A stretch of DNA of 64,000 nucleotides from Desulfobacteraceae bacterium. GTDB taxonomy: Bacteria; Desulfobacterota; Desulfobacteria; Desulfobacterales; RPRI01. Shown here piece by piece: positions 1 to 64,000 of this stretch. The translations under genes were made by a program, and so were the position numbers. The stretch is taken from assembly GCA_011391695.1 (NCBI GenBank), contig JAABQB010000002.1, forward strand, positions 1 through 64,000, given 5' to 3'. Positions within the stretch are counted from its first letter, which is position 1. Every line of letters starts with the position of its first letter. The notes beneath the pieces were generated by a model, which did not search any database, was not told where the DNA came from, and saw only the letters and a program-made list of their open reading frames with translations.

Positions 1-1983
1 ATTTTCTTTATAGTTGCGGAAAATATCATCAAGGTTTTCCATTGCCTTAAGAGATAAAGGAGATACTTGGATCATTTTCATCTTTTCATCAAAAATTGAG
101 TCAGAAAAACTTTCGGCAGCCTGGAGTCTTTCTCTTCGTTTTATGAATTGCTCTCCTGCCTGAAAATAAGTTTTTTCAAGATTGTTCAATGGCTTTAATG
201 CCTCTCTTCCAAGCTCTGCAACCACTTCACCCGTCATTTTCTGGAGCAGTTCCGTATCAGTCGGTATAGTAAGCGGGTCGAATTTGACGTTTGCTTCGGG
301 AAGTCCTGCGCTGGTGTCGTCTTCAACCACCTCCTTGCGCTCAATAGTTCTGACCTGAATGTTTTCTCCCGTCCTAACATCGACAATTCTGAATGAAAGC
401 TGCACGAACCCGACTTTTTTATGATTGGAAACAAAGTAATCCTTCTCCGTATATTTAGGAGCGGCAATCTTGGCCGGAGGCGCGGTAGCAAGAAGGTTCG
501 GAGGAGCGTTCGGGTTTTTTGCTATCCAGTTAAGATATTCGATATTGTCCTGTATCTCTGTGCCTATTTGGTACCGGACAGTTTTTGTGCCCTGGGAAGT
601 GGAGGTTTCCACCTGGTACAAAAGAACGCTTCCCATAACGGCAACATCAATCCCGTATACCCGCCCCATTTCTTTTGCCGTCTGTTCGGAAACAACTCCG
701 ATTTGACCCAGCTTCATCTCCTCAAGAATTGATTTCAAATTCTCCCTCTCTAAAATCTTGATATCCCCGCTCGCATTTTTAAAGAGATAGGTTATAAGGT
801 TGTTGGCAACAATTATGCCGGCATCTTTGTATCCGGAAGGGCTGGAAAAGTCAAAAACGGCTATCGATTTCTGAACCCTTTGTTTTATCTTGTCTTCCAT
901 TTCAAGGTGGTTGGAAAAAATTTCCGGATAATCAGGTTTTATGCTTTTAACCTTGGTATACCAGAACCAGGCCGAGCCATATTTCCCCTGGTCCTTTAAC
1001 TTTGCCGCCAGAGTTCCGGCTTGGGAGGCAAGTTCGCTGCAAAGGCCCCTTAATTCAGCATTATTGGGATTCGCGGAATTTTTCAAGGCAACATTATAGC
1101 TTTCAAAAGCCTTGAAAAGCCATCCGTCCGACATCTGGCTATTTGCGGTCCGAATGTAATGAGTGCCCAGCTTCTGCACAATGTTTTTTAAGGATTCGTC
1201 ACCCGGGGTGTACTCAAGGGCCTTGGTATAGGCCTTTAGCGCCTTTGACCAGTCCTGGGCTGCATCCGCTTTTTTACCTTTGTCGATGAAAAAATTTTTG
1301 TTATCCCTTTCTTTTACAAGTGCAAGAAGGTCTATGGATGGTTTATGATCGGGTTTTAGTGAAATGGCTTCATTAAGGTTTTTTAATGCGCCCCTGAAGT
1401 CATCCTCGTCAAAAAGAGCCTTGGCCTTGCCGTAAAGAGCCTCTGAGCCGTTTAATGCTGTCTGGGAGAGGAGTTGTGATGAATCTCCATAATTGGGGAA
1501 TATGCTCTGAATCTGCTGAAGGCTGAAATATGCCTTAAGCCATTCTCCGGCTGAAATAAAACTCTTTGCCTGTGCATACAGACTTTTTGCTTCGGAAAGC
1601 AGCAAATTCTCTTGCCTGTCGATTTCGCCTGAAAGTTTTTTAACGGAAGGATGATTCGGATCAACCTCTTTTATTTTAGCCAGTTTGGCCTTGGCGGAAC
1701 TGAGTACTGTCATTGTAACTTGGGACTGGGCGCTTATGGCTTTTGAAACTTGAGCAACATAATCGGATATAAGAGTCTCTTTAATATCTGAAAGGGCTTT
1801 CTGATACTCAACATTATTCGGCTCGTTTGCAATGGCCTGTTCTATGTAAGAAATTGCATCGGTGCTCTTTCCTGCTTTGCTAAGTTTCATGCCGATTTCA
1901 AACTGCTGCTTTCCGTCCGCGCATGAAAACAAAAAAGCGGCAAGAAAAAAAATTAATCCTAGTTTAATTGGCTTTCCAGTCAT
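1..1983 (-). CDS. TPR/CsgG-like outer-membrane lipoprotein (3' end cut by window edge)
   Basis: The frame is open from the ATG at 1983 to base 1 (661 codons), so the C-terminus lies outside the window. The N-terminus is a lipoprotein signal: basic start, hydrophobic core, Cys21 after Leu-Phe-Ser. Residues from about 25 to 350 are helical and repetitive, with TPR-like spacing. From about 365 a CsgG/FlgO-like domain begins (IAVFDFSSPSG, then ILERENL and a Met-Gly-Arg-Val-Tyr-Gly-Ile-Asp segment). CsgG-type proteins act at the outer membrane. A GGAGG ribosome site precedes the ATG. It lies 26 bp after the FlgT-like gene on the same strand, suggesting a joint envelope role, but the substrate is unknown. 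Confidence 0.8.
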   Translation of the reverse strand, partial: MTGKPIKLGLIFFLAAFLFSCADGKQQFEIGMKLSKAGKSTDAISYIEQAIANEPNNVEYQKALSDIKETLISDYVAQVSKAISAQSQVTMTVLSSAKAKLAKIKEVDPNHPSVKKLSGEIDRQENLLLSEAKSLYAQAKSFISAGEWLKAYFSLQQIQSIFPNYGDSSQLLSQTALNGSEALYGKAKALFDEDDFRGALKNLNEAISLKPDHKPSIDLLALVKERDNKNFFIDKGKKADAAQDWSKALKAYTKALEYTPGDESLKNIVQKLGTHYIRTANSQMSDGWLFKAFESYNVALKNSANPNNAELRGLCSELASQAGTLAAKLKDQGKYGSAWFWYTKVKSIKPDYPEIFSNHLEMEDKIKQRVQKSIAVFDFSSPSGYKDAGIIVANNLITYLFKNASGDIKILERENLKSILEEMKLGQIGVVSEQTAKEMGRVYGIDVAVMGSVLLYQVETSTSQGTKTVRYQIGTEIQDNIEYLNWIAKNPNAPPNLLATAPPAKIAAPKYTEKDYFVSNHKKVGFVQLSFRIVDVRTGENIQVRTIERKEVVEDDTSAGLPEANVKFDPLTIPTDTELLQKMTGEVVAELGREALKPLNNLEKTYFQAGEQFIKRRERLQAAESFSDSIFDEKMKMIQVSPLSLKAMENLDDIFRNYKEN

Positions 1984-2009
1984 ATCCTGCCTCCGATAGC
2001 TTATATTAA

Positions 2010-3086
2010 TCAATCGATTCTTATAATTATTTTGTTTCCTTCGACACTTTCAACCGCTGGGTTAAAATGTTTCTTCTTAAAATAAGACATCTGAATTTCA
2101 TTTAAAAGATGTTCCGGCCACCCTTTATATTTGATATTGAACTCGGCGGTCCCGTCTTTGAAGTTTGCCATGTTCACATCTATCATGCCACTTACATCTG
2201 ATTTAAAAATATTTGATATTTCAAGGGCTTTTGCATGGGAAGGGACCTTTTTGATAATCAGATTTATATCCCTTTCGCCGTAAAGCTCCTTTTCCCAAAC
2301 CTTGATGAGTTTACTTCTAAGGTCGGTCCAGATTGAATCGATGCAGTATTTTGCACCTTCATCAAGAACTTTAAGCTTGTTTTCGCCTGGAAGAGATTTT
2401 ACTGCGGTGGCGGATCCCAGTATCTCCCCATCATCCGGACGGTAAATATTTGTGCTGAAACTGATTTCGTTTACCGAAAGCTCTATGTTCTGGTACGAGG
2501 ACCGTTTCGATGAAAGTTCAAGGGAGAGGCCGACAAGAAGTCCCATCTGGGATTCCCGGCCTTTCGAATGCTTATAGACTGTGAATCCGCCCTGTTTCAA
2601 TTTATCCGTGAGAAGCGCAGCCGATTTCTGGGCTGCCGTAAGGAAGCTCTTATCAATGTCCTGATCTATGACTATGCTTATGCGGGGATTTTTCTGCCAG
2701 TTTAAGACTTTTTTGAATCTGTCGATATCTTCAATCATTGCAGAAGTTTCGACATCGGCTTCGATTTGGACCTCTATTGTTCCCATGTCGGTCTTTTTTT
2801 CTTCAATTATCTTTATGTTCTTTAAATACCCGGCGGTCCGGCTCATGATCCGGTCTTTTATTACCGTGAAGTTTTCAACCGTTGTGCTTGATTCAACCAT
2901 TGCGCCGATTGCCTGCTCAAGGGCTGACCGTTTTGCTTCGTCAATCGCCTTGTCCCGCGCAATCAGTTCTCGTCCCGGTTCAAAGAAACTGATTCCCTTT
3001 GCAGTAACAATTTTGCCTGCAATAAGGCTGGATGGAAAAAGAAATAAGAAAACAACGAAAAAAAGGAATAAACGTTTAAAATTCAT
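2010..3086 (-). CDS. Exported FlgT/LPP20-like protein
   Basis: The 358-residue product starts with a signal peptide (residues 1-23, ending near SSLIAG). Residues 25-120 resemble the FlgT N-terminal/LPP20 fold: a 'GxGxA' type strand region, then AIDEAKRSALEQAIGAMV and a TV-x-N-F segment. The rest is a mixed alpha/beta periplasmic protein of uncertain family. FlgT and LPP20 proteins work with CsgG/FlgO-like partners around the outer membrane, and here the next gene downstream has a CsgG-like domain. I infer a two-protein envelope module; no flagellar gene is nearby, so a flagellar role is not supported. Confidence 0.65.
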   Translation of the reverse strand: MNFKRLFLFFVVFLFLFPSSLIAGKIVTAKGISFFEPGRELIARDKAIDEAKRSALEQAIGAMVESSTTVENFTVIKDRIMSRTAGYLKNIKIIEEKKTDMGTIEVQIEADVETSAMIEDIDRFKKVLNWQKNPRISIVIDQDIDKSFLTAAQKSAALLTDKLKQGGFTVYKHSKGRESQMGLLVGLSLELSSKRSSYQNIELSVNEISFSTNIYRPDDGEILGSATAVKSLPGENKLKVLDEGAKYCIDSIWTDLRSKLIKVWEKELYGERDINLIIKKVPSHAKALEISNIFKSDVSGMIDVNMANFKDGTAEFNIKYKGWPEHLLNEIQMSYFKKKHFNPAVESVEGNKIIIRID

Positions 3087-3262
3087 TGGCAGATTCCCGA
3101 AAAACCACTTAACATACTCAAGATTATCCGGAAGAAAATATTGATAAACTTGTGGAATAAATACTATTAATAGAATGATTATGTCAAGTTATAAAAATAG
3201 CCGTAAGAGGCTCTTAAATGGAAGGTTGAACCGAAACAGCGAGCGCATTTCACGCCGAAGGT

Positions 3263-3283
3263 CCCGCCAATCACTATGGCGGG
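3263..3283 (-). repeat. CCCGCC/GGCGGG hairpin in 236-bp spacer
   Basis: The 3087-3322 spacer between two minus-strand genes contains CCCGCC, nine bases, GGCGGG, followed by CGGAC. A closely similar unit (CCCGCC, nine bases, GGCGGG, then GGCGGAC a few bases on) occurs at 12415-12435 inside another spacer. They look like two members of a small dispersed hairpin repeat. There is no T-tract, so it is not a convincing terminator. Confidence 0.5.
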
Positions 3284-3322
3284 CGGACTTTCTGTCGTGG
3301 ATCTTCAATGCCTGGAATCAGT

Positions 3323-3931
3323 TTAGTCTATGGCACTTTCCACTTTAAAGCCATCCTTTTCCAGGGCTTTCTTGATGCCGGTCGTTCTGCATGGAGAAAG
3401 GCGGAAATAGTAAGTTCTTTTCGAGAGTTTTGGGTTTGCAGTCATTCCAACACTGATAATATCGCCGCCATGATCATTTATAATCTGAAGAACTTTTTTA
3501 ACAGAGCCTGGTTTTTCACCAACGACGACGTCTATCCGTGAACTGGCTGTTACAATGCCCATCATATTAATGAATGCCCCTAAAATATCGGTCACCGTAA
3601 TTATGCCTACAAGCTTATTGCCTTTTACTACCGGCATTCCCCCGATTTTGTTTTTGAATATTTTCTGGGCTGCAATTTCAACATCTTCATCGGGGCCGAC
3701 AGTTACAGGTTTTTTTATCATAAGGTCATCGAGGGATAATCCTCCGATCATAGAAGGAATAAGCCCCTGTTTCAGATCAGCAAGGGTAACAAAGCCTTTG
3801 AGCGTCATATTCTTTCCCACAACAGGCAAATGGCGAATGGAATTAACTTTCATCATCTCTATCGCTTCTGCAATGGAAGCATTTTCAGTAATGGTTATCG
3901 GATCAGGTATCATAAGAGACTTGATTTTCAT
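3323..3931 (-). CDS. Tandem CBS domain plus ACT-like domain protein
   Basis: The product has two CBS motifs (residues about 5-55 and 70-120) and an ACT-like C-terminal domain from about 130 (RIDVVVGEKPGSVKKVLQII). AcuB-type CBS-ACT proteins sense adenine nucleotides and other small ligands and regulate a partner. I start at the ATG at 3931: the GTG nine bases upstream lies inside the GAGGTG ribosome site, which is correctly spaced (6 nt) for 3931. The gene follows ahbD after a repeat-filled spacer and is probably cotranscribed, but a heme-related role is not shown. Confidence 0.85.
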   Translation of the reverse strand: MKIKSLMIPDPITITENASIAEAIEMMKVNSIRHLPVVGKNMTLKGFVTLADLKQGLIPSMIGGLSLDDLMIKKPVTVGPDEDVEIAAQKIFKNKIGGMPVVKGNKLVGIITVTDILGAFINMMGIVTASSRIDVVVGEKPGSVKKVLQIINDHGGDIISVGMTANPKLSKRTYYFRLSPCRTTGIKKALEKDGFKVESAID

Positions 3932-3945
3932 GGCATTCACCTCAA

Positions 3946-4078
3946 TTGTCTGGTTACCGGTTTATGGTTTCTGGTTCGTACTTTGGTGGTCGTGATTCAT
4001 TGTTCGCTTTTTCGATCCACTATCCACGATCCACGTTCTTTCCCTCTCGCCTTATGCCTCACGCCTCATGCCTAAAAC
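3946..4078 (-). repeat. Heptad repeat tract A (ahbD to CBS gene)
   Basis: Read on the minus (sense) strand, the tract runs from GCGTGAG-type units at the ahbD end, through GTGGATC units (GATCGTGGATAGTGGATC) and ACGAATC-like units, to CCAGAAACC/CCGGTAACC units next to the CBS gene. The ahbD stop codon (4052-4054) lies inside the first block. Confidence 0.7.
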
Positions 4079-5143
4079 AGGCTCATAATTGCAAAGAGGT
4101 TCTTCAGCCATATAATCGCCGGTCGCCTCATAGGCTCTAGCCCGGCAACCGCCGCAAACTCTTTTAAATTCGCAGATTCCGCATTTGCCTTTAAGCTTAT
4201 CAAAATTTCTCAGAGAAAGAAAGACCTCAGATGAATTCCATATTTTTTCAAAGGAATTCTTTGTCACATCTCCGCATTCGATATTCAGAAAGCCGCAGGG
4301 CTGAACAATTCCGGTGTGCGAAATAAAGCAGAAACCTGTTCCGCCTAAACATCCTCTTGTAACTGCGTCAAGGCCGTGAGATTCAAAGGTGACGATTTTT
4401 CCGTCTCCTTTTGCCCTTTGCCGCAAAATTCGGTAATAATGGGGCGCGCAGGTCGCCTTGAGCTGAAGAGGAGTCTCCTCCCGCTGGTCATAAAACCAAT
4501 TGAGGGTCTCCTCGTACTCCTTTGCTGATATTTCCTGATCAACAATGTATTTTCCGCGGCCTGTCGGAACAAGCAGAAATATATGATGCGCAACTGCTCC
4601 AAGGCTTACAGCCAGATCCTGAATATCTGGAATATATTTCAAATTCAGTTTTGTTATTGTGGTGTTTATCTGAAATTCAAGACCTGCTTCTTTGGCAAAA
4701 GCAATGCCGCTGAGCGCTCCTTCAAATGCGCCTTCAACCCCCCGGAAACTGTCGTGACTTTCTTTCGTTGGGCCGTCAATGCTTATACTTATTCGTTTAA
4801 TTCCGGAAGCAACCATTTTTTTTGCCGTTGATTCGGTTATCAGGGTGCCGTTCGGAGCCATTACCATCCTTAAGCCCTTTTTTGTGCCGTATTCAGCAAT
4901 ATCAAAAATATCGGGCCTTAAAAGAGGCTCTCCACCGGTCAGTATGACGATCGGATTTCCGGTATCTTTGATCTGGTCGATAAGCCTTAAGGATGCTTCG
5001 GTGTCAAGCTCTCCGGCATATGGTCCATTTGTGGCAGAAGCCCGGCAATGGATGCATGAGAGATTGCAGTTGCGCGTTATCTCCCAGGCGACAAGGCGGA
5101 GGGAAGAAGGTTTCTGGTTTCCGGTTTCCGGTTTCTGGTTCAT
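4052..5143 (-). CDS. ahbD: Heme b synthase, radical SAM AhbD
   Basis: AhbD converts iron-coproporphyrin III to heme b by oxidative decarboxylation of two propionates, the last step of the siroheme-dependent pathway. The radical-SAM cluster motif CNLSCIHC lies at residues about 26-33, after LRLVAWEITR, which matches the family start. The Gly-Gly-Glu-Pro motif follows. The C-terminal SPASM-type cysteines are present (CLGGTGFC, CGICEFKRVCGGC). The first 12 residues (MNQKPETGNQKP) and the last few (GMRREA) are encoded by 7-bp repeats and look like added tails. It lies downstream of ahbC and hemB on the same strand. AhbC was excluded because that gene is better matched at 6452-7636. Confidence 0.9.
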   Translation of the reverse strand: MNQKPETGNQKPSSLRLVAWEITRNCNLSCIHCRASATNGPYAGELDTEASLRLIDQIKDTGNPIVILTGGEPLLRPDIFDIAEYGTKKGLRMVMAPNGTLITESTAKKMVASGIKRISISIDGPTKESHDSFRGVEGAFEGALSGIAFAKEAGLEFQINTTITKLNLKYIPDIQDLAVSLGAVAHHIFLLVPTGRGKYIVDQEISAKEYEETLNWFYDQREETPLQLKATCAPHYYRILRQRAKGDGKIVTFESHGLDAVTRGCLGGTGFCFISHTGIVQPCGFLNIECGDVTKNSFEKIWNSSEVFLSLRNFDKLKGKCGICEFKRVCGGCRARAYEATGDYMAEEPLCNYEPVLGMRREA

Positions 5144-5308
5144 GATCTGTGATCCGTTGTTCGTTAATCGTAATTCGTCGTTCGTTAATCAAGTAGTTTC
5201 AAGTCACATGTTGCAAGTTGCAGGTTTTCATGTTTCTTTCTTGAAGCTCGAAACTTGCAACTATATTTTTACTATCTACTATTCACCATTCACTGTTCAC
5301 TGTTCTTT
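5109..5308 (-). repeat. Heptad repeat tract B (hemB to ahbD, entering both genes)
   Basis: On the sense strand the order is GTGAACA/GTGAATA (5278-5308, containing the hemB stop), CTTGCAA-type units (5190-5275), ACGAATT/ACGAACA units (5153-5190), then CCAGAAACCGGAAACC units (5109-5141) that form the first codons of ahbD. Units are seven bases long with point variation. Confidence 0.75.
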
Positions 5309-6274
5309 AATCACTTTTGCCGCCTCGATTGCAAAATAGGTAAGTATCATGTCGGCTCCGGCCCTTTTTATAGAGGTCAGGGTTTCCATCATTACTTTTT
5401 TCCCGTCTATCCATCCCATCTTCTCGGCCGCCTTTATCATGGAAAATTCGCCGCTTACATTATAAGCTGCAATGGGAAGATCGATCTCTTCGCGGACACG
5501 GTAGATGATGTCAAGATAGGGAAGAGCCGGTTTTATCATTATTATGTCGGCTCCTTCTTCTATATCCATCGTGACTTCCCTTATGGCCTCAAGCCCGTTT
5601 GCCGGATCCATCTGGTACGTTCTACGGTCTCCGAATTTGGGAGCCGAATCAGCCGCGCTCCTGAAAGGGCCGTAATAGGCCGAGCAGTATTTTGCCGAAT
5701 ATGACATGATGGGAATATGGCTCAGGCTGTTTTCATCAAGGATATTACGGATCTCCGCTACGCGTCCGTCCATCATGTCAGAAGGCGCTACCATGTCTGC
5801 GCCGGCCTTTGCGTGAGAAAGAGCGGTTTTGGCCAGAAGCTCAAGAGTGGCATCGTTGTCCACCGTGCGTCCGTCCACGATCCCGCAATGGCCGTGGTCT
5901 GTGTACTGGCATAGGCAGACATCCGTTATTACTGCAAGCTCAGGCAGCTTGTTTTTTACCTCTTTTACGGCCTTTTGAACGATACCGTCTTTTGAATAGG
6001 CGCTCGTCCCCAGCGGGTCCTTCTTATCCGGTATTCCGAAAAGCATGACGGCAGGTATTCCCAGTTCATAAGCTTTCCGGCATGTCTCAACAAGATTTTC
6101 AATTGAAAGCTGAAAATGGCCCGGCATCGATTGTATCGGATTCCTGATTCCCCGGCCGCCTATTGCAAAAAGGGGAAGAATAAGATCGTCAACAGACAAT
6201 ACGGTCTCACGTATCATTCGCCGGAAAGCTTCATTCTGCCTAAGGCGCCTCGGCCTGTAGTCTGGAAATAGCAT
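5297..6274 (-). CDS. hemB: Porphobilinogen synthase HemB
   Basis: HemB joins two 5-aminolevulinate molecules to porphobilinogen in the cytoplasm. The 325 residues cover the whole family. The zinc-site cysteines are in DVCLCQYTDHGHC (about 117-129). The two Schiff-base lysines are in MSYSAKY and MIKPALPY. The family C-terminus LTYFAIEAAKVIKEQ is present. A GGAG site sits 6 bp before the ATG. The stop TGA falls in the first GTGAACA repeat of tract B. Its position between ahbC and ahbD gives a tetrapyrrole cluster; the other pathway genes are not in the window. Confidence 0.97.
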   Translation of the reverse strand: MLFPDYRPRRLRQNEAFRRMIRETVLSVDDLILPLFAIGGRGIRNPIQSMPGHFQLSIENLVETCRKAYELGIPAVMLFGIPDKKDPLGTSAYSKDGIVQKAVKEVKNKLPELAVITDVCLCQYTDHGHCGIVDGRTVDNDATLELLAKTALSHAKAGADMVAPSDMMDGRVAEIRNILDENSLSHIPIMSYSAKYCSAYYGPFRSAADSAPKFGDRRTYQMDPANGLEAIREVTMDIEEGADIIMIKPALPYLDIIYRVREEIDLPIAAYNVSGEFSMIKAAEKMGWIDGKKVMMETLTSIKRAGADMILTYFAIEAAKVIKEQ

Positions 6275-6344
6275 AAAAATCTCCGTAATGGTTTATGGTT
6301 ATAAAAAGCGTTGAGTTTTCAAACATCGTATAGAATATTTTTCC

Positions 6345-6404
6345 TCACAAGAAGCCACAAAAACACAAAGATTGTATTAATTCATCCTTCGTGCCTTTGT
6401 GTGA
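6345..6404 (-). repeat. CACAAAG palindrome, copy 1
   Basis: This is an imperfect inverted repeat. The left arm is TCACAAGAAGCCAC followed by CACAAAG units. The right arm is CTTCGTGCCTTTGTGTGA. About 20 bases of AT-rich spacer separate the arms. Similar elements lie at 46509-46590 and 51124-51206. It sits between ahbC and hemB. Confidence 0.6.
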
Positions 6405-6410
6405 TCATTT

Positions 6411-6446
6411 TGAACTTCGTTCTTCGAATTCCGGACTTCGAAATTT
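6411..6446 (-). repeat. Heptad repeat tract C (ahbC to hemB)
   Basis: A short run of GAAGTTC/GAAGAAC/GAATTCG-type units on the sense strand, directly after the ahbC stop codon at 6452. It is too short to show the full family order seen elsewhere. Confidence 0.4.
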
Positions 6447-6451
6447 GATTT

Positions 6452-7636
6452 TCACTGTTTGCTGATTTCATGATCTGTAAGATAACAGGCCGGATCAGGC
6501 GCCCACACTTCTCCCGTGATCGCTTCGGCTCGAACTCTGAAATTTCCGGCGCAGATATCAAGCCACCGGCAATTTGCGCATCTTCCCTTTACATATTTCT
6601 TTTTTTCTTTGAGCTGTTTCATCAGAGGGTTGGATACATCTGTCCATATTTCAGAAAACGGTCTTTCCTTTATGTTGCCGAAACTGTAATGGCGCCAGAA
6701 CTGGTCAGCATGCACATCTCCGTTCCAGCTTATACATCCTATGCCTCTGCCGGAATTGTTGCCTTCGTTCATCTTCAGAAGCTCAAGAACTTCCCCAGCC
6801 CGCGCAGGATTTTCCTTCAAGAGCCTCATATAGAGGTATGGGCCGTCCGAATGGTTATCAACTGTAAGGACTTCTTTTTCCTTGCCCTTATTATAAAGTT
6901 GTTGGGTGTGGTCAATTATTGTATCTACTGCCGATCTTGTTTCCTCATGTGTCAGATCTTCTTCAATGAGCTTTGAACCTCGGCCTGCATAAACAAGATG
7001 ATAGAAACAGACTCTCGGAATTTCCATTTCTTCAAGAAGTTTAAAAATCCTGGGGATTTCGAAGAAATTTTTTTTGTTGATTGTAAATCTAAGGCCCACT
7101 TTAATTCCTGCGGCCATACAGTTTCTGATTCCATCCAGGGCAGAAATAAAAGCACCTTTGACACCTCTGAAACGGTCGTTGATATCTTCCATGCCGTCAA
7201 GACTTATCCCGACATATGAAAGACCTATATCTTTCAGTGTTTTTGCAGCCTGCTCTGTTATCAGTGTCCCGTTTGTCGAAATAACCGCCCGCATGCCCTT
7301 TTTGACCGCATAGCCTGCAAGTTCGGGTAGATCTTTCCTCATCATCGGCTCTCCGCCTGAAAAAAGAAGCACCGGAGCACCAAACTGTGCCAGATCATCA
7401 ATAAGTTTTATCCCGTCAGAAGTTGAGAGCTCATTGTCAACCGGGGTGCTTTTTGCATGGGCATAGCAGTGAACACATTTTAAATTACACTGCCGTGTAA
7501 TGTTCCACACGACAACAGGCTTTTTATCCAGTGAAAACTGCAAAAGGTGGGATGGAAGATTTGAGGAGGAGCGCCCGTAACGGAGAGCATCCGAGGGTTC
7601 CACGGTTCCGCAATATAATTTGGAGATTCCGATCAT
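6452..7636 (-). CDS. ahbC: 12,18-didecarboxysiroheme deacetylase, radical SAM AhbC
   Basis: AhbC removes the two acetate side chains of 12,18-didecarboxysiroheme to give iron-coproporphyrin III, the step before AhbD. The N-terminus MIGISKLYCGTVEPSDALRY and the following LPSHLLQFS and KPVVVWNITR are typical of AhbC. The cluster motif CNLKCVHC is at about 50-57. SPASM-type cysteines close the protein (RCANCRWLDIC, then DPAC). The gene starts 7 bp after the ClpX-like gene ends, so the two are probably cotranscribed and translationally linked. The SD-like GGAAAGGG lies in the end of the upstream gene. Confidence 0.93.
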   Translation of the reverse strand: MIGISKLYCGTVEPSDALRYGRSSSNLPSHLLQFSLDKKPVVVWNITRQCNLKCVHCYAHAKSTPVDNELSTSDGIKLIDDLAQFGAPVLLFSGGEPMMRKDLPELAGYAVKKGMRAVISTNGTLITEQAAKTLKDIGLSYVGISLDGMEDINDRFRGVKGAFISALDGIRNCMAAGIKVGLRFTINKKNFFEIPRIFKLLEEMEIPRVCFYHLVYAGRGSKLIEEDLTHEETRSAVDTIIDHTQQLYNKGKEKEVLTVDNHSDGPYLYMRLLKENPARAGEVLELLKMNEGNNSGRGIGCISWNGDVHADQFWRHYSFGNIKERPFSEIWTDVSNPLMKQLKEKKKYVKGRCANCRWLDICAGNFRVRAEAITGEVWAPDPACYLTDHEISKQ

Positions 7637-7643
7637 TTGTCAG

Positions 7644-9410
7644 TTATGCCCTTTCCGTCTGTTCTCCGTCTCCACTCAGTGCATCCCTGATAAGAGAGCT
7701 GATAAAAGTTTCAGGGTCAATAATTGCCTGCCGTGTAAGAAAGAAACGGTTTTTCCCGGTTTTTTCCCTTACAAGTTTCAAGCCGTACTCAAAATCTATG
7801 TTCATCCGATTATAAAAATCATCAGGCCTGACTGAAGAGTGTACGATAAGTTCAAGAACGTAATCGATAGCATCGTCTTCAATGACAATGTTTATATCAT
7901 GGTTTTTAAAAAATCTTAATTCAAAATTCTTAATTTCGTCCTGTAACGTTTTTATTTTTTGAAGTATGACCCCGATATCCATAATATATTTGGAATAGAA
8001 ATCGGCTGCAAGATTAATGCGGGGTGGTGTTAATGTGAGGGCGTATTTCTGAACAAGAGCTTTTTTGTTTGAATTGATGTAATTGCTTATCAGTTCTTTT
8101 TCTTCTTTGAGAAGCCTTTCATAATTATCAGTATTTTGCTCTCCGGGTTGAGACATAAGACTTTCCAGATAGGCTTTCGGAGATTCAGTGGCATCTAATG
8201 TGAAAGGAAATTTACTGATGTTTGTTGAAGGGAGGCGCTTTTCAAAGATTAGAAGCGCCCTTTCAATTGCACTAACCAATCCTCTTGCCCCTATATTTTC
8301 ACAAAAAGCCTGTTTTGCCAGAATTCGCAGAGCTTTCCTTTCGAATTTGATGTCAATTCCATATGCCGCAAAGTCGAGCTTCTTGCTCAGAATGATCGGG
8401 TTGTTGGGATTGTTCAGAATATCGAAAAGATCGTTCTCGTTAAGCTCTTCAAATACGGCTCTTACCGGCAGACGGCCAACGAATTCGGATTCAAACCCGA
8501 ATTCGACCAGATCTTCAGATTTTACATTTTTAAGGGCATTCGTATAATCACTTGTTTTGGAGACAGTTGCGCCAAAGCCGATACCCTTTTCAATAATTCG
8601 TTTATGTATTATTTTGGCAAGATCGGTAAAAGCACCGCTCACAATGAAAAGTATATTCTTTGTATTGACAATCCGTCTGCTTTTTTTGCCTGTTTTACGG
8701 AATCTTTCAATTTCCTGGATCATGGATATCGGATCATGGGGCACCCTTAAATCGATTTCCGTTTCTTCAAGGGGTTTCAGGAGAGCACGCTGAACTCCTG
8801 TACGCGAGACATCGGCTCCGATTATATTATGGCTGGATGCTATTTTATCAATCTCGTCAATATATATTATTCCGAACTGCGCAAGCTCGATATCATCATC
8901 GGCTTCCCTTACGAGATCCCTCACAAGGTCTTCAACATCTCCCCCCACATAACCTGTTTCACTGAATTTCGTGGCGTCTCCTTTTACGAAAGGGACTCCA
9001 ATCTTTTTAGCTATAAGCTTTATCATGTAAGTCTTGCCTACACCTGTAGGACCAAGCATGAGAACATTATTTTTTATGCCGCAGAATAACTCACCTTCCA
9101 GTTCAGGGGAAGCTTTGAACGTTTTAATCCTGTTGTAATGGGTGCATATTTTTGTGGAAAGAACAGCCTTCGCTTCATCCTGCTTTGTAATATACTGATC
9201 CAGATAAGAAATAAGATCTTCCGGTTTTAAATCAAAGCTAAATTTTATATCGTCTTTCTGAAATTTGCCCGTTTTTTCATTCTGATCATCCAGAGGCAAT
9301 TGAGATGGTGCAGCAATCCTGACTGCTCCGCCAAACTTCTTGGCAAAAAACCGGGTTATTTCTTTTTCAATCTCTTCGGGATCAGGCCTTTTTTCATTTA
9401 TGGTCTTCAT
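7644..9410 (-). CDS. ClpX-like AAA+ unfoldase without zinc domain
   Basis: The 588-residue protein has a ClpX-type AAA+ core: Walker A at 120-127 (GPTGVGKT), pore loop GYVG at 153-156, Walker B at about 182-187 (IYIDEIDK), an IGFGA loop at 277-281 that in ClpX docks on ClpP, and GARGL in the small domain. The N-terminal C4 zinc-binding domain of true ClpX is absent and replaced by about 60 unrelated residues. There is an extra stretch near 215-250 and a C-terminal extension of about 170 residues. It probably unfolds specific proteins, perhaps for ClpP. Its target is unknown; the link to ahbC is positional only. Confidence 0.85.
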   Translation of the reverse strand: MKTINEKRPDPEEIEKEITRFFAKKFGGAVRIAAPSQLPLDDQNEKTGKFQKDDIKFSFDLKPEDLISYLDQYITKQDEAKAVLSTKICTHYNRIKTFKASPELEGELFCGIKNNVLMLGPTGVGKTYMIKLIAKKIGVPFVKGDATKFSETGYVGGDVEDLVRDLVREADDDIELAQFGIIYIDEIDKIASSHNIIGADVSRTGVQRALLKPLEETEIDLRVPHDPISMIQEIERFRKTGKKSRRIVNTKNILFIVSGAFTDLAKIIHKRIIEKGIGFGATVSKTSDYTNALKNVKSEDLVEFGFESEFVGRLPVRAVFEELNENDLFDILNNPNNPIILSKKLDFAAYGIDIKFERKALRILAKQAFCENIGARGLVSAIERALLIFEKRLPSTNISKFPFTLDATESPKAYLESLMSQPGEQNTDNYERLLKEEKELISNYINSNKKALVQKYALTLTPPRINLAADFYSKYIMDIGVILQKIKTLQDEIKNFELRFFKNHDINIVIEDDAIDYVLELIVHSSVRPDDFYNRMNIDFEYGLKLVREKTGKNRFFLTRQAIIDPETFISSLIRDALSGDGEQTERA

Positions 9411-9590
9411 TGTTGAAAAGTATAATCACTGTGGTGGGAAAATGCAAGAAGCAGAATTGGGAAGACAGGCGTGAAGGATAAGAGATTATATTTTCACTTC
9501 AGAGGTGTAAAAAGGCTCAAAGAAGAATCCAGCCTCATTAAGGCCCCCCCTTGGGATTTTATGTAAAGTCATTATGTCTGAAATAATTTT

Positions 9591-9619
9591 TTGCAAGCGC
9601 CGTTTATATTTGCTATACA
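9591..9619 (+). promoter_or_regulatory. Sigma70-type promoter for the 9708 operon
   Basis: TTGCAA at 9591-9596 and TATACA at 9614-9619 are separated by exactly 17 bp in the 297-bp divergent spacer. The start codon of the first gene lies about 90 bp downstream. No equally good promoter was seen for the opposite ClpX-like gene. Confidence 0.6.
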
Positions 9620-9707
9620 TAAAAAGATCAGTTGACTATGGCCAAAAAGAAAATAACCTTATCTTCATAAAGCAGCCCGAAAACAGTAACATAAGAAGGG
9701 GATTTAT

Positions 9708-9875
9708 ATGGCGATAAAAAAAGAATTGCTTGAGATACTGGCCTGCCCGAAATGCAAAGGCGATATTTATTTAAACAATGAAGGGGATAAGCTTATCTGT
9801 GACAAGTGCAGGCTCATGTATGAAATACGGGAGGATATCCCGATCATGCTGATAGACGAGGCAAAACCTTTATAA
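9708..9875 (+). CDS. Trm112-like small zinc-binding protein
   Basis: A 55-residue protein starting MAIKKELLEILACPKCKG, with a CPKC pair and a later CDKC pair, and the typical ending REDIPIMLIDEA. This is the Trm112/YcaR (UPF0434) family, in which the four cysteines bind zinc. Eukaryotic and archaeal Trm112 activates methyltransferases; the bacterial role is unclear. GAAGGGG lies 7-8 bp before the ATG. The next gene begins 11 bp after the stop. Confidence 0.9.
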   Translation: MAIKKELLEILACPKCKGDIYLNNEGDKLICDKCRLMYEIREDIPIMLIDEAKPL

Positions 9876-9886
9876 CAGAGGAATGC

Positions 9887-10423
9887 ATGAGCACTCCAAA
9901 GTTTCCGAAGCCGGCAAAACTTGTGATAGGAATTATCCTGAAGGAGAAGAGGCTGATTGGGACGCTTGTGAATGAACTTGCAGAAAGATTCGGCCCGGTT
10001 GATATAATAAGCAGATGGTTTTCGTTTGATTATACCTCTTATTATGAGTCTGAAATGGGTTCCCCCCTTTTCAGGAGGATGCTTGCTTTCAAAACCCTTA
10101 TTGAGCAGCAGAGCCTGTCCGAAATAAAAACTTTTACCAATTATATTGAATCGAGATACTCTGAAAACGGGAAAAGGGCTGTAAATATAGATCCCGGATA
10201 CATGCTGTGCGAACGGTTTGTGCTTGCAACAGGAAAGAATTACACTCATAGAATATATATCGGAAACAACATTTATGCCGATCTAACCCTTATTTATCAG
10301 GAGGGTGGATTTAAAAAATTGCCCTGGACGTATCCCGATTATGCAGATGATAACATGCTGGATTATCTCAAAAATGTTCGCTATAGATATATTGCCGATC
10401 TTAAACGGAACGTAGAGAAATGA
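9887..10423 (+). CDS. DUF4416 protein
   Basis: A 178-residue protein matching the DUF4416 family in length and motifs: KLVIGIILKEK at the N-terminus, FDYTSYYESEMG near 46, NIDPGYM near 98, and the ending TYPDYADDNMLDYLKNVR. Its function is unknown. It is found mainly in Desulfobacterota and relatives. Its last four bases overlap the start of yicC (ATGA), indicating coupled translation. Confidence 0.85.
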   Translation: MSTPKFPKPAKLVIGIILKEKRLIGTLVNELAERFGPVDIISRWFSFDYTSYYESEMGSPLFRRMLAFKTLIEQQSLSEIKTFTNYIESRYSENGKRAVNIDPGYMLCERFVLATGKNYTHRIYIGNNIYADLTLIYQEGGFKKLPWTYPDYADDNMLDYLKNVRYRYIADLKRNVEK

Positions 10424-11301
10424 TAAAAAGCATGACCGGATTTGCCCGGTCCGAAAAAATAGAAGAACCTGTCGAAATTATGACTGAAATCCGGTCATAC
10501 AACAGCAAAAATCTTGATATTAATCTGCGCATTCCCCACGATTATCTTTTACTGGAGGAAAAGATCAAGAGATTCATTAGTGACAGAATATCAAGAGGCC
10601 GTATAGAGATCAGGATTGAAGTAAAGAATAATGTCAACAATAACAGAGAGTTTGATATAGACGAGGAAAAGGCGACTGCATACTATAATGCCCTTATGCG
10701 TCTTAAAAACTTTTTGAAAATTGACTCCGGAATACCTTTTGATATTATTGCAGGAGCCGAAGGAGTTATAAAGCCTGCCGTGATCGTTAAGAACGTTGAG
10801 GCGGAATGGCCTTTGATAAAGGATGCTCTGGAAGATGCCGTATGCCGGCTCGATGAAATGAGGTTGAAAGAGGGTGAATTCATCGCAGGGGATTTTACCA
10901 CGCGGTTTGAGGGCATTGAAAAATCATTGAGACATATTGAAAATGAATCACAGGATCTTTCCTTTTATTACAAGGAACGGCTGAAAGAGCGGATATCTTT
11001 GCTGGCGGGAGATAATGTGGATCTGGATGCCGGAAGGATTGCCCAGGAGGCGGCATTCCTCGCTGACAGATGTGACATATCGGAAGAAATAGTCAGGGCA
11101 AGAAGCCATATCAGCCAGTTTTATCTGATAATGAATTCAGGTGAGCCTGCCGGAAGAAAGATGAATTTTCTTCTGCAGGAGTTAAACCGCGAATTCAATA
11201 CAATTGGCTCAAAAACAGAAAAAGCTATTGTCTCCCATACTGTTGTGGATGTTAAATCCGAAATAGAAAAGATACGGGAACAGGTGCAGAATATCGAATA
11301 G
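10420..11301 (+). CDS. yicC: YicC/YloC family endoribonuclease
   Basis: The 293 residues start with IKSMTGFARSE, the family signature, and end with the conserved KSEIEKIREQVQNIE. YicC proteins are metal-dependent endoribonucleases of the stress-induced family. The middle (GRIEIRIEVKN) and C-terminal region (GRKMNFLLQELNREFNTIGSK) match the family. It sits just upstream of remA-like and gmk, a common order. Confidence 0.93.
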   Translation: MIKSMTGFARSEKIEEPVEIMTEIRSYNSKNLDINLRIPHDYLLLEEKIKRFISDRISRGRIEIRIEVKNNVNNNREFDIDEEKATAYYNALMRLKNFLKIDSGIPFDIIAGAEGVIKPAVIVKNVEAEWPLIKDALEDAVCRLDEMRLKEGEFIAGDFTTRFEGIEKSLRHIENESQDLSFYYKERLKERISLLAGDNVDLDAGRIAQEAAFLADRCDISEEIVRARSHISQFYLIMNSGEPAGRKMNFLLQELNREFNTIGSKTEKAIVSHTVVDVKSEIEKIREQVQNIE

Positions 11302-11326
11302 CAGATACGGGAAGTTCCAAAATTGT

Positions 11327-11445
11327 GAAACTGGGAGGTTGAGAAGTTGGGAAGTTAAGAAGGGGCGATTAGCAGGGGGCTGGGGATGAGAGACAAGGGA
11401 TGAAAAAAGATGGGAAAATGGGAATTTGGGAAAGTCAGAGGGAAG
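11327..11445 (+). repeat. Octad repeat tract D (yicC to remA-like)
   Basis: The 189-bp spacer holds a purine-rich series with a period near eight: GGGAGGTT, GAGAAGTT, GGGAAGTT, AAGAAGG, and later ATGGGAAA, ATGGGAAT, TTGGGAAA. The purine-rich strand is the coding strand, as in the 7-bp tracts. Nothing else was seen in the spacer. Confidence 0.55.
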
Positions 11446-11490
11446 AATCCATAATTTGAGGATTTATAAAGAAATAACTTGCGGGGGGAA

Positions 11491-11745
11491 ATGAAACAGA
11501 CTTTGTTGAGTATCGGTTATGGAAGTTCAGTTGTAGCTGAACGGATTGTAGCAATAGTTTCACCCAACTCGGCTCCAATGAAGCGCCTTAAGGATGATGC
11601 AAGGGAAGAAAAGCGGCTTGTTGATGCAACTCACGGGAAAAAGACAAGGGCGATAATTGTCATGGACAGCAACCATGTTGTGCTTTCAGCAATCCAGTCT
11701 GAAACTATATCCCAGCGTCACGCCGCACTCAAGGAATCCAAATAA
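11491..11745 (+). CDS. RemA-like (DUF370) regulator
   Basis: The 84-residue product matches RemA/DUF370: [20 protein letters not shown], then [26 protein letters not shown]. In Bacillus, RemA binds DNA and activates biofilm-matrix genes; in Desulfobacterota the role is not established. I start at the ATG at 11491, preceded by GCGGGGGGAA. A TTG 12 bp upstream is in frame but has no site of its own. Gmk follows at 26 bp. Confidence 0.9.
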
Positions 11746-11771
11746 ATGTCATACCTTCTGGGGCTGTCATA

Positions 11772-12374
11772 ATGAACGTGGGAAATGATAATACGGCAGC
11801 TTCCGGGGAAGGCCGCCTTTTTATACTTTCTGCTCCTTCAGGAGCTGGTAAGACTACGCTCTGCCGTGCCCTGATGGAATATTCCAAAGATATGCATTAT
11901 TCAGTCTCTTACACAACAAGAGAGCCCCGCAAGGGAGAAAAAGATGGTATAGATTACCACTTCATATCAAAGGATTATTTTGAAAAACAAATAGATGCCG
12001 GTACGTGGGCCGAATGGGCCGAAGTTCACGGGAATTATTATGGAACATCAGCCGTATTTTTAGATGAAGCTGTTGCCTCCGGAAACGACATACTTCTTGA
12101 TATTGATGTTGAGGGTGCCAAACAGATTATCGGACGATATCCGGACAGTATTGCGATTTTTATCATGCCGCCCTCCCTTGATATTCTCAGATTCCGAATG
12201 GAGTCGAGAGGAGCGGACAGCAAAGAGGTAATAGAAAGGCGTATGACAAATGCGGAAAAGGAAATATCACAAAGAAGTATTTACAAACATGTAATTGTTA
12301 ACGACAACCTTCCGAAGGCGGTTGAAGAGCTTATTTCAATAGTAGGGATGTACCGAAAAAGGCGGAAGGCTTGA
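11772..12374 (+). CDS. gmk: Guanylate kinase
   Basis: Gmk phosphorylates GMP to GDP with ATP. The P-loop SAPSGAGKTTL is at about 19-29, followed by the GMP-binding VSYTTREPRKGEKDG, DYHFIS, DIDVEGAKQI and the lid region RRMTNAEKEI. The 200-residue length is normal, with a short N-terminal extension. The stop TGA is inside the first GCGTGAG-like unit of tract E. Confidence 0.97.
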   Translation: MNVGNDNTAASGEGRLFILSAPSGAGKTTLCRALMEYSKDMHYSVSYTTREPRKGEKDGIDYHFISKDYFEKQIDAGTWAEWAEVHGNYYGTSAVFLDEAVASGNDILLDIDVEGAKQIIGRYPDSIAIFIMPPSLDILRFRMESRGADSKEVIERRMTNAEKEISQRSIYKHVIVNDNLPKAVEELISIVGMYRKRRKA

Positions 12375-12633
12375 GGCGTGAGAAGGCGTGAGGCGAAAGC
12401 CGAATATCGAATATCCCGCCACAAAGATTGGCGGGCCTTTGGCGGACATCGAATATCGAAGGGTAGAAAGCGAACTGTGAACAGCGAATGGTTAAAAGTG
12501 AAAAGTGAAAAAAAAGCGGCAAAGGAGCAAAGGCACTAAGGGAATATGAAAGGTCGAAATTCGAAGTACGAAGTTCGAACCAGAAACCAGGAACCAGAGA
12601 CCAGAAACTATAGGCGAACGAGCCACGAATCGT
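12372..12633 (+). repeat. Heptad repeat tract E (gmk to rlmB)
   Basis: The whole 260-bp spacer is repetitive. In order: GCGTGAG units; CGAATATCGAATATC; the CCCGCC/GGCGGG hairpin (12415-12435); CGAATATCGAAGG; GTGAACA and GTGAAAA units; a CAAAGG block; CGAAGTACGAAGTTCGAA; then CCAGAAACCAGGAACCAGAG next to the rlmB start. All purine-rich runs are on the coding strand. Confidence 0.8.
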
Positions 12634-12634
12634 T

Positions 12635-13372
12635 ATGAAAACCGAAATACTATACGGATTCCACCCTGTTTTTGAAGCCCTCAAGGCTGGCAGGAGGGAT
12701 TTTTCCGAGATTTATATTGTTGATGAAAAGGATTCGAAACGATTTGAGAAAATATCCGGACTGGTTCAGGAAAGGAATATCCCCCTCAAAATGCTTAGCT
12801 CTCCGCAACTGCAGAGAATTACGGGCTCTGATCTTCACCAGGGTATCGGGGCAAGAGTGGGCGAATACCCGTTTGCTGCATTTGAAGATATTTTAAATAA
12901 TATAAAACCCGGTAATAACGATTTTCTGCTCCTGCTGGATAATGTTGTAGATCCCCATAATCTCGGAGCCCTTGTCCGAACTGCTCTTTGCGTTGGAGTC
13001 CGGGGTATAATAATTACAAAGGACAGGTCTGCTTCTCCTACTCCCGCTGTTTCAAAAGCATCGGCGGGCGCTCTTGAACATGTGAAGCTGTGCAGGGTGA
13101 CCAACATGGTTGGTGCAATAAAGGAGATTAAGGAGAAAGGCTTTTGGATTGTGGGAATGGATGCAGGGGCTGAAATGCCGGTGTTCAGTTGTGAACTCGG
13201 AGACCGGCTTGCAATAGTTATCGGTGGCGAAGGAAAAGGAATTCGCCCGCTTGTTAAAACAAACTGCGATTTTCTTGTTTCGATCCCGCAAAAAGGAAGT
13301 GTAAGCTCCCTTAACGCTTCAGTTGCGGGTGCTGTTGTCATGTACGAAGCATTCAGGCAGCGCAATTATTGA
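12635..13372 (+). CDS. rlmB: 23S rRNA (guanosine-2'-O) methyltransferase RlmB (SpoU family)
   Basis: The 245 residues have the RlmB N-terminal substrate domain (ILYGFHPVFEALKAG) and the SPOUT knot motifs: LDNVVDPHNLGALVRTA, then IVIGGEGKGIRPL and SIPQKGSVSSLNASVAGAVV. The enzyme 2'-O-methylates G2251 of 23S rRNA with SAM. Its start follows directly after a CCAGAAA/ACGAATC repeat block, with only a weak ribosome site. Confidence 0.95.
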   Translation: MKTEILYGFHPVFEALKAGRRDFSEIYIVDEKDSKRFEKISGLVQERNIPLKMLSSPQLQRITGSDLHQGIGARVGEYPFAAFEDILNNIKPGNNDFLLLLDNVVDPHNLGALVRTALCVGVRGIIITKDRSASPTPAVSKASAGALEHVKLCRVTNMVGAIKEIKEKGFWIVGMDAGAEMPVFSCELGDRLAIVIGGEGKGIRPLVKTNCDFLVSIPQKGSVSSLNASVAGAVVMYEAFRQRNY

Positions 13373-13393
13373 AGAACAAGGCAATAAAATGTT

Positions 13394-13520
13394 TAGGGGA
13401 GTCAAGGGGGAAGGAACGACAAATCACAAACCACGATCAACAAAGTTCGATGTAAGATATTCGATATTCGAAGTACGACATTTGAAGTGCAAACCAGGAA
13501 CCAAAAGATCAAGGAGAAGA
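13394..13520 (+). repeat. Heptad repeat tract F (rlmB to icd)
   Basis: The 157-bp spacer contains ACAAATCACAAACCACGATC, then ATTCGATATTCGAAGTACGA units, then GCAAACCAGGAACC before a GAAGGGG ribosome site for icd. The order of families, CGAATAT before CCAGGAA, matches other tracts. Confidence 0.7.
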
Positions 13521-13529
13521 AGGGGATAA

Positions 13530-14756
13530 ATGACAGGGATTAAAATTACTTTTAATGATGACGGTATTATGAATGTTCCTGATTTTCCGGTGATTCCTTT
13601 TATTGAAGGGGATGGAACAGGTCCGGATATATGGAAGGCATCAAGGCTGGTGATGGACGGAGCAATTGCCAGGGCTTATAAAGGCAATAAAGGTATTAAG
13701 TGGTTAGAGGTTCTGGCCGGTGAAAAGGCTTTCAAGAAAACAGGGAAGTGGCTTCCTGCGGAAACACTGAAGTCCATCAGGGAGCATGTGGTTGCTATAA
13801 AGGGACCCATGACAACTCCGGTAGGTAAAGGGATAAGAAGCGTGAATGTGGCTTTGCGGCAGAAGCTTGATCTTTATTCATGCATCCGCCCGGTTAAATA
13901 CATTGATCCTGTTCCGAGTCCCATGAAGTACCCGGAGAAAGTTGACATGGTAATTTTCCGTGAAAACACTGAAGATGTTTATGCAGGTATAGAATGGGAA
14001 GCAGGAAGTGATGAGGTGATGAAGATAAGATCTTTTCTGGAAAAGAATATGGGAGTTAACCTTCCTGAAGATGCCGGCATCGGGATAAAATCTATAAGCG
14101 AGAAAAACAGCAAACGTCTTGTTGCGAGCGCCATCCGTCATGCTCTTGAAACCGGCCGTTCGAGCGTGACCCTCATGCACAAGGGCAATATAATGAAATT
14201 TACCGAAGGGGCTTTTTCTAAATGGGGTTACGAAGTTGCAAGGGAACAATTTGGTGACAAAACAATAACTGAACAGGAGCTTTATGATAAGTACAATGGA
14301 GATAAACCTGAAGGGAAAGTAGTAATAAAAGATCGTATCGCTGATATGCTATTTCAACAGGTGCTTCTCCGTCCCGAAGAGTTTGATGTTATTGCAACTC
14401 CCAACTTGAACGGTGATTATCTTTCAGATGCCCTCGCAGCCCAGGTGGGTGGTCTCGGCATGGCGCCTGGAGCCAATATCGGAGATCACTGTGCTGTGTT
14501 TGAAGCAACTCACGGTACGGCTCCCAAATATGCCGGGAAGGATATGGTTAACCCTGGCTCCCTTCTCCTGTCCGGGGCGATGATGTTCGATTTTATTGGG
14601 TGGAAAAAGGCAGCGGAACTGGTAAGAGCAGGGTTCCAGTCAGCTATAAAGGATGGAATTGTTACATATGATCTTGCGCGACAGATAAAAGGCGCAAAAG
14701 AAGTTAAGTGTTCAGAATTTGCCATGGCGATTGTTGAAAAGATAGGCGAGCTTTAA
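13530..14756 (+). CDS. icd: NADP-type isocitrate dehydrogenase
   Basis: Icd oxidatively decarboxylates isocitrate to 2-oxoglutarate. The 408-residue protein has the isocitrate loop [13 protein letters not shown], the arginine-rich [14 protein letters not shown], the metal-binding region [19 protein letters not shown] and [11 protein letters not shown], where Lys and Tyr residues determine NADP use. It is the E. coli-like homodimeric type. Upstream GAAGGGG fits the ATG. comF follows at 1 bp. Confidence 0.96.
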
Positions 14757-14757
14757 A

Positions 14758-15705
14758 ATGCCCTTTATCCGGCTGGTCAGGATCTTAATAGAGATTCTTT
14801 TCCCTTCAAAATGCATGGGGTGCGGCACTTTTTTCCATTCTTCAAGGCATGCCGCGCAAAGAGATAATACTTCTGCCCAAGCATATGAATTGGAGGCAAT
14901 GACATTTGAAAAAGTGATGGCACCCTTTCTGTGCTCAGACTGCCTTTGCAATTTTCTGCCCGTTGAATCTCCTTTATGCTCTGTTTGCGGATATGTTTTC
15001 AAAAGCCGCGAAGGGAAAGACCATGTTTGCGGAAATTGCATAGAGCACCCGAAGCGCTTCGGAAAAGCCCGTGCACTTGGTATTTACGATAAGACTCTCA
15101 TGGAGGTGATTCATTCTCTTAAGTATAAGGAAAAGCTCCAGCTTGCAAGGCCCCTTGAAGAGCTTCTTTTTTCTGTATTTGTACGGAACTGGAATATGGA
15201 TGATTTTGATCTTGTTGTGCCTGTGCCTCTTCATTTAAAACGTTTCAGGAAGAGGGGCTTTAATCAGGCTTATCTACTTGTAAGAGACTGGCCGGAAATT
15301 GCAGGAATGTTCAAAGCTGAATCGAAACAGACGGCAGATCCTCCGTTTCCTGCTGCGGAGTCAGCGAAAGAATTTAAATCAGACTCAATTTCCTGTGGCC
15401 GAATCGGCCTCGAGCGGACCGAACCTTGCGGAGTGAAGCTTCAATCCGGTAATTTTGCGATAGGGAAGGATGCTCTTTCCAGAACGGCATGGACACAGCC
15501 GCAGACTGGGCTGGGCCGTAAACAAAGAATGGAAAATATCAAGGGGGCCTTTTCTGTTGGTGATGAATCAAAAGTTGCAGGTAAAAGAATTCTGCTTGTT
15601 GATGATGTGTTTACAACTGGAGCGACAGTCGATGAGTGCGCAAAGGCGATTTTAGGAGGAGGCGCGGCGAGTGTCGATGTGCTGACTCTCGCGAGAGCGG
15701 TTTGA
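14758..15705 (+). CDS. comF: ComF-family phosphoribosyltransferase with internal insertion
   Basis: The 315-residue protein has the ComF zinc finger (CMGC near 20, CSDC and CSVC, CGNC) and a C-terminal PRPP-binding motif ILLVDDVFTTGAT. The family motif RGFNQAYLLVRD is separated from TQPQTGLGRKQRMENIKGAF by about 75 residues. In typical ComF proteins (about 230-245 aa) only 15-25 residues lie there. The extra stretch (about 185-250) is Ser/Lys/Glu-rich and low in hydrophobics. ComF helps DNA uptake in naturally competent bacteria; elsewhere its role is open. No frameshift is needed to read it through. Confidence 0.88.
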   Translation: MPFIRLVRILIEILFPSKCMGCGTFFHSSRHAAQRDNTSAQAYELEAMTFEKVMAPFLCSDCLCNFLPVESPLCSVCGYVFKSREGKDHVCGNCIEHPKRFGKARALGIYDKTLMEVIHSLKYKEKLQLARPLEELLFSVFVRNWNMDDFDLVVPVPLHLKRFRKRGFNQAYLLVRDWPEIAGMFKAESKQTADPPFPAAESAKEFKSDSISCGRIGLERTEPCGVKLQSGNFAIGKDALSRTAWTQPQTGLGRKQRMENIKGAFSVGDESKVAGKRILLVDDVFTTGATVDECAKAILGGGAASVDVLTLARAV

Positions 15706-15708
15706 TGG

Positions 15709-15793
15709 TAAAAAGTGAATAGTGAACAGTGAATAGTGAAAAGTGAATATCTAATATCGAAGTACGATGCAAGGTATGCGAAGATGGTGAACA
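15709..15793 (+). repeat. Heptad repeat tract G (comF to rfaE2)
   Basis: GTGAATAGTGAACAGTGAAT units follow the comF stop at once, then CTAATATCGAAGTACGATGC, then ATGGTGAACATTGAATAAA, in which the TTG start of rfaE2 is embedded. Confidence 0.75.
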
Positions 15794-16297
15794 TTGAATA
15801 AAATATTGACACATGAAGAGATCGTACGGGAGACAAGCCGTCTGAAGAAGGCCGGCAAACGCATAGTTTTTACCAATGGATGTTTTGACATTCTGCATGC
15901 CGGGCATGTCAGATACCTTGCAGCCGCACGGGCGGAAGGCGATGTCCTTATGGTGGGTCTGAATTCCGATAAATCTGTGAAATTGATAAAGGATCAAAAA
16001 AGGCCGATAGTTACCCAAACGCAAAGACTTGAAGTGCTCTCAGCTCTTTCAAGCGTTGATTTTGTCATTCTATTTGATGAGCCTGATCCATTGAAACTTA
16101 TTCAGGATGTCATGCCCGATATACTTGTTAAGGGTGGTGATTGGGCAGAAAAAGATATCATAGGAGCCGATTTTGTAAAGATAAACGGAGGAAAGGTTGT
16201 AAGTGTTTCTTTGGTGCCGGATATATCGACTTCTCTTATAATAAATAGGATAGTGGAATTGTACTGTCAGCCCGGTATAAAGAAGAGCTCCGAATAA
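15794..16297 (+). CDS. rfaE2: D-glycero-beta-D-manno-heptose 1-phosphate adenylyltransferase (RfaE domain II)
   Basis: This 167-residue single-domain nucleotidyltransferase has FTNGCFDILHAGHVRYL (HxGH motif) and ends with VSLVPDISTSLIINRIVE. It activates heptose 1-phosphate to ADP-heptose for LPS core synthesis, supporting a Gram-negative envelope. No ATG is available: an in-frame stop at 15788 leaves TTG at 15794 (or 15806) as the start. That TTG lies within a repeat unit. Confidence 0.92.
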   Translation: MNKILTHEEIVRETSRLKKAGKRIVFTNGCFDILHAGHVRYLAAARAEGDVLMVGLNSDKSVKLIKDQKRPIVTQTQRLEVLSALSSVDFVILFDEPDPLKLIQDVMPDILVKGGDWAEKDIIGADFVKINGGKVVSVSLVPDISTSLIINRIVELYCQPGIKKSSE

Positions 16298-16309
16298 AAA
16301 TGAATAGGG

Positions 16310-16440
16310 AGCCAATTGCAAAAGTTCTAAAGAGAGAAGAATTTGTTATTCCCACGAAAGTGGGAATCCAGTCTTTTCAATATATTGCAAAAATTTCTGG
16401 ATTCCCGTTTGCACGGGAATGACGACTTTTGAAATTGGCT
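16310..16440. mobile_element. MITE-like palindromic element with 6-bp target duplication
   Basis: The 131-bp element has 16-bp terminal inverted repeats (16310-16325 and 16425-16440, one mismatch) starting AGCCAATT. Inside, ATTCCCACGAAAGTGGGAAT and GATTCCCGTTTGCACGGGAAT arms also pair with each other. ATAGGG is directly repeated on both flanks (16304-16309 and 16441-16446), as expected of a target-site duplication. It has no coding capacity. It separates rfaE2 from pgeF and ends 16 bp before the pgeF start. Confidence 0.75.
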
Positions 16441-16456
16441 ATAGGGGTATTAAAGA

Positions 16457-17242
16457 TTGATTGTAACAAAATTTAACGGAATTTCATTTTTACAGTTTCC
16501 TAATCTTATCTCTTTTCCTGATTTAGGGCATGGTGTGTTTACGAGATGCGGCGGATTCAGCAAAGAGCCGTACATGAGTCTGAATGTTAGTCACGGCGTA
16601 GGAGATGATTCTGACGTTGTTGAACAGAACAGAGCGGTTGTTTCCATGTGCATGGATGGCAATGAACTGATTTTTGCCAGGCAGGTCCACGACACTGGTG
16701 TTGTGATTATTTCTGATAATGTTGCCAGTCAGCCTGGTATTCACACGGGAGATGCAATGATAAGCAATATTGGCAATAAGATGCTTGTCATTAAGGTCGC
16801 CGATTGCCAGTCCGTTCTCATTTATGATCCGGTAAAAAAAGTTGCTGCAAATGTTCATTCAGGGTGGAGGGGGAGCATTAAAAATGTAATAGGCTGCACT
16901 GTAATGAGCATGCAAGAGCGTTTTGATTGCAGCCCTTCAGATCTGGTGGCAGGTATAAGCCCTTCTCTCGGGCCTTGCTGTGCGGAGTTTATAAACTATG
17001 AAAGGGAAATACCTGAGAAGTTCCGGAAGTATAGGATAAATTCCGACCATTTCGATTTCTGGCGTATGAGTGAAGACCAGCTCCGGAGTGCGGGTCTCAG
17101 AGAATCAAATATTTATTCGAGCAAAATCTGCACAAAATGCAATACAACTTTGTTTTTTTCCTACCGTGGGGAAAAGAATACCGGAAGGTTTGCGTCTGTT
17201 ATTGGGCTAAAACGCAATTCATGGAAAGGACAAAAAAAATAA
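16457..17242 (+). CDS. pgeF: PgeF/YfiH laccase-domain protein
   Basis: The 261-residue product has the catalytic metal ligands in ARQVHDTGV, VADCQSVLIYD and NVHSGWRGS, and the C-terminal FFSYRGEKNTGRFASVIGL. The family acts on purine nucleosides (phosphorolysis and deamination) and in E. coli edits peptidoglycan precursors. The start is a TTG close behind the MITE-like element, with a GGGGTATT stretch as the only candidate ribosome site; the insertion may have changed its expression. Confidence 0.92.
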   Translation: MIVTKFNGISFLQFPNLISFPDLGHGVFTRCGGFSKEPYMSLNVSHGVGDDSDVVEQNRAVVSMCMDGNELIFARQVHDTGVVIISDNVASQPGIHTGDAMISNIGNKMLVIKVADCQSVLIYDPVKKVAANVHSGWRGSIKNVIGCTVMSMQERFDCSPSDLVAGISPSLGPCCAEFINYEREIPEKFRKYRINSDHFDFWRMSEDQLRSAGLRESNIYSSKICTKCNTTLFFSYRGEKNTGRFASVIGLKRNSWKGQKK

Positions 17243-17245
17243 GAC

Positions 17246-18100
17246 ATGAGTGGCAAGATACAGAAAACAAGGGGCGGGAGAATGAAGTACGAAGAAAGAC
17301 CAGACGGGCACATGTTTATTGAAAAAGCTCAGATTCTGTGGAACAAAAAACTAAGCCCCGCATATTTTAAAATGGGCTTAAAATGGAGTGGCTCTTTTCA
17401 TGATGCCAAACCAGGACAATTTGTCATGCTGCGAATTGGCGACCGGATTGCCCCGCTTTTGCGCCGTCCTTTTTCCATTTATAAAATAATGGAAGATAAG
17501 AAAGGAATGGAAATTCTCTACAGGGTGGTAGGAGAATGCACCGGCATGCTTTCAGAGATGAGGGAGGGTGAAAGCGTTGATATATTGGGGCCTCTTGGGA
17601 ACGGATTCCCTTTGCCAAAAAAAGGCGGAAAAGTTTTTATCGTTGCAGGAGGAATCGGAGTTGCTCCGCTGGTTTTTTTCTCTTCATATCTTGTCGGAAA
17701 AAAAAACTTTGCCGCATCAAATATAAAAGTGTTTCTTGGGGCACGATCGAAAGATGATCTTTTATGCAGAGATGATTTTTTAAGTCTCGGCATTCAAGTT
17801 GCAGTCACCACAGAAGATGGCAGTGAGGGTGAAACCTGTATGATAACAAGCCCGGTCGAGGCAGCCCTGAAAATAACACGGCCTGATATTATTTATGCAT
17901 GCGGGCCATCCGGGATGATGAAATGCCTTGCCGGCATGGCTGAAGATCACGGAGTGGCCTGTCAGATTTCCATGGAGTCTGTAATGGCCTGCGGTTTTGG
18001 TGCCTGTCTTGGCTGTGCGGTTGAATCGAAGCATGAGAATAAATATTTTCATGTATGTAAGGATGGACCTGTGTTTGACAGCCGCGATGTAAGATTCTGA
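17246..18100 (+). CDS. pyrK: PyrK-like dihydroorotate dehydrogenase electron-transfer subunit
   Basis: The protein has a flavin-binding domain (RPFSIYKI), an NAD-binding region (VFIVAGGIGVAPLVFF) and a C-terminal [2Fe-2S] site with CGFGACLGC and a later Cys. This is the PyrK family, which lets PyrD use NAD. No pyrD lies next to it, so its partner could also be another oxidoreductase. The ATG at 17246 opens 3 bp after pgeF; an ATG at 17282, preceded by GGGGCGGGAGA, is an alternative. Confidence 0.87.
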   Translation: MSGKIQKTRGGRMKYEERPDGHMFIEKAQILWNKKLSPAYFKMGLKWSGSFHDAKPGQFVMLRIGDRIAPLLRRPFSIYKIMEDKKGMEILYRVVGECTGMLSEMREGESVDILGPLGNGFPLPKKGGKVFIVAGGIGVAPLVFFSSYLVGKKNFAASNIKVFLGARSKDDLLCRDDFLSLGIQVAVTTEDGSEGETCMITSPVEAALKITRPDIIYACGPSGMMKCLAGMAEDHGVACQISMESVMACGFGACLGCAVESKHENKYFHVCKDGPVFDSRDVRF

Positions 18101-18101
18101 A

Positions 18102-18260
18102 GAGTGAAAAGTGAAAAGTAAAAAGAAGGGTTTGAGGATTCAAGGATTCGAGGGTTCAAGGGAAAAGCTAAGAAAGGCACAAAGGCGAGAGGCGCGAGGC
18201 GAGAGGCGTGGATAGAACAACAAACGACGAATCACGAACCACGATAAACGAAGGACGAAT
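18102..18260 (+). repeat. Heptad repeat tract H (pyrK to selD)
   Basis: Following the pyrK stop: GTGAAAAGTGAAAAG, then GGATTCAAGGATTCGAGGG, then GCGAGAGGCGCGAGGCGAG, then ACGAATCACGAACCACGAT and AAACGAAGGACGAAT, which ends directly at the selD ATG. The last units provide its AAGGA ribosome site. Confidence 0.8.
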
Positions 18261-19310
18261 ATGGAAAAAGATAATAAAACATATTTGACTGAAAAAGTCC
18301 GGGCATCCGGGTGAGCTGCCAAGATAGGTCCAGGGGTCCTGGATAATATATTAAAGAGCCTGCCTGTGAGAGCGCATCCCGATCTCCTTGTTGGAATGGA
18401 AACATCTGATGATGCCGGAGTATTCAGGCTTGATTCCGAAACTGCGCTGGTGCAGACGCTCGATTTTTTCACACCCATTGTTGATTCTCCATATGAATTT
18501 GGCCTTATAGCCGCAGCCAATTCTCTGAGCGATATATATGCAATGGGAGGCAGGCCGGTAACGGCCATGAATATCGTCTGTTTCCCTGTCGGAGAGCTAT
18601 CCGAAGATATTCTGAAAGAGACCCTTGCCGGCGGTCTTGAAAAAATATATGAAGCCGGCGCAGTTCTGGTGGGTGGCCACAGTGTCGATGACAAAGAGTT
18701 CAAGTACGGACTGTCTGTCACGGGTATAGTTCATCCGGACAGGATACTTACAAACAGGAATGCAAAGACAGACGACAGGCTGATCTTGACCAAGCCCATA
18801 GGCACCGGAATAATAGCAACTGCGATTAAGAGGAAAATAGCCGATGGAGAGGCTGTAAAGACGCTTATTGAAGTCACGACAACTCTTAACAGAAGGGCTG
18901 CTGAAATAATGGAAAGGTTTCGGCCAAACGCCTGCACCGATGTGACAGGATTCGGTCTTGCCGGGCATTTGCTCGAAATGGCTAAAGGAAGCAGGAAGAA
19001 AATTGTTATCCATACTGATATGATTCCTTTCATTAAAAAAGCCAGAGAATATGCCCTCATGGGACTGATTCCTGGCGGAAGCTATAATACAAAAAATTAT
19101 TGCATTAAAAATATAAGTATCGGTGCATCGGTAAAACAGGTTGTTATTGATATGCTTTTTGACCCCCAGACTTCAGGAGGTCTTGTAATATCTCTTCCAG
19201 AAAAAAAAGCAAAAGAATGCCTGAAAGCAATGCAGAATGAAGGTCTGTTTTGTGCAATAATAGGCGAAGTTTCAGAGGAGAGCATAGACGGGCATCTGGT
19301 TGTCAATTGA
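18261..19310 (+). CDS. selD: Selenide, water dikinase SelD, a selenoprotein
   Basis: SelD makes selenophosphate from selenide and ATP, the selenium donor for Sec-tRNA. The frame runs from the ATG at 18261 to the stop at 19310 with one in-frame TGA at 18312-18314. The context ASG-U-AAKIG is exactly the SelD active site, where Cys or Sec is followed three residues later by the catalytic Lys (here 18 and 21). A conventional gene call would begin only at a GTG at 18366 and lose the active site. The rest matches SelD: SDDAGVF, DFFTPIVDSPYEFGLIAAAN, TDVTGFGLAGHL, FDPQTSGGL. The frame shows no other defect, so this is not a pseudogene. Confidence 0.95.
18312..18343 (+). promoter_or_regulatory. Sec codon and candidate bacterial SECIS hairpin
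   Basis: The UGA at 18312-18314 is followed by a hairpin TCCAG (18329-18333), loop GGGTC, CTGGA (18339-18343). A GGU in the apical loop about 20 nt after the UGA fits the bacterial SECIS, which SelB reads. The SelA, SelB and selC genes are not in the window. Confidence 0.75.
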
Positions 19311-19466
19311 TTTTATCTATCGTATCATTTTGATTTTACAGGTATTTTATTATACGCAAGATGGATGTAATTTTGCGTTGACTTGATTGTAATCATATGT
19401 TAGAGGGCAGAAGCTTTATTGAGGTCTGCATTGACTCTATTGCAAAAATAGAAAGCGTTCTTTAAT

Positions 19467-19706
19467 GTGAAAAGAGAAACAAGACGTTATATACGGGAGC
19501 TGGCTTATTATAGCAGTCTTGGCCTCCAAGTAGCGCTTTCTATATTTATCGGGCTTGCTATTGGCGTGTATCTTGACAGGCGATTTGAATTTTATCCCTG
19601 GCTTACGCTTGCCTTTCTTGGACTTGGTATTGCAGCAGGATTCAGGAACATCTGGCTTGTGATAAGAAAGAGTGAGAAGTCTCCGCAGGAAAGAGATATA
19701 AAATGA
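19467..19706 (+). CDS. AtpZ/AtpI-family F0 accessory protein
   Basis: A 79-residue protein with two predicted membrane helices (about 18-40 and 46-66), a short loop with YLDRRFEFYPW, and the family-like GIAAGFRN. Such 'gene 1' proteins precede F0 genes and assist assembly or Mg2+/Ca2+ transport. The start is GTG. The stop overlaps the next gene by 4 bp. Confidence 0.82.
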   Translation: MKRETRRYIRELAYYSSLGLQVALSIFIGLAIGVYLDRRFEFYPWLTLAFLGLGIAAGFRNIWLVIRKSEKSPQERDIK

Positions 19707-20089
19707 AAATACAGCAGCGCATCCTGAAATTTGTAACCCTGACCAACTGGATACTTTTTTGTGTTGCTAGTATGGGAGGACTTATTATTGCTTCTCCAAA
19801 GTTTGCATTGGGAATAGTATTTGGAGGACTTATAGTTACTATAAATTTTCATCTGCTTTACAGGACGCTTAAAATAGCGCTCACACCTCCACAGCTTGCT
19901 TCCCACAATGTTGTGCTGGCCAAGTATTATGCCCGTTTCATGGTGAGCGGGTTTATTATATTTATATTGATATCTGGGCATTATGTTCACCCACTCGGTC
20001 TTTTTGTCGGGCTCTCCGTCGTGGTTGCAAGCATAATAATAGCAACCATGCTTGAACTTACAAAACTTATTTTCAAGGAGGCAATATAA
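19703..20089 (+). CDS. ATP synthase subunit I-like protein
   Basis: The 128-residue protein has four predicted membrane helices and lies between the AtpZ-like gene and atpB, where AtpI homologues are expected. AtpI is a c-ring assembly factor. Sequence identity in this family is low, so position carries much of the call. A strong AAGGAGG site for atpB lies in its last codons. Confidence 0.75.
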   Translation: MKIQQRILKFVTLTNWILFCVASMGGLIIASPKFALGIVFGGLIVTINFHLLYRTLKIALTPPQLASHNVVLAKYYARFMVSGFIIFILISGHYVHPLGLFVGLSVVVASIIIATMLELTKLIFKEAI

Positions 20090-20090
20090 G

Positions 20091-20780
20091 GTGGCACATC
20101 CCTATCTGTTTTTTGTGAAGCTTTTTGAGGCTATTGGCTTGGAACATTTTGCCCATGCATATCCGCATGTTATTTATTCATGGGTGGTCATGATTCTTCT
20201 CTTAACTTTAGGTGCAATTGGTGCAAAGAGTATCAGCCTGATTCCCGGAAAAGCGCAGAATGTATTTGAAGTTATAGTATCAGGAATTGAAAATTTTATG
20301 GTTGATGTTTCAGGCGAAGAGGGCCGATGGCTTTTTCCTCTTGTTGCAACAATATTCATTTATATTTTCACCTGTAATCTTATCGGTCTTGTTCCAGGAT
20401 TTTTCCCCCCAACCGCCAGTCTGAATACAACAGCTTCATGCGCACTGACTGTTGTAATTTTTACCCATATAATAGGATTAAAATATCACGGCATAAAATA
20501 TATTAAACATTTTCTTGGGCCTGTTTGGTGGATGATCCCAATTGTGTTTCCGATTGAAGTTATCGGTCATCTTGCACGGATTCTCTCCCTCTCATTCCGT
20601 CTTTTTGGAAACATGATGGGTCATGAGCTGGTGCTTGGTATTCTTTTCGTTCTCGCCGGACTCTTTTTTGCTCCTCTGCCAATAATGGCTCTTGGTATTT
20701 TTGTTGCCCTTGTTCAGGCGTTTGTTTTCTTTTTGCTGTCAATCATGTATTTTACCGGCGCTATGGAACACGCCCACTGA
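20091..20780 (+). CDS. atpB: ATP synthase F0 subunit a
   Basis: The 229-residue integral membrane protein carries the conserved fourth/fifth-helix region LSLSFRLFGNMMGHELVLG, whose Arg faces the c-ring, and the C-terminal ALVQAFVFFLLSIMYFTGA. It forms the ion half-channels. I start at the GTG at 20091 (VAHPYLFFVK), 8 bp after AAGGAGG. An upstream in-frame ATG lies within the previous gene and has no site. Confidence 0.95.
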   Translation: MAHPYLFFVKLFEAIGLEHFAHAYPHVIYSWVVMILLLTLGAIGAKSISLIPGKAQNVFEVIVSGIENFMVDVSGEEGRWLFPLVATIFIYIFTCNLIGLVPGFFPPTASLNTTASCALTVVIFTHIIGLKYHGIKYIKHFLGPVWWMIPIVFPIEVIGHLARILSLSFRLFGNMMGHELVLGILFVLAGLFFAPLPIMALGIFVALVQAFVFFLLSIMYFTGAMEHAH

Positions 20781-20862
20781 TTTGCCGGAAAAAAATAGGT
20801 TTGTTTTTATGGGATAAAGGAAGAAGCAAAGTCAATCATTATCAAAAGGAGGAAGGTAAAGT

Positions 20863-21144
20863 ATGGAAGCTGAAGCATTAAAATTTTTCATCGCATGTGT
20901 CACGGCAGCCGGTTTTGGAATTGCAGTTGCAGCCTTTGGTTGCGGTATTGCCCAGGGTCTTGGCCTTAAGGCCGCTGTAGAGGGTATTGCAAGAAACCCG
21001 GAATCATCAGGGAAAGTTACTGTTACAATGCTGATCGGTCTTGCCATGATCGAGTCTCTTTGTATTTATGCACTTGTAATTGCCCTGATTCTTATTTATG
21101 CGCATCCTCAGGCAGCTGCTATAGCAAAGCTTTTCGGTCATTAA
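20863..21144 (+). CDS. atpE: ATP synthase F0 subunit c
   Basis: A 93-residue hairpin protein with two helices and the loop ARNPESSGK. The ion-binding Glu is residue 64 in GLAMIESLCIY. Gln31, Glu64, Ser65 and Tyr69 have the same spacing as the Na+ ligands Gln32, Glu65, Ser66 and Tyr70 of the Ilyobacter c-ring; the Thr67 position is Leu. Subunits b, delta and F1 do not follow: the next gene is uvrA on the other strand. Confidence 0.96.
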   Translation: MEAEALKFFIACVTAAGFGIAVAAFGCGIAQGLGLKAAVEGIARNPESSGKVTVTMLIGLAMIESLCIYALVIALILIYAHPQAAAIAKLFGH

Positions 21145-21166
21145 TTTTAGATTTACAGTGTTTAAT

Positions 21167-21205
21167 AAACAGGGTTGTACCTTTGGGCGCAGCCCTGTTT
21201 TATTT
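21167..21205. terminator. Bidirectional terminator between atpE and uvrA
   Basis: AAACAGGGTTG (21167-21177) pairs with CAGCCCTGTTT (21190-21200), with one G-T pair, followed by TTTTATTT on the plus strand and preceded by an A-rich run that gives a T-tract on the minus strand. It sits between two convergent genes and reaches the uvrA stop. Confidence 0.8.
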
Positions 21206-24019
21206 GTTAAGTATCTTTTTTAAAAACTGTCCGGTGTATGACGCCTCGTTGTCAGATAATTCTTCAGGCGTGCCGCATCCTACTATGAAGCCGCCCTCAT
21301 CCCCGCCTTCAGGTCCAAGGTCAATGATATGGTCTGCAGTCTTTATCACATCAAGGTTATGTTCAATTACGATTACACTGTTCCCGGAATCGACAAGCCT
21401 GTTCAGTACGCTAAGCAGTTTCTGAATGTCGTCTATATGGAGGCCGGTTGTGGGTTCATCCAGAATATATACCGTCCTCCCTGTCCCTTTTTTGCTGAGT
21501 TCCCGTGAAAGCTTGACTCTCTGGGCCTCGCCTCCCGAAAGAGTAGTTGCAGACTGGCCTATCTTAATGTAGCCAAGGCCGACATCAGAAAGAGTCATCA
21601 GCTTCGATCTGATATTTTTTATTCTGTCAAAAAATGATAGAGCCTGATCCACGGTCATGTCAAGGAGATCGGCAATATTTTCCCCTTTATATCTCACTTC
21701 AAGGGTTTCACGATTGTACCTTTTACCGTGACAGATATCGCACGGCACATAAATATCGGGCAGAAAATGCATCTCTATTTTGATTATCCCGTCTCCACTG
21801 CATGCTTCACACCGCCCCCCTTTAATGTTAAAGCTGAACCTGCCCGGCTTGTATCCGCGCATACGTGCTTCCGGCGTTCTGGCAAAAAGTTCCCTGATGA
21901 ATGTGAAGAGACCCGTATAGGTACCGGGGTTTGATCGTGGAGTTCTTCCAATTGGCGACTGGTCTATGTTTACAATCTTATCAACATGCTCTATACCCAT
22001 TACAGAAGCGTGGGTGCCTGCCGCTGTTCTTGCACCATAAATGTTCCTTGCGAGAATATTATAAAGTGTTTCAAGAACAAGAGTAGATTTTCCGGAACCC
22101 GAAACGCCTGTCACGCAAATAAACTTACCAAGTGAAAATTCAGCATCGATATTTTTAAGATTATTACCCGAAGCTCCTTTTATCAGGAGTTTTGTGCCAT
22201 TCCCTGGGCGGCGTTTATTAGGCACCTCTATTTGCTTCCGGCCTGAAAGGTACTGCCCTGTCAGTGAGCTGTTATCTTTTAAAAGAGCTGCAGGTTCGCC
22301 CGAAAAGACTACATGTCCTCCGTTAACTCCCGCGCCCGGGCCCATATCTATGACATAATCGGAAGAGAGGATTGTTTCTTCATCGTGTTCAACAACAAGA
22401 ACCGTATTGCCAAGATCCCGCATCTTCACGAGTGTTGCAAGGAGCCGCTGGTTATCTCTCTGGTGCAAACCAATGCTTGGTTCATCCAGAACATAGAGGA
22501 CTCCTGTCAATTTAGAGCCGATTTGTGTAGCCAGACGTATTCTCTGGCTCTCCCCGCCTGAAAGGGTGTAGGCTGATCTGTCAAGTGTGAGGTAGGATAG
22601 TCCAACATTTTCAAGGAAAGAAAGCCTTTCATTTATCTCTTTGATAATTCTCTTTGCTATAAGCTCCTTTTTCCCTTCAAGTTTAAGCTTTATCATAAAG
22701 GCTGCTGCTTTGGACACTGAAAGAGCTGTGATTTCAAATATAGTCAGACCTCCGACTCTCACTGAACTGCTTGCCTTATTTAACCTTGTTCCTCCGCATT
22801 CAGGGCATGGGCGGAATGTCATGTAATGCCTGATCTCTTCTCTGGTCAGGTTTGAATCTGTTTCCATATAACGTCTCTGAAGTTTCGGGATGATTCCTTC
22901 GTAAGGTTTCCTGAAACTGAAACGGCGGTTATTCTGTTCAAAATAAAAAGCGATTGATTCATCTCCTGATCCATAAAGGAGCGCATTTTGAAAATTCTCC
23001 GGCAGGTCTTTATAAGGAGTGTAAACATCTACATCATAGTGCTTTGTAACTGATTCAAGAAATTCGCTAAACTGAACCGAATTCCGGTTTGCCCATAGCG
23101 TCACAGCCCCCTGTCTTAAGGAGAGCTCTTTGTTTGGGATAATAAGGTCGGGGTCGAATTCTGTTGTAGTTCCTAACCCGTCACATTTACCGCATGCGCC
23201 CTGGGGTGAGTTAAATGAAAAACTTGCAGGGGTAAATTCCGGATAGCTTATTCCGCATTGAACGCATGCTGATTTTTCACTGAAAAGAACCGATTCTTCT
23301 CCCATGATATCCACTTTAACAAGCCCTTCAGACTGGGACATTGCAAGCTCGAGAGAATCAGCCAGCCTGTTTCGGACATTTTCTTTTATAACCAGCCGGT
23401 CAACCACAACTTCTATAGTATGTTTTATGTTTTTATCGAGCTTGCCTGTTTCCTCGATTTCAAGTATTTTCCCATCTACCCGGACCCTTGAAAACCCGTC
23501 TTTTTTCAGTTGTTTTAAAAGCTTTTCCTGGGATCCTTTCTGGCCTGAAACCAGAGGGGCTAAAATAATTATTTTTGTTCCTTCCGGAAAGGACATGATT
23601 TTATCTGCGATCTGATCGAGCGTTTGAGCAGTAATAGGTTTTCCGCAGATATGACAGTGGGAAGTTCCTGCCCTGGCAAAGAGAAGCCGAAGATAGTCAT
23701 AAATTTCAGTTACAGTTCCGACAGTTGACCTTGGATTATGGCTTGCTGTTTTCTGTTCGATTGCAATTGCAGGAGACAGTCCTTCGATTGTATCGACATC
23801 AGGTTTTTCCATTCTTTCCAGAAACTGCCTGGCATATGTTGAAAGAGATTCGACGTATCTGCGCTGTCCTTCCGCATAGAGAGTATCGAAAGCGAGAGTT
23901 GATTTGCCCGACCCTGAGAGACCTGTGATTACAACAAGCCTGTTTCTTGGCAGTTCAACATCGATATTTTTAAGATTATGCTGCCTTGCCCCGCGTATTA
24001 TTATCTTATCAGAACTCAT
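21200..24019 (-). CDS. uvrA: Excinuclease ABC subunit UvrA
   Basis: The 939-residue protein has two ABC ATPase units: Walker [16 protein letters not shown] near 31 and [15 protein letters not shown] near 640, and two LSGGE-x-QR signatures. Zinc sites are at CHICGK, CVQCGIS and the [16 protein letters not shown] pair. UvrA finds bulky DNA lesions for UvrBC repair. Full length, no defect seen. It overlaps the shared terminator at its end and is preceded by pdxA at 52 bp. Confidence 0.98.
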
Positions 24020-24071
24020 TCAATTATTCCTGGATTTATCAAATATTCAGTTGAAAACAGTCGGGAGATTA

Positions 24072-25094
24072 TTACGTTCCCTGAATCCTTTTAGTTAAAC
24101 AGGATACCTGGAATGAAGCCATTTTTATTGCGGCAATCAGACTGCCTGGATCGGCTTTTCCTTTTCCGGCAATATCGTACGCTGTTCCGTGGTCAACGGA
24201 AGTTCTTATAATAGGAATTCCCAGGGTTGTGTTTACGCCATCGGTAAAATGAATAATCTTGAATGGGATAAGGCCCTGGTCATGATACATGCATACAACA
24301 GCGTCATAATTACCCTTTAATGCATTATAAAATATTGTATCAGGCGGGTAGGGTCCGGATACATTATAACCTTCTTTCGCCGATATTTCCAAGGCAGGTC
24401 TTATTATTCTTTCTTCCTCATCTCCGAATATTCCACTTTCGCCGGCATGTGGATTGAGACCTGCAACAGCGATCAGGGGAGAGCCAATGCCGAATCTTTC
24501 ATATAGGCCCTTTCCGGTAATTCTTATTGTTTTTAAAATATTTTCTGTTGAAATAGAATCAGAAACTCTGCTGATAGGGATGTGAATGGTTACAAGAGAT
24601 ACCCTGAGCCGGTCACCGGCCAGCATCATAACGAAATCTCTGGTTCCGGTTCGTTCTGCAATTAATTCGGTATGGCCGTTGTAATGAAAGCCTGCCATAT
24701 TCATGGCTTTTTTGTTTATCGGGCATGTTACAACAGCCGCTATCTCCCTGTTAATGGCCATGTCGGTTGCTGCAATAACATATTCAACCATGGCCCTTCC
24801 TGTCCGCACAGTCGGATTCCCCCAGGATATTTCATCAGAGGCAAGCCCTGAAACAGATAATATATCTATGCTTCCGGGACTGTATGAACCTTCGGAAGGG
24901 TTGGATACGGATTTTAAATTCAAGGTGCTCCCGGTACATATTTTTGCGGCAGTAAAAACGCCAATATCTCCAATTACCAAGGGTTTGCACAAGTGGTACA
25001 GCCCGGAGTCACTTAAGGCGGAAAGTATTATTTCAGGGCCAATTCCCGCTGGATCTCCTGCAGTTATGCCGATAACAGGTCTGTTCTTTTTCAT
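24072..25094 (-). CDS. pdxA: 4-hydroxythreonine-4-phosphate dehydrogenase PdxA
   Basis: The 340-residue product begins [20 protein letters not shown], the family start. Metal-binding residues are in [21 protein letters not shown] and [12 protein letters not shown]. It oxidizes 4-phosphohydroxy-L-threonine in pyridoxal phosphate synthesis. I use the ATG at 25094, 7 bp after GAGAGG; an upstream ATG at 25157 would add 21 residues with no such site. Confidence 0.95.
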
Positions 25095-25586
25095 TGAAAA
25101 ACCTCTCATAATTATAAAAAAGATTATACTACAGAGTCGGGCATACTTTTTCAACAATTTCCAATATGATTTGATAATAAAAACCTGTTATGAGGATATT
25201 GATAAAAATAAAAGGTAATCGAAGAATTCACGAGATTTGATAGAAAGGCTTTATTGTCTGATTCTTAGAAATTGATACAGATATGCTTAAAATACCTGAA
25301 AAAATTACTCCGGTAGAAAAGATTGTGGATAAAGGCGTTTGTCTTGATGCATGATATTATAAATATAAATTCAAATGGATATAAATTGTTGATAACTTTT
25401 TTTAAAACAATCGATATCCAGTTTTTATCAGGTTTGACACAACCGATTCTATGCCTTAAAAGGACGCATACTTTTTTTTGCTATTCGAACTGACCGTAAC
25501 AAATATTTGCGGTTGTTTTGTAGACAGGTCTCTTCTGTTAACAGTATTTTAATCCGGTTTTATAATAACTTTATTCGATTGGTTTT
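25095..25586. other. AT-rich divergent spacer with DnaA-box candidates (oriC-like)
   Basis: This 492-bp spacer between pdxA and dnaA is strongly AT-rich. It contains one perfect DnaA box (TGTGGATAA, 25324-25332) and one single-mismatch box (TGTTGATAA, 25387-25395). AT-rich runs such as ATTATAAATATAAATTC lie between them. A third near-match (TGTGGATAG) lies just inside dnaA near 25655. A replication origin or an autoregulatory site would both fit. Confidence 0.45.
25434..25462 (+). promoter_or_regulatory. Candidate dnaA promoter
   Basis: A perfect -35 TTGACA (25434-25439) is followed after 17 bp by TAAAAG (25457-25462), four of six matches to the -10 consensus. The dnaA start lies about 125 bp downstream. 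Confidence 0.45.
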
Positions 25587-26927
25587 ATGGAAGCTATTTG
25601 GAACAATGTAAAATCAGCTATCAGGGAAAGTATTCCAGGGCATAGTTACAAAATGTGGATAGAACCTCTCGAGTTCAACAGAACTGCGGATGGCGTTCTA
25701 GTGCTGTCAGTTCCAAACAGCTTTTCCAAAAAAAGAGTTCAGGACCACTATGGAAGTTTGATAGATTCGGAATTAAAAAAGATTGCCGGCGATCACTGCA
25801 GTTATGTTATCGAGATTTGCGGAGAAAAAAAATCGGGGCGGAACAAGCCGTATAATAATCATCAACTGCCTCTTCAGAGTGCAAACATTCAACCACATTA
25901 CGGGCGATTTTTAAGAAAAGACTTCACTTTCGACCAGTTTGTTGTCGGAGGAAATAACGAATTCGCCTTCACAGCGTCTCTGTCTCTAGCTTCAAGAAAC
26001 AACTCTCAGCAAAGCTGTCTGTTTTTATTGTCAAAGACCGGAATGGGCAAAAGCCATCTTGCCCAGGCTGTCGGACACCATGTTATTTCTCAATCTCCTT
26101 CAGAACGCGTATATTATATAACTGCTGAAGATTTCAGCAATGAGATGGTTCAGGCTATTCGTAATGATTCATTCGACAAGTTCAAGAGCAAATACAGAAA
26201 AGAATGTGATGTTCTGTTGCTGGAAGATGTTCATTATCTGGGAGGAAAAGAGCGCACACAGATTGAACTTGCTCTCACCCTCGATAATTTAATGGATTCC
26301 GATAAAAAGATAATTTTTTCAAGCTGCTATCTCCCGGGTGATATACCCAAATTACATGATAAATTAAAATCACGTTTTTCATACGGGATAATTTCCGCTA
26401 TTGAACCTCCCAATTTCAGGACAAGAGTAAGAATACTTCAAAGGAAAGCGCTTTTAAACGGATTTCAGGTTCCGGAGGAAATAGTTCATTATCTTGCGAG
26501 CGAACTGAATGAAGATGTAAGGCAGCTTGAAAGCGGACTTATTGGAATTACCGCCAAGTCATCTCTCATGGGTATTCCGATCGATATTGATCTTGCTGAA
26601 AGCGTCGTAAAAAACATCGTTTTGCATAAAAAAAGCATTACGATTGATGTTATAAAGAAACTGGTTTGCAAGCATTTTAACATTACAATAGCAGACATTG
26701 TTTCAATTTCCAGAAAGCAGACATTTACCCGTCCGAGACAGATTGCGATTTATCTGTCACGCCGGTACACTGATTCGCCGCTGCAGACAATCGGAAAGAG
26801 TTTTAACCGATATCATGCCACAGCTCTTCATTCCATAGGCATTGTTGAGAGGGGTATTAAAGAGAACAGTTCCTTAAGGAAGCAGGTTGATTATTTTTCC
26901 CAGAAACTTGAATCCGGCAAGTTTTAA
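25587..26927 (+). CDS. dnaA: Chromosomal replication initiator DnaA, divergent
   Basis: The 446-residue protein has all DnaA domains: an N-terminal domain (IWNNVKSAIRESIPGHSYKMW), an AAA+ core with Walker A SKTGMGKSH, Walker B LLLEDVHYL, arginine finger KLKSRFSYG, and a C-terminal helix-turn-helix with RPRQIAIYLSRRYT. The DNA-contact motif normally reading GRDHTTVLHA is NRYHATALHS: the Asp is Tyr and the first Thr is Ala. Walker B has Glu-Asp instead of Asp-Asp. It is followed by glcD, not dnaN. It could be the main initiator of a divergent lineage or a second DnaA. Confidence 0.9.
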   Translation: MEAIWNNVKSAIRESIPGHSYKMWIEPLEFNRTADGVLVLSVPNSFSKKRVQDHYGSLIDSELKKIAGDHCSYVIEICGEKKSGRNKPYNNHQLPLQSANIQPHYGRFLRKDFTFDQFVVGGNNEFAFTASLSLASRNNSQQSCLFLLSKTGMGKSHLAQAVGHHVISQSPSERVYYITAEDFSNEMVQAIRNDSFDKFKSKYRKECDVLLLEDVHYLGGKERTQIELALTLDNLMDSDKKIIFSSCYLPGDIPKLHDKLKSRFSYGIISAIEPPNFRTRVRILQRKALLNGFQVPEEIVHYLASELNEDVRQLESGLIGITAKSSLMGIPIDIDLAESVVKNIVLHKKSITIDVIKKLVCKHFNITIADIVSISRKQTFTRPRQIAIYLSRRYTDSPLQTIGKSFNRYHATALHSIGIVERGIKENSSLRKQVDYFSQKLESGKF

Positions 26928-26977
26928 GCCTATTTTTTCCCTTAAAAAAACCTTCGAAACATGATATTTTATTATAA

Positions 26978-28357
26978 ATGACCCTCGATGATTCTACATT
27001 TGAAAAGATCCAGAATATAGTCGGTGCCCAATACTGCAGCAGGAAAAAAGAAGATCTTGCCTGCTATGCTTACGATGCAACTGCAAACCGGTACCTGCCT
27101 GACGCCGTTATATTCCCGAAAGATGCCGTCGAGATTTCGAAAATAATAAAGCTCGCCAATTCCGAAGAATTTTACGTCATACCCCGCGGTTCAGGTTCGG
27201 GAATGACGGGCGGATCTGTTGCCGTTATGGGCGGAGCAGTGCTTGTCATGACCCGGTTAAACCGCATCATTGATATTGATACAGACAATCTGATAGCTGT
27301 TGCGGAACCCGGAGTTATCACCGCCAGCTTTCACCGGGAAGTCGAAAAATTAAGCCTTTTCTATCCTCCCGATCCATCAAGCGCAGAATTTTCAACCCTT
27401 GGCGGAAATCTTGCTGAATGCGCAGGAGGGCCAAGGGCGGTAAAATACGGAGTAACAAGGGATTATGTTCTTGGGCTTAAGGCGGTTCTCCCAACCGGTG
27501 AAATAATTGAAACCGGTGTAAAAACAGCAAAAGGGGTTGTCGGATATGATTTAACGCGTCTGTTAGTAGGTTCGGAAGGAACTCTTGGAATAATTACGGA
27601 GGTGACGCTGAAACTTATAGCACTTCCTGAATCAGTCAGAACAATGACCGCGGTTTTCCATGAAGTCGGGAAGGCGGCCGAAACAGTTTCTGATATAATA
27701 AGAAGGGGAATTGTTCCGAGAACAATAGAATTCATGGACAGAGCTTCAATAATTTGTGTTGAGAATTATCTTAAAATAGGCCTTCCTGTTGATGCCGGGG
27801 CATTGCTGTTAATTGAGGTCGATGGAAGGGCTGAAGAGACCGAATCTGCGATAAATCGTCTTAAGGAGCTTTGCATAAATCTCGGAGCCAGAGAGGTTGC
27901 CATAGCAAAGACAAAAGAGGAGGCCGCTGTTCTCTGGAAGGCACGCAAGGCCATATCCCCAGCGCTTTTTACGTATGCTCCCGACAAGATTAACGAAGAC
28001 ATTGTGGTTCCGAGGAGCAGGATACCGGATATGGTAAGAAGAATTGAAGAAATGAAAAGCAAGACCGGCCTTACAATAGTCAGTTTCGGGCATGCCGGTG
28101 ACGGCAACATACATTTCAATATCATGCTCGACAAAAAGAACAAAGAAGAAGAGAAAAAGGCATGGGCGGCAGTTGAAGAGCTGTTTGATTACACGGTTGA
28201 GCTGGGCGGGACTATTTCGGGTGAACACGGAATAGGCATCACAAAGGCGCCATACATGCCCAAAGAAATTGGTAAAGATGAAATAGATCTTATGAAAAAG
28301 CTAAAAAGGCTCCTTGATCCGAAAGGGATATTAAACCCCGGAAAGATGTTTGTGTAA
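26978..28357 (+). CDS. FAD-linked oxidase, GlcD/D-lactate dehydrogenase family
   Basis: The 459-residue protein has a PCMH-type FAD domain (IPRGSGSGMTGGSV, TLGGNLAECAGGPRAVKYG, VGSEGTLGIITEV) and the C-terminal cap with SFGHAGDGNIHFN and SGEHGIG. The family oxidizes glycolate, D-lactate or other 2-hydroxy acids. The usual iron-sulfur partner GlcF is not adjacent, so the substrate and electron acceptor are open. It begins 50 bp after dnaA. Confidence 0.9.
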   Translation: MTLDDSTFEKIQNIVGAQYCSRKKEDLACYAYDATANRYLPDAVIFPKDAVEISKIIKLANSEEFYVIPRGSGSGMTGGSVAVMGGAVLVMTRLNRIIDIDTDNLIAVAEPGVITASFHREVEKLSLFYPPDPSSAEFSTLGGNLAECAGGPRAVKYGVTRDYVLGLKAVLPTGEIIETGVKTAKGVVGYDLTRLLVGSEGTLGIITEVTLKLIALPESVRTMTAVFHEVGKAAETVSDIIRRGIVPRTIEFMDRASIICVENYLKIGLPVDAGALLLIEVDGRAEETESAINRLKELCINLGAREVAIAKTKEEAAVLWKARKAISPALFTYAPDKINEDIVVPRSRIPDMVRRIEEMKSKTGLTIVSFGHAGDGNIHFNIMLDKKNKEEEKKAWAAVEELFDYTVELGGTISGEHGIGITKAPYMPKEIGKDEIDLMKKLKRLLDPKGILNPGKMFV

Positions 28358-28378
28358 TGTGTTTTCTAATAAAGCGTT

Positions 28379-28579
28379 TTATTGCAGCCTGCCTTTGAAT
28401 GTATTTTCACCGAATACAATTTCTTCAATAATTTCGATCTTGGAATTCTGATCTTTTTCTATATAGCATCTTAAGTTTAAAGCACAAAATTTTTTGCATA
28501 CCGGATCATTAGTTGCGAAATTTCCGAAGCATCCGACATGATTGTTTAAAATATCTTTTATTTTCAAGACTTCCTTCAT
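28379..28579 (-). CDS. Small Cys-rich protein, unknown
   Basis: I do not recognise this 66-residue protein. It has a cluster of four cysteines, Cys17, then Cys28, Cys32 and Cys38 (segment GCFGNFATNDPVCKKFC), which could bind zinc or an iron-sulfur cluster. AAAGGA lies 6 bp before its ATG inside the end of suhB, and the two genes are only 3 bp apart, so a real, coupled gene is likely. Confidence 0.65.
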   Translation of the reverse strand: MKEVLKIKDILNNHVGCFGNFATNDPVCKKFCALNLRCYIEKDQNSKIEIIEEIVFGENTFKGRLQ

Positions 28580-28582
28580 TTT

Positions 28583-29365
28583 CTATCCTTTTATTTCAAG
28601 CGACTTTATCATTTCCAGATGTATCAGGCCGTTTGTCGCCAGAATCTCTTTTTTATTTACATCAAACTGATTTCCCGAAAAATCGGTCACAATTGCTCCT
28701 GCTTCTTTCGCGATTATCAAACCACCCGCCGTGTCCCAGGGTTTGAGATTCTCTTCCCAGAAACCTTCAAATCGTCCTGATGCAACAAAACAGAGATCCA
28801 GGGCTGCTGAACCGAGCCTTCTGATACCCTGGGATGCCTTCAGGCAGTTGAAAAAACGAACCTGTAGGGGTTTCATATCATTTACATTGTATGGGAATCC
28901 TGTCACAAGAAGGCTCTCGTAAAGGGATGTTATTTCTGAAACATGTATTGGTATGCCGTTTAATTGCGCGCCTTCCCCTTTGACTGCGGTAAAAAGTTCC
29001 CCGGTTATGGGATTTAATACGATACCTGCCGCTATATCACCCTTTATGGAAAAGGCTATTGAGACCGCAAACATGCCAAGATTATGGGCAAAGTTCGTGG
29101 TTCCATCAAGAGGATCGATAATCCATATGCATTCGGCGCCATTATTATAGCTTCCACTCTCTTCGGCAAGTATTCCATGTGATGGGAATACTTGCCTGAT
29201 TGTTTCGATTATTAATCTTTCAGACTCGGTATCCGATTCGGTAACCAGATCTTTCGCACCCTTTTTTTGAACTTTACACTTCTTTCCGAAGTTGGCTTTA
29301 AGTACCTCTGCGCCTTTATATGCGGCTGCGATACCGACTCTTTTAACTGATTTCAGATCCATCAT
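28583..29365 (-). CDS. suhB: Inositol monophosphatase family protein (SuhB-like)
   Basis: The 260-residue enzyme has the three metal motifs: VTESDTESERLI, the EES of ILAEESGS, WIIDPLDGTTNFAHN, and the C-terminal PWDTAGGLIIAKEAGA. It dephosphorylates inositol 1-phosphate or related sugar phosphates with Mg2+; E. coli SuhB also acts in rRNA antitermination. It is followed at 3 bp by the Cys-rich gene. Confidence 0.93.
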   Translation of the reverse strand: MMDLKSVKRVGIAAAYKGAEVLKANFGKKCKVQKKGAKDLVTESDTESERLIIETIRQVFPSHGILAEESGSYNNGAECIWIIDPLDGTTNFAHNLGMFAVSIAFSIKGDIAAGIVLNPITGELFTAVKGEGAQLNGIPIHVSEITSLYESLLVTGFPYNVNDMKPLQVRFFNCLKASQGIRRLGSAALDLCFVASGRFEGFWEENLKPWDTAGGLIIAKEAGAIVTDFSGNQFDVNKKEILATNGLIHLEMIKSLEIKG

Positions 29366-29467
29366 AAGGGTCTCTCTTTATATACGTTACCGGTGCATGT
29401 CAACCCATTTTGTGACCTTATTTTATCTGCCTATGATTCACGGCTGGTTATCTGTCCGGGTGATTTA

Positions 29468-31114
29468 CTATGTTTCAGGATGCTTTATATAAATAGATTC
29501 TATCGAATGTTCCATTTTTTCAATAAGGCGGGACAAGGTTGATACATCATTAGCTGAAATTGGAATGCAGTCATAAATCCGGCATAATGTTTCGGTTGTT
29601 TCTTTTCCGACAAGATCCTGTTTGTTGAAAACACGGATCATCGATATATTATTTAAATTCAATTCTGAAAGAATTTTTTCAACAGATTCTATCTGATTCT
29701 CAAATCTTGGATTGCTGATGTCTATTACATGTAGCATTAGATCGGCATTGTCTAATTCTTCAAGTGTTGCACGGAAAGCAACAAGCAGGTCTTTGGGGAT
29801 GTTTTTGATAAAACCGACAGTATCGGTTATTATTACTTCGGTATCTTTGGGGAACTTCAAACGCCTGCTCGATGGATCAAGAGTCGCAAAGAGTCTTTTT
29901 TCAGCAAGCACATTGCTTTTTGTCAGGGTATTGAGAAGAGTTGATTTGCCTGCATTTGTGTAGCCTATTATTGAAATAACCGGCAATTCTTTTTTACCGC
30001 GTTTTGCCCTTTGCTGCTGTCTGTGCTGTATTACCAGCGAAAGCGCTTTTTCCAGTTGGTTTATACGGTTGCGTGCCAGCCTGCGGTTTAACTCAAGCTT
30101 TGTTTCTCCGGGGCCTCTTCCGCCTATGCCGCCGGTCAGACGGGACATGGCGGTGTTTTTAGTTACCAGGCGGGGGAGCATGTATTTCAGCTGGGCGAGC
30201 TCCACCTGCAGCTTTCCTTCTTTTGTCTGTGCCCGTTGAGCGAAAATATCAAGTATAAGCTGGGTCCTGTCTATGATTTTTATATCCGTTTTGTCCGTTA
30301 TAGATCTTATCTGGGATGAATTCAGTTCCTGGTCGAAGACTAACATTGACGCACCCCTTTGAAGAGCAAGAAGAGAGAGCTCCTCAAGTTTTCCAGTCCC
30401 AATATAAAATTTTGGATTGGCCCTGGTTCTGTACTGTATAAAGCTTTCTATAACTTCTATTCCGGCTGAACCGGCAAGCTCCTTCAATTCATCCATCGAG
30501 TCTGAAGCCTCGTCTCTGGAATCTGTTGAAACACTTACAAGAATAGCCCTTTCTTCGCGCTGTTTTAAAAAACCTACAGGCCTGGACTGGGCAAGTTCCG
30601 ATTCAATGGCCTGAATCAGTTCAAGACATCCGGTATCAAGATGGCCGGATTTTATGGGCTGAAGAATGCGGTATGCTTCGCCATCATGGCTTTGGGGGAG
30701 TATATGTCCCACATGGATTTCATATGGCTGCCCGTCATCTGTTGATGTTATGGCTGCCATCATGTCGAGCTTCAGAAGGGTGAGATCGGTGATATCGTCC
30801 CTGGAGAGCGATTCCTTTTTAAGGTGGACGTGTATGCACCTTAAGCCCTTAAGCCTGTCAGGCGCTGTCCTGTATTCGCTTAAATCAGGTATTAAAATGC
30901 TTCTATGGTCTCCAACGATAACGTTTGTTATCCTCCCCTGGCGGTCAATAAGAAGACCTAACTGGCGGCGTATTTCCATGGCAAGCATGCACAGTTCACG
31001 GGCTATCTCCGGGGTTATGAGGAATTCGGGGGGGGTGCGGCGGCGGTAGAGATTCTCAAGTCTCTTTATATGACCGGCTTTCAGGCCGCCGGTATTTCCA
31101 GAAAGTTTTTTCAT
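29468..31114 (-). CDS. hflX: GTPase HflX with long N-terminal extension
   Basis: HflX binds the 50S subunit and splits stalled or hibernating ribosomes. The GTPase domain shows GYTNAGKSTL (G1), the switch region, DTVGFIKNIP (G3) and NKQD (G4). The HflX domain has GTGKLEEL, LVFDQELNSSQIR and RLTGGIGGRGPGETKLE. At 548 residues it is about 120 longer than the E. coli protein; the extra part (about 1-165) is an N-terminal domain found in some HflX proteins. Confidence 0.93.
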   Translation of the reverse strand: MKKLSGNTGGLKAGHIKRLENLYRRRTPPEFLITPEIARELCMLAMEIRRQLGLLIDRQGRITNVIVGDHRSILIPDLSEYRTAPDRLKGLRCIHVHLKKESLSRDDITDLTLLKLDMMAAITSTDDGQPYEIHVGHILPQSHDGEAYRILQPIKSGHLDTGCLELIQAIESELAQSRPVGFLKQREERAILVSVSTDSRDEASDSMDELKELAGSAGIEVIESFIQYRTRANPKFYIGTGKLEELSLLALQRGASMLVFDQELNSSQIRSITDKTDIKIIDRTQLILDIFAQRAQTKEGKLQVELAQLKYMLPRLVTKNTAMSRLTGGIGGRGPGETKLELNRRLARNRINQLEKALSLVIQHRQQQRAKRGKKELPVISIIGYTNAGKSTLLNTLTKSNVLAEKRLFATLDPSSRRLKFPKDTEVIITDTVGFIKNIPKDLLVAFRATLEELDNADLMLHVIDISNPRFENQIESVEKILSELNLNNISMIRVFNKQDLVGKETTETLCRIYDCIPISANDVSTLSRLIEKMEHSIESIYIKHPET

Positions 31115-31146
31115 TTCAGATTATTATGCCTTATAATCCAATCCTC

Positions 31147-32544
31147 CTATGTGACGTAGGTATCTTTTGCCTTATCTTTAAAGCAGGTATAGGAACTCAG
31201 GAAAGAAAGTATGATCTCACCGGTTGGACCATTTCTCTGCTTTCTCAAAAGAATTTCCGCAGTATTTTTTTTCGGGTTGTCCTCATTCCTGTTGTATATT
31301 TCGTCCCTGTAAATAAATGCAACAACATCAGCATCCTGTTCGAGTGCACCGGACTCTCTTAAATCGGCAAGCTGCGGTCTTTTGTCGTTTCGTTCCTCGA
31401 GCTTCCTGTTAAGCTGGGAGAGTGCGATAACGGGAATTTCCAGCTCTTTGGCGAGAGCTTTTAAAGATCTTGACATTTCAGCTATCTCCAGGTCCCTCCG
31501 TTCAGCTGAAAAAGAGCTTTTCATAAGTTGCAGGTAATCAATTATTACAAGGCCAAGCCCTTTGTTCATTTTAAGCCTTCGTGCCTTTGCCCTGATTTCC
31601 ATGGCAGAGATGCTGGGTGAATCGTCTATGAAGATGGGAGCCTGAGACAGGGTCGCAGCCGCGTTAGTCAGATTGACCCAGTCGGCATCGCTTAGAAAGC
31701 CTCCTCTTAGTCTGGAAGAATCGACCCTTGCCTCTGAGCATAGCATCCTGAGTGAAAGCTGCTCTTTAGACATTTCAAGAGAAAAGAGAGCAACCGTAAC
31801 ATTTGATTTAACCGCAGCGTTTCTTGCAATGTTCAATGCGAAAGCGGTTTTTCCCATACTGGGACGAGCTGCAATTATGATCAGCTCCGAATTCTGGAAC
31901 CCCGAGGTAAGCGCATCAAAATCGGTAAAACCGCTTTCAACTCCGGTTACAAGGGTTTTTTTCCCCTGCCGTTCTTCAAGGGCGTCAAAGTTGTCATCAA
32001 TAATATCCTTTAAAGGATAAAAAGCCTGTTTTATTTTTTTTTCGGATATTTCAAAAATTGAACTTTGGGAAAAATCAAGAATTTCATCCAGGTTGCCGCT
32101 GTCTTCAAAACATTTGCTGACTATAGTTGAAGCCTTTTCAATAAGACGTCTCAGGCAGGCCTTTTCATAGACCAGGCGGGCGTATTGAGTTGCGTTTGTA
32201 GCAAGCGGAATATCAAGGAACCTTGCAAGATAAGCCGCGCCGCCGACTTCTTCAATCCGTCCCTGTTCTTTCAGTGCATTGGCTAATGTAACAAGGTCGA
32301 CCGGTTCGTTTTTGTTAAAGAGGTCAAGAATTGATGAGTATATTTTCTGATGGGCTATCTTGTAAAAATCATTTGGAGAAAGAATTTCGATAACTTCAAG
32401 CAAAGCATTGTTGTCAATCAAAATGGCGCTGAATAAAGATTCCTCTGCCTCAAGGCTCTGAGGCGGAACTTTTAACAGGTGGGATGTCTCTTTTTCGCTT
32501 TGATGTTTGGTTCTTGCCATTTGATCTGATGAAAAAGTAAACAT
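31147..32544 (-). CDS. dnaB: Replicative DNA helicase DnaB
   Basis: The 465-residue protein has the DnaB N-terminal collar domain (PPQSLEAEESLFSAIL) and a RecA-like motor: ARPSMGKTAFALNIA (Walker A), VIIDYLQLM (Walker B), QLNRKLEERNDKRP and ESGALEQDADVV. DnaB unwinds the fork. Start: the ATG at 32544 abuts a perfect hairpin, while an ATG at 32520 would place that hairpin 24 bp upstream; neither has a clear ribosome site. It is last in the rpsF operon. Confidence 0.96.
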   Translation of the reverse strand: MFTFSSDQMARTKHQSEKETSHLLKVPPQSLEAEESLFSAILIDNNALLEVIEILSPNDFYKIAHQKIYSSILDLFNKNEPVDLVTLANALKEQGRIEEVGGAAYLARFLDIPLATNATQYARLVYEKACLRRLIEKASTIVSKCFEDSGNLDEILDFSQSSIFEISEKKIKQAFYPLKDIIDDNFDALEERQGKKTLVTGVESGFTDFDALTSGFQNSELIIIAARPSMGKTAFALNIARNAAVKSNVTVALFSLEMSKEQLSLRMLCSEARVDSSRLRGGFLSDADWVNLTNAAATLSQAPIFIDDSPSISAMEIRAKARRLKMNKGLGLVIIDYLQLMKSSFSAERRDLEIAEMSRSLKALAKELEIPVIALSQLNRKLEERNDKRPQLADLRESGALEQDADVVAFIYRDEIYNRNEDNPKKNTAEILLRKQRNGPTGEIILSFLSSYTCFKDKAKDTYVT

Positions 32545-32569
32545 GGGTATCAGAAGTTATCTGATACCC
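32545..32569 (-). promoter_or_regulatory. Perfect 10-bp hairpin at the dnaB start
   Basis: GGGTATCAGA and TCTGATACCC are perfect inverted repeats with a 5-base loop, ending at the base before the dnaB ATG. On the minus strand a weak T-rich stretch (TTTACTTTTTC) follows. It could terminate part of the rplI transcripts, block dnaB translation, or be a protein site. Confidence 0.6.
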
Positions 32570-32637
32570 TCTGTTATTTGTTGAAGAAACTTTTCGTTAC
32601 AGGATACCATAGCCAACTTTGCGGAAAGAAACCAGAC

Positions 32638-33081
32638 TTATTCAGGTACAACTTCAACGGTTATTACCGGTTTAACACCCTTGTACACACGTACAGGTAC
32701 AGTGAAGGTGCCAAGGGTTTTTATGGGTTCTGATAGAAGTACCATACTTTTTTCCACAGTAAAGCCCTGAGCGGCAAGAGAGTCCACAATGTCACGGACT
32801 GAAACCGACCCGTATAACCGGTCCTCCTCGCTTACTTTTGCGTTTATCCTGCACACAACCCCTTCAAGCTTTTTGGCTATCTCTTCAGCAAGCCCTTTCT
32901 CTTTAGCAATCTGGATTTCAAGTTTAACTTTCTCCCGTTCCAGTATCTTAAGGTTCTGGGGAGTGTTTGGAACAGCCTTTTTCTGGGGCAAAAGATAGTT
33001 GCGCGCATAACCTTCGGAAACATTCACAATGCTGCCGACAAGTCCCAAAGATTCTATTGTTTCCTTCAATATTACTTTCAT
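32638..33081 (-). CDS. rplI: 50S ribosomal protein L9
   Basis: The 147-residue protein starts MKVILKETIESLGLVGSIVN and has GYARNYLLPQKKA, the canonical L9 N-terminal domain, then a long helix and the C-terminal rRNA-binding domain. An AGG-rich site precedes the ATG. Its place between DUF2232 and dnaB is conserved. Confidence 0.98.
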   Translation of the reverse strand: MKVILKETIESLGLVGSIVNVSEGYARNYLLPQKKAVPNTPQNLKILEREKVKLEIQIAKEKGLAEEIAKKLEGVVCRINAKVSEEDRLYGSVSVRDIVDSLAAQGFTVEKSMVLLSEPIKTLGTFTVPVRVYKGVKPVITVEVVPE

Positions 33082-33172
33082 AATTTAACCTCCAAAGATC
33101 AGGCAGGCTTTTTGTAATATTCCCAAAATTGCAGTACAAAAAAGCCGTCAAGTTTTTATTTTAAATGTCTGT

Positions 33173-34114
33173 TTAAGTGTTGTTCTGCTTTCTTAAGTTA
33201 AGCCAAGTATCAAAAAAACCAAGCCCTATTACAAACAGAAATATGAAATGCTGAAGAGCAATAAGGCTGTACAAAAAAACTTTGAGCGTTCGGGGAACCC
33301 TCTTTTGTTCAAAATAATAAGAGACGATAGCTATGCCCTGAAAAAAGTATATCATCATCAGGACAAGTAAAAAATTTAAACCTGCAATTTTGAAAACCTT
33401 GTCGGGAAAGAAAAGCATAGCAGATGATGCAATTACAGCCCAGACAAGATATTCAGGTGCCTTCCATAAATTCAGGGATACAAATTCAGGATAATGCAGA
33501 TTCTTTTTAATAAGCACCGGTTTTGAAATCATTAGATTAGTCCAGCTCACAAGAAGCGTAAAAGCGACTATTAAAGCCGGGATGATTCCTACAAGCACAT
33601 ACCGTATCTGTTCCATGGAACCTGAAATCATCTGAATATGTTCTTCCGAAACCCCCATGTTTTCATAAATATCCATTGCGAGTTTCAGGTTTTCTGCAAT
33701 GTATTCTGAGGCTAACGCATAAATTCCTATATTCCGGATGTTTGAGAATATCATCAGGAATATAAGTCCTGAAACAATAACGCCACAGGAGGAATACAAA
33801 ATTATTTTTTCAATCGATAAATCATGACGAAGCAATTCTCCAAGGAGAAAACCTAAAAACAAAAGTTCGGCAAAAAAGATTAAGTCGATCGACACACTTT
33901 TTATTACGAATACAATAGCTATGATTGTTGCTGCAAAAATAACAAGCCCATATTTTCTGCCGAGTTTTGAATGGTAAAATATGATTGGTAATGGAATAAA
34001 CAGGGCGCAGAAAAAACCTATTATCGGAATGTAGATTGACATGAGGCAAATGAGAACCGATAAAGCTATTCCCTTTATTAAATCTCTGAATATTTCTTCT
34101 TCGGCAGTTGGCAC
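33173..34114 (-). CDS. DUF2232 membrane protein
   Basis: A 313-residue protein with about eight predicted membrane helices, of the DUF2232 (YybS-like) family, whose function is unknown. I start at the GTG at 34114: AGGGGAGG lies 8 bp upstream. The frame stays open to 34255, but that part overlaps rpsR and lacks family character. Its place between rpsR and rplI is common in this lineage. Confidence 0.88.
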   Translation of the reverse strand: MPTAEEEIFRDLIKGIALSVLICLMSIYIPIIGFFCALFIPLPIIFYHSKLGRKYGLVIFAATIIAIVFVIKSVSIDLIFFAELLFLGFLLGELLRHDLSIEKIILYSSCGVIVSGLIFLMIFSNIRNIGIYALASEYIAENLKLAMDIYENMGVSEEHIQMISGSMEQIRYVLVGIIPALIVAFTLLVSWTNLMISKPVLIKKNLHYPEFVSLNLWKAPEYLVWAVIASSAMLFFPDKVFKIAGLNFLLVLMMIYFFQGIAIVSYYFEQKRVPRTLKVFLYSLIALQHFIFLFVIGLGFFDTWLNLRKQNNT

Positions 34115-34164
34115 CGTAATAGCCTCCCCTGAAGCAGTCCTGGATACCGACCGTTTATTGTCAG

Positions 34165-34443
34165 TTAAAAATCCAAAGTGCCAACATACGGTAAAAGAGC
34201 TATTGAGCGGGCTTGTTTTATTGCATGAGTCAATACCCTCTGATGTTTTGCACATGTGCCTGAAATGCGTCTGGGAATTATTTTGCCCCTTTCGGTTGTA
34301 AAGTATCGCAGCGACTTTGAATCTTTATAATCTATTACAATGCTTGCATCTGCACAGAAGCGGCAAATTTTCCGCCTGTGAAATACCCGTTTCTTTTTTC
34401 TATCGGTATCGGTTTGTCCTTTTCCCTGATTATCAAAAGCCAT
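34165..34443 (-). CDS. rpsR: 30S ribosomal protein S18
   Basis: The 92-residue protein has the S18 core [33 protein letters not shown] and GTCAKHQR. The cysteines in CRFC and GTC suggest the zinc-type form. It is 3 bp after rpsF, with which it forms the S6:S18 heterodimer. Confidence 0.97.
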
Positions 34444-34446
34444 ATA

Positions 34447-34902
34447 CTACTCCTTTCCGTTGCTATCAAGTTCTGTTTTGATTTCTTCCGAATCGGCCTG
34501 GATATCGTCGGAAGGACTTGCGGAAACTTCAGATTTGCCGCTTTGTTCTGCCGAACTTGCTAAAGCTGCTTCAGCAGCTTTGGCCAGTTCATCTTTTATC
34601 CTGTCTATGTCGGCCTCTTTTTCAAGCAGGATAGTCATGAACTTAATAACGCGGTCATCAATACGGAAAGAGCGTTCTATTTCGCTGACAAGCAACCCGG
34701 TTCCACAGTAATCAATCCGGACATAATAGCCTCGGACCTTTTTCATGATTTCATACGCAAGCTTCTGGATTCCCCATTCGTCAATCTTTACCAGAAATCC
34801 TCCCTTTTGCTGGATCAGATCTTTGATTTTTTCTAAAAAGGGGACCCTGTTTTCTGATGAAACATCAGGATCAACAATAACAATTGATTCATACCTTCTC
34901 AT
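34447..34902 (-). CDS. rpsF: 30S ribosomal protein S6
   Basis: The 151-residue protein starts MRRYESIVIVDPDVS and has WGIQKLAYEIMKKVRGYYV, typical of S6. The last 45 residues are an acidic, Ala/Ser/Glu-rich tail longer than in E. coli and probably disordered. AGAAGGAG lies 6 bp before the start. First gene of the rpsF-rpsR-DUF2232-rplI-dnaB operon. Confidence 0.97.
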   Translation of the reverse strand: MRRYESIVIVDPDVSSENRVPFLEKIKDLIQQKGGFLVKIDEWGIQKLAYEIMKKVRGYYVRIDYCGTGLLVSEIERSFRIDDRVIKFMTILLEKEADIDRIKDELAKAAEAALASSAEQSGKSEVSASPSDDIQADSEEIKTELDSNGKE

Positions 34903-34926
34903 AAAGAATCTCCTTCTGGATATAAA

Positions 34927-34947
34927 GCCCCGGAATATATCCGGAGC
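34927..34947 (-). promoter_or_regulatory. Candidate S6:S18 leader hairpin
   Basis: On the minus strand GCTCCGGA, loop TATAT, TCCGGGGC forms an 8-bp stem (one G-T pair) about 25 bases before the rpsF start. The known autoregulatory rpsF leader is a hairpin displaying CCG that binds S6:S18. CCG is present, but it is paired here, so the match is only suggestive. Confidence 0.35.
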
Positions 34948-35150
34948 AAGGATTAAAAAATTGCGCCTTATGACACAATTAAAGTTGTCTTTACTATCAC
35001 TTCAAATGAATTTATGTCAAGAATTATAAAAAAGCCTGATTATTCGACAGAGCCTGTGCACAGAGGAGATAAGCGCCTGATCTCTTCAGGGGAATTGCAT
35101 ATCCTGAAGACCTGGTTGAGGTATGTGCAAGAATCCGGAGGTTCATGCAG

Positions 35151-36101
35151 TTATCGCAATTTTTTTAACTTCCGTGTCAATTCGGCGCGGCGTAAGAATG
35201 AAAGATAATCGTCAGGATGGTCTATCAGCAGTTTTTTCAGATATTCAATATTCCTGTTGATGGCCTCCGCATAAAGGTCACGGTCGATGTGCCATCTTTC
35301 GCGAAAGTGGTGGATGGCATAATTGTTGACGCCCCCAAGTTCATCAACGAAACGCTTTTGCGTCATCTCATAGAATCCAATTGTCTTTTCCAGGAGATCA
35401 AATTCACTGGTGAATCCTTTAATTCCGGATTCATGAAATTCCATATAAAGAAACAACAGTTTTTCGAGGTATAAGCGGTCAGACATCTGTCCAAGCAAAT
35501 CGGCTGTGCCCAGCATCTTGCCGATGAGGGCGATATTTGATGAGGAAAATTTGATTACAGCGGCCATTGTTGTCAGACCGGTACAGTTCAAAATATCGAT
35601 AAAATCAGGGAGCGAATCTTCGAAATAAGCATTACCGGCAAAATATTTTTGTGTGAATTTAATGCTGCGCTGAATATGAATCAGGGTATATTTAGCTCCC
35701 GTTCCGGTTTTATCAGACGACTTCTGGATATAGCCGGTATCGTGCATCATGGCTCCGATTAGGCCGATATTGATCTCCTTCTCGTTGAATCGAATACCTG
35801 AAATAAAGGATCCGTGCATCAAGCGCAGTATTGCCAGAAGAACTTGATGGGTGTGCCTGATATCATGGTATTCTGTATTGCAGGCCTGATATCCGGGATA
35901 TTCACCGCTAAACAGGGCTTCCACATCCCAAAAGACCTTTGCCACAAACTGGAAGTCAAAAGAAGGGAAGATCATACGCGTAATAATCTGAACTTCCTCA
36001 ATAACCTTATGATGATCCGACAGGTCGATCAACTGACTGACTGACTGGTTTCCAATGTGATACGTTATATCTTTCCTGCTGATTGTTTTTGAATAAAGCA
36101 T
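35151..36101 (-). CDS. HD-domain phosphohydrolase-like protein
   Basis: The 316-residue protein has HD-family metal ligands in EYHDIRHTHQVLLA and GLIGAMMHDTGYI, and further helices with TTMAAVIKFS and MLGTADLLGQMSDR, as in cyclic-nucleotide phosphodiesterase-like HD proteins. Its substrate is unknown. I start at the ATG at 36101, 7 bp after AGGAGG; the frame is open to 36185 but that part is not needed. It is separated from rpsF by a 248-bp spacer holding the ribosomal promoter region. Confidence 0.8.
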   Translation of the reverse strand: MLYSKTISRKDITYHIGNQSVSQLIDLSDHHKVIEEVQIITRMIFPSFDFQFVAKVFWDVEALFSGEYPGYQACNTEYHDIRHTHQVLLAILRLMHGSFISGIRFNEKEINIGLIGAMMHDTGYIQKSSDKTGTGAKYTLIHIQRSIKFTQKYFAGNAYFEDSLPDFIDILNCTGLTTMAAVIKFSSSNIALIGKMLGTADLLGQMSDRLYLEKLLFLYMEFHESGIKGFTSEFDLLEKTIGFYEMTQKRFVDELGGVNNYAIHHFRERWHIDRDLYAEAINRNIEYLKKLLIDHPDDYLSFLRRAELTRKLKKLR

Positions 36102-36296
36102 ATTGAAGCCTCCTGTTACAGAAAACGGAAAATCTTCAAATCTTCGGTCGAAAGGACAAATATCACAAAGTGTTCCATGTGTCAAAAAATGTTTAAAAAC
36201 AGATAATTTGCAAAAGCTTGATAACTATTTAAAAAAAATATATATGATTGCCTGTCTTTTGGAAATTTTATAAATGAATGAAAAAAGGAGACCGGT

Positions 36297-37091
36297 ATGA
36301 GCAAGTATGGCACATTTGTTTTTGAAGAGGTCGAGCCATGTATAGGGCTCGTTACCCTGAACCGTCCGGATAAGCTGAACGCGATCAATGTTGAGATGCT
36401 GGACGATTTCAATGAATTGTTTGCCGTTCTAACCAAAGATAATGCCATACGTGTACTTATCATAACCGGGGCAGGGCGCGGATTCTGCGCCGGGGCGGAC
36501 CTCAACGAAGTTTTGACTCACAAGGATTCGGAAGCCTTGTCAGATCCGGAGAAATATCTCAGGCTGGCTCAGGAGCGTTTTGCCGCTCTTATCTTGGGGC
36601 TTCGGCGGATTCCCCAGCCTGTAATCGCCGCTGTTAACGGGCCTGCTGCGGGCGGAGGATTTTCAGTAGCATTAGCCAGTGATATCCGGGTAGCCTCACC
36701 GGAAGCCTATTTTGTAGCCTCGTTTGCCAATATCGGTCTCTCCGGCGGAGAATTGGGTACCTCCTATCTTCTCCCGCGCCTCATCGGCCTCGCGAGAGCC
36801 GCTGAAATTCTTTACACAGGACGAAAGGTTAATGCTGAAGAGGCCGAAAGGATGGGGCTGATCAATCAGGTGGTGCCTAAGGAGGCCCTTCTGGAGGCTG
36901 CTCTTTCCAGCGCCAGGCTTATGACAGCCAAGGGAGCCGGAGCACTCGAGTTGACAAAGAGGGTTCTTGATCAGAATATTGATGCTCCTTCGCTCGAGGC
37001 TGCTGTCAACCTTGAAAACCGCAACCAGACTATCATGATATTTTCAGGCGAATTTTTTAAGCTCATCAAGCCTTTCTTCAAAGGGGTATGA
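36297..37091 (+). CDS. Enoyl-CoA hydratase/isomerase family (crotonase)
   Basis: The 264-residue protein has TLNRPDKLNAIN, the oxyanion-hole segment GRGFCAGADL and NGPAAGGGFSVALASDIRVAS, then GLSGGELGTSYLLPRLIG with the Glu that corresponds to one of the two catalytic residues of hydratase. The other catalytic Glu position (in the GGGFSVAL segment) is not Glu, so the reaction may differ. AAGGAG precedes the ATG. It is a single gene with no fatty-acid neighbours; the exact substrate is unknown. Confidence 0.88.
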   Translation: MSKYGTFVFEEVEPCIGLVTLNRPDKLNAINVEMLDDFNELFAVLTKDNAIRVLIITGAGRGFCAGADLNEVLTHKDSEALSDPEKYLRLAQERFAALILGLRRIPQPVIAAVNGPAAGGGFSVALASDIRVASPEAYFVASFANIGLSGGELGTSYLLPRLIGLARAAEILYTGRKVNAEEAERMGLINQVVPKEALLEAALSSARLMTAKGAGALELTKRVLDQNIDAPSLEAAVNLENRNQTIMIFSGEFFKLIKPFFKGV

Positions 37092-37161
37092 GGTGCCTGA
37101 ACTATGAAAAACCCTATGACGCAGCAATACATATACTTCCTCAAGAGTACTATACTAAAGC

Positions 37162-37401
37162 ATGACGATTTTTCAAAGACCGATCATAACAGAGACATCG
37201 TTCTTCTGCCGATTCAAAGGCCTCAGTGATATTCATGTTGACCGCGATACCATAAGAATGGAATGGAGAAATGATCTTGAGACATATAACATGTTAAAAA
37301 CATTGAACAAAAACAGCGACCCCATGGTTGACGACATGGACATAATGCCTGGAAAATCAATGAGACATGTCGCAGGGGTAAGTGTTATCCCCGGTTCATA
37401 A
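37162..37401 (+). CDS. Possible small protein, unknown
   Basis: A 79-codon frame in the 293-bp gap after the crotonase gene. It contains RDTIRMEWRNDLETYNMLK and looks plausibly protein-like, but there is no ribosome site and no family I recognise. Its end overlaps the regulator gene on the other strand by 17 bp. A second, shorter frame starts at 37117. It may be a remnant. Confidence 0.25.
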   Translation: MTIFQRPIITETSFFCRFKGLSDIHVDRDTIRMEWRNDLETYNMLKTLNKNSDPMVDDMDIMPGKSMRHVAGVSVIPGS

Positions 37402-38005
37402 GCAGGGCCAGACTCAAACGGCTGCCGGTTTTCGTCTTTTCATAGATTGAAGTAAGATGAGTCTTTACCGTTCGTTCAGATATTTTGAGATTGTACGCAA
37501 TTTCAAGATTAGACTGGCCCCTGGCCACCAGTTCGGTAACCTTATGTTCTGCCGGGGTCAGACCGGTCAAGCTTTGTCCGGTTTCCGGTTTGCCCTGTTC
37601 TTTTACTTTTGAATAGGATTCCTGAATAAGCTTCTGTATGACTTTCTGCCCAAGCCAGACGGCGCCGCCAGAAATGACACGTATCGCCTCAAGGAGCCGT
37701 ACCTGAGAGATATAGGTATTCCCATATCCCACAATCCCCATCTTCAGGAAAGTGAGCCCATCTTCCTCATTCGGCTGATCGGAGAGGAGAAAAAATTTGC
37801 TCAGGGGGGCCGCCAGACGGAGCTCCGCAAACGCGGCCATGTCAACAAGGGAGCGATGAAGGAGAATCAGATCAAATGTCTTTTCCTTACATCGGATCTT
37901 CAATTCCCTCAATAATGTCACCTGTTCCAGTGAGTATTTGCCGCTGAGCATATTTTCCCACCTTGTAATAACGGACTTGTTAGCGCTGCTTAAAAGAATG
38001 ACCAT
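37385..38005 (-). CDS. LuxR-family regulator with pseudo-receiver domain
   Basis: The 206-residue protein has a receiver-like N-terminal domain and a C-terminal LuxR helix-turn-helix (TPAEHKVTELVARGQSNLEIAYNLKISERTVKTH, in segments). The phosphoacceptor Asp of the receiver is replaced: the strand reads LILLHRS, with His at that place, and the later conserved Lys is missing from GYGNTY. It probably acts without phosphorylation. It lies 4 bp after lapC, so it likely belongs to the Lap operon. Confidence 0.85.
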   Translation of the reverse strand: MVILLSSANKSVITRWENMLSGKYSLEQVTLLRELKIRCKEKTFDLILLHRSLVDMAAFAELRLAAPLSKFFLLSDQPNEEDGLTFLKMGIVGYGNTYISQVRLLEAIRVISGGAVWLGQKVIQKLIQESYSKVKEQGKPETGQSLTGLTPAEHKVTELVARGQSNLEIAYNLKISERTVKTHLTSIYEKTKTGSRLSLALLMNRG

Positions 38006-38009
38006 GGTA

Positions 38010-39371
38010 TTACCTCTCTCTTAATGCCATATACTTGGCTCTGAGTACGGGTTTCAACAGGTAAGACAGAACCGTTTTCTTGCCCGTCTGGATGTCTATG
38101 GTTGCGATCATACCCGGAATAATGGGTAGAGGACTGGTTTGGGGTCCGAGATAGCTTTTGTCGGTCCGAAGCCTGACAAGATAAAAGCTGTTGCCTTTTG
38201 CATCCGTAATACTGTCCGCGCTTATCTGTTCCAGTTTCGCCTTCAGACCGCCAAATATCGTGAAATCATAGGCGGTGAACTTCACCATGGCGTCCTGGTT
38301 AGGCCTCAGGAATGCTATGTCGGAAGGCTTGATCATGGCCTCAATCAGCAAAGTGCCTTCCAGGGGAACAATCTCGATTAGGTTCATACCTGGCTGGATG
38401 ACGCCGCCGACCGTATTAATAAAAAGACGATTAATCGTACCGTTTACTGGAGATTTCACAAGGGTTCGATCAAGCCTGTCCTGCAGGGCAACGGATGTTG
38501 CGGAATCCTCACCGAGCTGTGCCAGTACCTCGTTCAATTCCGACTTGGCCTTGTTGATGAAGGCAAGACGCAACTCTTTCATGGCCACCTGGCTCTCCTC
38601 GATCTTGGACTGAGCCCTGGGAAGCGCCTGTTTTGTCTGTTCTATCTCACCCTGCATCTCGCTTGCCTGGCGTTCAAGACGAAGAACTTCCATTTCCGAA
38701 ACGGCACCCTTGGCCACAAGCGGCTTGGTCAGTTTCAGCTCTTCCTGAAAAAGGAGATAGGTTTTGTTCAGCTCCGCAAGTTTGGTGTTGAGCTCTCTCA
38801 ATTCATTATTGCGTTGATTGTATTGCTGCTGTTTGATTTCCAGGCTGGATTGAAGTTCCCTTTTTCTCGATTCATAGAGCTCCTGCTCGCGGATGCCGAT
38901 CTCCGGTTGTTGGGCCATCACCTCACGGGGAACGCTGAAAGGCGCGCCGCTCGTTTCCGCCTGCAGGCGCGCCGCCTTTGCCTTGTTGGAAAGGTATTTG
39001 GCCTGATTCTGCTGAACCGATGAAGAAAACCGGGTCTGATCAATCTTGAGCAGCAACTGGTCTTTTTTTACAGTATCGCCTACTTCAACCATGATCTCCG
39101 AAAGGATGCCGCCCTCCAGATTCTGGATAACCTGTATCTGGCCTGCCGGAATAACCTTGCCCTGTCCCCGGGTCACCTCTTCGACTTCCGAAACGGAGGC
39201 CCAGAAAATGGCAATGGCGGTCAGAATCAGAACCGCCCACAGAATCGCCCTGCCTCCCCTGGGAGACTGGGCCATGACGGACGACCTGATATCCGTGACA
39301 AGGTCGATATCCTCAGACGGCATGCGATAGAACAACTCGTTTGATTTAGGTTTTTTTTCAGACTCAGACAA
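38010..39371 (-). CDS. lapC: Type I secretion membrane fusion protein LapC (HlyD family)
   Basis: The 453-residue protein has one membrane helix near 43-60, a barrel segment with GQGKVIPAGQIQVIQNLEGGIL, a long coiled coil (about 120-280) and a C-terminal barrel. It links the LapB ABC transporter to TolC across the periplasm. The start is TTG, 6-7 bp after AGGAGA. It follows lapB at 14 bp. Confidence 0.92.
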   Translation of the reverse strand: MSESEKKPKSNELFYRMPSEDIDLVTDIRSSVMAQSPRGGRAILWAVLILTAIAIFWASVSEVEEVTRGQGKVIPAGQIQVIQNLEGGILSEIMVEVGDTVKKDQLLLKIDQTRFSSSVQQNQAKYLSNKAKAARLQAETSGAPFSVPREVMAQQPEIGIREQELYESRKRELQSSLEIKQQQYNQRNNELRELNTKLAELNKTYLLFQEELKLTKPLVAKGAVSEMEVLRLERQASEMQGEIEQTKQALPRAQSKIEESQVAMKELRLAFINKAKSELNEVLAQLGEDSATSVALQDRLDRTLVKSPVNGTINRLFINTVGGVIQPGMNLIEIVPLEGTLLIEAMIKPSDIAFLRPNQDAMVKFTAYDFTIFGGLKAKLEQISADSITDAKGNSFYLVRLRTDKSYLGPQTSPLPIIPGMIATIDIQTGKKTVLSYLLKPVLRAKYMALRER

Positions 39372-39385
39372 TGGTATTCTCCTGC

Positions 39386-41557
39386 CTACACGTTAACTCT
39401 ACCCTTTTTCAACGCCTCCATTACAGAAGCCTTGGGCCCATCCGCTACGATCACACCGTTATCGATGACGATAAGGCGATCGACCATTTCCAGCAAAGAT
39501 GCCCGGTGCGTTATCAATATCAGTGTTTTTTCTTTGATTACCTTGGATAACTTGTCTTTCAAACGGATTTCAGTCCGGTTATCCATGTTGCTCGTAGGTT
39601 CGTCTAAAACAATCACGGGCGGATCCATCAGCATGGCTCTCGCCAGAACGACGCATTGCCTTTGTCCTCCGGAGAGTCCCCTGCCCAGTTCTCCGACCTC
39701 CATGTCAAAACCAAGGGAATGTTTCTTGACAAATTCATCGACGCCGGTAAGTTCCGCTGCGCGCACAATGGTAGTGTCATCCACATCATGGGTACCCATG
39801 GTAATATTGTTCCGGACTGTTCCGCGAAAGAGGATGAGATCCTGGGGAACATGGCCTATAAAGCTGCGCAATTCCGCAGGATCGATCTGCCGTATATCTG
39901 TTCCGTCCATCGTGACCATGCCGCTGATTGGCTCATATAAGCCAAGGAGCAGTTTGCCCAGAGTGGTCTTACCTGAACCGACAGGGCCTATGATGCCTAC
40001 CTTCTCACCCGCAGAAATGTCGAGAGTGATATTGTTCAGGACTTTTATTGTCTGCCCCGGGTATGAAAAAGTGAGATTTTTCACACCTATGGCGCCCTGA
40101 AAATGAGCCCTGTGTAAAAATGACTTACCGAGAGGTCTCTCCACGGGAAGAGCCATGATATCATTGAGTGTTTTAAGCGCTTCCTTTGCGCGCTGGAAAC
40201 GGGTGGCAAGACTGACGACCTGTCCCATGGGTGCGATAACCTGCCGCGACAGGATTACCAGGGCAATCAGGCCGCCCTGCGTGAGAGTTCCTTCTGAAAT
40301 CATATAGACGCCGGCGATGACGGCAACCACAACCACTCCGCTTTGCACAAAAAAAGCAAAGTGATTGACAGATGACGAGAGGAGTCTCGACACGGAACTC
40401 CATTTTGCGATGTAGCCGACCGATTCTTCCCACGCTCGCTGGATTTGGCTCTCCGCGCCGAGCATCTTGATGGTCTCAAGTCCCGATAATCCTTCAATCA
40501 AAATGGAATTTTTCTGAGAGGATGCCTTGAAGGTTTTTTCAACAGCTCTTTGCAGGGGAATCTGGATAAGGACGGCATAGATTAGCATCAATACGATAGC
40601 GGCAACGAATATCCAGACTATACTGCCCCCGATATACCAGACAACAAGCAGGCCCAAAAACATGAATGGAAGATCGATAAGAGATGTGATGGAAAACGAG
40701 GTGACAAAATCCCTGATGCCCTCGAATTCCTGCAGGTTCTTGGAAAAAGAGCCTATGGATTGGGGACGAACCTCCAGCTTGAGACCCATAACTTTCTGGA
40801 GAAGCATCGCAGACATTTGCACATCGGCCCTCTTTCCAGCCTCATCTACAAAATAACCGCGCAATGCGCGCATTGATACTGCAAACAGATAAATAACCAT
40901 AATGCCGATGGCGAGAACCCAGAGGGTCTCCACAGCATTGTTGGGAATGACCCGGTCATAGACGATGAGAACAAAAAAGGGACTGGCCAGACCGAGAACA
41001 TTTATCAGGAAGGAAGCAACAAGAACATCACGATAGATGCGCCATGAGTTAAATAGGGTTCCCCAAAACCAGTGTTTTCCGGCACCAGGGCTGAGATCGT
41101 CCAGCGACTTCTTCTCCATCCGGAATTTCGGGCGGACGAAAATGGCATATCCCGAATAAAGCTTTTCCAATTCCTCCCGCGATATGATTTTTTCTCCCAT
41201 GCCTGTTTCAGGCATCAGTATCTTAAATCTATCTCCGGATATATTTTCAACGAGAAGAGATGCCTGCCGTTCATTGAGAAGCAATACTGCCGGAAGCTGC
41301 ATGTAGGAAATTTTGGCAAGAGGTTTCTTCAAAATGCGGGCTGCCATATCGGCACGAGCGGCAGCTCTTGAAAACAGCTCTACCGTCAGGCGATTATAAA
41401 CGAGCGGCAGACCGGAAGTTAAGCCGGTGCGGGAGGCCGGACGTCCATGCAGCTTCGCAAGCTGCATCAGGCAATCAAGAAGCGGATCATCATGTCTATC
41501 CGAGTCCTCTCCGAGATTCCATTCTTCCGGTCGGGCTTCTGCATTAATTTCTGACAT
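39386..41557 (-). CDS. lapB: Type I secretion ABC transporter LapB, with inactive C39-like domain
   Basis: The 723-residue protein has an N-terminal peptidase-C39-like domain (about 20-150) without the catalytic Cys, as usual in RTX adhesin exporters, six membrane helices, then an ATPase with GPVGSGKTTLGKLL (Walker A), LSGGQRQCVVLARAML (signature) and VIVLDEPTS (Walker B). It exports a large adhesin in one step through TolC. No adhesin gene lies in the window. Confidence 0.94.
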   Translation of the reverse strand: MSEINAEARPEEWNLGEDSDRHDDPLLDCLMQLAKLHGRPASRTGLTSGLPLVYNRLTVELFSRAAARADMAARILKKPLAKISYMQLPAVLLLNERQASLLVENISGDRFKILMPETGMGEKIISREELEKLYSGYAIFVRPKFRMEKKSLDDLSPGAGKHWFWGTLFNSWRIYRDVLVASFLINVLGLASPFFVLIVYDRVIPNNAVETLWVLAIGIMVIYLFAVSMRALRGYFVDEAGKRADVQMSAMLLQKVMGLKLEVRPQSIGSFSKNLQEFEGIRDFVTSFSITSLIDLPFMFLGLLVVWYIGGSIVWIFVAAIVLMLIYAVLIQIPLQRAVEKTFKASSQKNSILIEGLSGLETIKMLGAESQIQRAWEESVGYIAKWSSVSRLLSSSVNHFAFFVQSGVVVVAVIAGVYMISEGTLTQGGLIALVILSRQVIAPMGQVVSLATRFQRAKEALKTLNDIMALPVERPLGKSFLHRAHFQGAIGVKNLTFSYPGQTIKVLNNITLDISAGEKVGIIGPVGSGKTTLGKLLLGLYEPISGMVTMDGTDIRQIDPAELRSFIGHVPQDLILFRGTVRNNITMGTHDVDDTTIVRAAELTGVDEFVKKHSLGFDMEVGELGRGLSGGQRQCVVLARAMLMDPPVIVLDEPTSNMDNRTEIRLKDKLSKVIKEKTLILITHRASLLEMVDRLIVIDNGVIVADGPKASVMEALKKGRVNV

Positions 41558-41825
41558 AAATATTTTCTTTCGATTGTGAGAAAATAAACATTGGGGAACC
41601 GTTAAATCCCTTGACTCTGTTTGCGAACACCGATAATTTCAACAGCGCAAAGTACATTATAATATTTATATGGTTTTTGTCGAGACTGATTTAGAAATTT
41701 GGAAAATATTTCCAAATACATCAATTTCGTTATATATTAAGTATTAAAATGATGCTATCCTTATAATCAAAAAAGCGCTGAAAATATTTTCACCCTGATA
41801 ACGATTATTATTTAGGAGAAAAGTC

Positions 41826-42155
41826 ATGCTTTATGTAGAACGAGCCCGAGATGGAAAAATCACCGCATTGTACAGCAGCCCCCGTCCGGATGCCGGTGAA
41901 CAGAAATCCGTAATGGATGAAGAAATTCTCGATTTTCTTCACAAAACCGTCAGCGCAGATTCCCGGAAAATGTTACTGGCGTTATCGGATATGGGTATCA
42001 TCCGACTGCTGGAAGACCTGATCGATCTTCTCATCCAGAAAAACGTTATTATTTTTACGGAGCTTCCGGAACAGGCCCAGGAAAGAATCACGGAGCGAAA
42101 GCGGCTTCGGGAAACGGTTGCGTCCCAGGACCTGATGGTTGATGATATTTTATGA
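41826..42155 (+). CDS. Small conserved protein of Lap-type loci, unknown
   Basis: The 109-residue acidic protein has MLYVERARDGKITAL, then LLALSDMGIIRLLEDLIDLLIQKNVIIFTELPEQAQERI. Similar small proteins in Pseudomonas and Vibrio relatives are often labelled tryptophan synthase beta-like, which the sequence does not support. AGGAGA precedes the ATG. It points opposite to its Lap neighbours and converges on lapD. Its role is unknown; a link to c-di-GMP or adhesion is only positional. Confidence 0.8.
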   Translation: MLYVERARDGKITALYSSPRPDAGEQKSVMDEEILDFLHKTVSADSRKMLLALSDMGIIRLLEDLIDLLIQKNVIIFTELPEQAQERITERKRLRETVASQDLMVDDIL

Positions 42156-42186
42156 CCCTTGACGCTCTCATATAAACAAGGGATTT

Positions 42187-44160
42187 TCAGCTTTTCATCA
42201 TACCACTTATCGGTTTAGGCTTATCAACGATATATCCCTGAATTGCATCGAGATTCAGATCCTTTAGAATCTGCCATTGCTGTTCTGTTTCTACCCCTTC
42301 CGCGATAACCTTGACATCTATGCTGTGAGCTACGCTGCACAGCGAGCCTATGAAGAACCGGCTGTCATTCTCCTCATTCTTGAGTTCCCCGGTGTAGGCC
42401 CGGTCGATCTTTACATAGTCGGGACGAATTGATTTGAGGTACCGTAAATTGGAGAAGCTCTGGCCGTAATGATCGAGTCCCATGGCGTGCCCGTATTCAC
42501 GTACGAACAAGCCGAAATCACTTACTAAATTCTGATTCTGAACTGCGCTGAGTTCGGAAAATTCAAAGATGATCCGGGGCGCTGTCCGTGGCAGAGTCTT
42601 CAGAGAGGATTGCAGCCATTGCCTGAATGCGTCATCCTTCAGAGAGGCGGAAGACAGGTTCACCGCGATGTTTCCAACACTGAGCCGGCTGCTGTCGAGC
42701 TTCATAACTTCTTCGATAACGATTCGGTCTATGGAAGAAACGAGATTCAGGCGTTCGGCAAGGGGCATAAACACGCCGGCGCTTAAGAAGCTGCCGTCTT
42801 CCTGGATGATCCTGGAAAAAATCTCCATATGCAGGAGATGGCTCCTGTCGGTTGTTTTAACGACCGGCTGGGCATCGAGGCTGATTCTGCGCTCAGCGAG
42901 GGCTTTTTCAAGCATATCCTTCCAGTGCTGTTTACCCAGTGGCATCTTATTTGTTTCTTCGGTAATTGCGCGGACAATCCATCCGTTAGGTACCGTCTGC
43001 ATGGCGGAGGTCAGCGCCAGGTCGGCTTCCGAGATCAGGCGGCCGAGTGTGGTGGTTGCTTCATAGGTTGCAGCTCCTACGTAGCCTATGTTGTCCGTAA
43101 CCGCTATCTGTTCCGAGGCAAGCTGGCTCAGATTGTTGGCCAAGCTGCCGGCGATCGTCTCAGCATCCCATGGCGGTGCGTCGGGAAGGAAGATTCCGAA
43201 ATCGCCTCCCGTAAGACGGGCAAGGGCACAGCTCGGGTAATGACTTGTGGCTTCCGAGAGCAGCGTCGCAACTCTTTTCAGGAATTCGTCACCGGACTGA
43301 AAACCTTTCTGCTGGTTTAGTTTGTCCAGATCATTAAGCTTGATAAGCATCAGGATGCCTTTTGTGACGCTATCACGGCGATCGAGCCGCGCGGTGATCT
43401 GGGTATCGAAATACCTGCGGTTTCCCAAGCCGGTTACCGGGTCATGGTAGGAGCGTTCCCTTAGTCCTTGGGCCTGGGTTACCTGCTCTTCAAACATCTC
43501 CTTAACTTTTTGGGTCATGCGATTCATGGCCTCGACCACGCGCCTTAACTCCTTTGTCCAGGGCACGCGTTCCTGTATCTCATACTCCTTTCTGCACAAG
43601 GCGTCGGCCTGACGCTCAACGAGTACCAGCGGTCTGAGCAGAAGGCGCAGCCCGAAGCCTCCGGCAATGAGCACGAAAATACCACAGGCGATAAACCACC
43701 GGGTCGTGCTGACCATATCTTCCCAGAGCGTCTTGTAAGCATAGCCGGGATGGCTTTTCACCACAATCGTGCCGGCCTGAATCCAGCCGGACATCACATT
43801 TGAACTTGCTTCGGGGGTCTCCAGGGGGATCCAGCGGATGAACCACGGGGGTACATTTTCGATTTTCACGCTGAGGACGCGCTCGATCATAACCTTTTCC
43901 CTGGCATCGACCAGTTTTATGATCTCGTAATATCCGCGATCGAATACTGCGTTGATCATGCTTTCAACCGACGGCATATCATTTTTAATGACGTGCTGGG
44001 AGACGGAGAGGCCAAGAGAGGTTGCCGTATCCTGGGCATGTGATTCGAGCTGATCTACCAGGAATGAACGGGTGCTGTCGAGCTTTGCGTACCAAGTCCC
44101 GGCAAAGAGAATAAAAAACAGAACCAGCGTAAAAATAATGAGTTGGCGGTATAGTGTCAT
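42187..44160 (-). CDS. lapD: LapD-type c-di-GMP receptor (degenerate GGDEF and EAL)
   Basis: LapD senses c-di-GMP inside and controls LapG outside. The 657 residues hold a helix (about 5-25), a periplasmic LapD-MoxY domain (about 25-150), a second helix, a HAMP region, a GGDEF-like domain where the motif reads GGDFG, and an EAL-like domain where the motif reads MEI (LLHMEIFSRI). Neither should be active, as in true LapD. The periplasmic domain should bind LapG. It lies 16 bp from lapG. Confidence 0.93.
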   Translation of the reverse strand: MTLYRQLIIFTLVLFFILFAGTWYAKLDSTRSFLVDQLESHAQDTATSLGLSVSQHVIKNDMPSVESMINAVFDRGYYEIIKLVDAREKVMIERVLSVKIENVPPWFIRWIPLETPEASSNVMSGWIQAGTIVVKSHPGYAYKTLWEDMVSTTRWFIACGIFVLIAGGFGLRLLLRPLVLVERQADALCRKEYEIQERVPWTKELRRVVEAMNRMTQKVKEMFEEQVTQAQGLRERSYHDPVTGLGNRRYFDTQITARLDRRDSVTKGILMLIKLNDLDKLNQQKGFQSGDEFLKRVATLLSEATSHYPSCALARLTGGDFGIFLPDAPPWDAETIAGSLANNLSQLASEQIAVTDNIGYVGAATYEATTTLGRLISEADLALTSAMQTVPNGWIVRAITEETNKMPLGKQHWKDMLEKALAERRISLDAQPVVKTTDRSHLLHMEIFSRIIQEDGSFLSAGVFMPLAERLNLVSSIDRIVIEEVMKLDSSRLSVGNIAVNLSSASLKDDAFRQWLQSSLKTLPRTAPRIIFEFSELSAVQNQNLVSDFGLFVREYGHAMGLDHYGQSFSNLRYLKSIRPDYVKIDRAYTGELKNEENDSRFFIGSLCSVAHSIDVKVIAEGVETEQQWQILKDLNLDAIQGYIVDKPKPISGMMKS

Positions 44161-44176
44161 TGTATAACTCCCCTCT

Positions 44177-44857
44177 TTACAGTTTGTTCTCCGACATCTT
44201 CTGCATGAGACCCTGCCATGGTTTGAGCCTGTCGCTGCTGCTGCCGGCCAACTTGCCTTCTCCGCGCTGTTTGGCCGTCCAGAGTCCCAAGCCGTTAAAA
44301 CTGAATACGGGCATTAAATCGGTTCGTTTAGAAGCAGGATCGATTGAGTCTATCAGGTTATCAAGAACTAGCGGCTCGGCTCCCGGCTGGCTGTAATAAG
44401 TCAGTACCATGTGCGCTATATTATATTGCAGCGCCTTGACATACGCGATATTTAATTTTTCTTCGGCTACGCCCATCGCCTTAAGGGTAAAGTATTTGGC
44501 AATTGCAAAATCCTCACAATCACCTGCCTTCTTACAGAGAAATTCGAGAGGCGTCGCCCAGTAATCCTTGACACCCCAGAGGTCAATATCGTTTACAAAC
44601 AGAATCCTGCTGTTAAAAAAATGGTTGACTTTTTCGAGTTTTTCCCGATCAGATAAGCTTTTATCATTGTAGATCAGCTCTTCCCACGCAGTGAACCTGA
44701 CCGGCGCCTCTTTACCGCACTTCTCTTCTGCTTTCTTCAGAAAAATATTATCGAAACGAAAGATTGTTCCTGTGATGACCGGCGCTGCGATTACCAGGCA
44801 TATGAAAATAGTAAAAAGCGACAGGATTGGTTTATTTTTTTTCAAATGCTTGGCCAC
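44177..44857 (-). CDS. lapG: LapG periplasmic Cys protease (transglutaminase-like)
   Basis: LapG cuts the N-terminus of a LapA-type adhesin and releases it from the cell surface when c-di-GMP is low. The 226 residues have an N-terminal membrane segment, the Ca2+-site region NDIDLWGVKDYWATPLEFL and the catalytic triad: Cys in AGDCEDFAIAKY, His in NIAHMVLTYY, Asp in LVLDNLIDS. The start is GTG. It lies between tolC and lapD. Confidence 0.93.
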   Translation of the reverse strand: MAKHLKKNKPILSLFTIFICLVIAAPVITGTIFRFDNIFLKKAEEKCGKEAPVRFTAWEELIYNDKSLSDREKLEKVNHFFNSRILFVNDIDLWGVKDYWATPLEFLCKKAGDCEDFAIAKYFTLKAMGVAEEKLNIAYVKALQYNIAHMVLTYYSQPGAEPLVLDNLIDSIDPASKRTDLMPVFSFNGLGLWTAKQRGEGKLAGSSSDRLKPWQGLMQKMSENKL

Positions 44858-44993
44858 TGTAATTGAAGTTTACCCATCGTGTTGAGACGTTGTTCGGAAG
44901 GGAGGAGCACATCTTTCAGTATTCCGGAGCTGTGAGGAGAGACCCCGGAATCATCCCACAATGCGCAACCTAAACGTCTGCAGATACTTCCAG

Positions 44994-45032
44994 TGGAGAT
45001 TCCTCCGGCCTAAAAGCACCCGGGAATCTCCA
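44994..45032 (-). repeat. Perfect 10-bp inverted repeat between tolC and lapG
   Basis: TGGAGATTCC and GGAATCTCCA flank a 19-base loop that itself contains CCGG on both sides. It sits in the 216-bp spacer. There is no T-tract, so it is more likely an RNA structure or protein site than a terminator. Confidence 0.5.
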
Positions 45033-45073
45033 ATAGAAGAAAATAGTATCTGTTTTTAATTCGATTGTTTATC

Positions 45074-46423
45074 TCATTTTGACGGCAAGGGGGTCGGCTT
45101 ATTAAGCTCAGATTCAACTATGCTTTCGTCAGGCATACGCAGGCCCAGGGTCTCTATCAACTTGCCCATACCGCTTAAAACCCTGTATTCGGCATATAAT
45201 TTTTCGTATTTGGCTTTTACGATGTCGGATTTGGCAGTGATATATTCAGCCTGGGTATCAAGGACATCGAACATTGTGCGTCTGCCGATATTCCACTGCT
45301 CAGCAAAAGCCTCTGTTGTTGCTCCGGTTGCCTTAACATATTCCTCAAGATGCGTCACTCTGTCCTTTGCAGCCGTATAAGCCTCCCAGGAAAGGCGAAC
45401 GGACTGAACGACCTGACGCTGAGCGCTGTTGAGTATTTCATTTGCTTCATTGATCAGATGCGATGTTTCAGCTATTCGCCCCTTGTTCCTGAATCCATTG
45501 AAAATATTGAGCCTCACCACGGCACTTGCCGTCAGCTCCTCATATTTTTCGGGATAATCAACGTCTTCTTGCCACTTGTAATCCACGGCAACGTCAAGGC
45601 TCGGATAATTAACCCGCTTTGCAGTCTCATACTGAGCCCGCCTTGCCTCAAGATCGGCTAAAGCAGACTTGAGTATCGGATGATTTTTCAAGGCCACCTG
45701 CTCAGCTTCATCCATAGTTGCCGGAATGGCGGAATCCATCGGGGCAACCTTAACAAGGTCTTCCGGAAGGCGGCCGATTACAGCCTGGTAATCTGTCTTT
45801 CCGTCAGCAATGTTTGCATTGGTTACGACCACGTTGGATTGCGCAAGCGCAAGGCGCCCCATAACCTGGTCTAGATCGGCTTTGCGGTCTACTCCCGAAG
45901 TGCTTCTCAACTTCATCTGGTCGGAAATCCGCTCATGATTAAGCAGGTTTTCTTTAGCAAGTTCGTACAGTTCCATGTTGCGAAGCAGATTCAGGTAAAC
46001 CTTGGACGCCTGCAGAGCGACGTTCTCTGATGTTCCCTGCAACAGATAAGCTTCAGATTTGACACGGGCTTTCTGCCTTTTTATCTCGGATTGGGTCGTG
46101 CCGAAATGGAACACATTATGGCGGAGACTCAGGGCTTTGGATTGAGGTTCGGTTGTCACCCTATCAGATTCTAACGTTGATACGTCTTTTTTTATGTCTT
46201 TGCCATATGAAGCGGAGGCGTCAAGGGTTGGAAAATAACCTCCCCTGGCCTGAATCACTTCCTGATCCCTGGCCAGTCGATTATAAGCGATCGCCCTGAT
46301 ATCCGGATTGGTCTGCAGAACATATTTTATAGCTTCCTCAAGAGTTTCTCCTTGGGCGTTTCCAGCCCCCAAAAGAAGAATACCTACACCGACAACGACC
46401 AAAAACCTGGAAAACGATTTCAT
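45074..46423 (-). CDS. lapE: TolC-family outer-membrane channel (LapE)
   Basis: The 449-residue protein has a signal peptide (MKSFSRFLVVVGVGILLLGA) and TolC repeats (ETLEEAIKYVLQTNPDI, YFPTLDASASYGKD, and TAKRVNYPSLDVAVDYKWQ). It provides the outer-membrane exit for the LapBC system. I start at the ATG at 46423, 8 bp after GAGGAGG, not at the ATG 21 bp upstream. Confidence 0.93.
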   Translation of the reverse strand: MKSFSRFLVVVGVGILLLGAGNAQGETLEEAIKYVLQTNPDIRAIAYNRLARDQEVIQARGGYFPTLDASASYGKDIKKDVSTLESDRVTTEPQSKALSLRHNVFHFGTTQSEIKRQKARVKSEAYLLQGTSENVALQASKVYLNLLRNMELYELAKENLLNHERISDQMKLRSTSGVDRKADLDQVMGRLALAQSNVVVTNANIADGKTDYQAVIGRLPEDLVKVAPMDSAIPATMDEAEQVALKNHPILKSALADLEARRAQYETAKRVNYPSLDVAVDYKWQEDVDYPEKYEELTASAVVRLNIFNGFRNKGRIAETSHLINEANEILNSAQRQVVQSVRLSWEAYTAAKDRVTHLEEYVKATGATTEAFAEQWNIGRRTMFDVLDTQAEYITAKSDIVKAKYEKLYAEYRVLSGMGKLIETLGLRMPDESIVESELNKPTPLPSK

Positions 46424-46909
46424 TCTCTGATCCTCCTCAAACATTGCGGGGTTATATGGGACAGTTTAATGTTGCTTCATTACTGATGACTTTGTAAAAA
46501 GCCAGGATCTCACACCAAGCCACAAAGATCACAAAGTTAAAATATTAATATTAAATGATTTTTTCTTCGTGTTCTTCGTGTCTTTGTGAGAAAATATAGT
46601 TTTTACGAGTTTATCATCATTGAAGAAGTAAATATTCCGTACATGCGAAAAAAAGATTGCAACCCTTCTAACTTCTCTTAATTATGTGGATTAGCACATG
46701 TTGTCAAGAGGATTATTAATTTTTCAGGCATTTTTTATTGATAATGCTGACAAAATGATGATACCATCCTCATAAATATGGATCATATCCAAAAGAGTTG
46801 GTGATCATATAACGGCTCTAAGTTTCAAGTATTTCAGGGTTTTAGTTACTGGAAAAGCCGGCGCATTTACTGTAGCTCGCTGCGGGGGGAGCTTTATCAA
46901 GGATGATGT
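46424..46909. other. 486-bp divergent spacer
   Basis: Apart from the CACAAAG palindrome at 46509-46590, the spacer is AT-rich and holds no clear gene. It must contain promoters for both tolC and the DUF4911/miaB operon, but I found no convincing hexamer pair. The last 60 bases include GCTCGCTGCGGGGGGAGC, a small GC-rich hairpin candidate. Confidence 0.5.
46509..46590 (-). repeat. CACAAAG palindrome, copy 2
   Basis: The left arm is CTCACACCAAG followed by CACAAAG and CACAAAG units. The right arm reads CTTCGTGTTCTTCGTG then TCTTTGTGAG. About 25 AT-rich bases separate them. It is the same family as 6345-6404 and 51124-51206. Confidence 0.6.
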
Positions 46910-47167
46910 TTGGAAATAACAAAAAAATATTATATCATTGATCGAAAGAATATTTCTTACTTGAAGTTTATTTTTGAAGCTTGTGAAGGAATTGCAGTTA
47001 TTACTACAATCGACCCGGAAATTGGGCTCATATTGTTTCGCATTCCTCCCGGCTGTGAGAAAGATGTTGAAACGGTCATACAGGGCTTAAAAAAAGAAAT
47101 TATGATCGAAGAGTATATGCCTGATATCAAACTTGATGGACATGTAAAAAGTCCATCAACAGGCTGA
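46910..47167 (+). CDS. DUF4911 protein
   Basis: An 85-residue protein of the DUF4911 family, recognised by YYIIDRKNISYLKFIFEACEGIAVITT and the following PEIGLILFRIPPGCE. Function unknown; the gene often stands before miaB, as here. The start is TTG, 6 bp after AAGGA; no ATG is in frame. Confidence 0.82.
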   Translation: MEITKKYYIIDRKNISYLKFIFEACEGIAVITTIDPEIGLILFRIPPGCEKDVETVIQGLKKEIMIEEYMPDIKLDGHVKSPSTG

Positions 47168-47178
47168 GGGCGATTAAG

Positions 47179-47278
47179 CCCCGGCCTGGGGTGAGAGTGG
47201 AACCGCTTGAATTTATTTCAAGCGGCGGGAGAGGGGAATCCCTTTCCCGCCAAGGAAAAAGTCATTTTTTGACTTTTT
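47179..47278 (+). repeat. Four consecutive hairpins before miaB
   Basis: CCCC/GGGG at 47179-47191; CCGCTTGAA/TTCAAGCGG at 47203-47225 (9 bp, perfect); GGCGGGA/TCCCGCC at 47224-47251; AAAAAGTCA/TGACTTTTT at 47256-47278 (9 bp, perfect). They fill the 144-bp gap between DUF4911 and miaB. The set could be a leader RNA or a compound repeat. Confidence 0.6.
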
Positions 47279-47311
47279 ACGAAGGTATCAAAGACGAAAT
47301 TAAAGAAGGAA

Positions 47312-48727
47312 ATGAATACGAAATACCTTTATATTAATACATTCGGATGCCAGATGAATGTTTATGATTCCGAACAGATTTTAAGAGTGTTATCGCCCCT
47401 GGGATATGAGATAACCTCTTTCCCCGGTGCGGCAGATCTCATAATTGTAAATACATGTGCAATAAGGGGAAAGGCGGAACAGAAAGCTTTCAGCTTCATT
47501 GGACGCCTGGCCGGTTTGAAAAGAAAAAAACCGGAACTTATTATTGGTGTCGGAGGATGTGTCGCCCAGCAGGAAGGCAGGAAGATCCTTGAGAAAATCC
47601 ACTATATAGATCTTGTTTTCGGCACTCAGGCGCTTAACAGGCTGCCCGGTCATGTCATGGATATAGCAGTCAGAAGATGCCGGATTGCTGACATTGAAAT
47701 GTCGCCTGAAATCATCGAGTTTTCCCCCGGCGCTCCGGTTGTAAATGGAAACATAACAAGATTTGTGACAGTTATGCGGGGGTGTGACAATTATTGCACT
47801 TATTGCGTTGTTCCTTTTGTAAGGGGCCGGGAGATAAGCAGGGAACCTGAGAATATCATAAATGAAATAAGGGGGCTTGTTGAAACCGGCGTGCAGGAAG
47901 TTACGCTGCTCGGGCAGAATGTAAACAGTTATGGCAAAAAAGAAGGGCTTTGCTCTTTTTCCGCACTTCTGAAACTTGTAAACGAAATAGAAGGCCTTTT
48001 CAGAATCCGGTTTACGACTTCTAATCCGAAAGATCTCTCCGAGGAACTCATCTTCGCCTTCAGGGATCTTGAAAAGCTCTGCGGCCACATCCACCTGCCG
48101 GTCCAGTCCGGCTCAAACAGTGTCTTAAAGAGGATGAACAGGAAATATACCAGGGAGCTTTACCTCGACAAAACAGATAAGCTGCGAAAGGCATTGCCTG
48201 GTATTGCAATATCATCCGATGTTATAGTCGGTTTTCCGGGGGAAACTGACAAAGATTTTGAAGAGACGCTTGATCTTGTCAGGAAAGTTGAATTTGACAG
48301 CCTCTTCACATTTGAATATTCGGATCGTACAAATGCTCCGGCGGCACAATTTTCCGGCAAGATTCCGGGCAATGAGAAAAATAAAAGACTTCGTATGCTG
48401 CTGGAATTGCAGGAATATTATAATGCAAAGAACAACAGGGCTCTTGTCGGAACAACCGAGTTGATTCTTGTTGACGGATTCAGCAAAAAGCATAATCCTG
48501 TTAACGGACAAGACGGATTTTCGGGTGTACAGTGGACAGGACGGACATCAACAAATAAAATCGTAAATTTTGTCGATGCAGATACTCTTTCAGGTGACGG
48601 TAATCTTTTGGGTAAGAGAATCGATGTAATGATTGAAAAAGCATTTTTGCATTCTCTCTGGGGCAGACCGGTTAATGTGAAACCAATGCCTTTAAAGATG
48701 AAAGGAGAGGAGAGTTATGCTGCTTAA
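47312..48727 (+). CDS. miaB: tRNA-2-methylthio-N6-isopentenyladenosine synthase MiaB
   Basis: MiaB adds a methylthio group to i6A37 of tRNAs using two 4Fe-4S clusters. The 471-residue protein has the N-terminal cluster cysteines (NTFGCQMNVYDSE, NTCAIRGKAEQK, GGCVAQQEG), the radical-SAM motif CDNYCTYCVVPFVRGRE, and a C-terminal TRAM-like domain. AAGGAA precedes the ATG. The 3' end overlaps the next gene by 11 bp. Confidence 0.96.
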   Translation: MNTKYLYINTFGCQMNVYDSEQILRVLSPLGYEITSFPGAADLIIVNTCAIRGKAEQKAFSFIGRLAGLKRKKPELIIGVGGCVAQQEGRKILEKIHYIDLVFGTQALNRLPGHVMDIAVRRCRIADIEMSPEIIEFSPGAPVVNGNITRFVTVMRGCDNYCTYCVVPFVRGREISREPENIINEIRGLVETGVQEVTLLGQNVNSYGKKEGLCSFSALLKLVNEIEGLFRIRFTTSNPKDLSEELIFAFRDLEKLCGHIHLPVQSGSNSVLKRMNRKYTRELYLDKTDKLRKALPGIAISSDVIVGFPGETDKDFEETLDLVRKVEFDSLFTFEYSDRTNAPAAQFSGKIPGNEKNKRLRMLLELQEYYNAKNNRALVGTTELILVDGFSKKHNPVNGQDGFSGVQWTGRTSTNKIVNFVDADTLSGDGNLLGKRIDVMIEKAFLHSLWGRPVNVKPMPLKMKGEESYAA

Positions 48728-49214
48728 GGTAAGCATAGCAGGTATGACCATGGATCCGGCATCAAATACCCCGATAATAATATTGAAGTCGGCGGAGGGA
48801 GATCATTCTATTCCGATATGGATCGGATTACTTGAAGCGACATCAATAGCCTCGGTTCTTCAGAAGATCAAGTTTGAACGTCCGATGACGCATGATCTTT
48901 TCAAGAATTTTGCTGAGCTTATGAACATCAAGGTTTCGAAGGTGGAAATTTGTGATTTGATAGGCAATACTTATTTCGCTAAAATATATTTTTCTTCCGA
49001 TGAGGGGGATTTTGATATGGACTCCCGCCCGAGCGATGCAATTGCTATTGCTCTGCGTTTCGATGCCCCGATTTATCTGGATGATAAGGTCATTGAAAAA
49101 TCGAAAGGGATGGAAGAAAAACCGGTGGTTGTTGATACGAGCGAGGAAGGTAAAAAGTGGGCCGAGTATCTTGAAAAGCTGTCTCCCGAAGATTTCGGCA
49201 AATCCAAAGTCTGA
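48717..49214 (+). CDS. Bifunctional nuclease (DUF151) family
   Basis: The 165-residue protein matches the DUF151/BFN family: PIIILKSAEGDHSIPIWIGLLEA, then RPMTHDLFKNF and DSRPSDAIAIALRF. The family binds or cuts nucleic acid, though the bacterial role is poorly known. Overlaps miaB by 11 bp, with a GGAGAGG site inside miaB, so translation is coupled. Confidence 0.93.
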   Translation: MLLKVSIAGMTMDPASNTPIIILKSAEGDHSIPIWIGLLEATSIASVLQKIKFERPMTHDLFKNFAELMNIKVSKVEICDLIGNTYFAKIYFSSDEGDFDMDSRPSDAIAIALRFDAPIYLDDKVIEKSKGMEEKPVVVDTSEEGKKWAEYLEKLSPEDFGKSKV

Positions 49215-49235
49215 TAACATATAAAGGAAAAACAA

Positions 49236-49871
49236 GTGATAGATCTTCATACTCATTCATTATTCAGCGACGGGGTACTGGTTCCCTCTGAACTTGCAAG
49301 GCGGGCAGAATCTGCGGGTCTCACAGGAATAGGAATAACTGACCATGGGGATTCTTCCAATATAGATTTTATTGTCCCCAGGATTGTGGCTGTCGCATGT
49401 GATTTAAGCAGATTCATGAACATAAAGGTTATCCCGGGGATTGAGCTTACCCATGTACCCCCGTTACTTATTGAAGAATGCGCGAGGAGAGCAAGGAATC
49501 TTGGAGCTAGAATAATCATTGTTCACGGGGAGACAATAGCCGAACCCGTTGCTCCGGGGACAAACAGGGCTGCAATAGACGCCGGTGTGAATATTCTTGC
49601 GCATCCGGGCCTAATATCAATGGAAGAGGTAATCATGGCAAAAGAGAAGGGCATCCTTCTCGAGATCACGGCCCGCAAAGGTCACAGCCTTACAAACGGA
49701 CATGTGGCTAAACTTGCGGCAGAAGCGGGCGCAAAACTTGTCATAAATACTGACACCCACGAACCTTCAGATCTGATAAGCCGGGATCAGGCATTAAAAA
49801 TTGTCCTCGGCGCAGGTCTGACAGAAGCCGACTTCAACCTGATGCAGCAAAATGCATCGGCTTTTCTATAA
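49236..49871 (+). CDS. PHP-domain phosphatase
   Basis: The 211-residue protein has the four PHP metal motifs: MIDLHTHSLFSDG, GITDHGDSS, PGIELTHVP and INTDTHEPS, plus NILAHPGLIS. PHP proteins are histidinol-phosphatase-like or act on other phosphoesters. The start is GTG with AAAGGAAA upstream. Its end is 9 bp from the convergent aminopeptidase. Confidence 0.9.
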   Translation: MIDLHTHSLFSDGVLVPSELARRAESAGLTGIGITDHGDSSNIDFIVPRIVAVACDLSRFMNIKVIPGIELTHVPPLLIEECARRARNLGARIIIVHGETIAEPVAPGTNRAAIDAGVNILAHPGLISMEEVIMAKEKGILLEITARKGHSLTNGHVAKLAAEAGAKLVINTDTHEPSDLISRDQALKIVLGAGLTEADFNLMQQNASAFL

Positions 49872-49880
49872 TGCTTTGTC

Positions 49881-51080
49881 TCAAACGGTAAATATTCCGT
49901 TTTCATAGATGGTGGCTTTTTCTCCGCCTGCAAGACGGGCGGTTACCCTTTTCTTCTCTGTATTTACAAGATCCCAGTGGAGAGCAGAGTCATTAAATCC
50001 CAGATTTTTCTTAATCTCCTTCGTAAGCTTTTTGGGGTCTCCGGAAAATGTGTCCGAATATGATGAGCCGACGGCTATGTGGCAGTTCCCGAAGATGCCG
50101 CCATAGTTTTCATCAAAAAGGGTGTTTGCCATAAACCTGTTTATTTTTGAAAATCTCCTGTCGGTCAAGGAAAATTCCCCGATTCTGTTTGCGCCCTTAT
50201 CCATCGCCAGTTGTTTTCTCACGAATTCTTCCCCTGTTTTCGCCTCAATCTTAACCGCAGATCCTTTCTTGAACTCGAGCCTCACCTTTTCAACGTAATT
50301 TCCGCTCCTGTATGAAGGTTGGTCGGCAAAGTATTTTCCCCTTGTTCCCCTCCAGTCCGGAGAAAGGAACAACTCGAAACTTGGAATATTGTGGCCTGAT
50401 ATGCCGATCCATTTTCTTTTTTCTCCCGGCGTGATTTCAAGATCGATATTTTCCGATTCGATAAGGAACGATTTGACGTTCATGCCGTTGAGCCATTTCT
50501 TTATCCGGGCGGCGTTGCTGTGAACTTTCTGCCATTCCTCAACAGGTGATTCTTTGTTTAAAAAGCATGCAGCAGCGATTTCGTTTGTATATTCTTTCAT
50601 GGTTAATCCGGCATGTTTCGCCAATTCTTCGGTCGGAAGCATGCAGAGTGTCCAGCCGAAAACTCCTTCCTCCTCTCTTTTGTCGATAATATCCCTTAAA
50701 TGCTTTCTTGCGACAGCGGCTTTGCCTATTTTTTTCGGATCGACGCCGCTTAAATGAGTTATCGATTCGGGAGCATGGAGAAAAATGCTGCCGTTTATTT
50801 TTTTATAGAGCTCCTCTTCGCCGGGAGGCGTGAAAACAAGCTGCCTGTTGTTTGAAATATCGTAATAGCTGCGTTCCATGACAGGAGTGGAGTTCATTCT
50901 CAAAACCGGGTTGATGCCCATCTTCAGGAGTTTTTCATTCAGGATTTCGGCAAGCCTGACTGCAGGAAGATTAAATCTGATCTGAACAATATCATTCTTT
51001 TTGTATTTGCCAGTTCTTGCTGTCTTAAGTCCCCAGAGAAGCACATCAGCATATTTGTAGAGTTGTTTTTCAGTCAGCAT
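49881..51080 (-). CDS. Aminopeptidase, M29 family
   Basis: The 399-residue protein matches M29 (AmpS/thermophilic aminopeptidase) with a metal-site region NCHIAVGSSYSDTFSG and SALHWDLVNTEK, whose His-x-Asp and Glu residues bind two metals. It removes N-terminal residues from peptides in the cytoplasm. Full length. Confidence 0.9.
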   Translation of the reverse strand: MLTEKQLYKYADVLLWGLKTARTGKYKKNDIVQIRFNLPAVRLAEILNEKLLKMGINPVLRMNSTPVMERSYYDISNNRQLVFTPPGEEELYKKINGSIFLHAPESITHLSGVDPKKIGKAAVARKHLRDIIDKREEEGVFGWTLCMLPTEELAKHAGLTMKEYTNEIAAACFLNKESPVEEWQKVHSNAARIKKWLNGMNVKSFLIESENIDLEITPGEKRKWIGISGHNIPSFELFLSPDWRGTRGKYFADQPSYRSGNYVEKVRLEFKKGSAVKIEAKTGEEFVRKQLAMDKGANRIGEFSLTDRRFSKINRFMANTLFDENYGGIFGNCHIAVGSSYSDTFSGDPKKLTKEIKKNLGFNDSALHWDLVNTEKKRVTARLAGGEKATIYENGIFTV

Positions 51081-51123
51081 ATATTGTCCTCAATCGCTAT
51101 TGATACATTCGTAATAATTATTC

Positions 51124-51206
51124 TCACACAAAGATCACGTAGGACACAAAGAAAAACCTGAATGTTTTTATTAGGTCATTCTTCGTGCCGTTGTGCCTTC
51201 GTGTGA
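51124..51206 (-). repeat. CACAAAG palindrome, copy 3
   Basis: The left arm has TCACACAAAGATCAC and GGACACAAAG. The right arm has TCTTCGTGCCGTTGTGCC and TTCGTGTGA. The spacer is about 25 bases. It fills most of the 175-bp gap between the aminopeptidase and the next gene upstream of it. Confidence 0.6.
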
Positions 51207-51255
51207 AAAATTGCTTTTTTACATTTCCCTCTGGGTTACTTATTATTATTAAGAG

Positions 51256-51504
51256 TCAATCATCCTTGAGAAAAAGCGAGTGGTACTCAGGTTCACTCAA
51301 ATGATTTTTCAGAATTCTTGATATCATGAAAAATATTTCGGAAAGCTCGTCATCGTTAAGTCTTCCAAGTAATTGTTCTGAAAGCTTATCATCTGAAAAT
51401 TTTTGCAGATAATAGCGTACGGTTTTTTCGTCGGTTTCCCTGTCAAGACCAAAACCAACCAGACCTGAGTATGTTTCTACAAAATCATGTGAATGGACAC
51501 CCAT
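51256..51504 (-). CDS. Small conserved protein, unknown
   Basis: An 82-residue acidic protein beginning MGVHSHDFVETYSGLVGFGLD, with no membrane segment or Cys motif. I have the impression of a small family in Desulfobacterota annotated only as cytoplasmic protein. GGAG lies 8 bp before its ATG. Gene-free repeats flank it on both sides. Confidence 0.65.
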   Translation of the reverse strand: MGVHSHDFVETYSGLVGFGLDRETDEKTVRYYLQKFSDDKLSEQLLGRLNDDELSEIFFMISRILKNHLSEPEYHSLFLKDD

Positions 51505-51553
51505 TTTTCCATCTCCAACCCGGACATGCCGAAACTGAAAAGGTTAATTGTTC

Positions 51554-51690
51554 TCACACAAAGACTCTAAAGCGCACAAAGTGAATAGTGAATGGTGAAC
51601 AGTGAACAGTAGATCGGAACTCGAAAGACGAAAGACGAACAACGAACGACGAATCACGATTATTCACTTGAAACCTCGAATCCATGAACC
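51554..51690 (+). repeat. Heptad repeat tract I (before the lipase gene)
   Basis: It starts with half of a CACAAAG palindrome, then GTGAATAGTGAATGGTGAAC and AGTGAACAG, then ACGAAAGACGAACAACGAAC and GACGAATCACGAT. The purine-rich strand is that of the lipase gene at 51811. The remaining 51691-51810 is AT-rich with no clear feature. The whole gap is 306 bp. Confidence 0.75.
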
Positions 51691-51810
51691 CTTAATAATT
51701 TTTTAAGTTGACTTTATTTCCTGCTTATTGTGTATTCCTGCTGGTTTATATAAAGAAAATTATAAACGGTCAACATAAGTTTGTCTTAAAAATCGGGAGA
51801 TAACATCATT

Positions 51811-52740
51811 TTGGTTTTTAATTATTTCACTTCATCAAATAATGTTTCAATACGTTTTGGAATAAGCGCCTGCGCGGAGAAAAGGAAAAAGGGCTCGGTT
51901 ATTCTCCTTGGCGGCAGAAAAGAATTCATGGAAAAATATGAAGAGACAATTAATGAGTTGAAACAGAGACAACTTGATGTTTACAGTATGGACTGGAAAG
52001 GGCAGGGTCTTTCAACGCGGCTCCTTTCAAACAGGCACAAGGGTCATATAAACAACTTCAGCGAATATCTTGAGGATTTGAATTATTTTATAAACAATAT
52101 CGTAAAGCCCGTCGCCGTTTCACCCTTGATAGTTCTTGCTCATTCGATGGGCGGACATATTGTGCTTCGCTATCTGCATGATTATCAAGGGATTATCGAT
52201 GGAGCAGTGCTTACATCTCCAATGATAGATATTAATGTGTCGTACGTGCCGGGATGGCTTGTCAGATCAATCTCACGTCTTGCTGTAAATAACGGCCTGG
52301 GCCATCTTTATTCCATAGGTTCAAAAGGGTATTTGGCTTCAAAAAAGAATTTTGAAGGGAACAGGCTTACATCTGATCCGGTGCGTTTCATGGATGAGCA
52401 CAGGGCAATCGAATCGAATCCGGATCTTGCCCTGGGCGGCGTGACATATGGATGGCTTGCGGCGGCATTTGATTCAATAGGTATTCTTTTGAGCAGAGGA
52501 TATGCTGAGAAGATATCCTCGCCGGTATTAATTATTAGCGCGGGGAGGGACAGGATAGTATCTGAAGCAGCCCAGAAAGCCATATGTTCCAGAATGCTTA
52601 CATGCCGATTTGTCACCATATCCGGTTCGTATCACGAAATACTGAAAGAAAGGGATGATGTCAGGAATGCTTTCTGGAAGGAGTTTGATGCATTCGTTAA
52701 CGACTTATTGGGAGTAAATCAATTTTCCCTTTTCAAATAA
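51811..52740 (+). CDS. Alpha/beta hydrolase, lysophospholipase/monoacylglycerol-lipase type
   Basis: The 309-residue protein has the oxyanion region ILLGGRKEFMEKYEE, DWKGQGLSTR, the nucleophile elbow AHSMGGH (Ser), the Asp in ISAGRDRIVS and the His in SGSYHEIL. It is PldB-like and probably acts on lysophospholipids or monoglycerides. The start is TTG with GGGAGA about 10 bp upstream. Its 3' end overlaps glpQ by 22 bp. Confidence 0.88.
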   Translation: MVFNYFTSSNNVSIRFGISACAEKRKKGSVILLGGRKEFMEKYEETINELKQRQLDVYSMDWKGQGLSTRLLSNRHKGHINNFSEYLEDLNYFINNIVKPVAVSPLIVLAHSMGGHIVLRYLHDYQGIIDGAVLTSPMIDINVSYVPGWLVRSISRLAVNNGLGHLYSIGSKGYLASKKNFEGNRLTSDPVRFMDEHRAIESNPDLALGGVTYGWLAAAFDSIGILLSRGYAEKISSPVLIISAGRDRIVSEAAQKAICSRMLTCRFVTISGSYHEILKERDDVRNAFWKEFDAFVNDLLGVNQFSLFK

Positions 52741-53489
52741 CCGCAAAGCCACCCCGGCCTGTCTGTCATTATGACATTGGCGCCGGCCTCTAAAGCCTTT
52801 TTTACCTGTTTCGGAGTGTTGCAGCTATATGTTAAAATACGATATTTGCCTTTTTCGGCTTTATCCATAAAACTTTTCGACAGCTTACTTACAGGAAGGC
52901 AGAGGCCGTGAAGGTAAGAAGGATAATCCGGTTGCTTAAAAGAAGCCCCGGAAAGATTGAAAACATAATTAAGTCCGGAAACTTTCTGACGCGCATAATC
53001 GAGTATATTCAGATTAAAGGAAAGAACAGAGATGTTCTTTAAATATTTGTAGGGGACTCTTTTGTTTATGGTTTCCAAAACCTTTAACGTCAATATCCGG
53101 GATGTTTCCGAAAGGAAATCATCTTCATTCGATTTTATTTCAACGAAAAGCCGGGTTGTTTTGCTGTAAAGATCTATTGTTTTTTCAAATGTAAGGATTC
53201 TTTCATTCTTATATTTACCTGAAAACCAGCTTCCGCAATCCATTTGGCTCAATTCGCTGAAGAATACCGACTCGATTTGTCTGCGGCTTCCTGATATTTG
53301 GCCTAGTGACCTGTCATGATGAATAACCGGTACGCCATCGCGGGTAATCCTGACATCGAATTCAATGCCATCAACAGGATAATTGAGGGCAGCATTGAAG
53401 GCCGAGCGTGTATTTTCAGGGGCTTCGTCCCGTGCTCCCCTGTGTGCCACAATCAATGGTTGATATTCGTCTGTAATTTTTTTATTCAT
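52719..53489 (-). CDS. glpQ: Glycerophosphodiester phosphodiesterase
   Basis: The 256-residue protein has the GDPD signature: VAHRGARDEAPENTRSAF with catalytic His and Arg, GIEFDVRITRDGVPVIHHD with the metal-binding Glu and Asp, and the C-terminal VIMTDRPGWL. It hydrolyses glycerophosphodiesters to glycerol 3-phosphate. With no signal peptide it is likely cytoplasmic. I start at the ATG at 53489 rather than an upstream TTG. Together with the convergent lipase it could recycle phospholipid. Confidence 0.92.
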   Translation of the reverse strand: MNKKITDEYQPLIVAHRGARDEAPENTRSAFNAALNYPVDGIEFDVRITRDGVPVIHHDRSLGQISGSRRQIESVFFSELSQMDCGSWFSGKYKNERILTFEKTIDLYSKTTRLFVEIKSNEDDFLSETSRILTLKVLETINKRVPYKYLKNISVLSFNLNILDYARQKVSGLNYVFNLSGASFKQPDYPSYLHGLCLPVSKLSKSFMDKAEKGKYRILTYSCNTPKQVKKALEAGANVIMTDRPGWLCGYLKREN

Positions 53490-53553
53490 TCCTGTCTTCT
53501 CCAAGGTTATTCACTACAGTGACTGCTTAATAAAATCAACCCCTCTTTCCTTT

Positions 53554-53727
53554 GTGCTTCTAAAAGAAGAAAAGGATCACGATTCCTGTACATTCTATGT
53601 TTCTTTCATTGAACTGGCCATGAGGCGAATGACCATTGAAGTATCCAAGCATGAGCCGAATCTTTCGTTTTTTATGCCCGATATTTCCAAGCTGAATGCC
53701 GAACCTGGCAGATGCATCAATTTTTAA
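53554..53727 (+). CDS. Small ORF or gene remnant
   Basis: A 57-codon frame from GTG in the gap between glpQ and ygiQ. It contains HDSCTFYVSFIELAMRR and HEPNLSFFMPDISKLNA, and looks protein-like. The frame is open upstream to about 53470, where it runs antisense to glpQ. No ribosome site is visible. The end overlaps the ygiQ end by 11 bp. I do not recognise it; a remnant of a lost gene is the most likely reading. Confidence 0.3.
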   Translation: MLLKEEKDHDSCTFYVSFIELAMRRMTIEVSKHEPNLSFFMPDISKLNAEPGRCINF

Positions 53728-55417
53728 CCATCCTTTTTGATGTCAGTATATCTTTCTGTTTTTCTTTTAATGTAATATCTTTTTCAACATAAATTTTCCT
53801 CTTTGTAAAGGGATCAATCTCAACATAATACATCAAGGTTGAATATGTCGACGGAGTAGGGGTGAAAATCTGTACCTGTTCAGGATTTATTTTCAAATTG
53901 CGCGATGTAAAAGATTTCAGATTTTTCATGTCGTTTAAATTGCATCCCGGATGAGCAGCAATGAAATAGTAGGTTAAATACTGCTCTTTCCCGGCGGCTT
54001 CGGTGAGATTGTTAAACAGAGTTATAAATTCAGAAAGAGATTTTGTTCCGGGTTTTCCCATCATCTGGAGGACTTTTTCATTATTATGTTCCGGGGCTAT
54101 TTTCAACTGCCCCGATACATGATCAATCACGATCTCTTTCAGATATTTTTCCCCGTAATTTTTATCAGAAAAAATCAGATCGTATCTTATGCCGGAAGAA
54201 ACAAATATTTTTTTTATGCCTTTAATTTTCTTCAGTTTCTTAAGCAGGGATATCTGCCGGCCGTGATCAGGTTGTAATTTGGGACAGACTTTCGGGTATA
54301 CGCACCGCTTATCGGCACAGATTCCAATCCTCAGCTTTTTTTTGCATTCAAATCCGTACATGTTGGCCGTGGGTCCTCCGATATCAGAAATATACCCCTT
54401 GAAATCGGGATACGAAGTTAGTCGTTTTGCCTCTCTGATAACGGATTCTTCGCTTCTCCATCTTACTGTTGTTCCCTCATGAACAGAAATAGCGCAGAAA
54501 TTGCATTCTCCGTAGCATCCCCTGTGTGTTGAAATTGAAAATTTTATGGTATCAAGAGCAGTTACCTTGCCGTCATTTTTGTGGAAGGGATGGAGATCTC
54601 TTTCAAAATCCATATCATATATCTTATCAAGCTCTTTTGATGAAAGAAATGGCGCAGGCGGATTATGTATAAGATAGCGCAGGTCATGTTTCTGGCAAAG
54701 TCCCTTTGCAGTTAACGGATCATTGTTCCTGTAAAATGTGGTGAACATATCAATAAATACCGTTTTGTCTTTCAGCAGCTCCTCATACGAAGGAAGTTCG
54801 ATATAGCCTTCCGGTTTCTCTTTTCCGGCATAACATATACCCGAAAGATCGCTTGCTTCTTTCTTGTTTCTTAATTTTTCGGCAAGCAGAACCGTCGTTC
54901 TTTCACCCATTCCGTAAACGATATAGTCGGCTTTTGCGTCGAATAAAATAGATCTGCGCAGTCGGTTTGACCAGAAATCATAGTGGGGAATCCTTCTGAG
55001 ACTTGCTTCAATTCCGCCTAGAACAAGCGGTTTCGTGTTTTTAAAATATTTTCTTATAAGATTTGAATAAGCTATAACAGCACGGTCGGGGCGGCGGGTA
55101 TTTCTCCCGCCAGCCGTGTAGTCGTCTTTCTTTCTTCTTTTTTTTGAGGCCGTGTAATTTGCGACCATTGAATCGATACATCCGCCTGTAATCCCCCAGA
55201 ACAGTTCAGGTTCACCCAGTCTGGAGATATCTTTATCCGAATCAAGATTAGGCTGTGCAATGATGCCGACACGGAAGCCCTCATTTATAAGCACCTTTCC
55301 GATTACCGATATTCCGACAAAGGGACTGTCTATGTAGCTGTCCCCGGTCACAAGAATAACATCCAGCGAGTTCCATCCGAGTTTTATTACTTCTTCTTTT
55401 GTTGCGGGAATAAACAT
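53717..55417 (-). CDS. ygiQ: YgiQ-family radical SAM protein
   Basis: The 566-residue protein has the UPF0313 (YgiQ) layout: LDVILVTGDSYIDSPFVGISVIG, GGIEASLRRIPHYDFW, the radical-SAM motif CYGECNFCAIS near 320 and IAPEHNNEKVL, with YYFIAAHPGC later. The chemical role of YgiQ is unknown. I start at the ATG at 55417 (MFIPATKEEV), with GGAAG upstream. The frame stays open for another 96 bases into a repeat tract, giving unnatural repeats such as MYDPLTSMFDVLCTMYD, which I exclude. Confidence 0.92.
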   Translation of the reverse strand: MFIPATKEEVIKLGWNSLDVILVTGDSYIDSPFVGISVIGKVLINEGFRVGIIAQPNLDSDKDISRLGEPELFWGITGGCIDSMVANYTASKKRRKKDDYTAGGRNTRRPDRAVIAYSNLIRKYFKNTKPLVLGGIEASLRRIPHYDFWSNRLRRSILFDAKADYIVYGMGERTTVLLAEKLRNKKEASDLSGICYAGKEKPEGYIELPSYEELLKDKTVFIDMFTTFYRNNDPLTAKGLCQKHDLRYLIHNPPAPFLSSKELDKIYDMDFERDLHPFHKNDGKVTALDTIKFSISTHRGCYGECNFCAISVHEGTTVRWRSEESVIREAKRLTSYPDFKGYISDIGGPTANMYGFECKKKLRIGICADKRCVYPKVCPKLQPDHGRQISLLKKLKKIKGIKKIFVSSGIRYDLIFSDKNYGEKYLKEIVIDHVSGQLKIAPEHNNEKVLQMMGKPGTKSLSEFITLFNNLTEAAGKEQYLTYYFIAAHPGCNLNDMKNLKSFTSRNLKINPEQVQIFTPTPSTYSTLMYYVEIDPFTKRKIYVEKDITLKEKQKDILTSKRMVKN

Positions 55418-55423
55418 GTAAAT

Positions 55424-55553
55424 TTGGCTTCCGGTTTCTGGTTCGAACATCAAACATCGAATATCGTACATCGTACATAGTACATCGAACATCGAAGTCA
55501 GTGGATCGTACATCGGCTTACGCCTTTCGCCTCATGCCTCAAGCCTTATGCCT
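55424..55553 (-). repeat. Heptad repeat tract J (ygiQ leader)
   Basis: On the minus strand, GGCATAAGGCTTGAGGCATG and GGCGTAAG units come first, then CGATGTACGATCC and TTCGATGTTCGATGTAC runs, then CGAACCAGAAACCGG next to the ygiQ start. This is the same order as in tracts A, B and E. Confidence 0.75.
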
Positions 55554-55680
55554 ATCATAACTGAATTGCATATTAAAATCAAATATATATGATAATTCTG
55601 ATAAAACAGGCATCGAAATTGCTGCAAAAAAGCCCTGGATATTGATTTATTTTTGTATATTTGATATTGTCGCCGGGAAA

Positions 55681-55761
55681 ACAGTGATCAGTAACCAGTG
55701 ATCAGTAATCGATGTTTGAACAACGAACCAGAAACAAGAGAGCAGTAACCACAAACCAGTC
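55681..55761 (+). repeat. Heptad repeat tract K (HNH leader)
   Basis: CAGTGATCAGTAACCAGTGA and further CAGTAATC units are followed by AACGAACCAGAAACAAG and CAGTAACCACAAACCAG. The purine-rich strand is that of the HNH gene. Confidence 0.7.
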
Positions 55762-55786
55762 ATATCAGTGAAGGCGAGGCTGATAT
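55762..55786 (+). promoter_or_regulatory. Hairpin carrying the ribosome site of the HNH gene
   Basis: ATATCAG and CTGATAT (7 bp, perfect) enclose the loop TGAAGGCGAGG, which contains the only SD-like sequence. The ATG follows 3 bases later, at 55790. A hairpin showing or hiding the SD fits translational control. Confidence 0.5.
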
Positions 55787-55789
55787 AAT

Positions 55790-56296
55790 ATGTCCCAGTG
55801 TGTTTTACTTAATGCGGATTACACATTCCTTAATCTTGTAAACTGGAGAAGGGCGGTCTGCCTTCTTTCAAAGGGAAAGGTTGAGGTTTTGTCTTACTCC
55901 GAGACAATAATTAAAACTTCAGGCGGAGCCCTGATGAAAATTCCTGCTGTGATGAAGCTGATAAAACTTATCAGGACTATTTTCAGAAGCAGGGTTCCCT
56001 TCAGCAAGAAAAATGTTCTGATAAGGGATGGTTTTCAATGCGCCTACTGCGGAACGGAAAAGGAGAAACTTACAATCGACCATATTGTGCCAAGATCAAA
56101 AGGCGGCGAAACCAATTTTGAAAATTGTGTTGCTGCCTGCAGATCCTGTAATAACCATAAGGGCTCACGAACACCAAGAGAAATCCGCAAGCATCTCAGG
56201 GTTAAACCTTATCAGCCGACAATTTCCGAGTTTATCAGGCTTAAAATAAGAAAGCTTGGAATAAATAATGTTTTAAAAGATCTTGGTATATTCTGA
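55790..56296 (+). CDS. HNH endonuclease
   Basis: The 168-residue protein has a C-terminal HNH domain with CAYCGTEKEKLTIDHIVPRSKGG, the Asn of TNFENCVAACRSCN and zinc-binding CxxC pairs (CAYC and CRSC). The N-terminus NADYTFLNLVNWRRAVCLL is typical of a conserved chromosomal HNH family found in many bacteria. Its DNA target is unknown; no mobile-element context is seen. Confidence 0.88.
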   Translation: MSQCVLLNADYTFLNLVNWRRAVCLLSKGKVEVLSYSETIIKTSGGALMKIPAVMKLIKLIRTIFRSRVPFSKKNVLIRDGFQCAYCGTEKEKLTIDHIVPRSKGGETNFENCVAACRSCNNHKGSRTPREIRKHLRVKPYQPTISEFIRLKIRKLGINNVLKDLGIF

Positions 56297-56644
56297 CGGC
56301 ATGTCTTTTAAGCCTGCCCTCTTTTTTCTTCTGAACAATAAAAATAACATGAATTAAAGAAAACAGCCTCAAGTCTTGTGAAAAAAGAATATGGGCAGTA
56401 CCTGATGAATTTAATTGTGGAAGATTAACAATCTCATTTCCAACCCTTTGTCCCCTCCCATCAAGGGTGGGGAATGAAGAGGAGTTATCCCATCAAGGAA
56501 GGGGAATTATTCCCTCTCCCCCTGTGGGAGAGGGATAGGGTGAGGGGGAAGCAAATTTATTTTTAGAGTTTACCATAGTTGCCGGGATTACGAAAAAATG
56601 TTTGGATCTCTGAAAAAAATAATTATTTAATGAAAGGAATTAGC
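56297..56644. other. 348-bp spacer with palindromic repeat
   Basis: The gap after the HNH gene holds the palindromic repeat at about 56440-56552 and otherwise AT-rich sequence. An in-frame ATG at 56579 would extend the following gene, but the site at 56645 is better. No other feature was seen. Confidence 0.5.
56440..56552. repeat. CCCTCTCCC palindromic repeat
   Basis: Pyrimidine-rich and purine-rich runs alternate, with ATCAAGGGTGGGGAATG, ATCAAGGAAGGGGAATT, and a hairpin TCCCTCTCCC, loop CCTGT, GGGAGAGGGA at 56511-56535. Such CCCTCTCCC elements are known dispersed repeats in many bacterial genomes. Confidence 0.6.
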
Positions 56645-57202
56645 ATGAATAAAGAAGATTGCATATTGTTTAGCGGAGGCATTAAAGGGGCTGAATCCGA
56701 ATTCGGAATTAACGCGGAGCGGTTCGGAATAGAAGAAGTAAACTTCACATTTGAAGGACACGCCATAGTTCGCCAACGGGGTGTACGCATCCTGAATCAT
56801 AATGAACTGAAAAATGGAGATGTAAGTCTTGAATACATTTCGAAATTAATGAATCGCAGCTATACAAAGACTCCGATGTTTCGTAAAATTCTGCAAAGCA
56901 TCTGGTACCAGATAAACAGCGGACAGGATATTTACGTGATAGGTGAAATACTGGAAGACAAGACTGTAAAAGGCGGTACAGGTTGGGGCGCCGAGTTTGC
57001 CAAGCTTTGCAACAAGCCACTGCATGTATTCGATCAGAAACGCAATTTGTGGTTCACCTGGAATCAGGAAGATTGGATCGAATGCAAAAAGGGAGATGAA
57101 CCTGTTATTGGCCACGTTCATTTCGTGGGAACAGGGACTCGCTTTCTTGAAGATAAAGGAAGGAAAGCGGTCGCTGAATTATTTGAAAGAACATTCGGAT
57201 GA
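56645..57202 (+). CDS. SLOG-like nucleotide-binding protein
   Basis: The 185-residue protein has LFSGGIKGAESEFGINAERFG at the start and VKGGTGWGAEFAKLCNKPLH followed by VFDQ and a Trp in NLWFTWNQ. This pair is like SLOG-superfamily proteins (YpsA/DprA-like), which bind nucleotides or nucleotide-derived ligands. AAAGGA lies 6 bp upstream of the ATG. Its job is unknown; no SLOG-linked effector (TIR, nuclease) is next to it, but the HNH gene is 350 bp away. Confidence 0.7.
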   Translation: MNKEDCILFSGGIKGAESEFGINAERFGIEEVNFTFEGHAIVRQRGVRILNHNELKNGDVSLEYISKLMNRSYTKTPMFRKILQSIWYQINSGQDIYVIGEILEDKTVKGGTGWGAEFAKLCNKPLHVFDQKRNLWFTWNQEDWIECKKGDEPVIGHVHFVGTGTRFLEDKGRKAVAELFERTFG

Positions 57203-57340
57203 TTGAGCCGAAACTAAGAGTTTATTAACCTGGAACGAAACATTTGATGTCGGTTCCATAATAGAATGTTGATCAGCTCAACGAGACAATCCAGAGGACG
57301 TCTTGCGAAGCCGTCACACCCGATTAATCCGGAATACCGA

Positions 57341-58186
57341 ATGGAAAATCCAAATAATAGCGCGGGCATTCTTGCAATGGCAGCCACGGCGTTTCTCTGG
57401 AGCATTGCAGGACTGTTTATAAAAGTTATAGACTGGAATCCGATTGCGATAGCAGGCATGCGCAGTTTAATCGCATCAATCGTTATCCTCATCTATTTAA
57501 AACGTCCCGTGATTCATCTTTCTTTTACGCAGATTGCAGCTGCGGTGGCTAATGCAGCGACCATGCTCCTGTTCGTTTCGGCCAATAAAACCACAACCGC
57601 GGCAAATGCGATCATTCTTCAGTATATAGCGCCGGTTTCAACCGCCTTTATCGGAGCTTTTTTACTGAAGGAACGCACGCATATGGAACATTATGCGGCA
57701 ATTCCGGTTGTGGCAGCCGGCATGATCATCATGTTTTTTGACGAACTTGGCGGTGGAAAATTGTTCGGCAATATTCTTGCAGTCATGTCGGCGATCACGT
57801 TTGGTTTTTATTTTGTATTCATGCGCATGCAAAAAGATGGTTCGCCGCTCGAGTCGATCCTTCTTTCCCATTGGCTTACGGCCGGTATATGTGTCGTCAT
57901 ATCACTTTTTCTTCCTCTGCCGCATGTAACAGCGAAATCGCTGGCTGCAATCGCGGTGCTGGGGATTGTTCAGATCGGTTTCTCCTCGATTCTCTTTTCC
58001 TTTGCGATTAAACGTATCTCCGCGGTTTCAGCGATCCTCATAGCAGTCATAGAGCCGGTATTTAACCCGGTATGGGTCTTCTTTGCTATAGGGGAAGCCC
58101 CGGGTCCCAATGCACTTATAGGAGGCGGAATAATTGTGCTGGCAGTAACAATAGCTTCCATTATAAACGCACACCGGAGGGAGTAA
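57341..58186 (+). CDS. EamA/DMT-family transporter
   Basis: The 281-residue protein has ten predicted membrane helices with two EamA repeats (GILAMAATAFLWSIAGLFIKV and LFGNILAVMSAITFGFYFVF). Substrates of this family include amino acids, nucleosides and metabolites; none can be named. I prefer the ATG at 57341; an ATG at 57266 would add 25 residues that do not look like the family. It lies 7 bp before the phosphoesterase gene. Confidence 0.87.
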   Translation: MENPNNSAGILAMAATAFLWSIAGLFIKVIDWNPIAIAGMRSLIASIVILIYLKRPVIHLSFTQIAAAVANAATMLLFVSANKTTTAANAIILQYIAPVSTAFIGAFLLKERTHMEHYAAIPVVAAGMIIMFFDELGGGKLFGNILAVMSAITFGFYFVFMRMQKDGSPLESILLSHWLTAGICVVISLFLPLPHVTAKSLAAIAVLGIVQIGFSSILFSFAIKRISAVSAILIAVIEPVFNPVWVFFAIGEAPGPNALIGGGIIVLAVTIASIINAHRRE

Positions 58187-58193
58187 TTTACAG

Positions 58194-59345
58194 ATGATGA
58201 GCCTGTTTTTCCTGGTTTTTTTCTCTATTTATGGCGGTACCCATCTCTATTTGTTTCTCAAAGTGAAGGCGGCGCTTGCTCCGGGATTTTCTGCTTCCCT
58301 CTTTCTGGCGCTCTTTCTGTTCTTAATGGTTATCACCCCGGTGCAGGTCAGGGTACTGGAAAATCAGGGACTGGAAGCTTTTGCGCGTTTTACGGCTTAT
58401 GTTGGCTACCTCTGGATGGGATTCATCTTTCTCTTCTTTTCCGCATCATTGGCAATAGACACATACCATTGGCTTCTTCATTGCGCCGGATACTTCTTCC
58501 ACCGGGATTTTTCAGCGCTATTCCTGGCAAAACGCACCGCTTTAATCCTGCCTCTTGCATGGGGAATTGCAGCAGGGTGGTATGGCTATTTCGAAGCACG
58601 TGATATAAGAACTGAAAGGGTTGTCATAAACACTCCGAAAATTCCGAGTGCAGTCGGAAAGCTGACCATAGTCCAGATTTCCGATGTGCATCTGGGGCTG
58701 ATTGTGAGAGAAGAGCGTCTGAAGAAGATCATTGCCCAGATCAATAAAGCCTCGCCTGATCTTCTTATTTCCACAGGGGATCTGGTAGACGGGCAGATCA
58801 ACCGTATGACAGGGCTGGCTGAACTCTTTCAGGATATCCGGCCGAGATTCGGCAAGTTTGCCGTAACCGGAAATCACGAAGTATATGCTGGACTCGATCA
58901 GGCCATTGGTTTTACCGAAAGGGCGGGTTTCAGGGTGCTTCGTAATGAAGGGGTGTCGGCAGGCGGATTGATAAATATTGTGGGGATTGATGATCCGGCA
59001 ATCGGTAGAATTGCCAGTTCCAGGCCGATCCCGGAAAATACTCTTTTGTTGAAAGTTGACCCAGACAGATTTACCCTGCTTCTCAAGCATCGCCCGGCTG
59101 TGGTTCGGAACAACCTGGGGCTCTTCGACCTGCAACTTTCAGGACATGTCCACAAAGGGCAGATATTTCCATTCAATCTGCTTACCCACCTGTTTTATCC
59201 CGTAAGGACAGGTTTCGCGCTCTATCCCCGGAACTCGGCACTCTACGTGAGCAGGGGGACCGGCACCTGGGGTCCGCCCATCCGCTTTCTTGCTCCGCCC
59301 GAAGTAACGGTAATAGAACTGAAACATTCCGGTAAGGGCGGGTAA
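58194..59345 (+). CDS. Membrane-anchored metallophosphoesterase
   Basis: The 383-residue protein has four or five N-terminal membrane helices (about 1-130), then a calcineurin-like domain with ISDVHLGLI, STGDLVDG, GNHEVYAG, LLKHRP and LSGHVHKGQ, the full metal-ligand set. YkuE-like enzymes hydrolyse lipid-linked or other phosphoesters; the substrate is unknown. The gene is likely cotranscribed with the EamA gene. Confidence 0.9.
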   Translation: MMSLFFLVFFSIYGGTHLYLFLKVKAALAPGFSASLFLALFLFLMVITPVQVRVLENQGLEAFARFTAYVGYLWMGFIFLFFSASLAIDTYHWLLHCAGYFFHRDFSALFLAKRTALILPLAWGIAAGWYGYFEARDIRTERVVINTPKIPSAVGKLTIVQISDVHLGLIVREERLKKIIAQINKASPDLLISTGDLVDGQINRMTGLAELFQDIRPRFGKFAVTGNHEVYAGLDQAIGFTERAGFRVLRNEGVSAGGLINIVGIDDPAIGRIASSRPIPENTLLLKVDPDRFTLLLKHRPAVVRNNLGLFDLQLSGHVHKGQIFPFNLLTHLFYPVRTGFALYPRNSALYVSRGTGTWGPPIRFLAPPEVTVIELKHSGKGG

Positions 59346-59474
59346 ACAGTGTTTGTTTCGGGAGAAAGATGCTACAAATTCCAGCTGACAAATATCGTCG
59401 TCATCATTTCAGGGTCAGGGGCGGGCACACTGGTATTCGGATAGGGCAGTTTGAATTAACAGAGGGGAGTAACG

Positions 59475-61616
59475 ATGAAGCGATTTCCAAAGCTCACGGC
59501 AGGCATGTTGGCACCCCTTGCCGCTGTTATATTTGGCGTTGTACTGTTTCTATTTGAGCCGATGCCTTTACAGGTGCTCCGAAATGCCGTTTTCGATCAA
59601 TACCAGCGCTGGCATCCGCGGTTATACCAGCATGTTCCTGTTCGTATCATCGACCTCGACGAGGAAAGCCTGAAACGCCTCGGCCAGTGGCCCTGGCCCC
59701 GTACACAGGTTGCCGATCTTATCGACAGGCTGCAGAAGGCCGGCGCAGCCGCCATTGGTATGGACATCGTATTCGCCGAGCCGGACCGGACATCACCGAA
59801 GTCGATGTCGGCCATATGGAACCTGCCTGATAATATCCGCCGGCGTCTTGAAAAGATTCCCGATCACGATGAGGTCCTGGCCCGGACCCTGCGTCAGGGG
59901 CAAGTGGTGCTCGGCTTTGCAGTCGAGCGCGAAGGTCCGGAACGACCGCTCCCGGCTCGCCCCTTTCGTGTTGTTTTTTCGGGTGAGCCGCCTCTCTCCT
60001 TCCTTCACCCGTTTTCAAGCGCAGTGACGTCAATTCCGTTGCTGGAGAGCGCAGCGGCAGGAAACGGCGCGTTGACGTTTGTCCCGGATTCGGATGGCGT
60101 AGTTCGCCGCATACCATTGGCGGTTCGCCTGAATGAACAGGTGATGCCTTCCATCGCCGCCGAGTCGTTGAGGGTGGCCCAGGGACAAAGCAATTACATT
60201 GTGAAGACCGCGGCGCAAAAAGGGACCGGCGTGCAGGAGATCAAAATCGGCGGGGTCGTTGTACCGACAACACCCCGGGGTGAAATCTGGGTGCATTTCA
60301 CGCGGCCCGTCCCGGATCGTTACCTGCCGGCCTGGAAAGTGCTTGCGGGAGAGATACCCCGGGAACAGGTGGAGGGTCATATCGTACTGGTCGGCACATC
60401 GGCACAGGGCCTGATGGATCTCCGGTTCAGCCCGATGGGGACCATCATTCCGGGCGTGGAGGTGCACGCCCAGGCACTCGAACAGATTTTAACGAAGGCG
60501 TACCTGAGTCGTCCGTCCTGGGCGGGGGCCATCGAAGCGCTGGTAATAGTGATCGGAGGCCTGACCCTCGGAATAATCGCTCTTTCCACGCAGGCCATCG
60601 TATCGGCCGGAGTCACTGTGGCGGTTCTTTTCGCCGCCGGATGGGGCGCATGGACCGCGTTTACCCGTTACGGCCTGCTGCTGGACCCGGTCACTCCCTC
60701 GCTTGCGCTCCTGATCACTTTCATCTTAGGCAGTGTCATCCATCACAGGACCAGCGAAAGACGTCAGCGCTGGGTGCGGGAGGCTTTCTCACGCTACGTA
60801 TCTCCCAACCGCGTCGATTATCTCATCGACAACCCCGACCAACTGGAACTGGGGGGGCGGCGTCAGGAGTGCAGTTTCATTTTTACGGACATCGCCGGTT
60901 ATACAGGTCTCATGGAAAAAATGGACCCGGCCGAGGCAGTCTCGATCCTCAATGCCTATCTTGATCAGATGATCACGATCGCCTTTCTTAACGGCGGGAC
61001 CCTTGACCGGATTGTCGGAGACGCCGTGGCGATAATGTTCTCGGCACCGGTTGTGCAGCCGGATCATCGCACGCGGGCATTGAAATGCGCTATAGAGATG
61101 CATTCTTTTGCGACACGATATGCGAACGATCTCAACGAGAAAGGCATCGCCTTCGGGCAGACTCGCATCGGCATACACTCCGGCGAGGTCATCGTCGGAA
61201 ATTTCGGCGGCTCGACCATGTTCGACTACCGCGCGCTGGGCGACGTTGTCAACACGGCTGCAAGGCTCGAAAGCGTGAACAAGCACCTTGGAACGCTGAT
61301 CTGCGTATCCGAAGCGACCCTCTCCGGCTGCCCCGGCGCGGTTGTCCGGCCCGTTGGATCACTGATCCTGAAAGGGAAATCCACATCCCTGATGATCTAC
61401 GAACCGGTTACAACATCAGGCAAAAAGAGCATTGAACCGGAACGGGACACAGCTTACGAGGCAGCGTTCGAACTGTTGAAGGAACGCAACCCGGATGCGA
61501 GGGAAGCTTTCGAAAAACTCGTATGGGAGCGTCCGCGGGACCCGCTTGTTCTGCTTCATTTTAAACGGTTGCAGATGGGCGAGGAAGGTGATACTATCAT
61601 CTTAAGGGAAAAATAG
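59475..61616 (+). CDS. CHASE2 adenylate/guanylate cyclase
   Basis: The 713-residue protein has an N-terminal helix, an extracytoplasmic CHASE2 sensor (about 30-350), three membrane helices (about 355-435) and a class III cyclase domain: FIFTDIAGYTG and IVGDAVAIMF carry the metal Asp residues, then GIHSGEVIVGNFG and DYRALGDVVNTAARLE. The nucleotide-selecting positions read Arg and Arg rather than the usual Lys and Thr/Asp, so the product (cAMP or cGMP) is uncertain. The GC content here is visibly higher than in neighbouring genes. Confidence 0.9.
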   Translation: MKRFPKLTAGMLAPLAAVIFGVVLFLFEPMPLQVLRNAVFDQYQRWHPRLYQHVPVRIIDLDEESLKRLGQWPWPRTQVADLIDRLQKAGAAAIGMDIVFAEPDRTSPKSMSAIWNLPDNIRRRLEKIPDHDEVLARTLRQGQVVLGFAVEREGPERPLPARPFRVVFSGEPPLSFLHPFSSAVTSIPLLESAAAGNGALTFVPDSDGVVRRIPLAVRLNEQVMPSIAAESLRVAQGQSNYIVKTAAQKGTGVQEIKIGGVVVPTTPRGEIWVHFTRPVPDRYLPAWKVLAGEIPREQVEGHIVLVGTSAQGLMDLRFSPMGTIIPGVEVHAQALEQILTKAYLSRPSWAGAIEALVIVIGGLTLGIIALSTQAIVSAGVTVAVLFAAGWGAWTAFTRYGLLLDPVTPSLALLITFILGSVIHHRTSERRQRWVREAFSRYVSPNRVDYLIDNPDQLELGGRRQECSFIFTDIAGYTGLMEKMDPAEAVSILNAYLDQMITIAFLNGGTLDRIVGDAVAIMFSAPVVQPDHRTRALKCAIEMHSFATRYANDLNEKGIAFGQTRIGIHSGEVIVGNFGGSTMFDYRALGDVVNTAARLESVNKHLGTLICVSEATLSGCPGAVVRPVGSLILKGKSTSLMIYEPVTTSGKKSIEPERDTAYEAAFELLKERNPDAREAFEKLVWERPRDPLVLLHFKRLQMGEEGDTIILREK

Positions 61617-61676
61617 ACATGGAAACACCGGTATGAAAGTTTTTTGGAATCACAATTGCTTGCGGGAGGAAAAACT

Positions 61677-62114
61677 ATGATTCACACAACCTTGATGCTA
61701 ATCCTGATGCTCCTGGCCGGATCACCGGCATGGGCTCAGGATGCTATTGGATTCGTCAAGACAGTCTCGGGTAGTGCGGAGGTGATTGATACCGGAAAGG
61801 CTGTCAAGGCCCAGGTCGGTATGCCGATTAAAACCGGGAATACATTGAAGACCGGACCCGGAGGAACACTGGGCATCACTTTCAAGGATAATACCGTTAT
61901 GTCTTTCGGGCCGGACACCGAACTTACGGTGGACGAGTACCTATATGCGCCCGAGACGGACAACCTGAAGTTCGGCACGAGTGTTGCGAAAGGCTCCCTG
62001 CAGGTTGTGTCGGGAGCGATCGCCAAGCTCAAGCCGAAATCCGTGACCATGAAGACACCGACGGGCACGATCGGGATCCGCGGCACTCACTACCTTGTTA
62101 AGATTGAACCATAA
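61677..62114 (+). CDS. Periplasmic FecR-domain protein
   Basis: A 145-residue secreted protein with a signal peptide (cleavage after SPAWA) and a FecR domain: GSAEVIDTGKAVKAQVGMPI, TLGITFKDNTVMSFGPDTEL and TPTGTIGIRGTHYLV. I start at the ATG at 61677, 7 bp after GGGAGG. It lies between the cyclase and OmpA genes, a known gene set in Proteobacteria. Confidence 0.9.
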   Translation: MIHTTLMLILMLLAGSPAWAQDAIGFVKTVSGSAEVIDTGKAVKAQVGMPIKTGNTLKTGPGGTLGITFKDNTVMSFGPDTELTVDEYLYAPETDNLKFGTSVAKGSLQVVSGAIAKLKPKSVTMKTPTGTIGIRGTHYLVKIEP

Positions 62115-62131
62115 GACGAAAGAGAACAACC

Positions 62132-62758
62132 ATGATTCTGGATCTTAAAACATGGATTTTTGTTTGTGCCGCCCTGCTCGTTGCTGCAGGTTGCGCAACG
62201 CCTCCACCGCCGGTCGTCCCCCCGGCGCCAAAGTCTTATGTCGTTCTGATGGACAACCAGGATGGAACGGTGGGGCAGTTGTCGGTGAGCAGCACGGGAG
62301 GTGAGATACTGCTTAATAAATCCCATTCCGGTGTTGACCTGGACGGTACCGGAACTACACCCTACACGGTGGACGAAAGCAGGATAAACAGGGACTTCGC
62401 GGAGGCGTTCTCCGCGCAGCCTCCGTTGCCGGTCAGCTTTGTGCTCCACTACAATATCGGCGATACGGTCCTGACAGTTGAATCGCAGGCTATGATACCG
62501 GCGATTCTGGAAGCAGCTAAAAATCGTCCTGCGCCCGATGTGTCAGTGATCGGCCATACAGATACCATGGGAACGGTCGAGGCCAACGAAATCCTCGGTT
62601 TGCAGCGTGCAAAGTCTGTTGCAGAAATCATTAAAAATGCCGGCCTTAACGTGCACGATCTGACGATATCTTCGCATGGCGAGAAGAATCTGATGGTCAT
62701 TACGCTTGACAACACACCCGAGCCGAAAAACCGGCGCGTCGAGATCACTATCCGATAA
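62132..62758 (+). CDS. OmpA-family peptidoglycan-binding lipoprotein
   Basis: The 208-residue lipoprotein has Cys21 in LVAAGCATPPPP, a Pro-rich linker and a C-terminal OmpA domain (VIGHTDTMGTVEANEILGLQ, RAKSVAEII, and NRRVEITIR). It likely ties the outer membrane to peptidoglycan. It is 17 bp from the FecR gene. Composition is GC-rich, as in the two upstream genes. Confidence 0.92.
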   Translation: MILDLKTWIFVCAALLVAAGCATPPPPVVPPAPKSYVVLMDNQDGTVGQLSVSSTGGEILLNKSHSGVDLDGTGTTPYTVDESRINRDFAEAFSAQPPLPVSFVLHYNIGDTVLTVESQAMIPAILEAAKNRPAPDVSVIGHTDTMGTVEANEILGLQRAKSVAEIIKNAGLNVHDLTISSHGEKNLMVITLDNTPEPKNRRVEITIR

Positions 62759-62930
62759 TCCTGCCTTGTGCTTCCAGGCGGCGCGTGCAGTTGACGTATG
62801 ATTCTTCGTGGCGAAATGCAACATGTGCGGTGAGTTAATGGCGCAGGAACGCATTGCACGGACAAAGATGACTGCCGGCCAGGTTTGACTCGGGCGGGCT
62901 GCAACTGCCATATCATAAAAAATATGCGGT

Positions 62931-64000
62931 TTAATACGGGTGGTGGTACATCTTTATATGAACCCCGGGATTCGTATCCAGGTACTTTCCCAGATCTTCA
63001 TGTCCGATATAGTATAGTCGAACGTCATCCCTGGCAATGATCGAAAAGAGATATGCTTCGCTTTCCTTAAATAAGCTTCTCACACCAAACAGACTGCCCT
63101 TTGTCAGCGTTGAAATCAGATCATTTTCCCGGTAAACATCCGCATTCCCTTCCATGATTATATATGCGGATTTTGATCCTGTTTCCTTATCAAGAATCTT
63201 TTCCCCGGCATGGAAGGTCTTGTAAAAAGGTCTTATCAGGCCATGCAATTCTGTTTGCTGTGTTGCGGTCAAAGCCATGAAAATCGAGTTGCTTTTAAGA
63301 GTGTCCCTCAACTCCACATTCTGAAATATTGCTATCTGTTGTAACAGGCATTCACTTTCAGTACCACGTATAAAACTGAGCATCTCATCTTTTTGGATTG
63401 ATAATAACCTGGCATCAGATTTTGCGATTGCCGTTGCAGTACGGTTTTCATTTACAAATAAACTCTTTTCCCCGAAATAACCTCCGGTTCCGTACGTTGT
63501 AATGCACTTGCCATCCAGAACAATATCCACTTCACCGGTTATTACGACGTAGAATCTGTCGCCTTTATCGCCTTTGTGAAAAATCACTTCGTCCGTCATA
63601 TAATTATTGACTTCAAAAGCGAGCAGAAACTCTCTGGCTTTTTCAAAGGTTAGGCTTTTGAACAAATCTATGTGAGAGAATGCGTCAAGCATTTCAATTG
63701 CACTTTCATAAGGCAAAGGACGGACATCGAGTTCTATTGTGTTTTTCAATCCTGTAGGAGCTATCCGCAATCCGCTGTCTTTGGGAATCGAATCCTGATT
63801 CACATGAACCAGATAGATACGTTTTCGGGTATCTTCGGGCAGGCCGCACAAATAGCTTAATGGAGTATGAATCGGCGGTAAACCGGCCTCATGAAAAATA
63901 ACATCCTGATCCCACGGGAAATCAGTCAGAAAATCTCTGCGGTTTTTCGTCAACACGCCTTCTTCATACAACTTATTAATATACTCCGGATCATTCATAG
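62931..64000 (-). CDS. MBL-like protein with two cNMP-binding domains (5' end cut by window edge)
   Basis: The frame runs off the right edge. An ATG at 63998 is available but is probably internal, because the first 75 residues look like the C-terminal end of a metallo-beta-lactamase domain (VIFHEAGLPPIHT, then YLVHVNQDS). Two cyclic-nucleotide-binding domains follow: the first with GDKGDRFYVVITGEVDIV and GGYFGEKSLF, the second with GSKSAYIIMEGNADVY and GSLFGVRSLF. Only the first keeps a phosphate-loop-like FGEKSL. It converges on the cyclase cassette and may answer its signal. Confidence 0.8.
   Translation of the reverse strand, partial: MNDPEYINKLYEEGVLTKNRRDFLTDFPWDQDVIFHEAGLPPIHTPLSYLCGLPEDTRKRIYLVHVNQDSIPKDSGLRIAPTGLKNTIELDVRPLPYESAIEMLDAFSHIDLFKSLTFEKAREFLLAFEVNNYMTDEVIFHKGDKGDRFYVVITGEVDIVLDGKCITTYGTGGYFGEKSLFVNENRTATAIAKSDARLLSIQKDEMLSFIRGTESECLLQQIAIFQNVELRDTLKSNSIFMALTATQQTELHGLIRPFYKTFHAGEKILDKETGSKSAYIIMEGNADVYRENDLISTLTKGSLFGVRSLFKESEAYLFSIIARDDVRLYYIGHEDLGKYLDTNPGVHIKMYHHPY

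Follow-up and report, generated by a model that had tools for sequence, protein, structure and literature searches.

An in-frame UGA codon and a predicted bacterial SECIS element in the selD gene of a Desulfobacteraceae bacterium

Selenide, water dikinase (SelD) uses ATP to convert selenide to selenophosphate, and SelA uses this product for the synthesis of Sec-tRNA(Sec) (PMC1794560, PMC13188914). SelD forms the second largest selenoprotein family of prokaryotes (PMC13188914). Versions carrying selenocysteine (Sec) were listed in 2006 for Syntrophobacter, Geobacter, Desulfovibrio and others, in work that already noted a possible self-sustainment of the enzyme (PMC1794560), and a further description, of marine Deltaproteobacteria whose SelD contains Sec, followed in 2021 (PMC8318568). 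The selenoprotein SelDs of Deltaproteobacteria (PMC1794560, Table 3) likewise have a Sec active site, a bacterial SECIS element and an FdhA selenoprotein alongside, and differ from the SelD described here in species only. The SelD of Aquifex aeolicus (PDB 2yye, 2zod, 2zau) comes from a distant phylum; its active-site segment, VRSSG-C/U-AAKVGPG (VRSSGCAAKVGPG in 2yye), is nearly identical to the VRASG-U-AAKIGPG found here, and the two proteins align over their full length (E 7e-67). No mechanistic difference between them was seen. The natural A. aeolicus enzyme has Sec at the active site, the crystallised protein being a Cys replacement. Escherichia coli SelD (PDB 3u0o, Cys17 type; GAGCGCKISP) belongs to the same family and shares the active-site position, but has Cys rather than Sec, CGCK rather than UAAK, and no need of a SECIS.

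The stretch of DNA analysed here (the window, 64,000 nucleotides) carries a selD gene with the following features.

18261 to 19310, + strand: selD, selenide, water dikinase, 349 aa with predicted Sec at residue 18 (from TIGR00476, structure alignment and sequence)
18312 to 18314, + strand: active-site Cys/Sec codon of SelD, a UGA predicted to encode selenocysteine (TGA in homologues; alignment places it on the catalytic Cys/Sec of PDB 2yye/3u0o)
18328 to 18344, + strand: predicted upper stem-loop of a bacterial SECIS (from fold, pair counts, synonymous-codon constraint and bSECIS rules)

The gene is a single open frame save for one internal TGA, at codon 18, and the terminal TGA stop, and the internal codon is followed by AAKIG, as the original prediction had it (the product reads ...VRASG-U-AAKIGPGVLDNILKSL...). 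The ATG at 18261 lies a few bases 3' of an AAGGA motif resembling a ribosome-binding site (18251–18255), and alignment with close relatives runs from residue 1. The product exceeds the curated cut-off of the NCBIfam SelD equivalog TIGR00476 (380 bits against 125, E 7e-114) and that of NF002098 (342 bits against 299). The A. aeolicus and E. coli structures align over the whole protein, with U18-A-A-K21 falling on C-A-A-K of 2yye and C-G-C-K of 3u0o. U18 therefore occupies the position of the active-site Cys in both, and the protein shows the SelD pattern of an N-terminal active-site Cys/Sec with a conserved Lys after it. A SelD with Sec at this position, as had been proposed, is borne out by the TIGR00476 match, by these alignments and by the UGA of homologues described below. 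A mechanical ORF call, on the other hand, starts at the GTG at 18366 and gives a product of 314 aa. This is exactly the 105 bp delay that had been predicted for a usual gene call; the statement does not extend to NCBI annotation, in which comparable TGA-containing selD genes are called at full length with the TGA spanned, for example the Terrisporobacter CDS at 133–1182 of locus L181. Without read-through of UGA 18312 the selD product loses its active site.

The TGA is strongly conserved. It occupies the active-site codon in 82 of 82 aligned SelD loci, a set made up of the nearest 80 loci in GTDB genomes, the window and one further locus of the same genus; two additional same-genus loci, on the other strand, likewise have it. 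A census sampled 147 genomes of the same class and found SelD in 138, and in 137 of these the SelD match spans exactly one TGA. The single exception is a contig-edge fragment covering only model positions 97–310, without the active-site codon, and no Cys-type SelD was found among the 138. SelDs from plasmid records are divided: three from Clostridia have TGA, whereas Cys, with GCK or ACK after it, occurs in the other eleven (Pseudomonadota, Actinomycetota, Bacteroidota). In the window gene the in-frame UGA thus aligns with a residue that is Cys or Sec in homologues, one criterion for a bacterial selenoprotein. The recurrence of the codon across homologues and genomes excludes a sequencing error or a pseudogene. 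A true stop at this codon, with a shorter protein made from GTG 18366, would agree with the mechanical ORF call and with the crystallisation of an N-terminally truncated A. aeolicus SelD (2zau), but this reading is refuted by the conservation of the TGA together with a coding frame kept on both sides of it, and we regard it as extremely improbable. The synonymous sites directly after the TGA, the most constrained of the gene, also speak against it.

These sites coincide with the predicted SECIS. Folding of 18312–18352 (the original prediction had proposed folding 18312–18345) gives one hairpin of 7 bp (18328–18334 with 18338–18344, -9.8 kcal/mol) with a GGU loop at 18335–18337, 20 nt separating the UGA from the loop. 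Published bSECIS rules call for a loop of 3–9 nt, a stem of 4–16 bp, G in the first two loop positions, a spacing of 16–37 nt and an MFE of at most -7.5 kcal/mol (PMC13188914), and the hairpin satisfies all of them. Compared with shuffled sequences its energy is unexceptional (z of -0.36 for 41 nt and -2.06 for the 25-nt core); since folding energy alone is no proof of a SECIS, comparative evidence was used. Across 79 distinct homologues, 88.8% of cells keep the stem paired, whereas slid controls reach 55% at most; changes on both sides of the stem occur in 28 cells, against 7.5 in shuffles. The covariation score of the stem is 0.213 (0.150 in shuffles). Coding constraint may explain part of this conservation, so the choice of synonymous codons was tested. 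Among 274 usable codon positions, codons 23, 24, 26 and 25 rank first to fourth, in that order, in their departure from gene-wide synonymous usage, and codon 27 ranks seventh; the Pro24 codon is CCA or CCG in 81 of 82 loci and the Gly25 codon is GGG in 56 of 66. The most biased codons being those of the hairpin, the RNA appears to be under selection beyond that on the protein. Cys-type SelDs from plasmid records carry CGCK or CACK from the site on, and by eye none of them showed the GGU hairpin sequence. Fold, rules, pairing and codon constraint together uphold the claim of a GGU-loop hairpin at the expected distance.

The genome (2.8 Mb in 116 contigs, 98% complete) contains further genes of the Sec pathway.

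C37, 2186 to 3556: selA, 628 bits, above the curated cut-off
C39, 76517 to 78409: selB, 386 bits, above the curated cut-off, on the window's own contig
C55, 1995 to 3998: fdhA (formate dehydrogenase) with one TGA, 899 bits

The selB gene sits 12.5 kb past the window end. The TGA of fdhA lies at an ARLU-HSSTVAG motif, and 18 nt downstream is a SECIS-like hairpin whose loop reads GGUCU. Another formate dehydrogenase alpha gene, a fragment (L145, C37:36168–36776), has TGA at the active-site position and reaches the end of C37. Besides selD, then, the C55 fdhA and the C37 fragment represent selenoprotein genes in this genome. It had been predicted that the organism must have selA, selB and selC: the first two are present, so that the Sec machinery is not wholly absent, while selC was not found in the draft assembly. 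A scan for in-frame TGA in the rest of the 102-kb contig, with coding bias required on both sides, gave 13 candidates, and on inspection by eye read-through falls inside a recognisable gene for selD alone. This bears on the possibility that the codon stands for a different amino acid (Trp, for instance) or is read through by a near-cognate tRNA, with no Sec machinery involved. The missing selC would suit it, but selD itself ends with TGA, and normal use of TGA as a stop, together with intact selA and selB, refutes it. All homologues have Cys or Sec at the site and a SECIS is present, leaving this reading with practically no probability.

The best matches in the assembly to RF01852, the tRNA-Sec model, are below the cut-off and correspond to tRNA-Ser and other tRNAs; neither the selC of a relative nor the gene that flanks selC on its far side in genome G004 has a match in the genome, and a search with the conserved T-arm pattern returned only ordinary tRNA-like sites and no selC. 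Within the window, Rfam at the gathering threshold and ARAGORN report no RNA gene. Five genomes of the same genus have an intact tRNA-Sec with UCA anticodon, and in the same-genus relatives that were read selC adjoins a pepT-like peptidase gene. In a sixth same-genus genome (G007) the pepT contig begins inside selC, and in G008 a contig begins between selC and pepT. Contig breaks at or near selC were observed in several MAGs of the genus (L060 and L061, at G008:C240 and G007:C48; L042, at G004:C122). Since pepT is also missing from the genome of the window, an assembly or binning gap is likely, and the selC locus was probably lost from the assembly in this way; the living organism is predicted to possess the gene. 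Were selC instead lost by the organism itself, the Sec trait would be decaying and selD not fully translated. The 98% completeness of an assembly without selC speaks for such a loss, but the intact selC beside pepT in five relatives, the contig edges in G007 and G008 and the absence of pepT here speak against it. With selA, selB, selD and fdhA all intact and the SECIS under constraint, an assembly gap is the more likely explanation, and loss of selC is very improbable. Because contigs can end in this way, a draft assembly can easily fail to show selC, and calls of an incomplete Sec trait may be artefacts.

Around selD, the window has the order pgeF-like, pyrK-like, selD, atpB, atpE (ATP synthase F0) at 15794–21144; names other than selD were assigned by reading translations. 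The same order is kept in many Desulfobacterales loci (L052, L053, L054, L059, L067, L069, L070, L072, L074 and others). The intergenic region 5' of selD (18101–18260) contains word-like short repeats (GGATTCAAGGATTCGAGGGTTCAAGGG; AATCACGAACCACGA), parts of which are found again in a few intergenic places elsewhere in the window; in L042 the region separating pepT from selC includes a similar stretch. An ORF at 25587–26927 reads, from its translation, like a putative replication initiator DnaA. Two SelD lineages, about 50% identical, occur within the one genus: those of G002, G006 and G007 (L024, L025, L026) cluster with SelDs from other families of the order rather than with that of the window. 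Horizontal-transfer replacement or differential loss of paralogues are possible explanations. Some genomes of the order have two UGA-type SelDs.

Taken from sequence comparison, the window gene is almost certainly a selD of the ordinary selenoprotein type, from a Desulfobacterales-like (Thermodesulfobacteriota) bacterium that decodes its UGA as Sec. The GGU-loop hairpin would be recognised by SelB bound to Sec-tRNA(Sec), and UGA 18312 would then be decoded with actual insertion of Sec. The residue would correspond to Cys17 of E. coli SelD, within the glycine-rich segment near the N-terminus; a catalytic role is predicted for Sec18, which may help selenium transfer during the synthesis of selenophosphate from selenide and ATP. 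Selenophosphate would feed SelA, converting Ser-tRNA(Sec) to Sec-tRNA(Sec), and SelD would in this way provide the selenium needed to make both SelD itself and other selenoproteins, FdhA among them. As SelA charges tRNA-Sec with the product of SelD, SelD would depend on its own product.

The Sec-type SelD found here is ordinary, one more case of a long-known pattern that is common to all the relatives sampled. Because no Cys-type SelD was found in the class, selenophosphate synthesis there may conceivably depend wholly on pre-existing Sec-tRNA, as an obligate self-sustaining loop, although we consider this rather doubtful. If true, the loop would have to be carried over between generations, and long selenium starvation could lead to irreversible collapse, or the loop could act as a switch for selenium status. 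With UGA in 137 genomes and Cys in none, the class census makes it easy to ask how a selenium pathway dependent on itself would restart once selenium had been lost.
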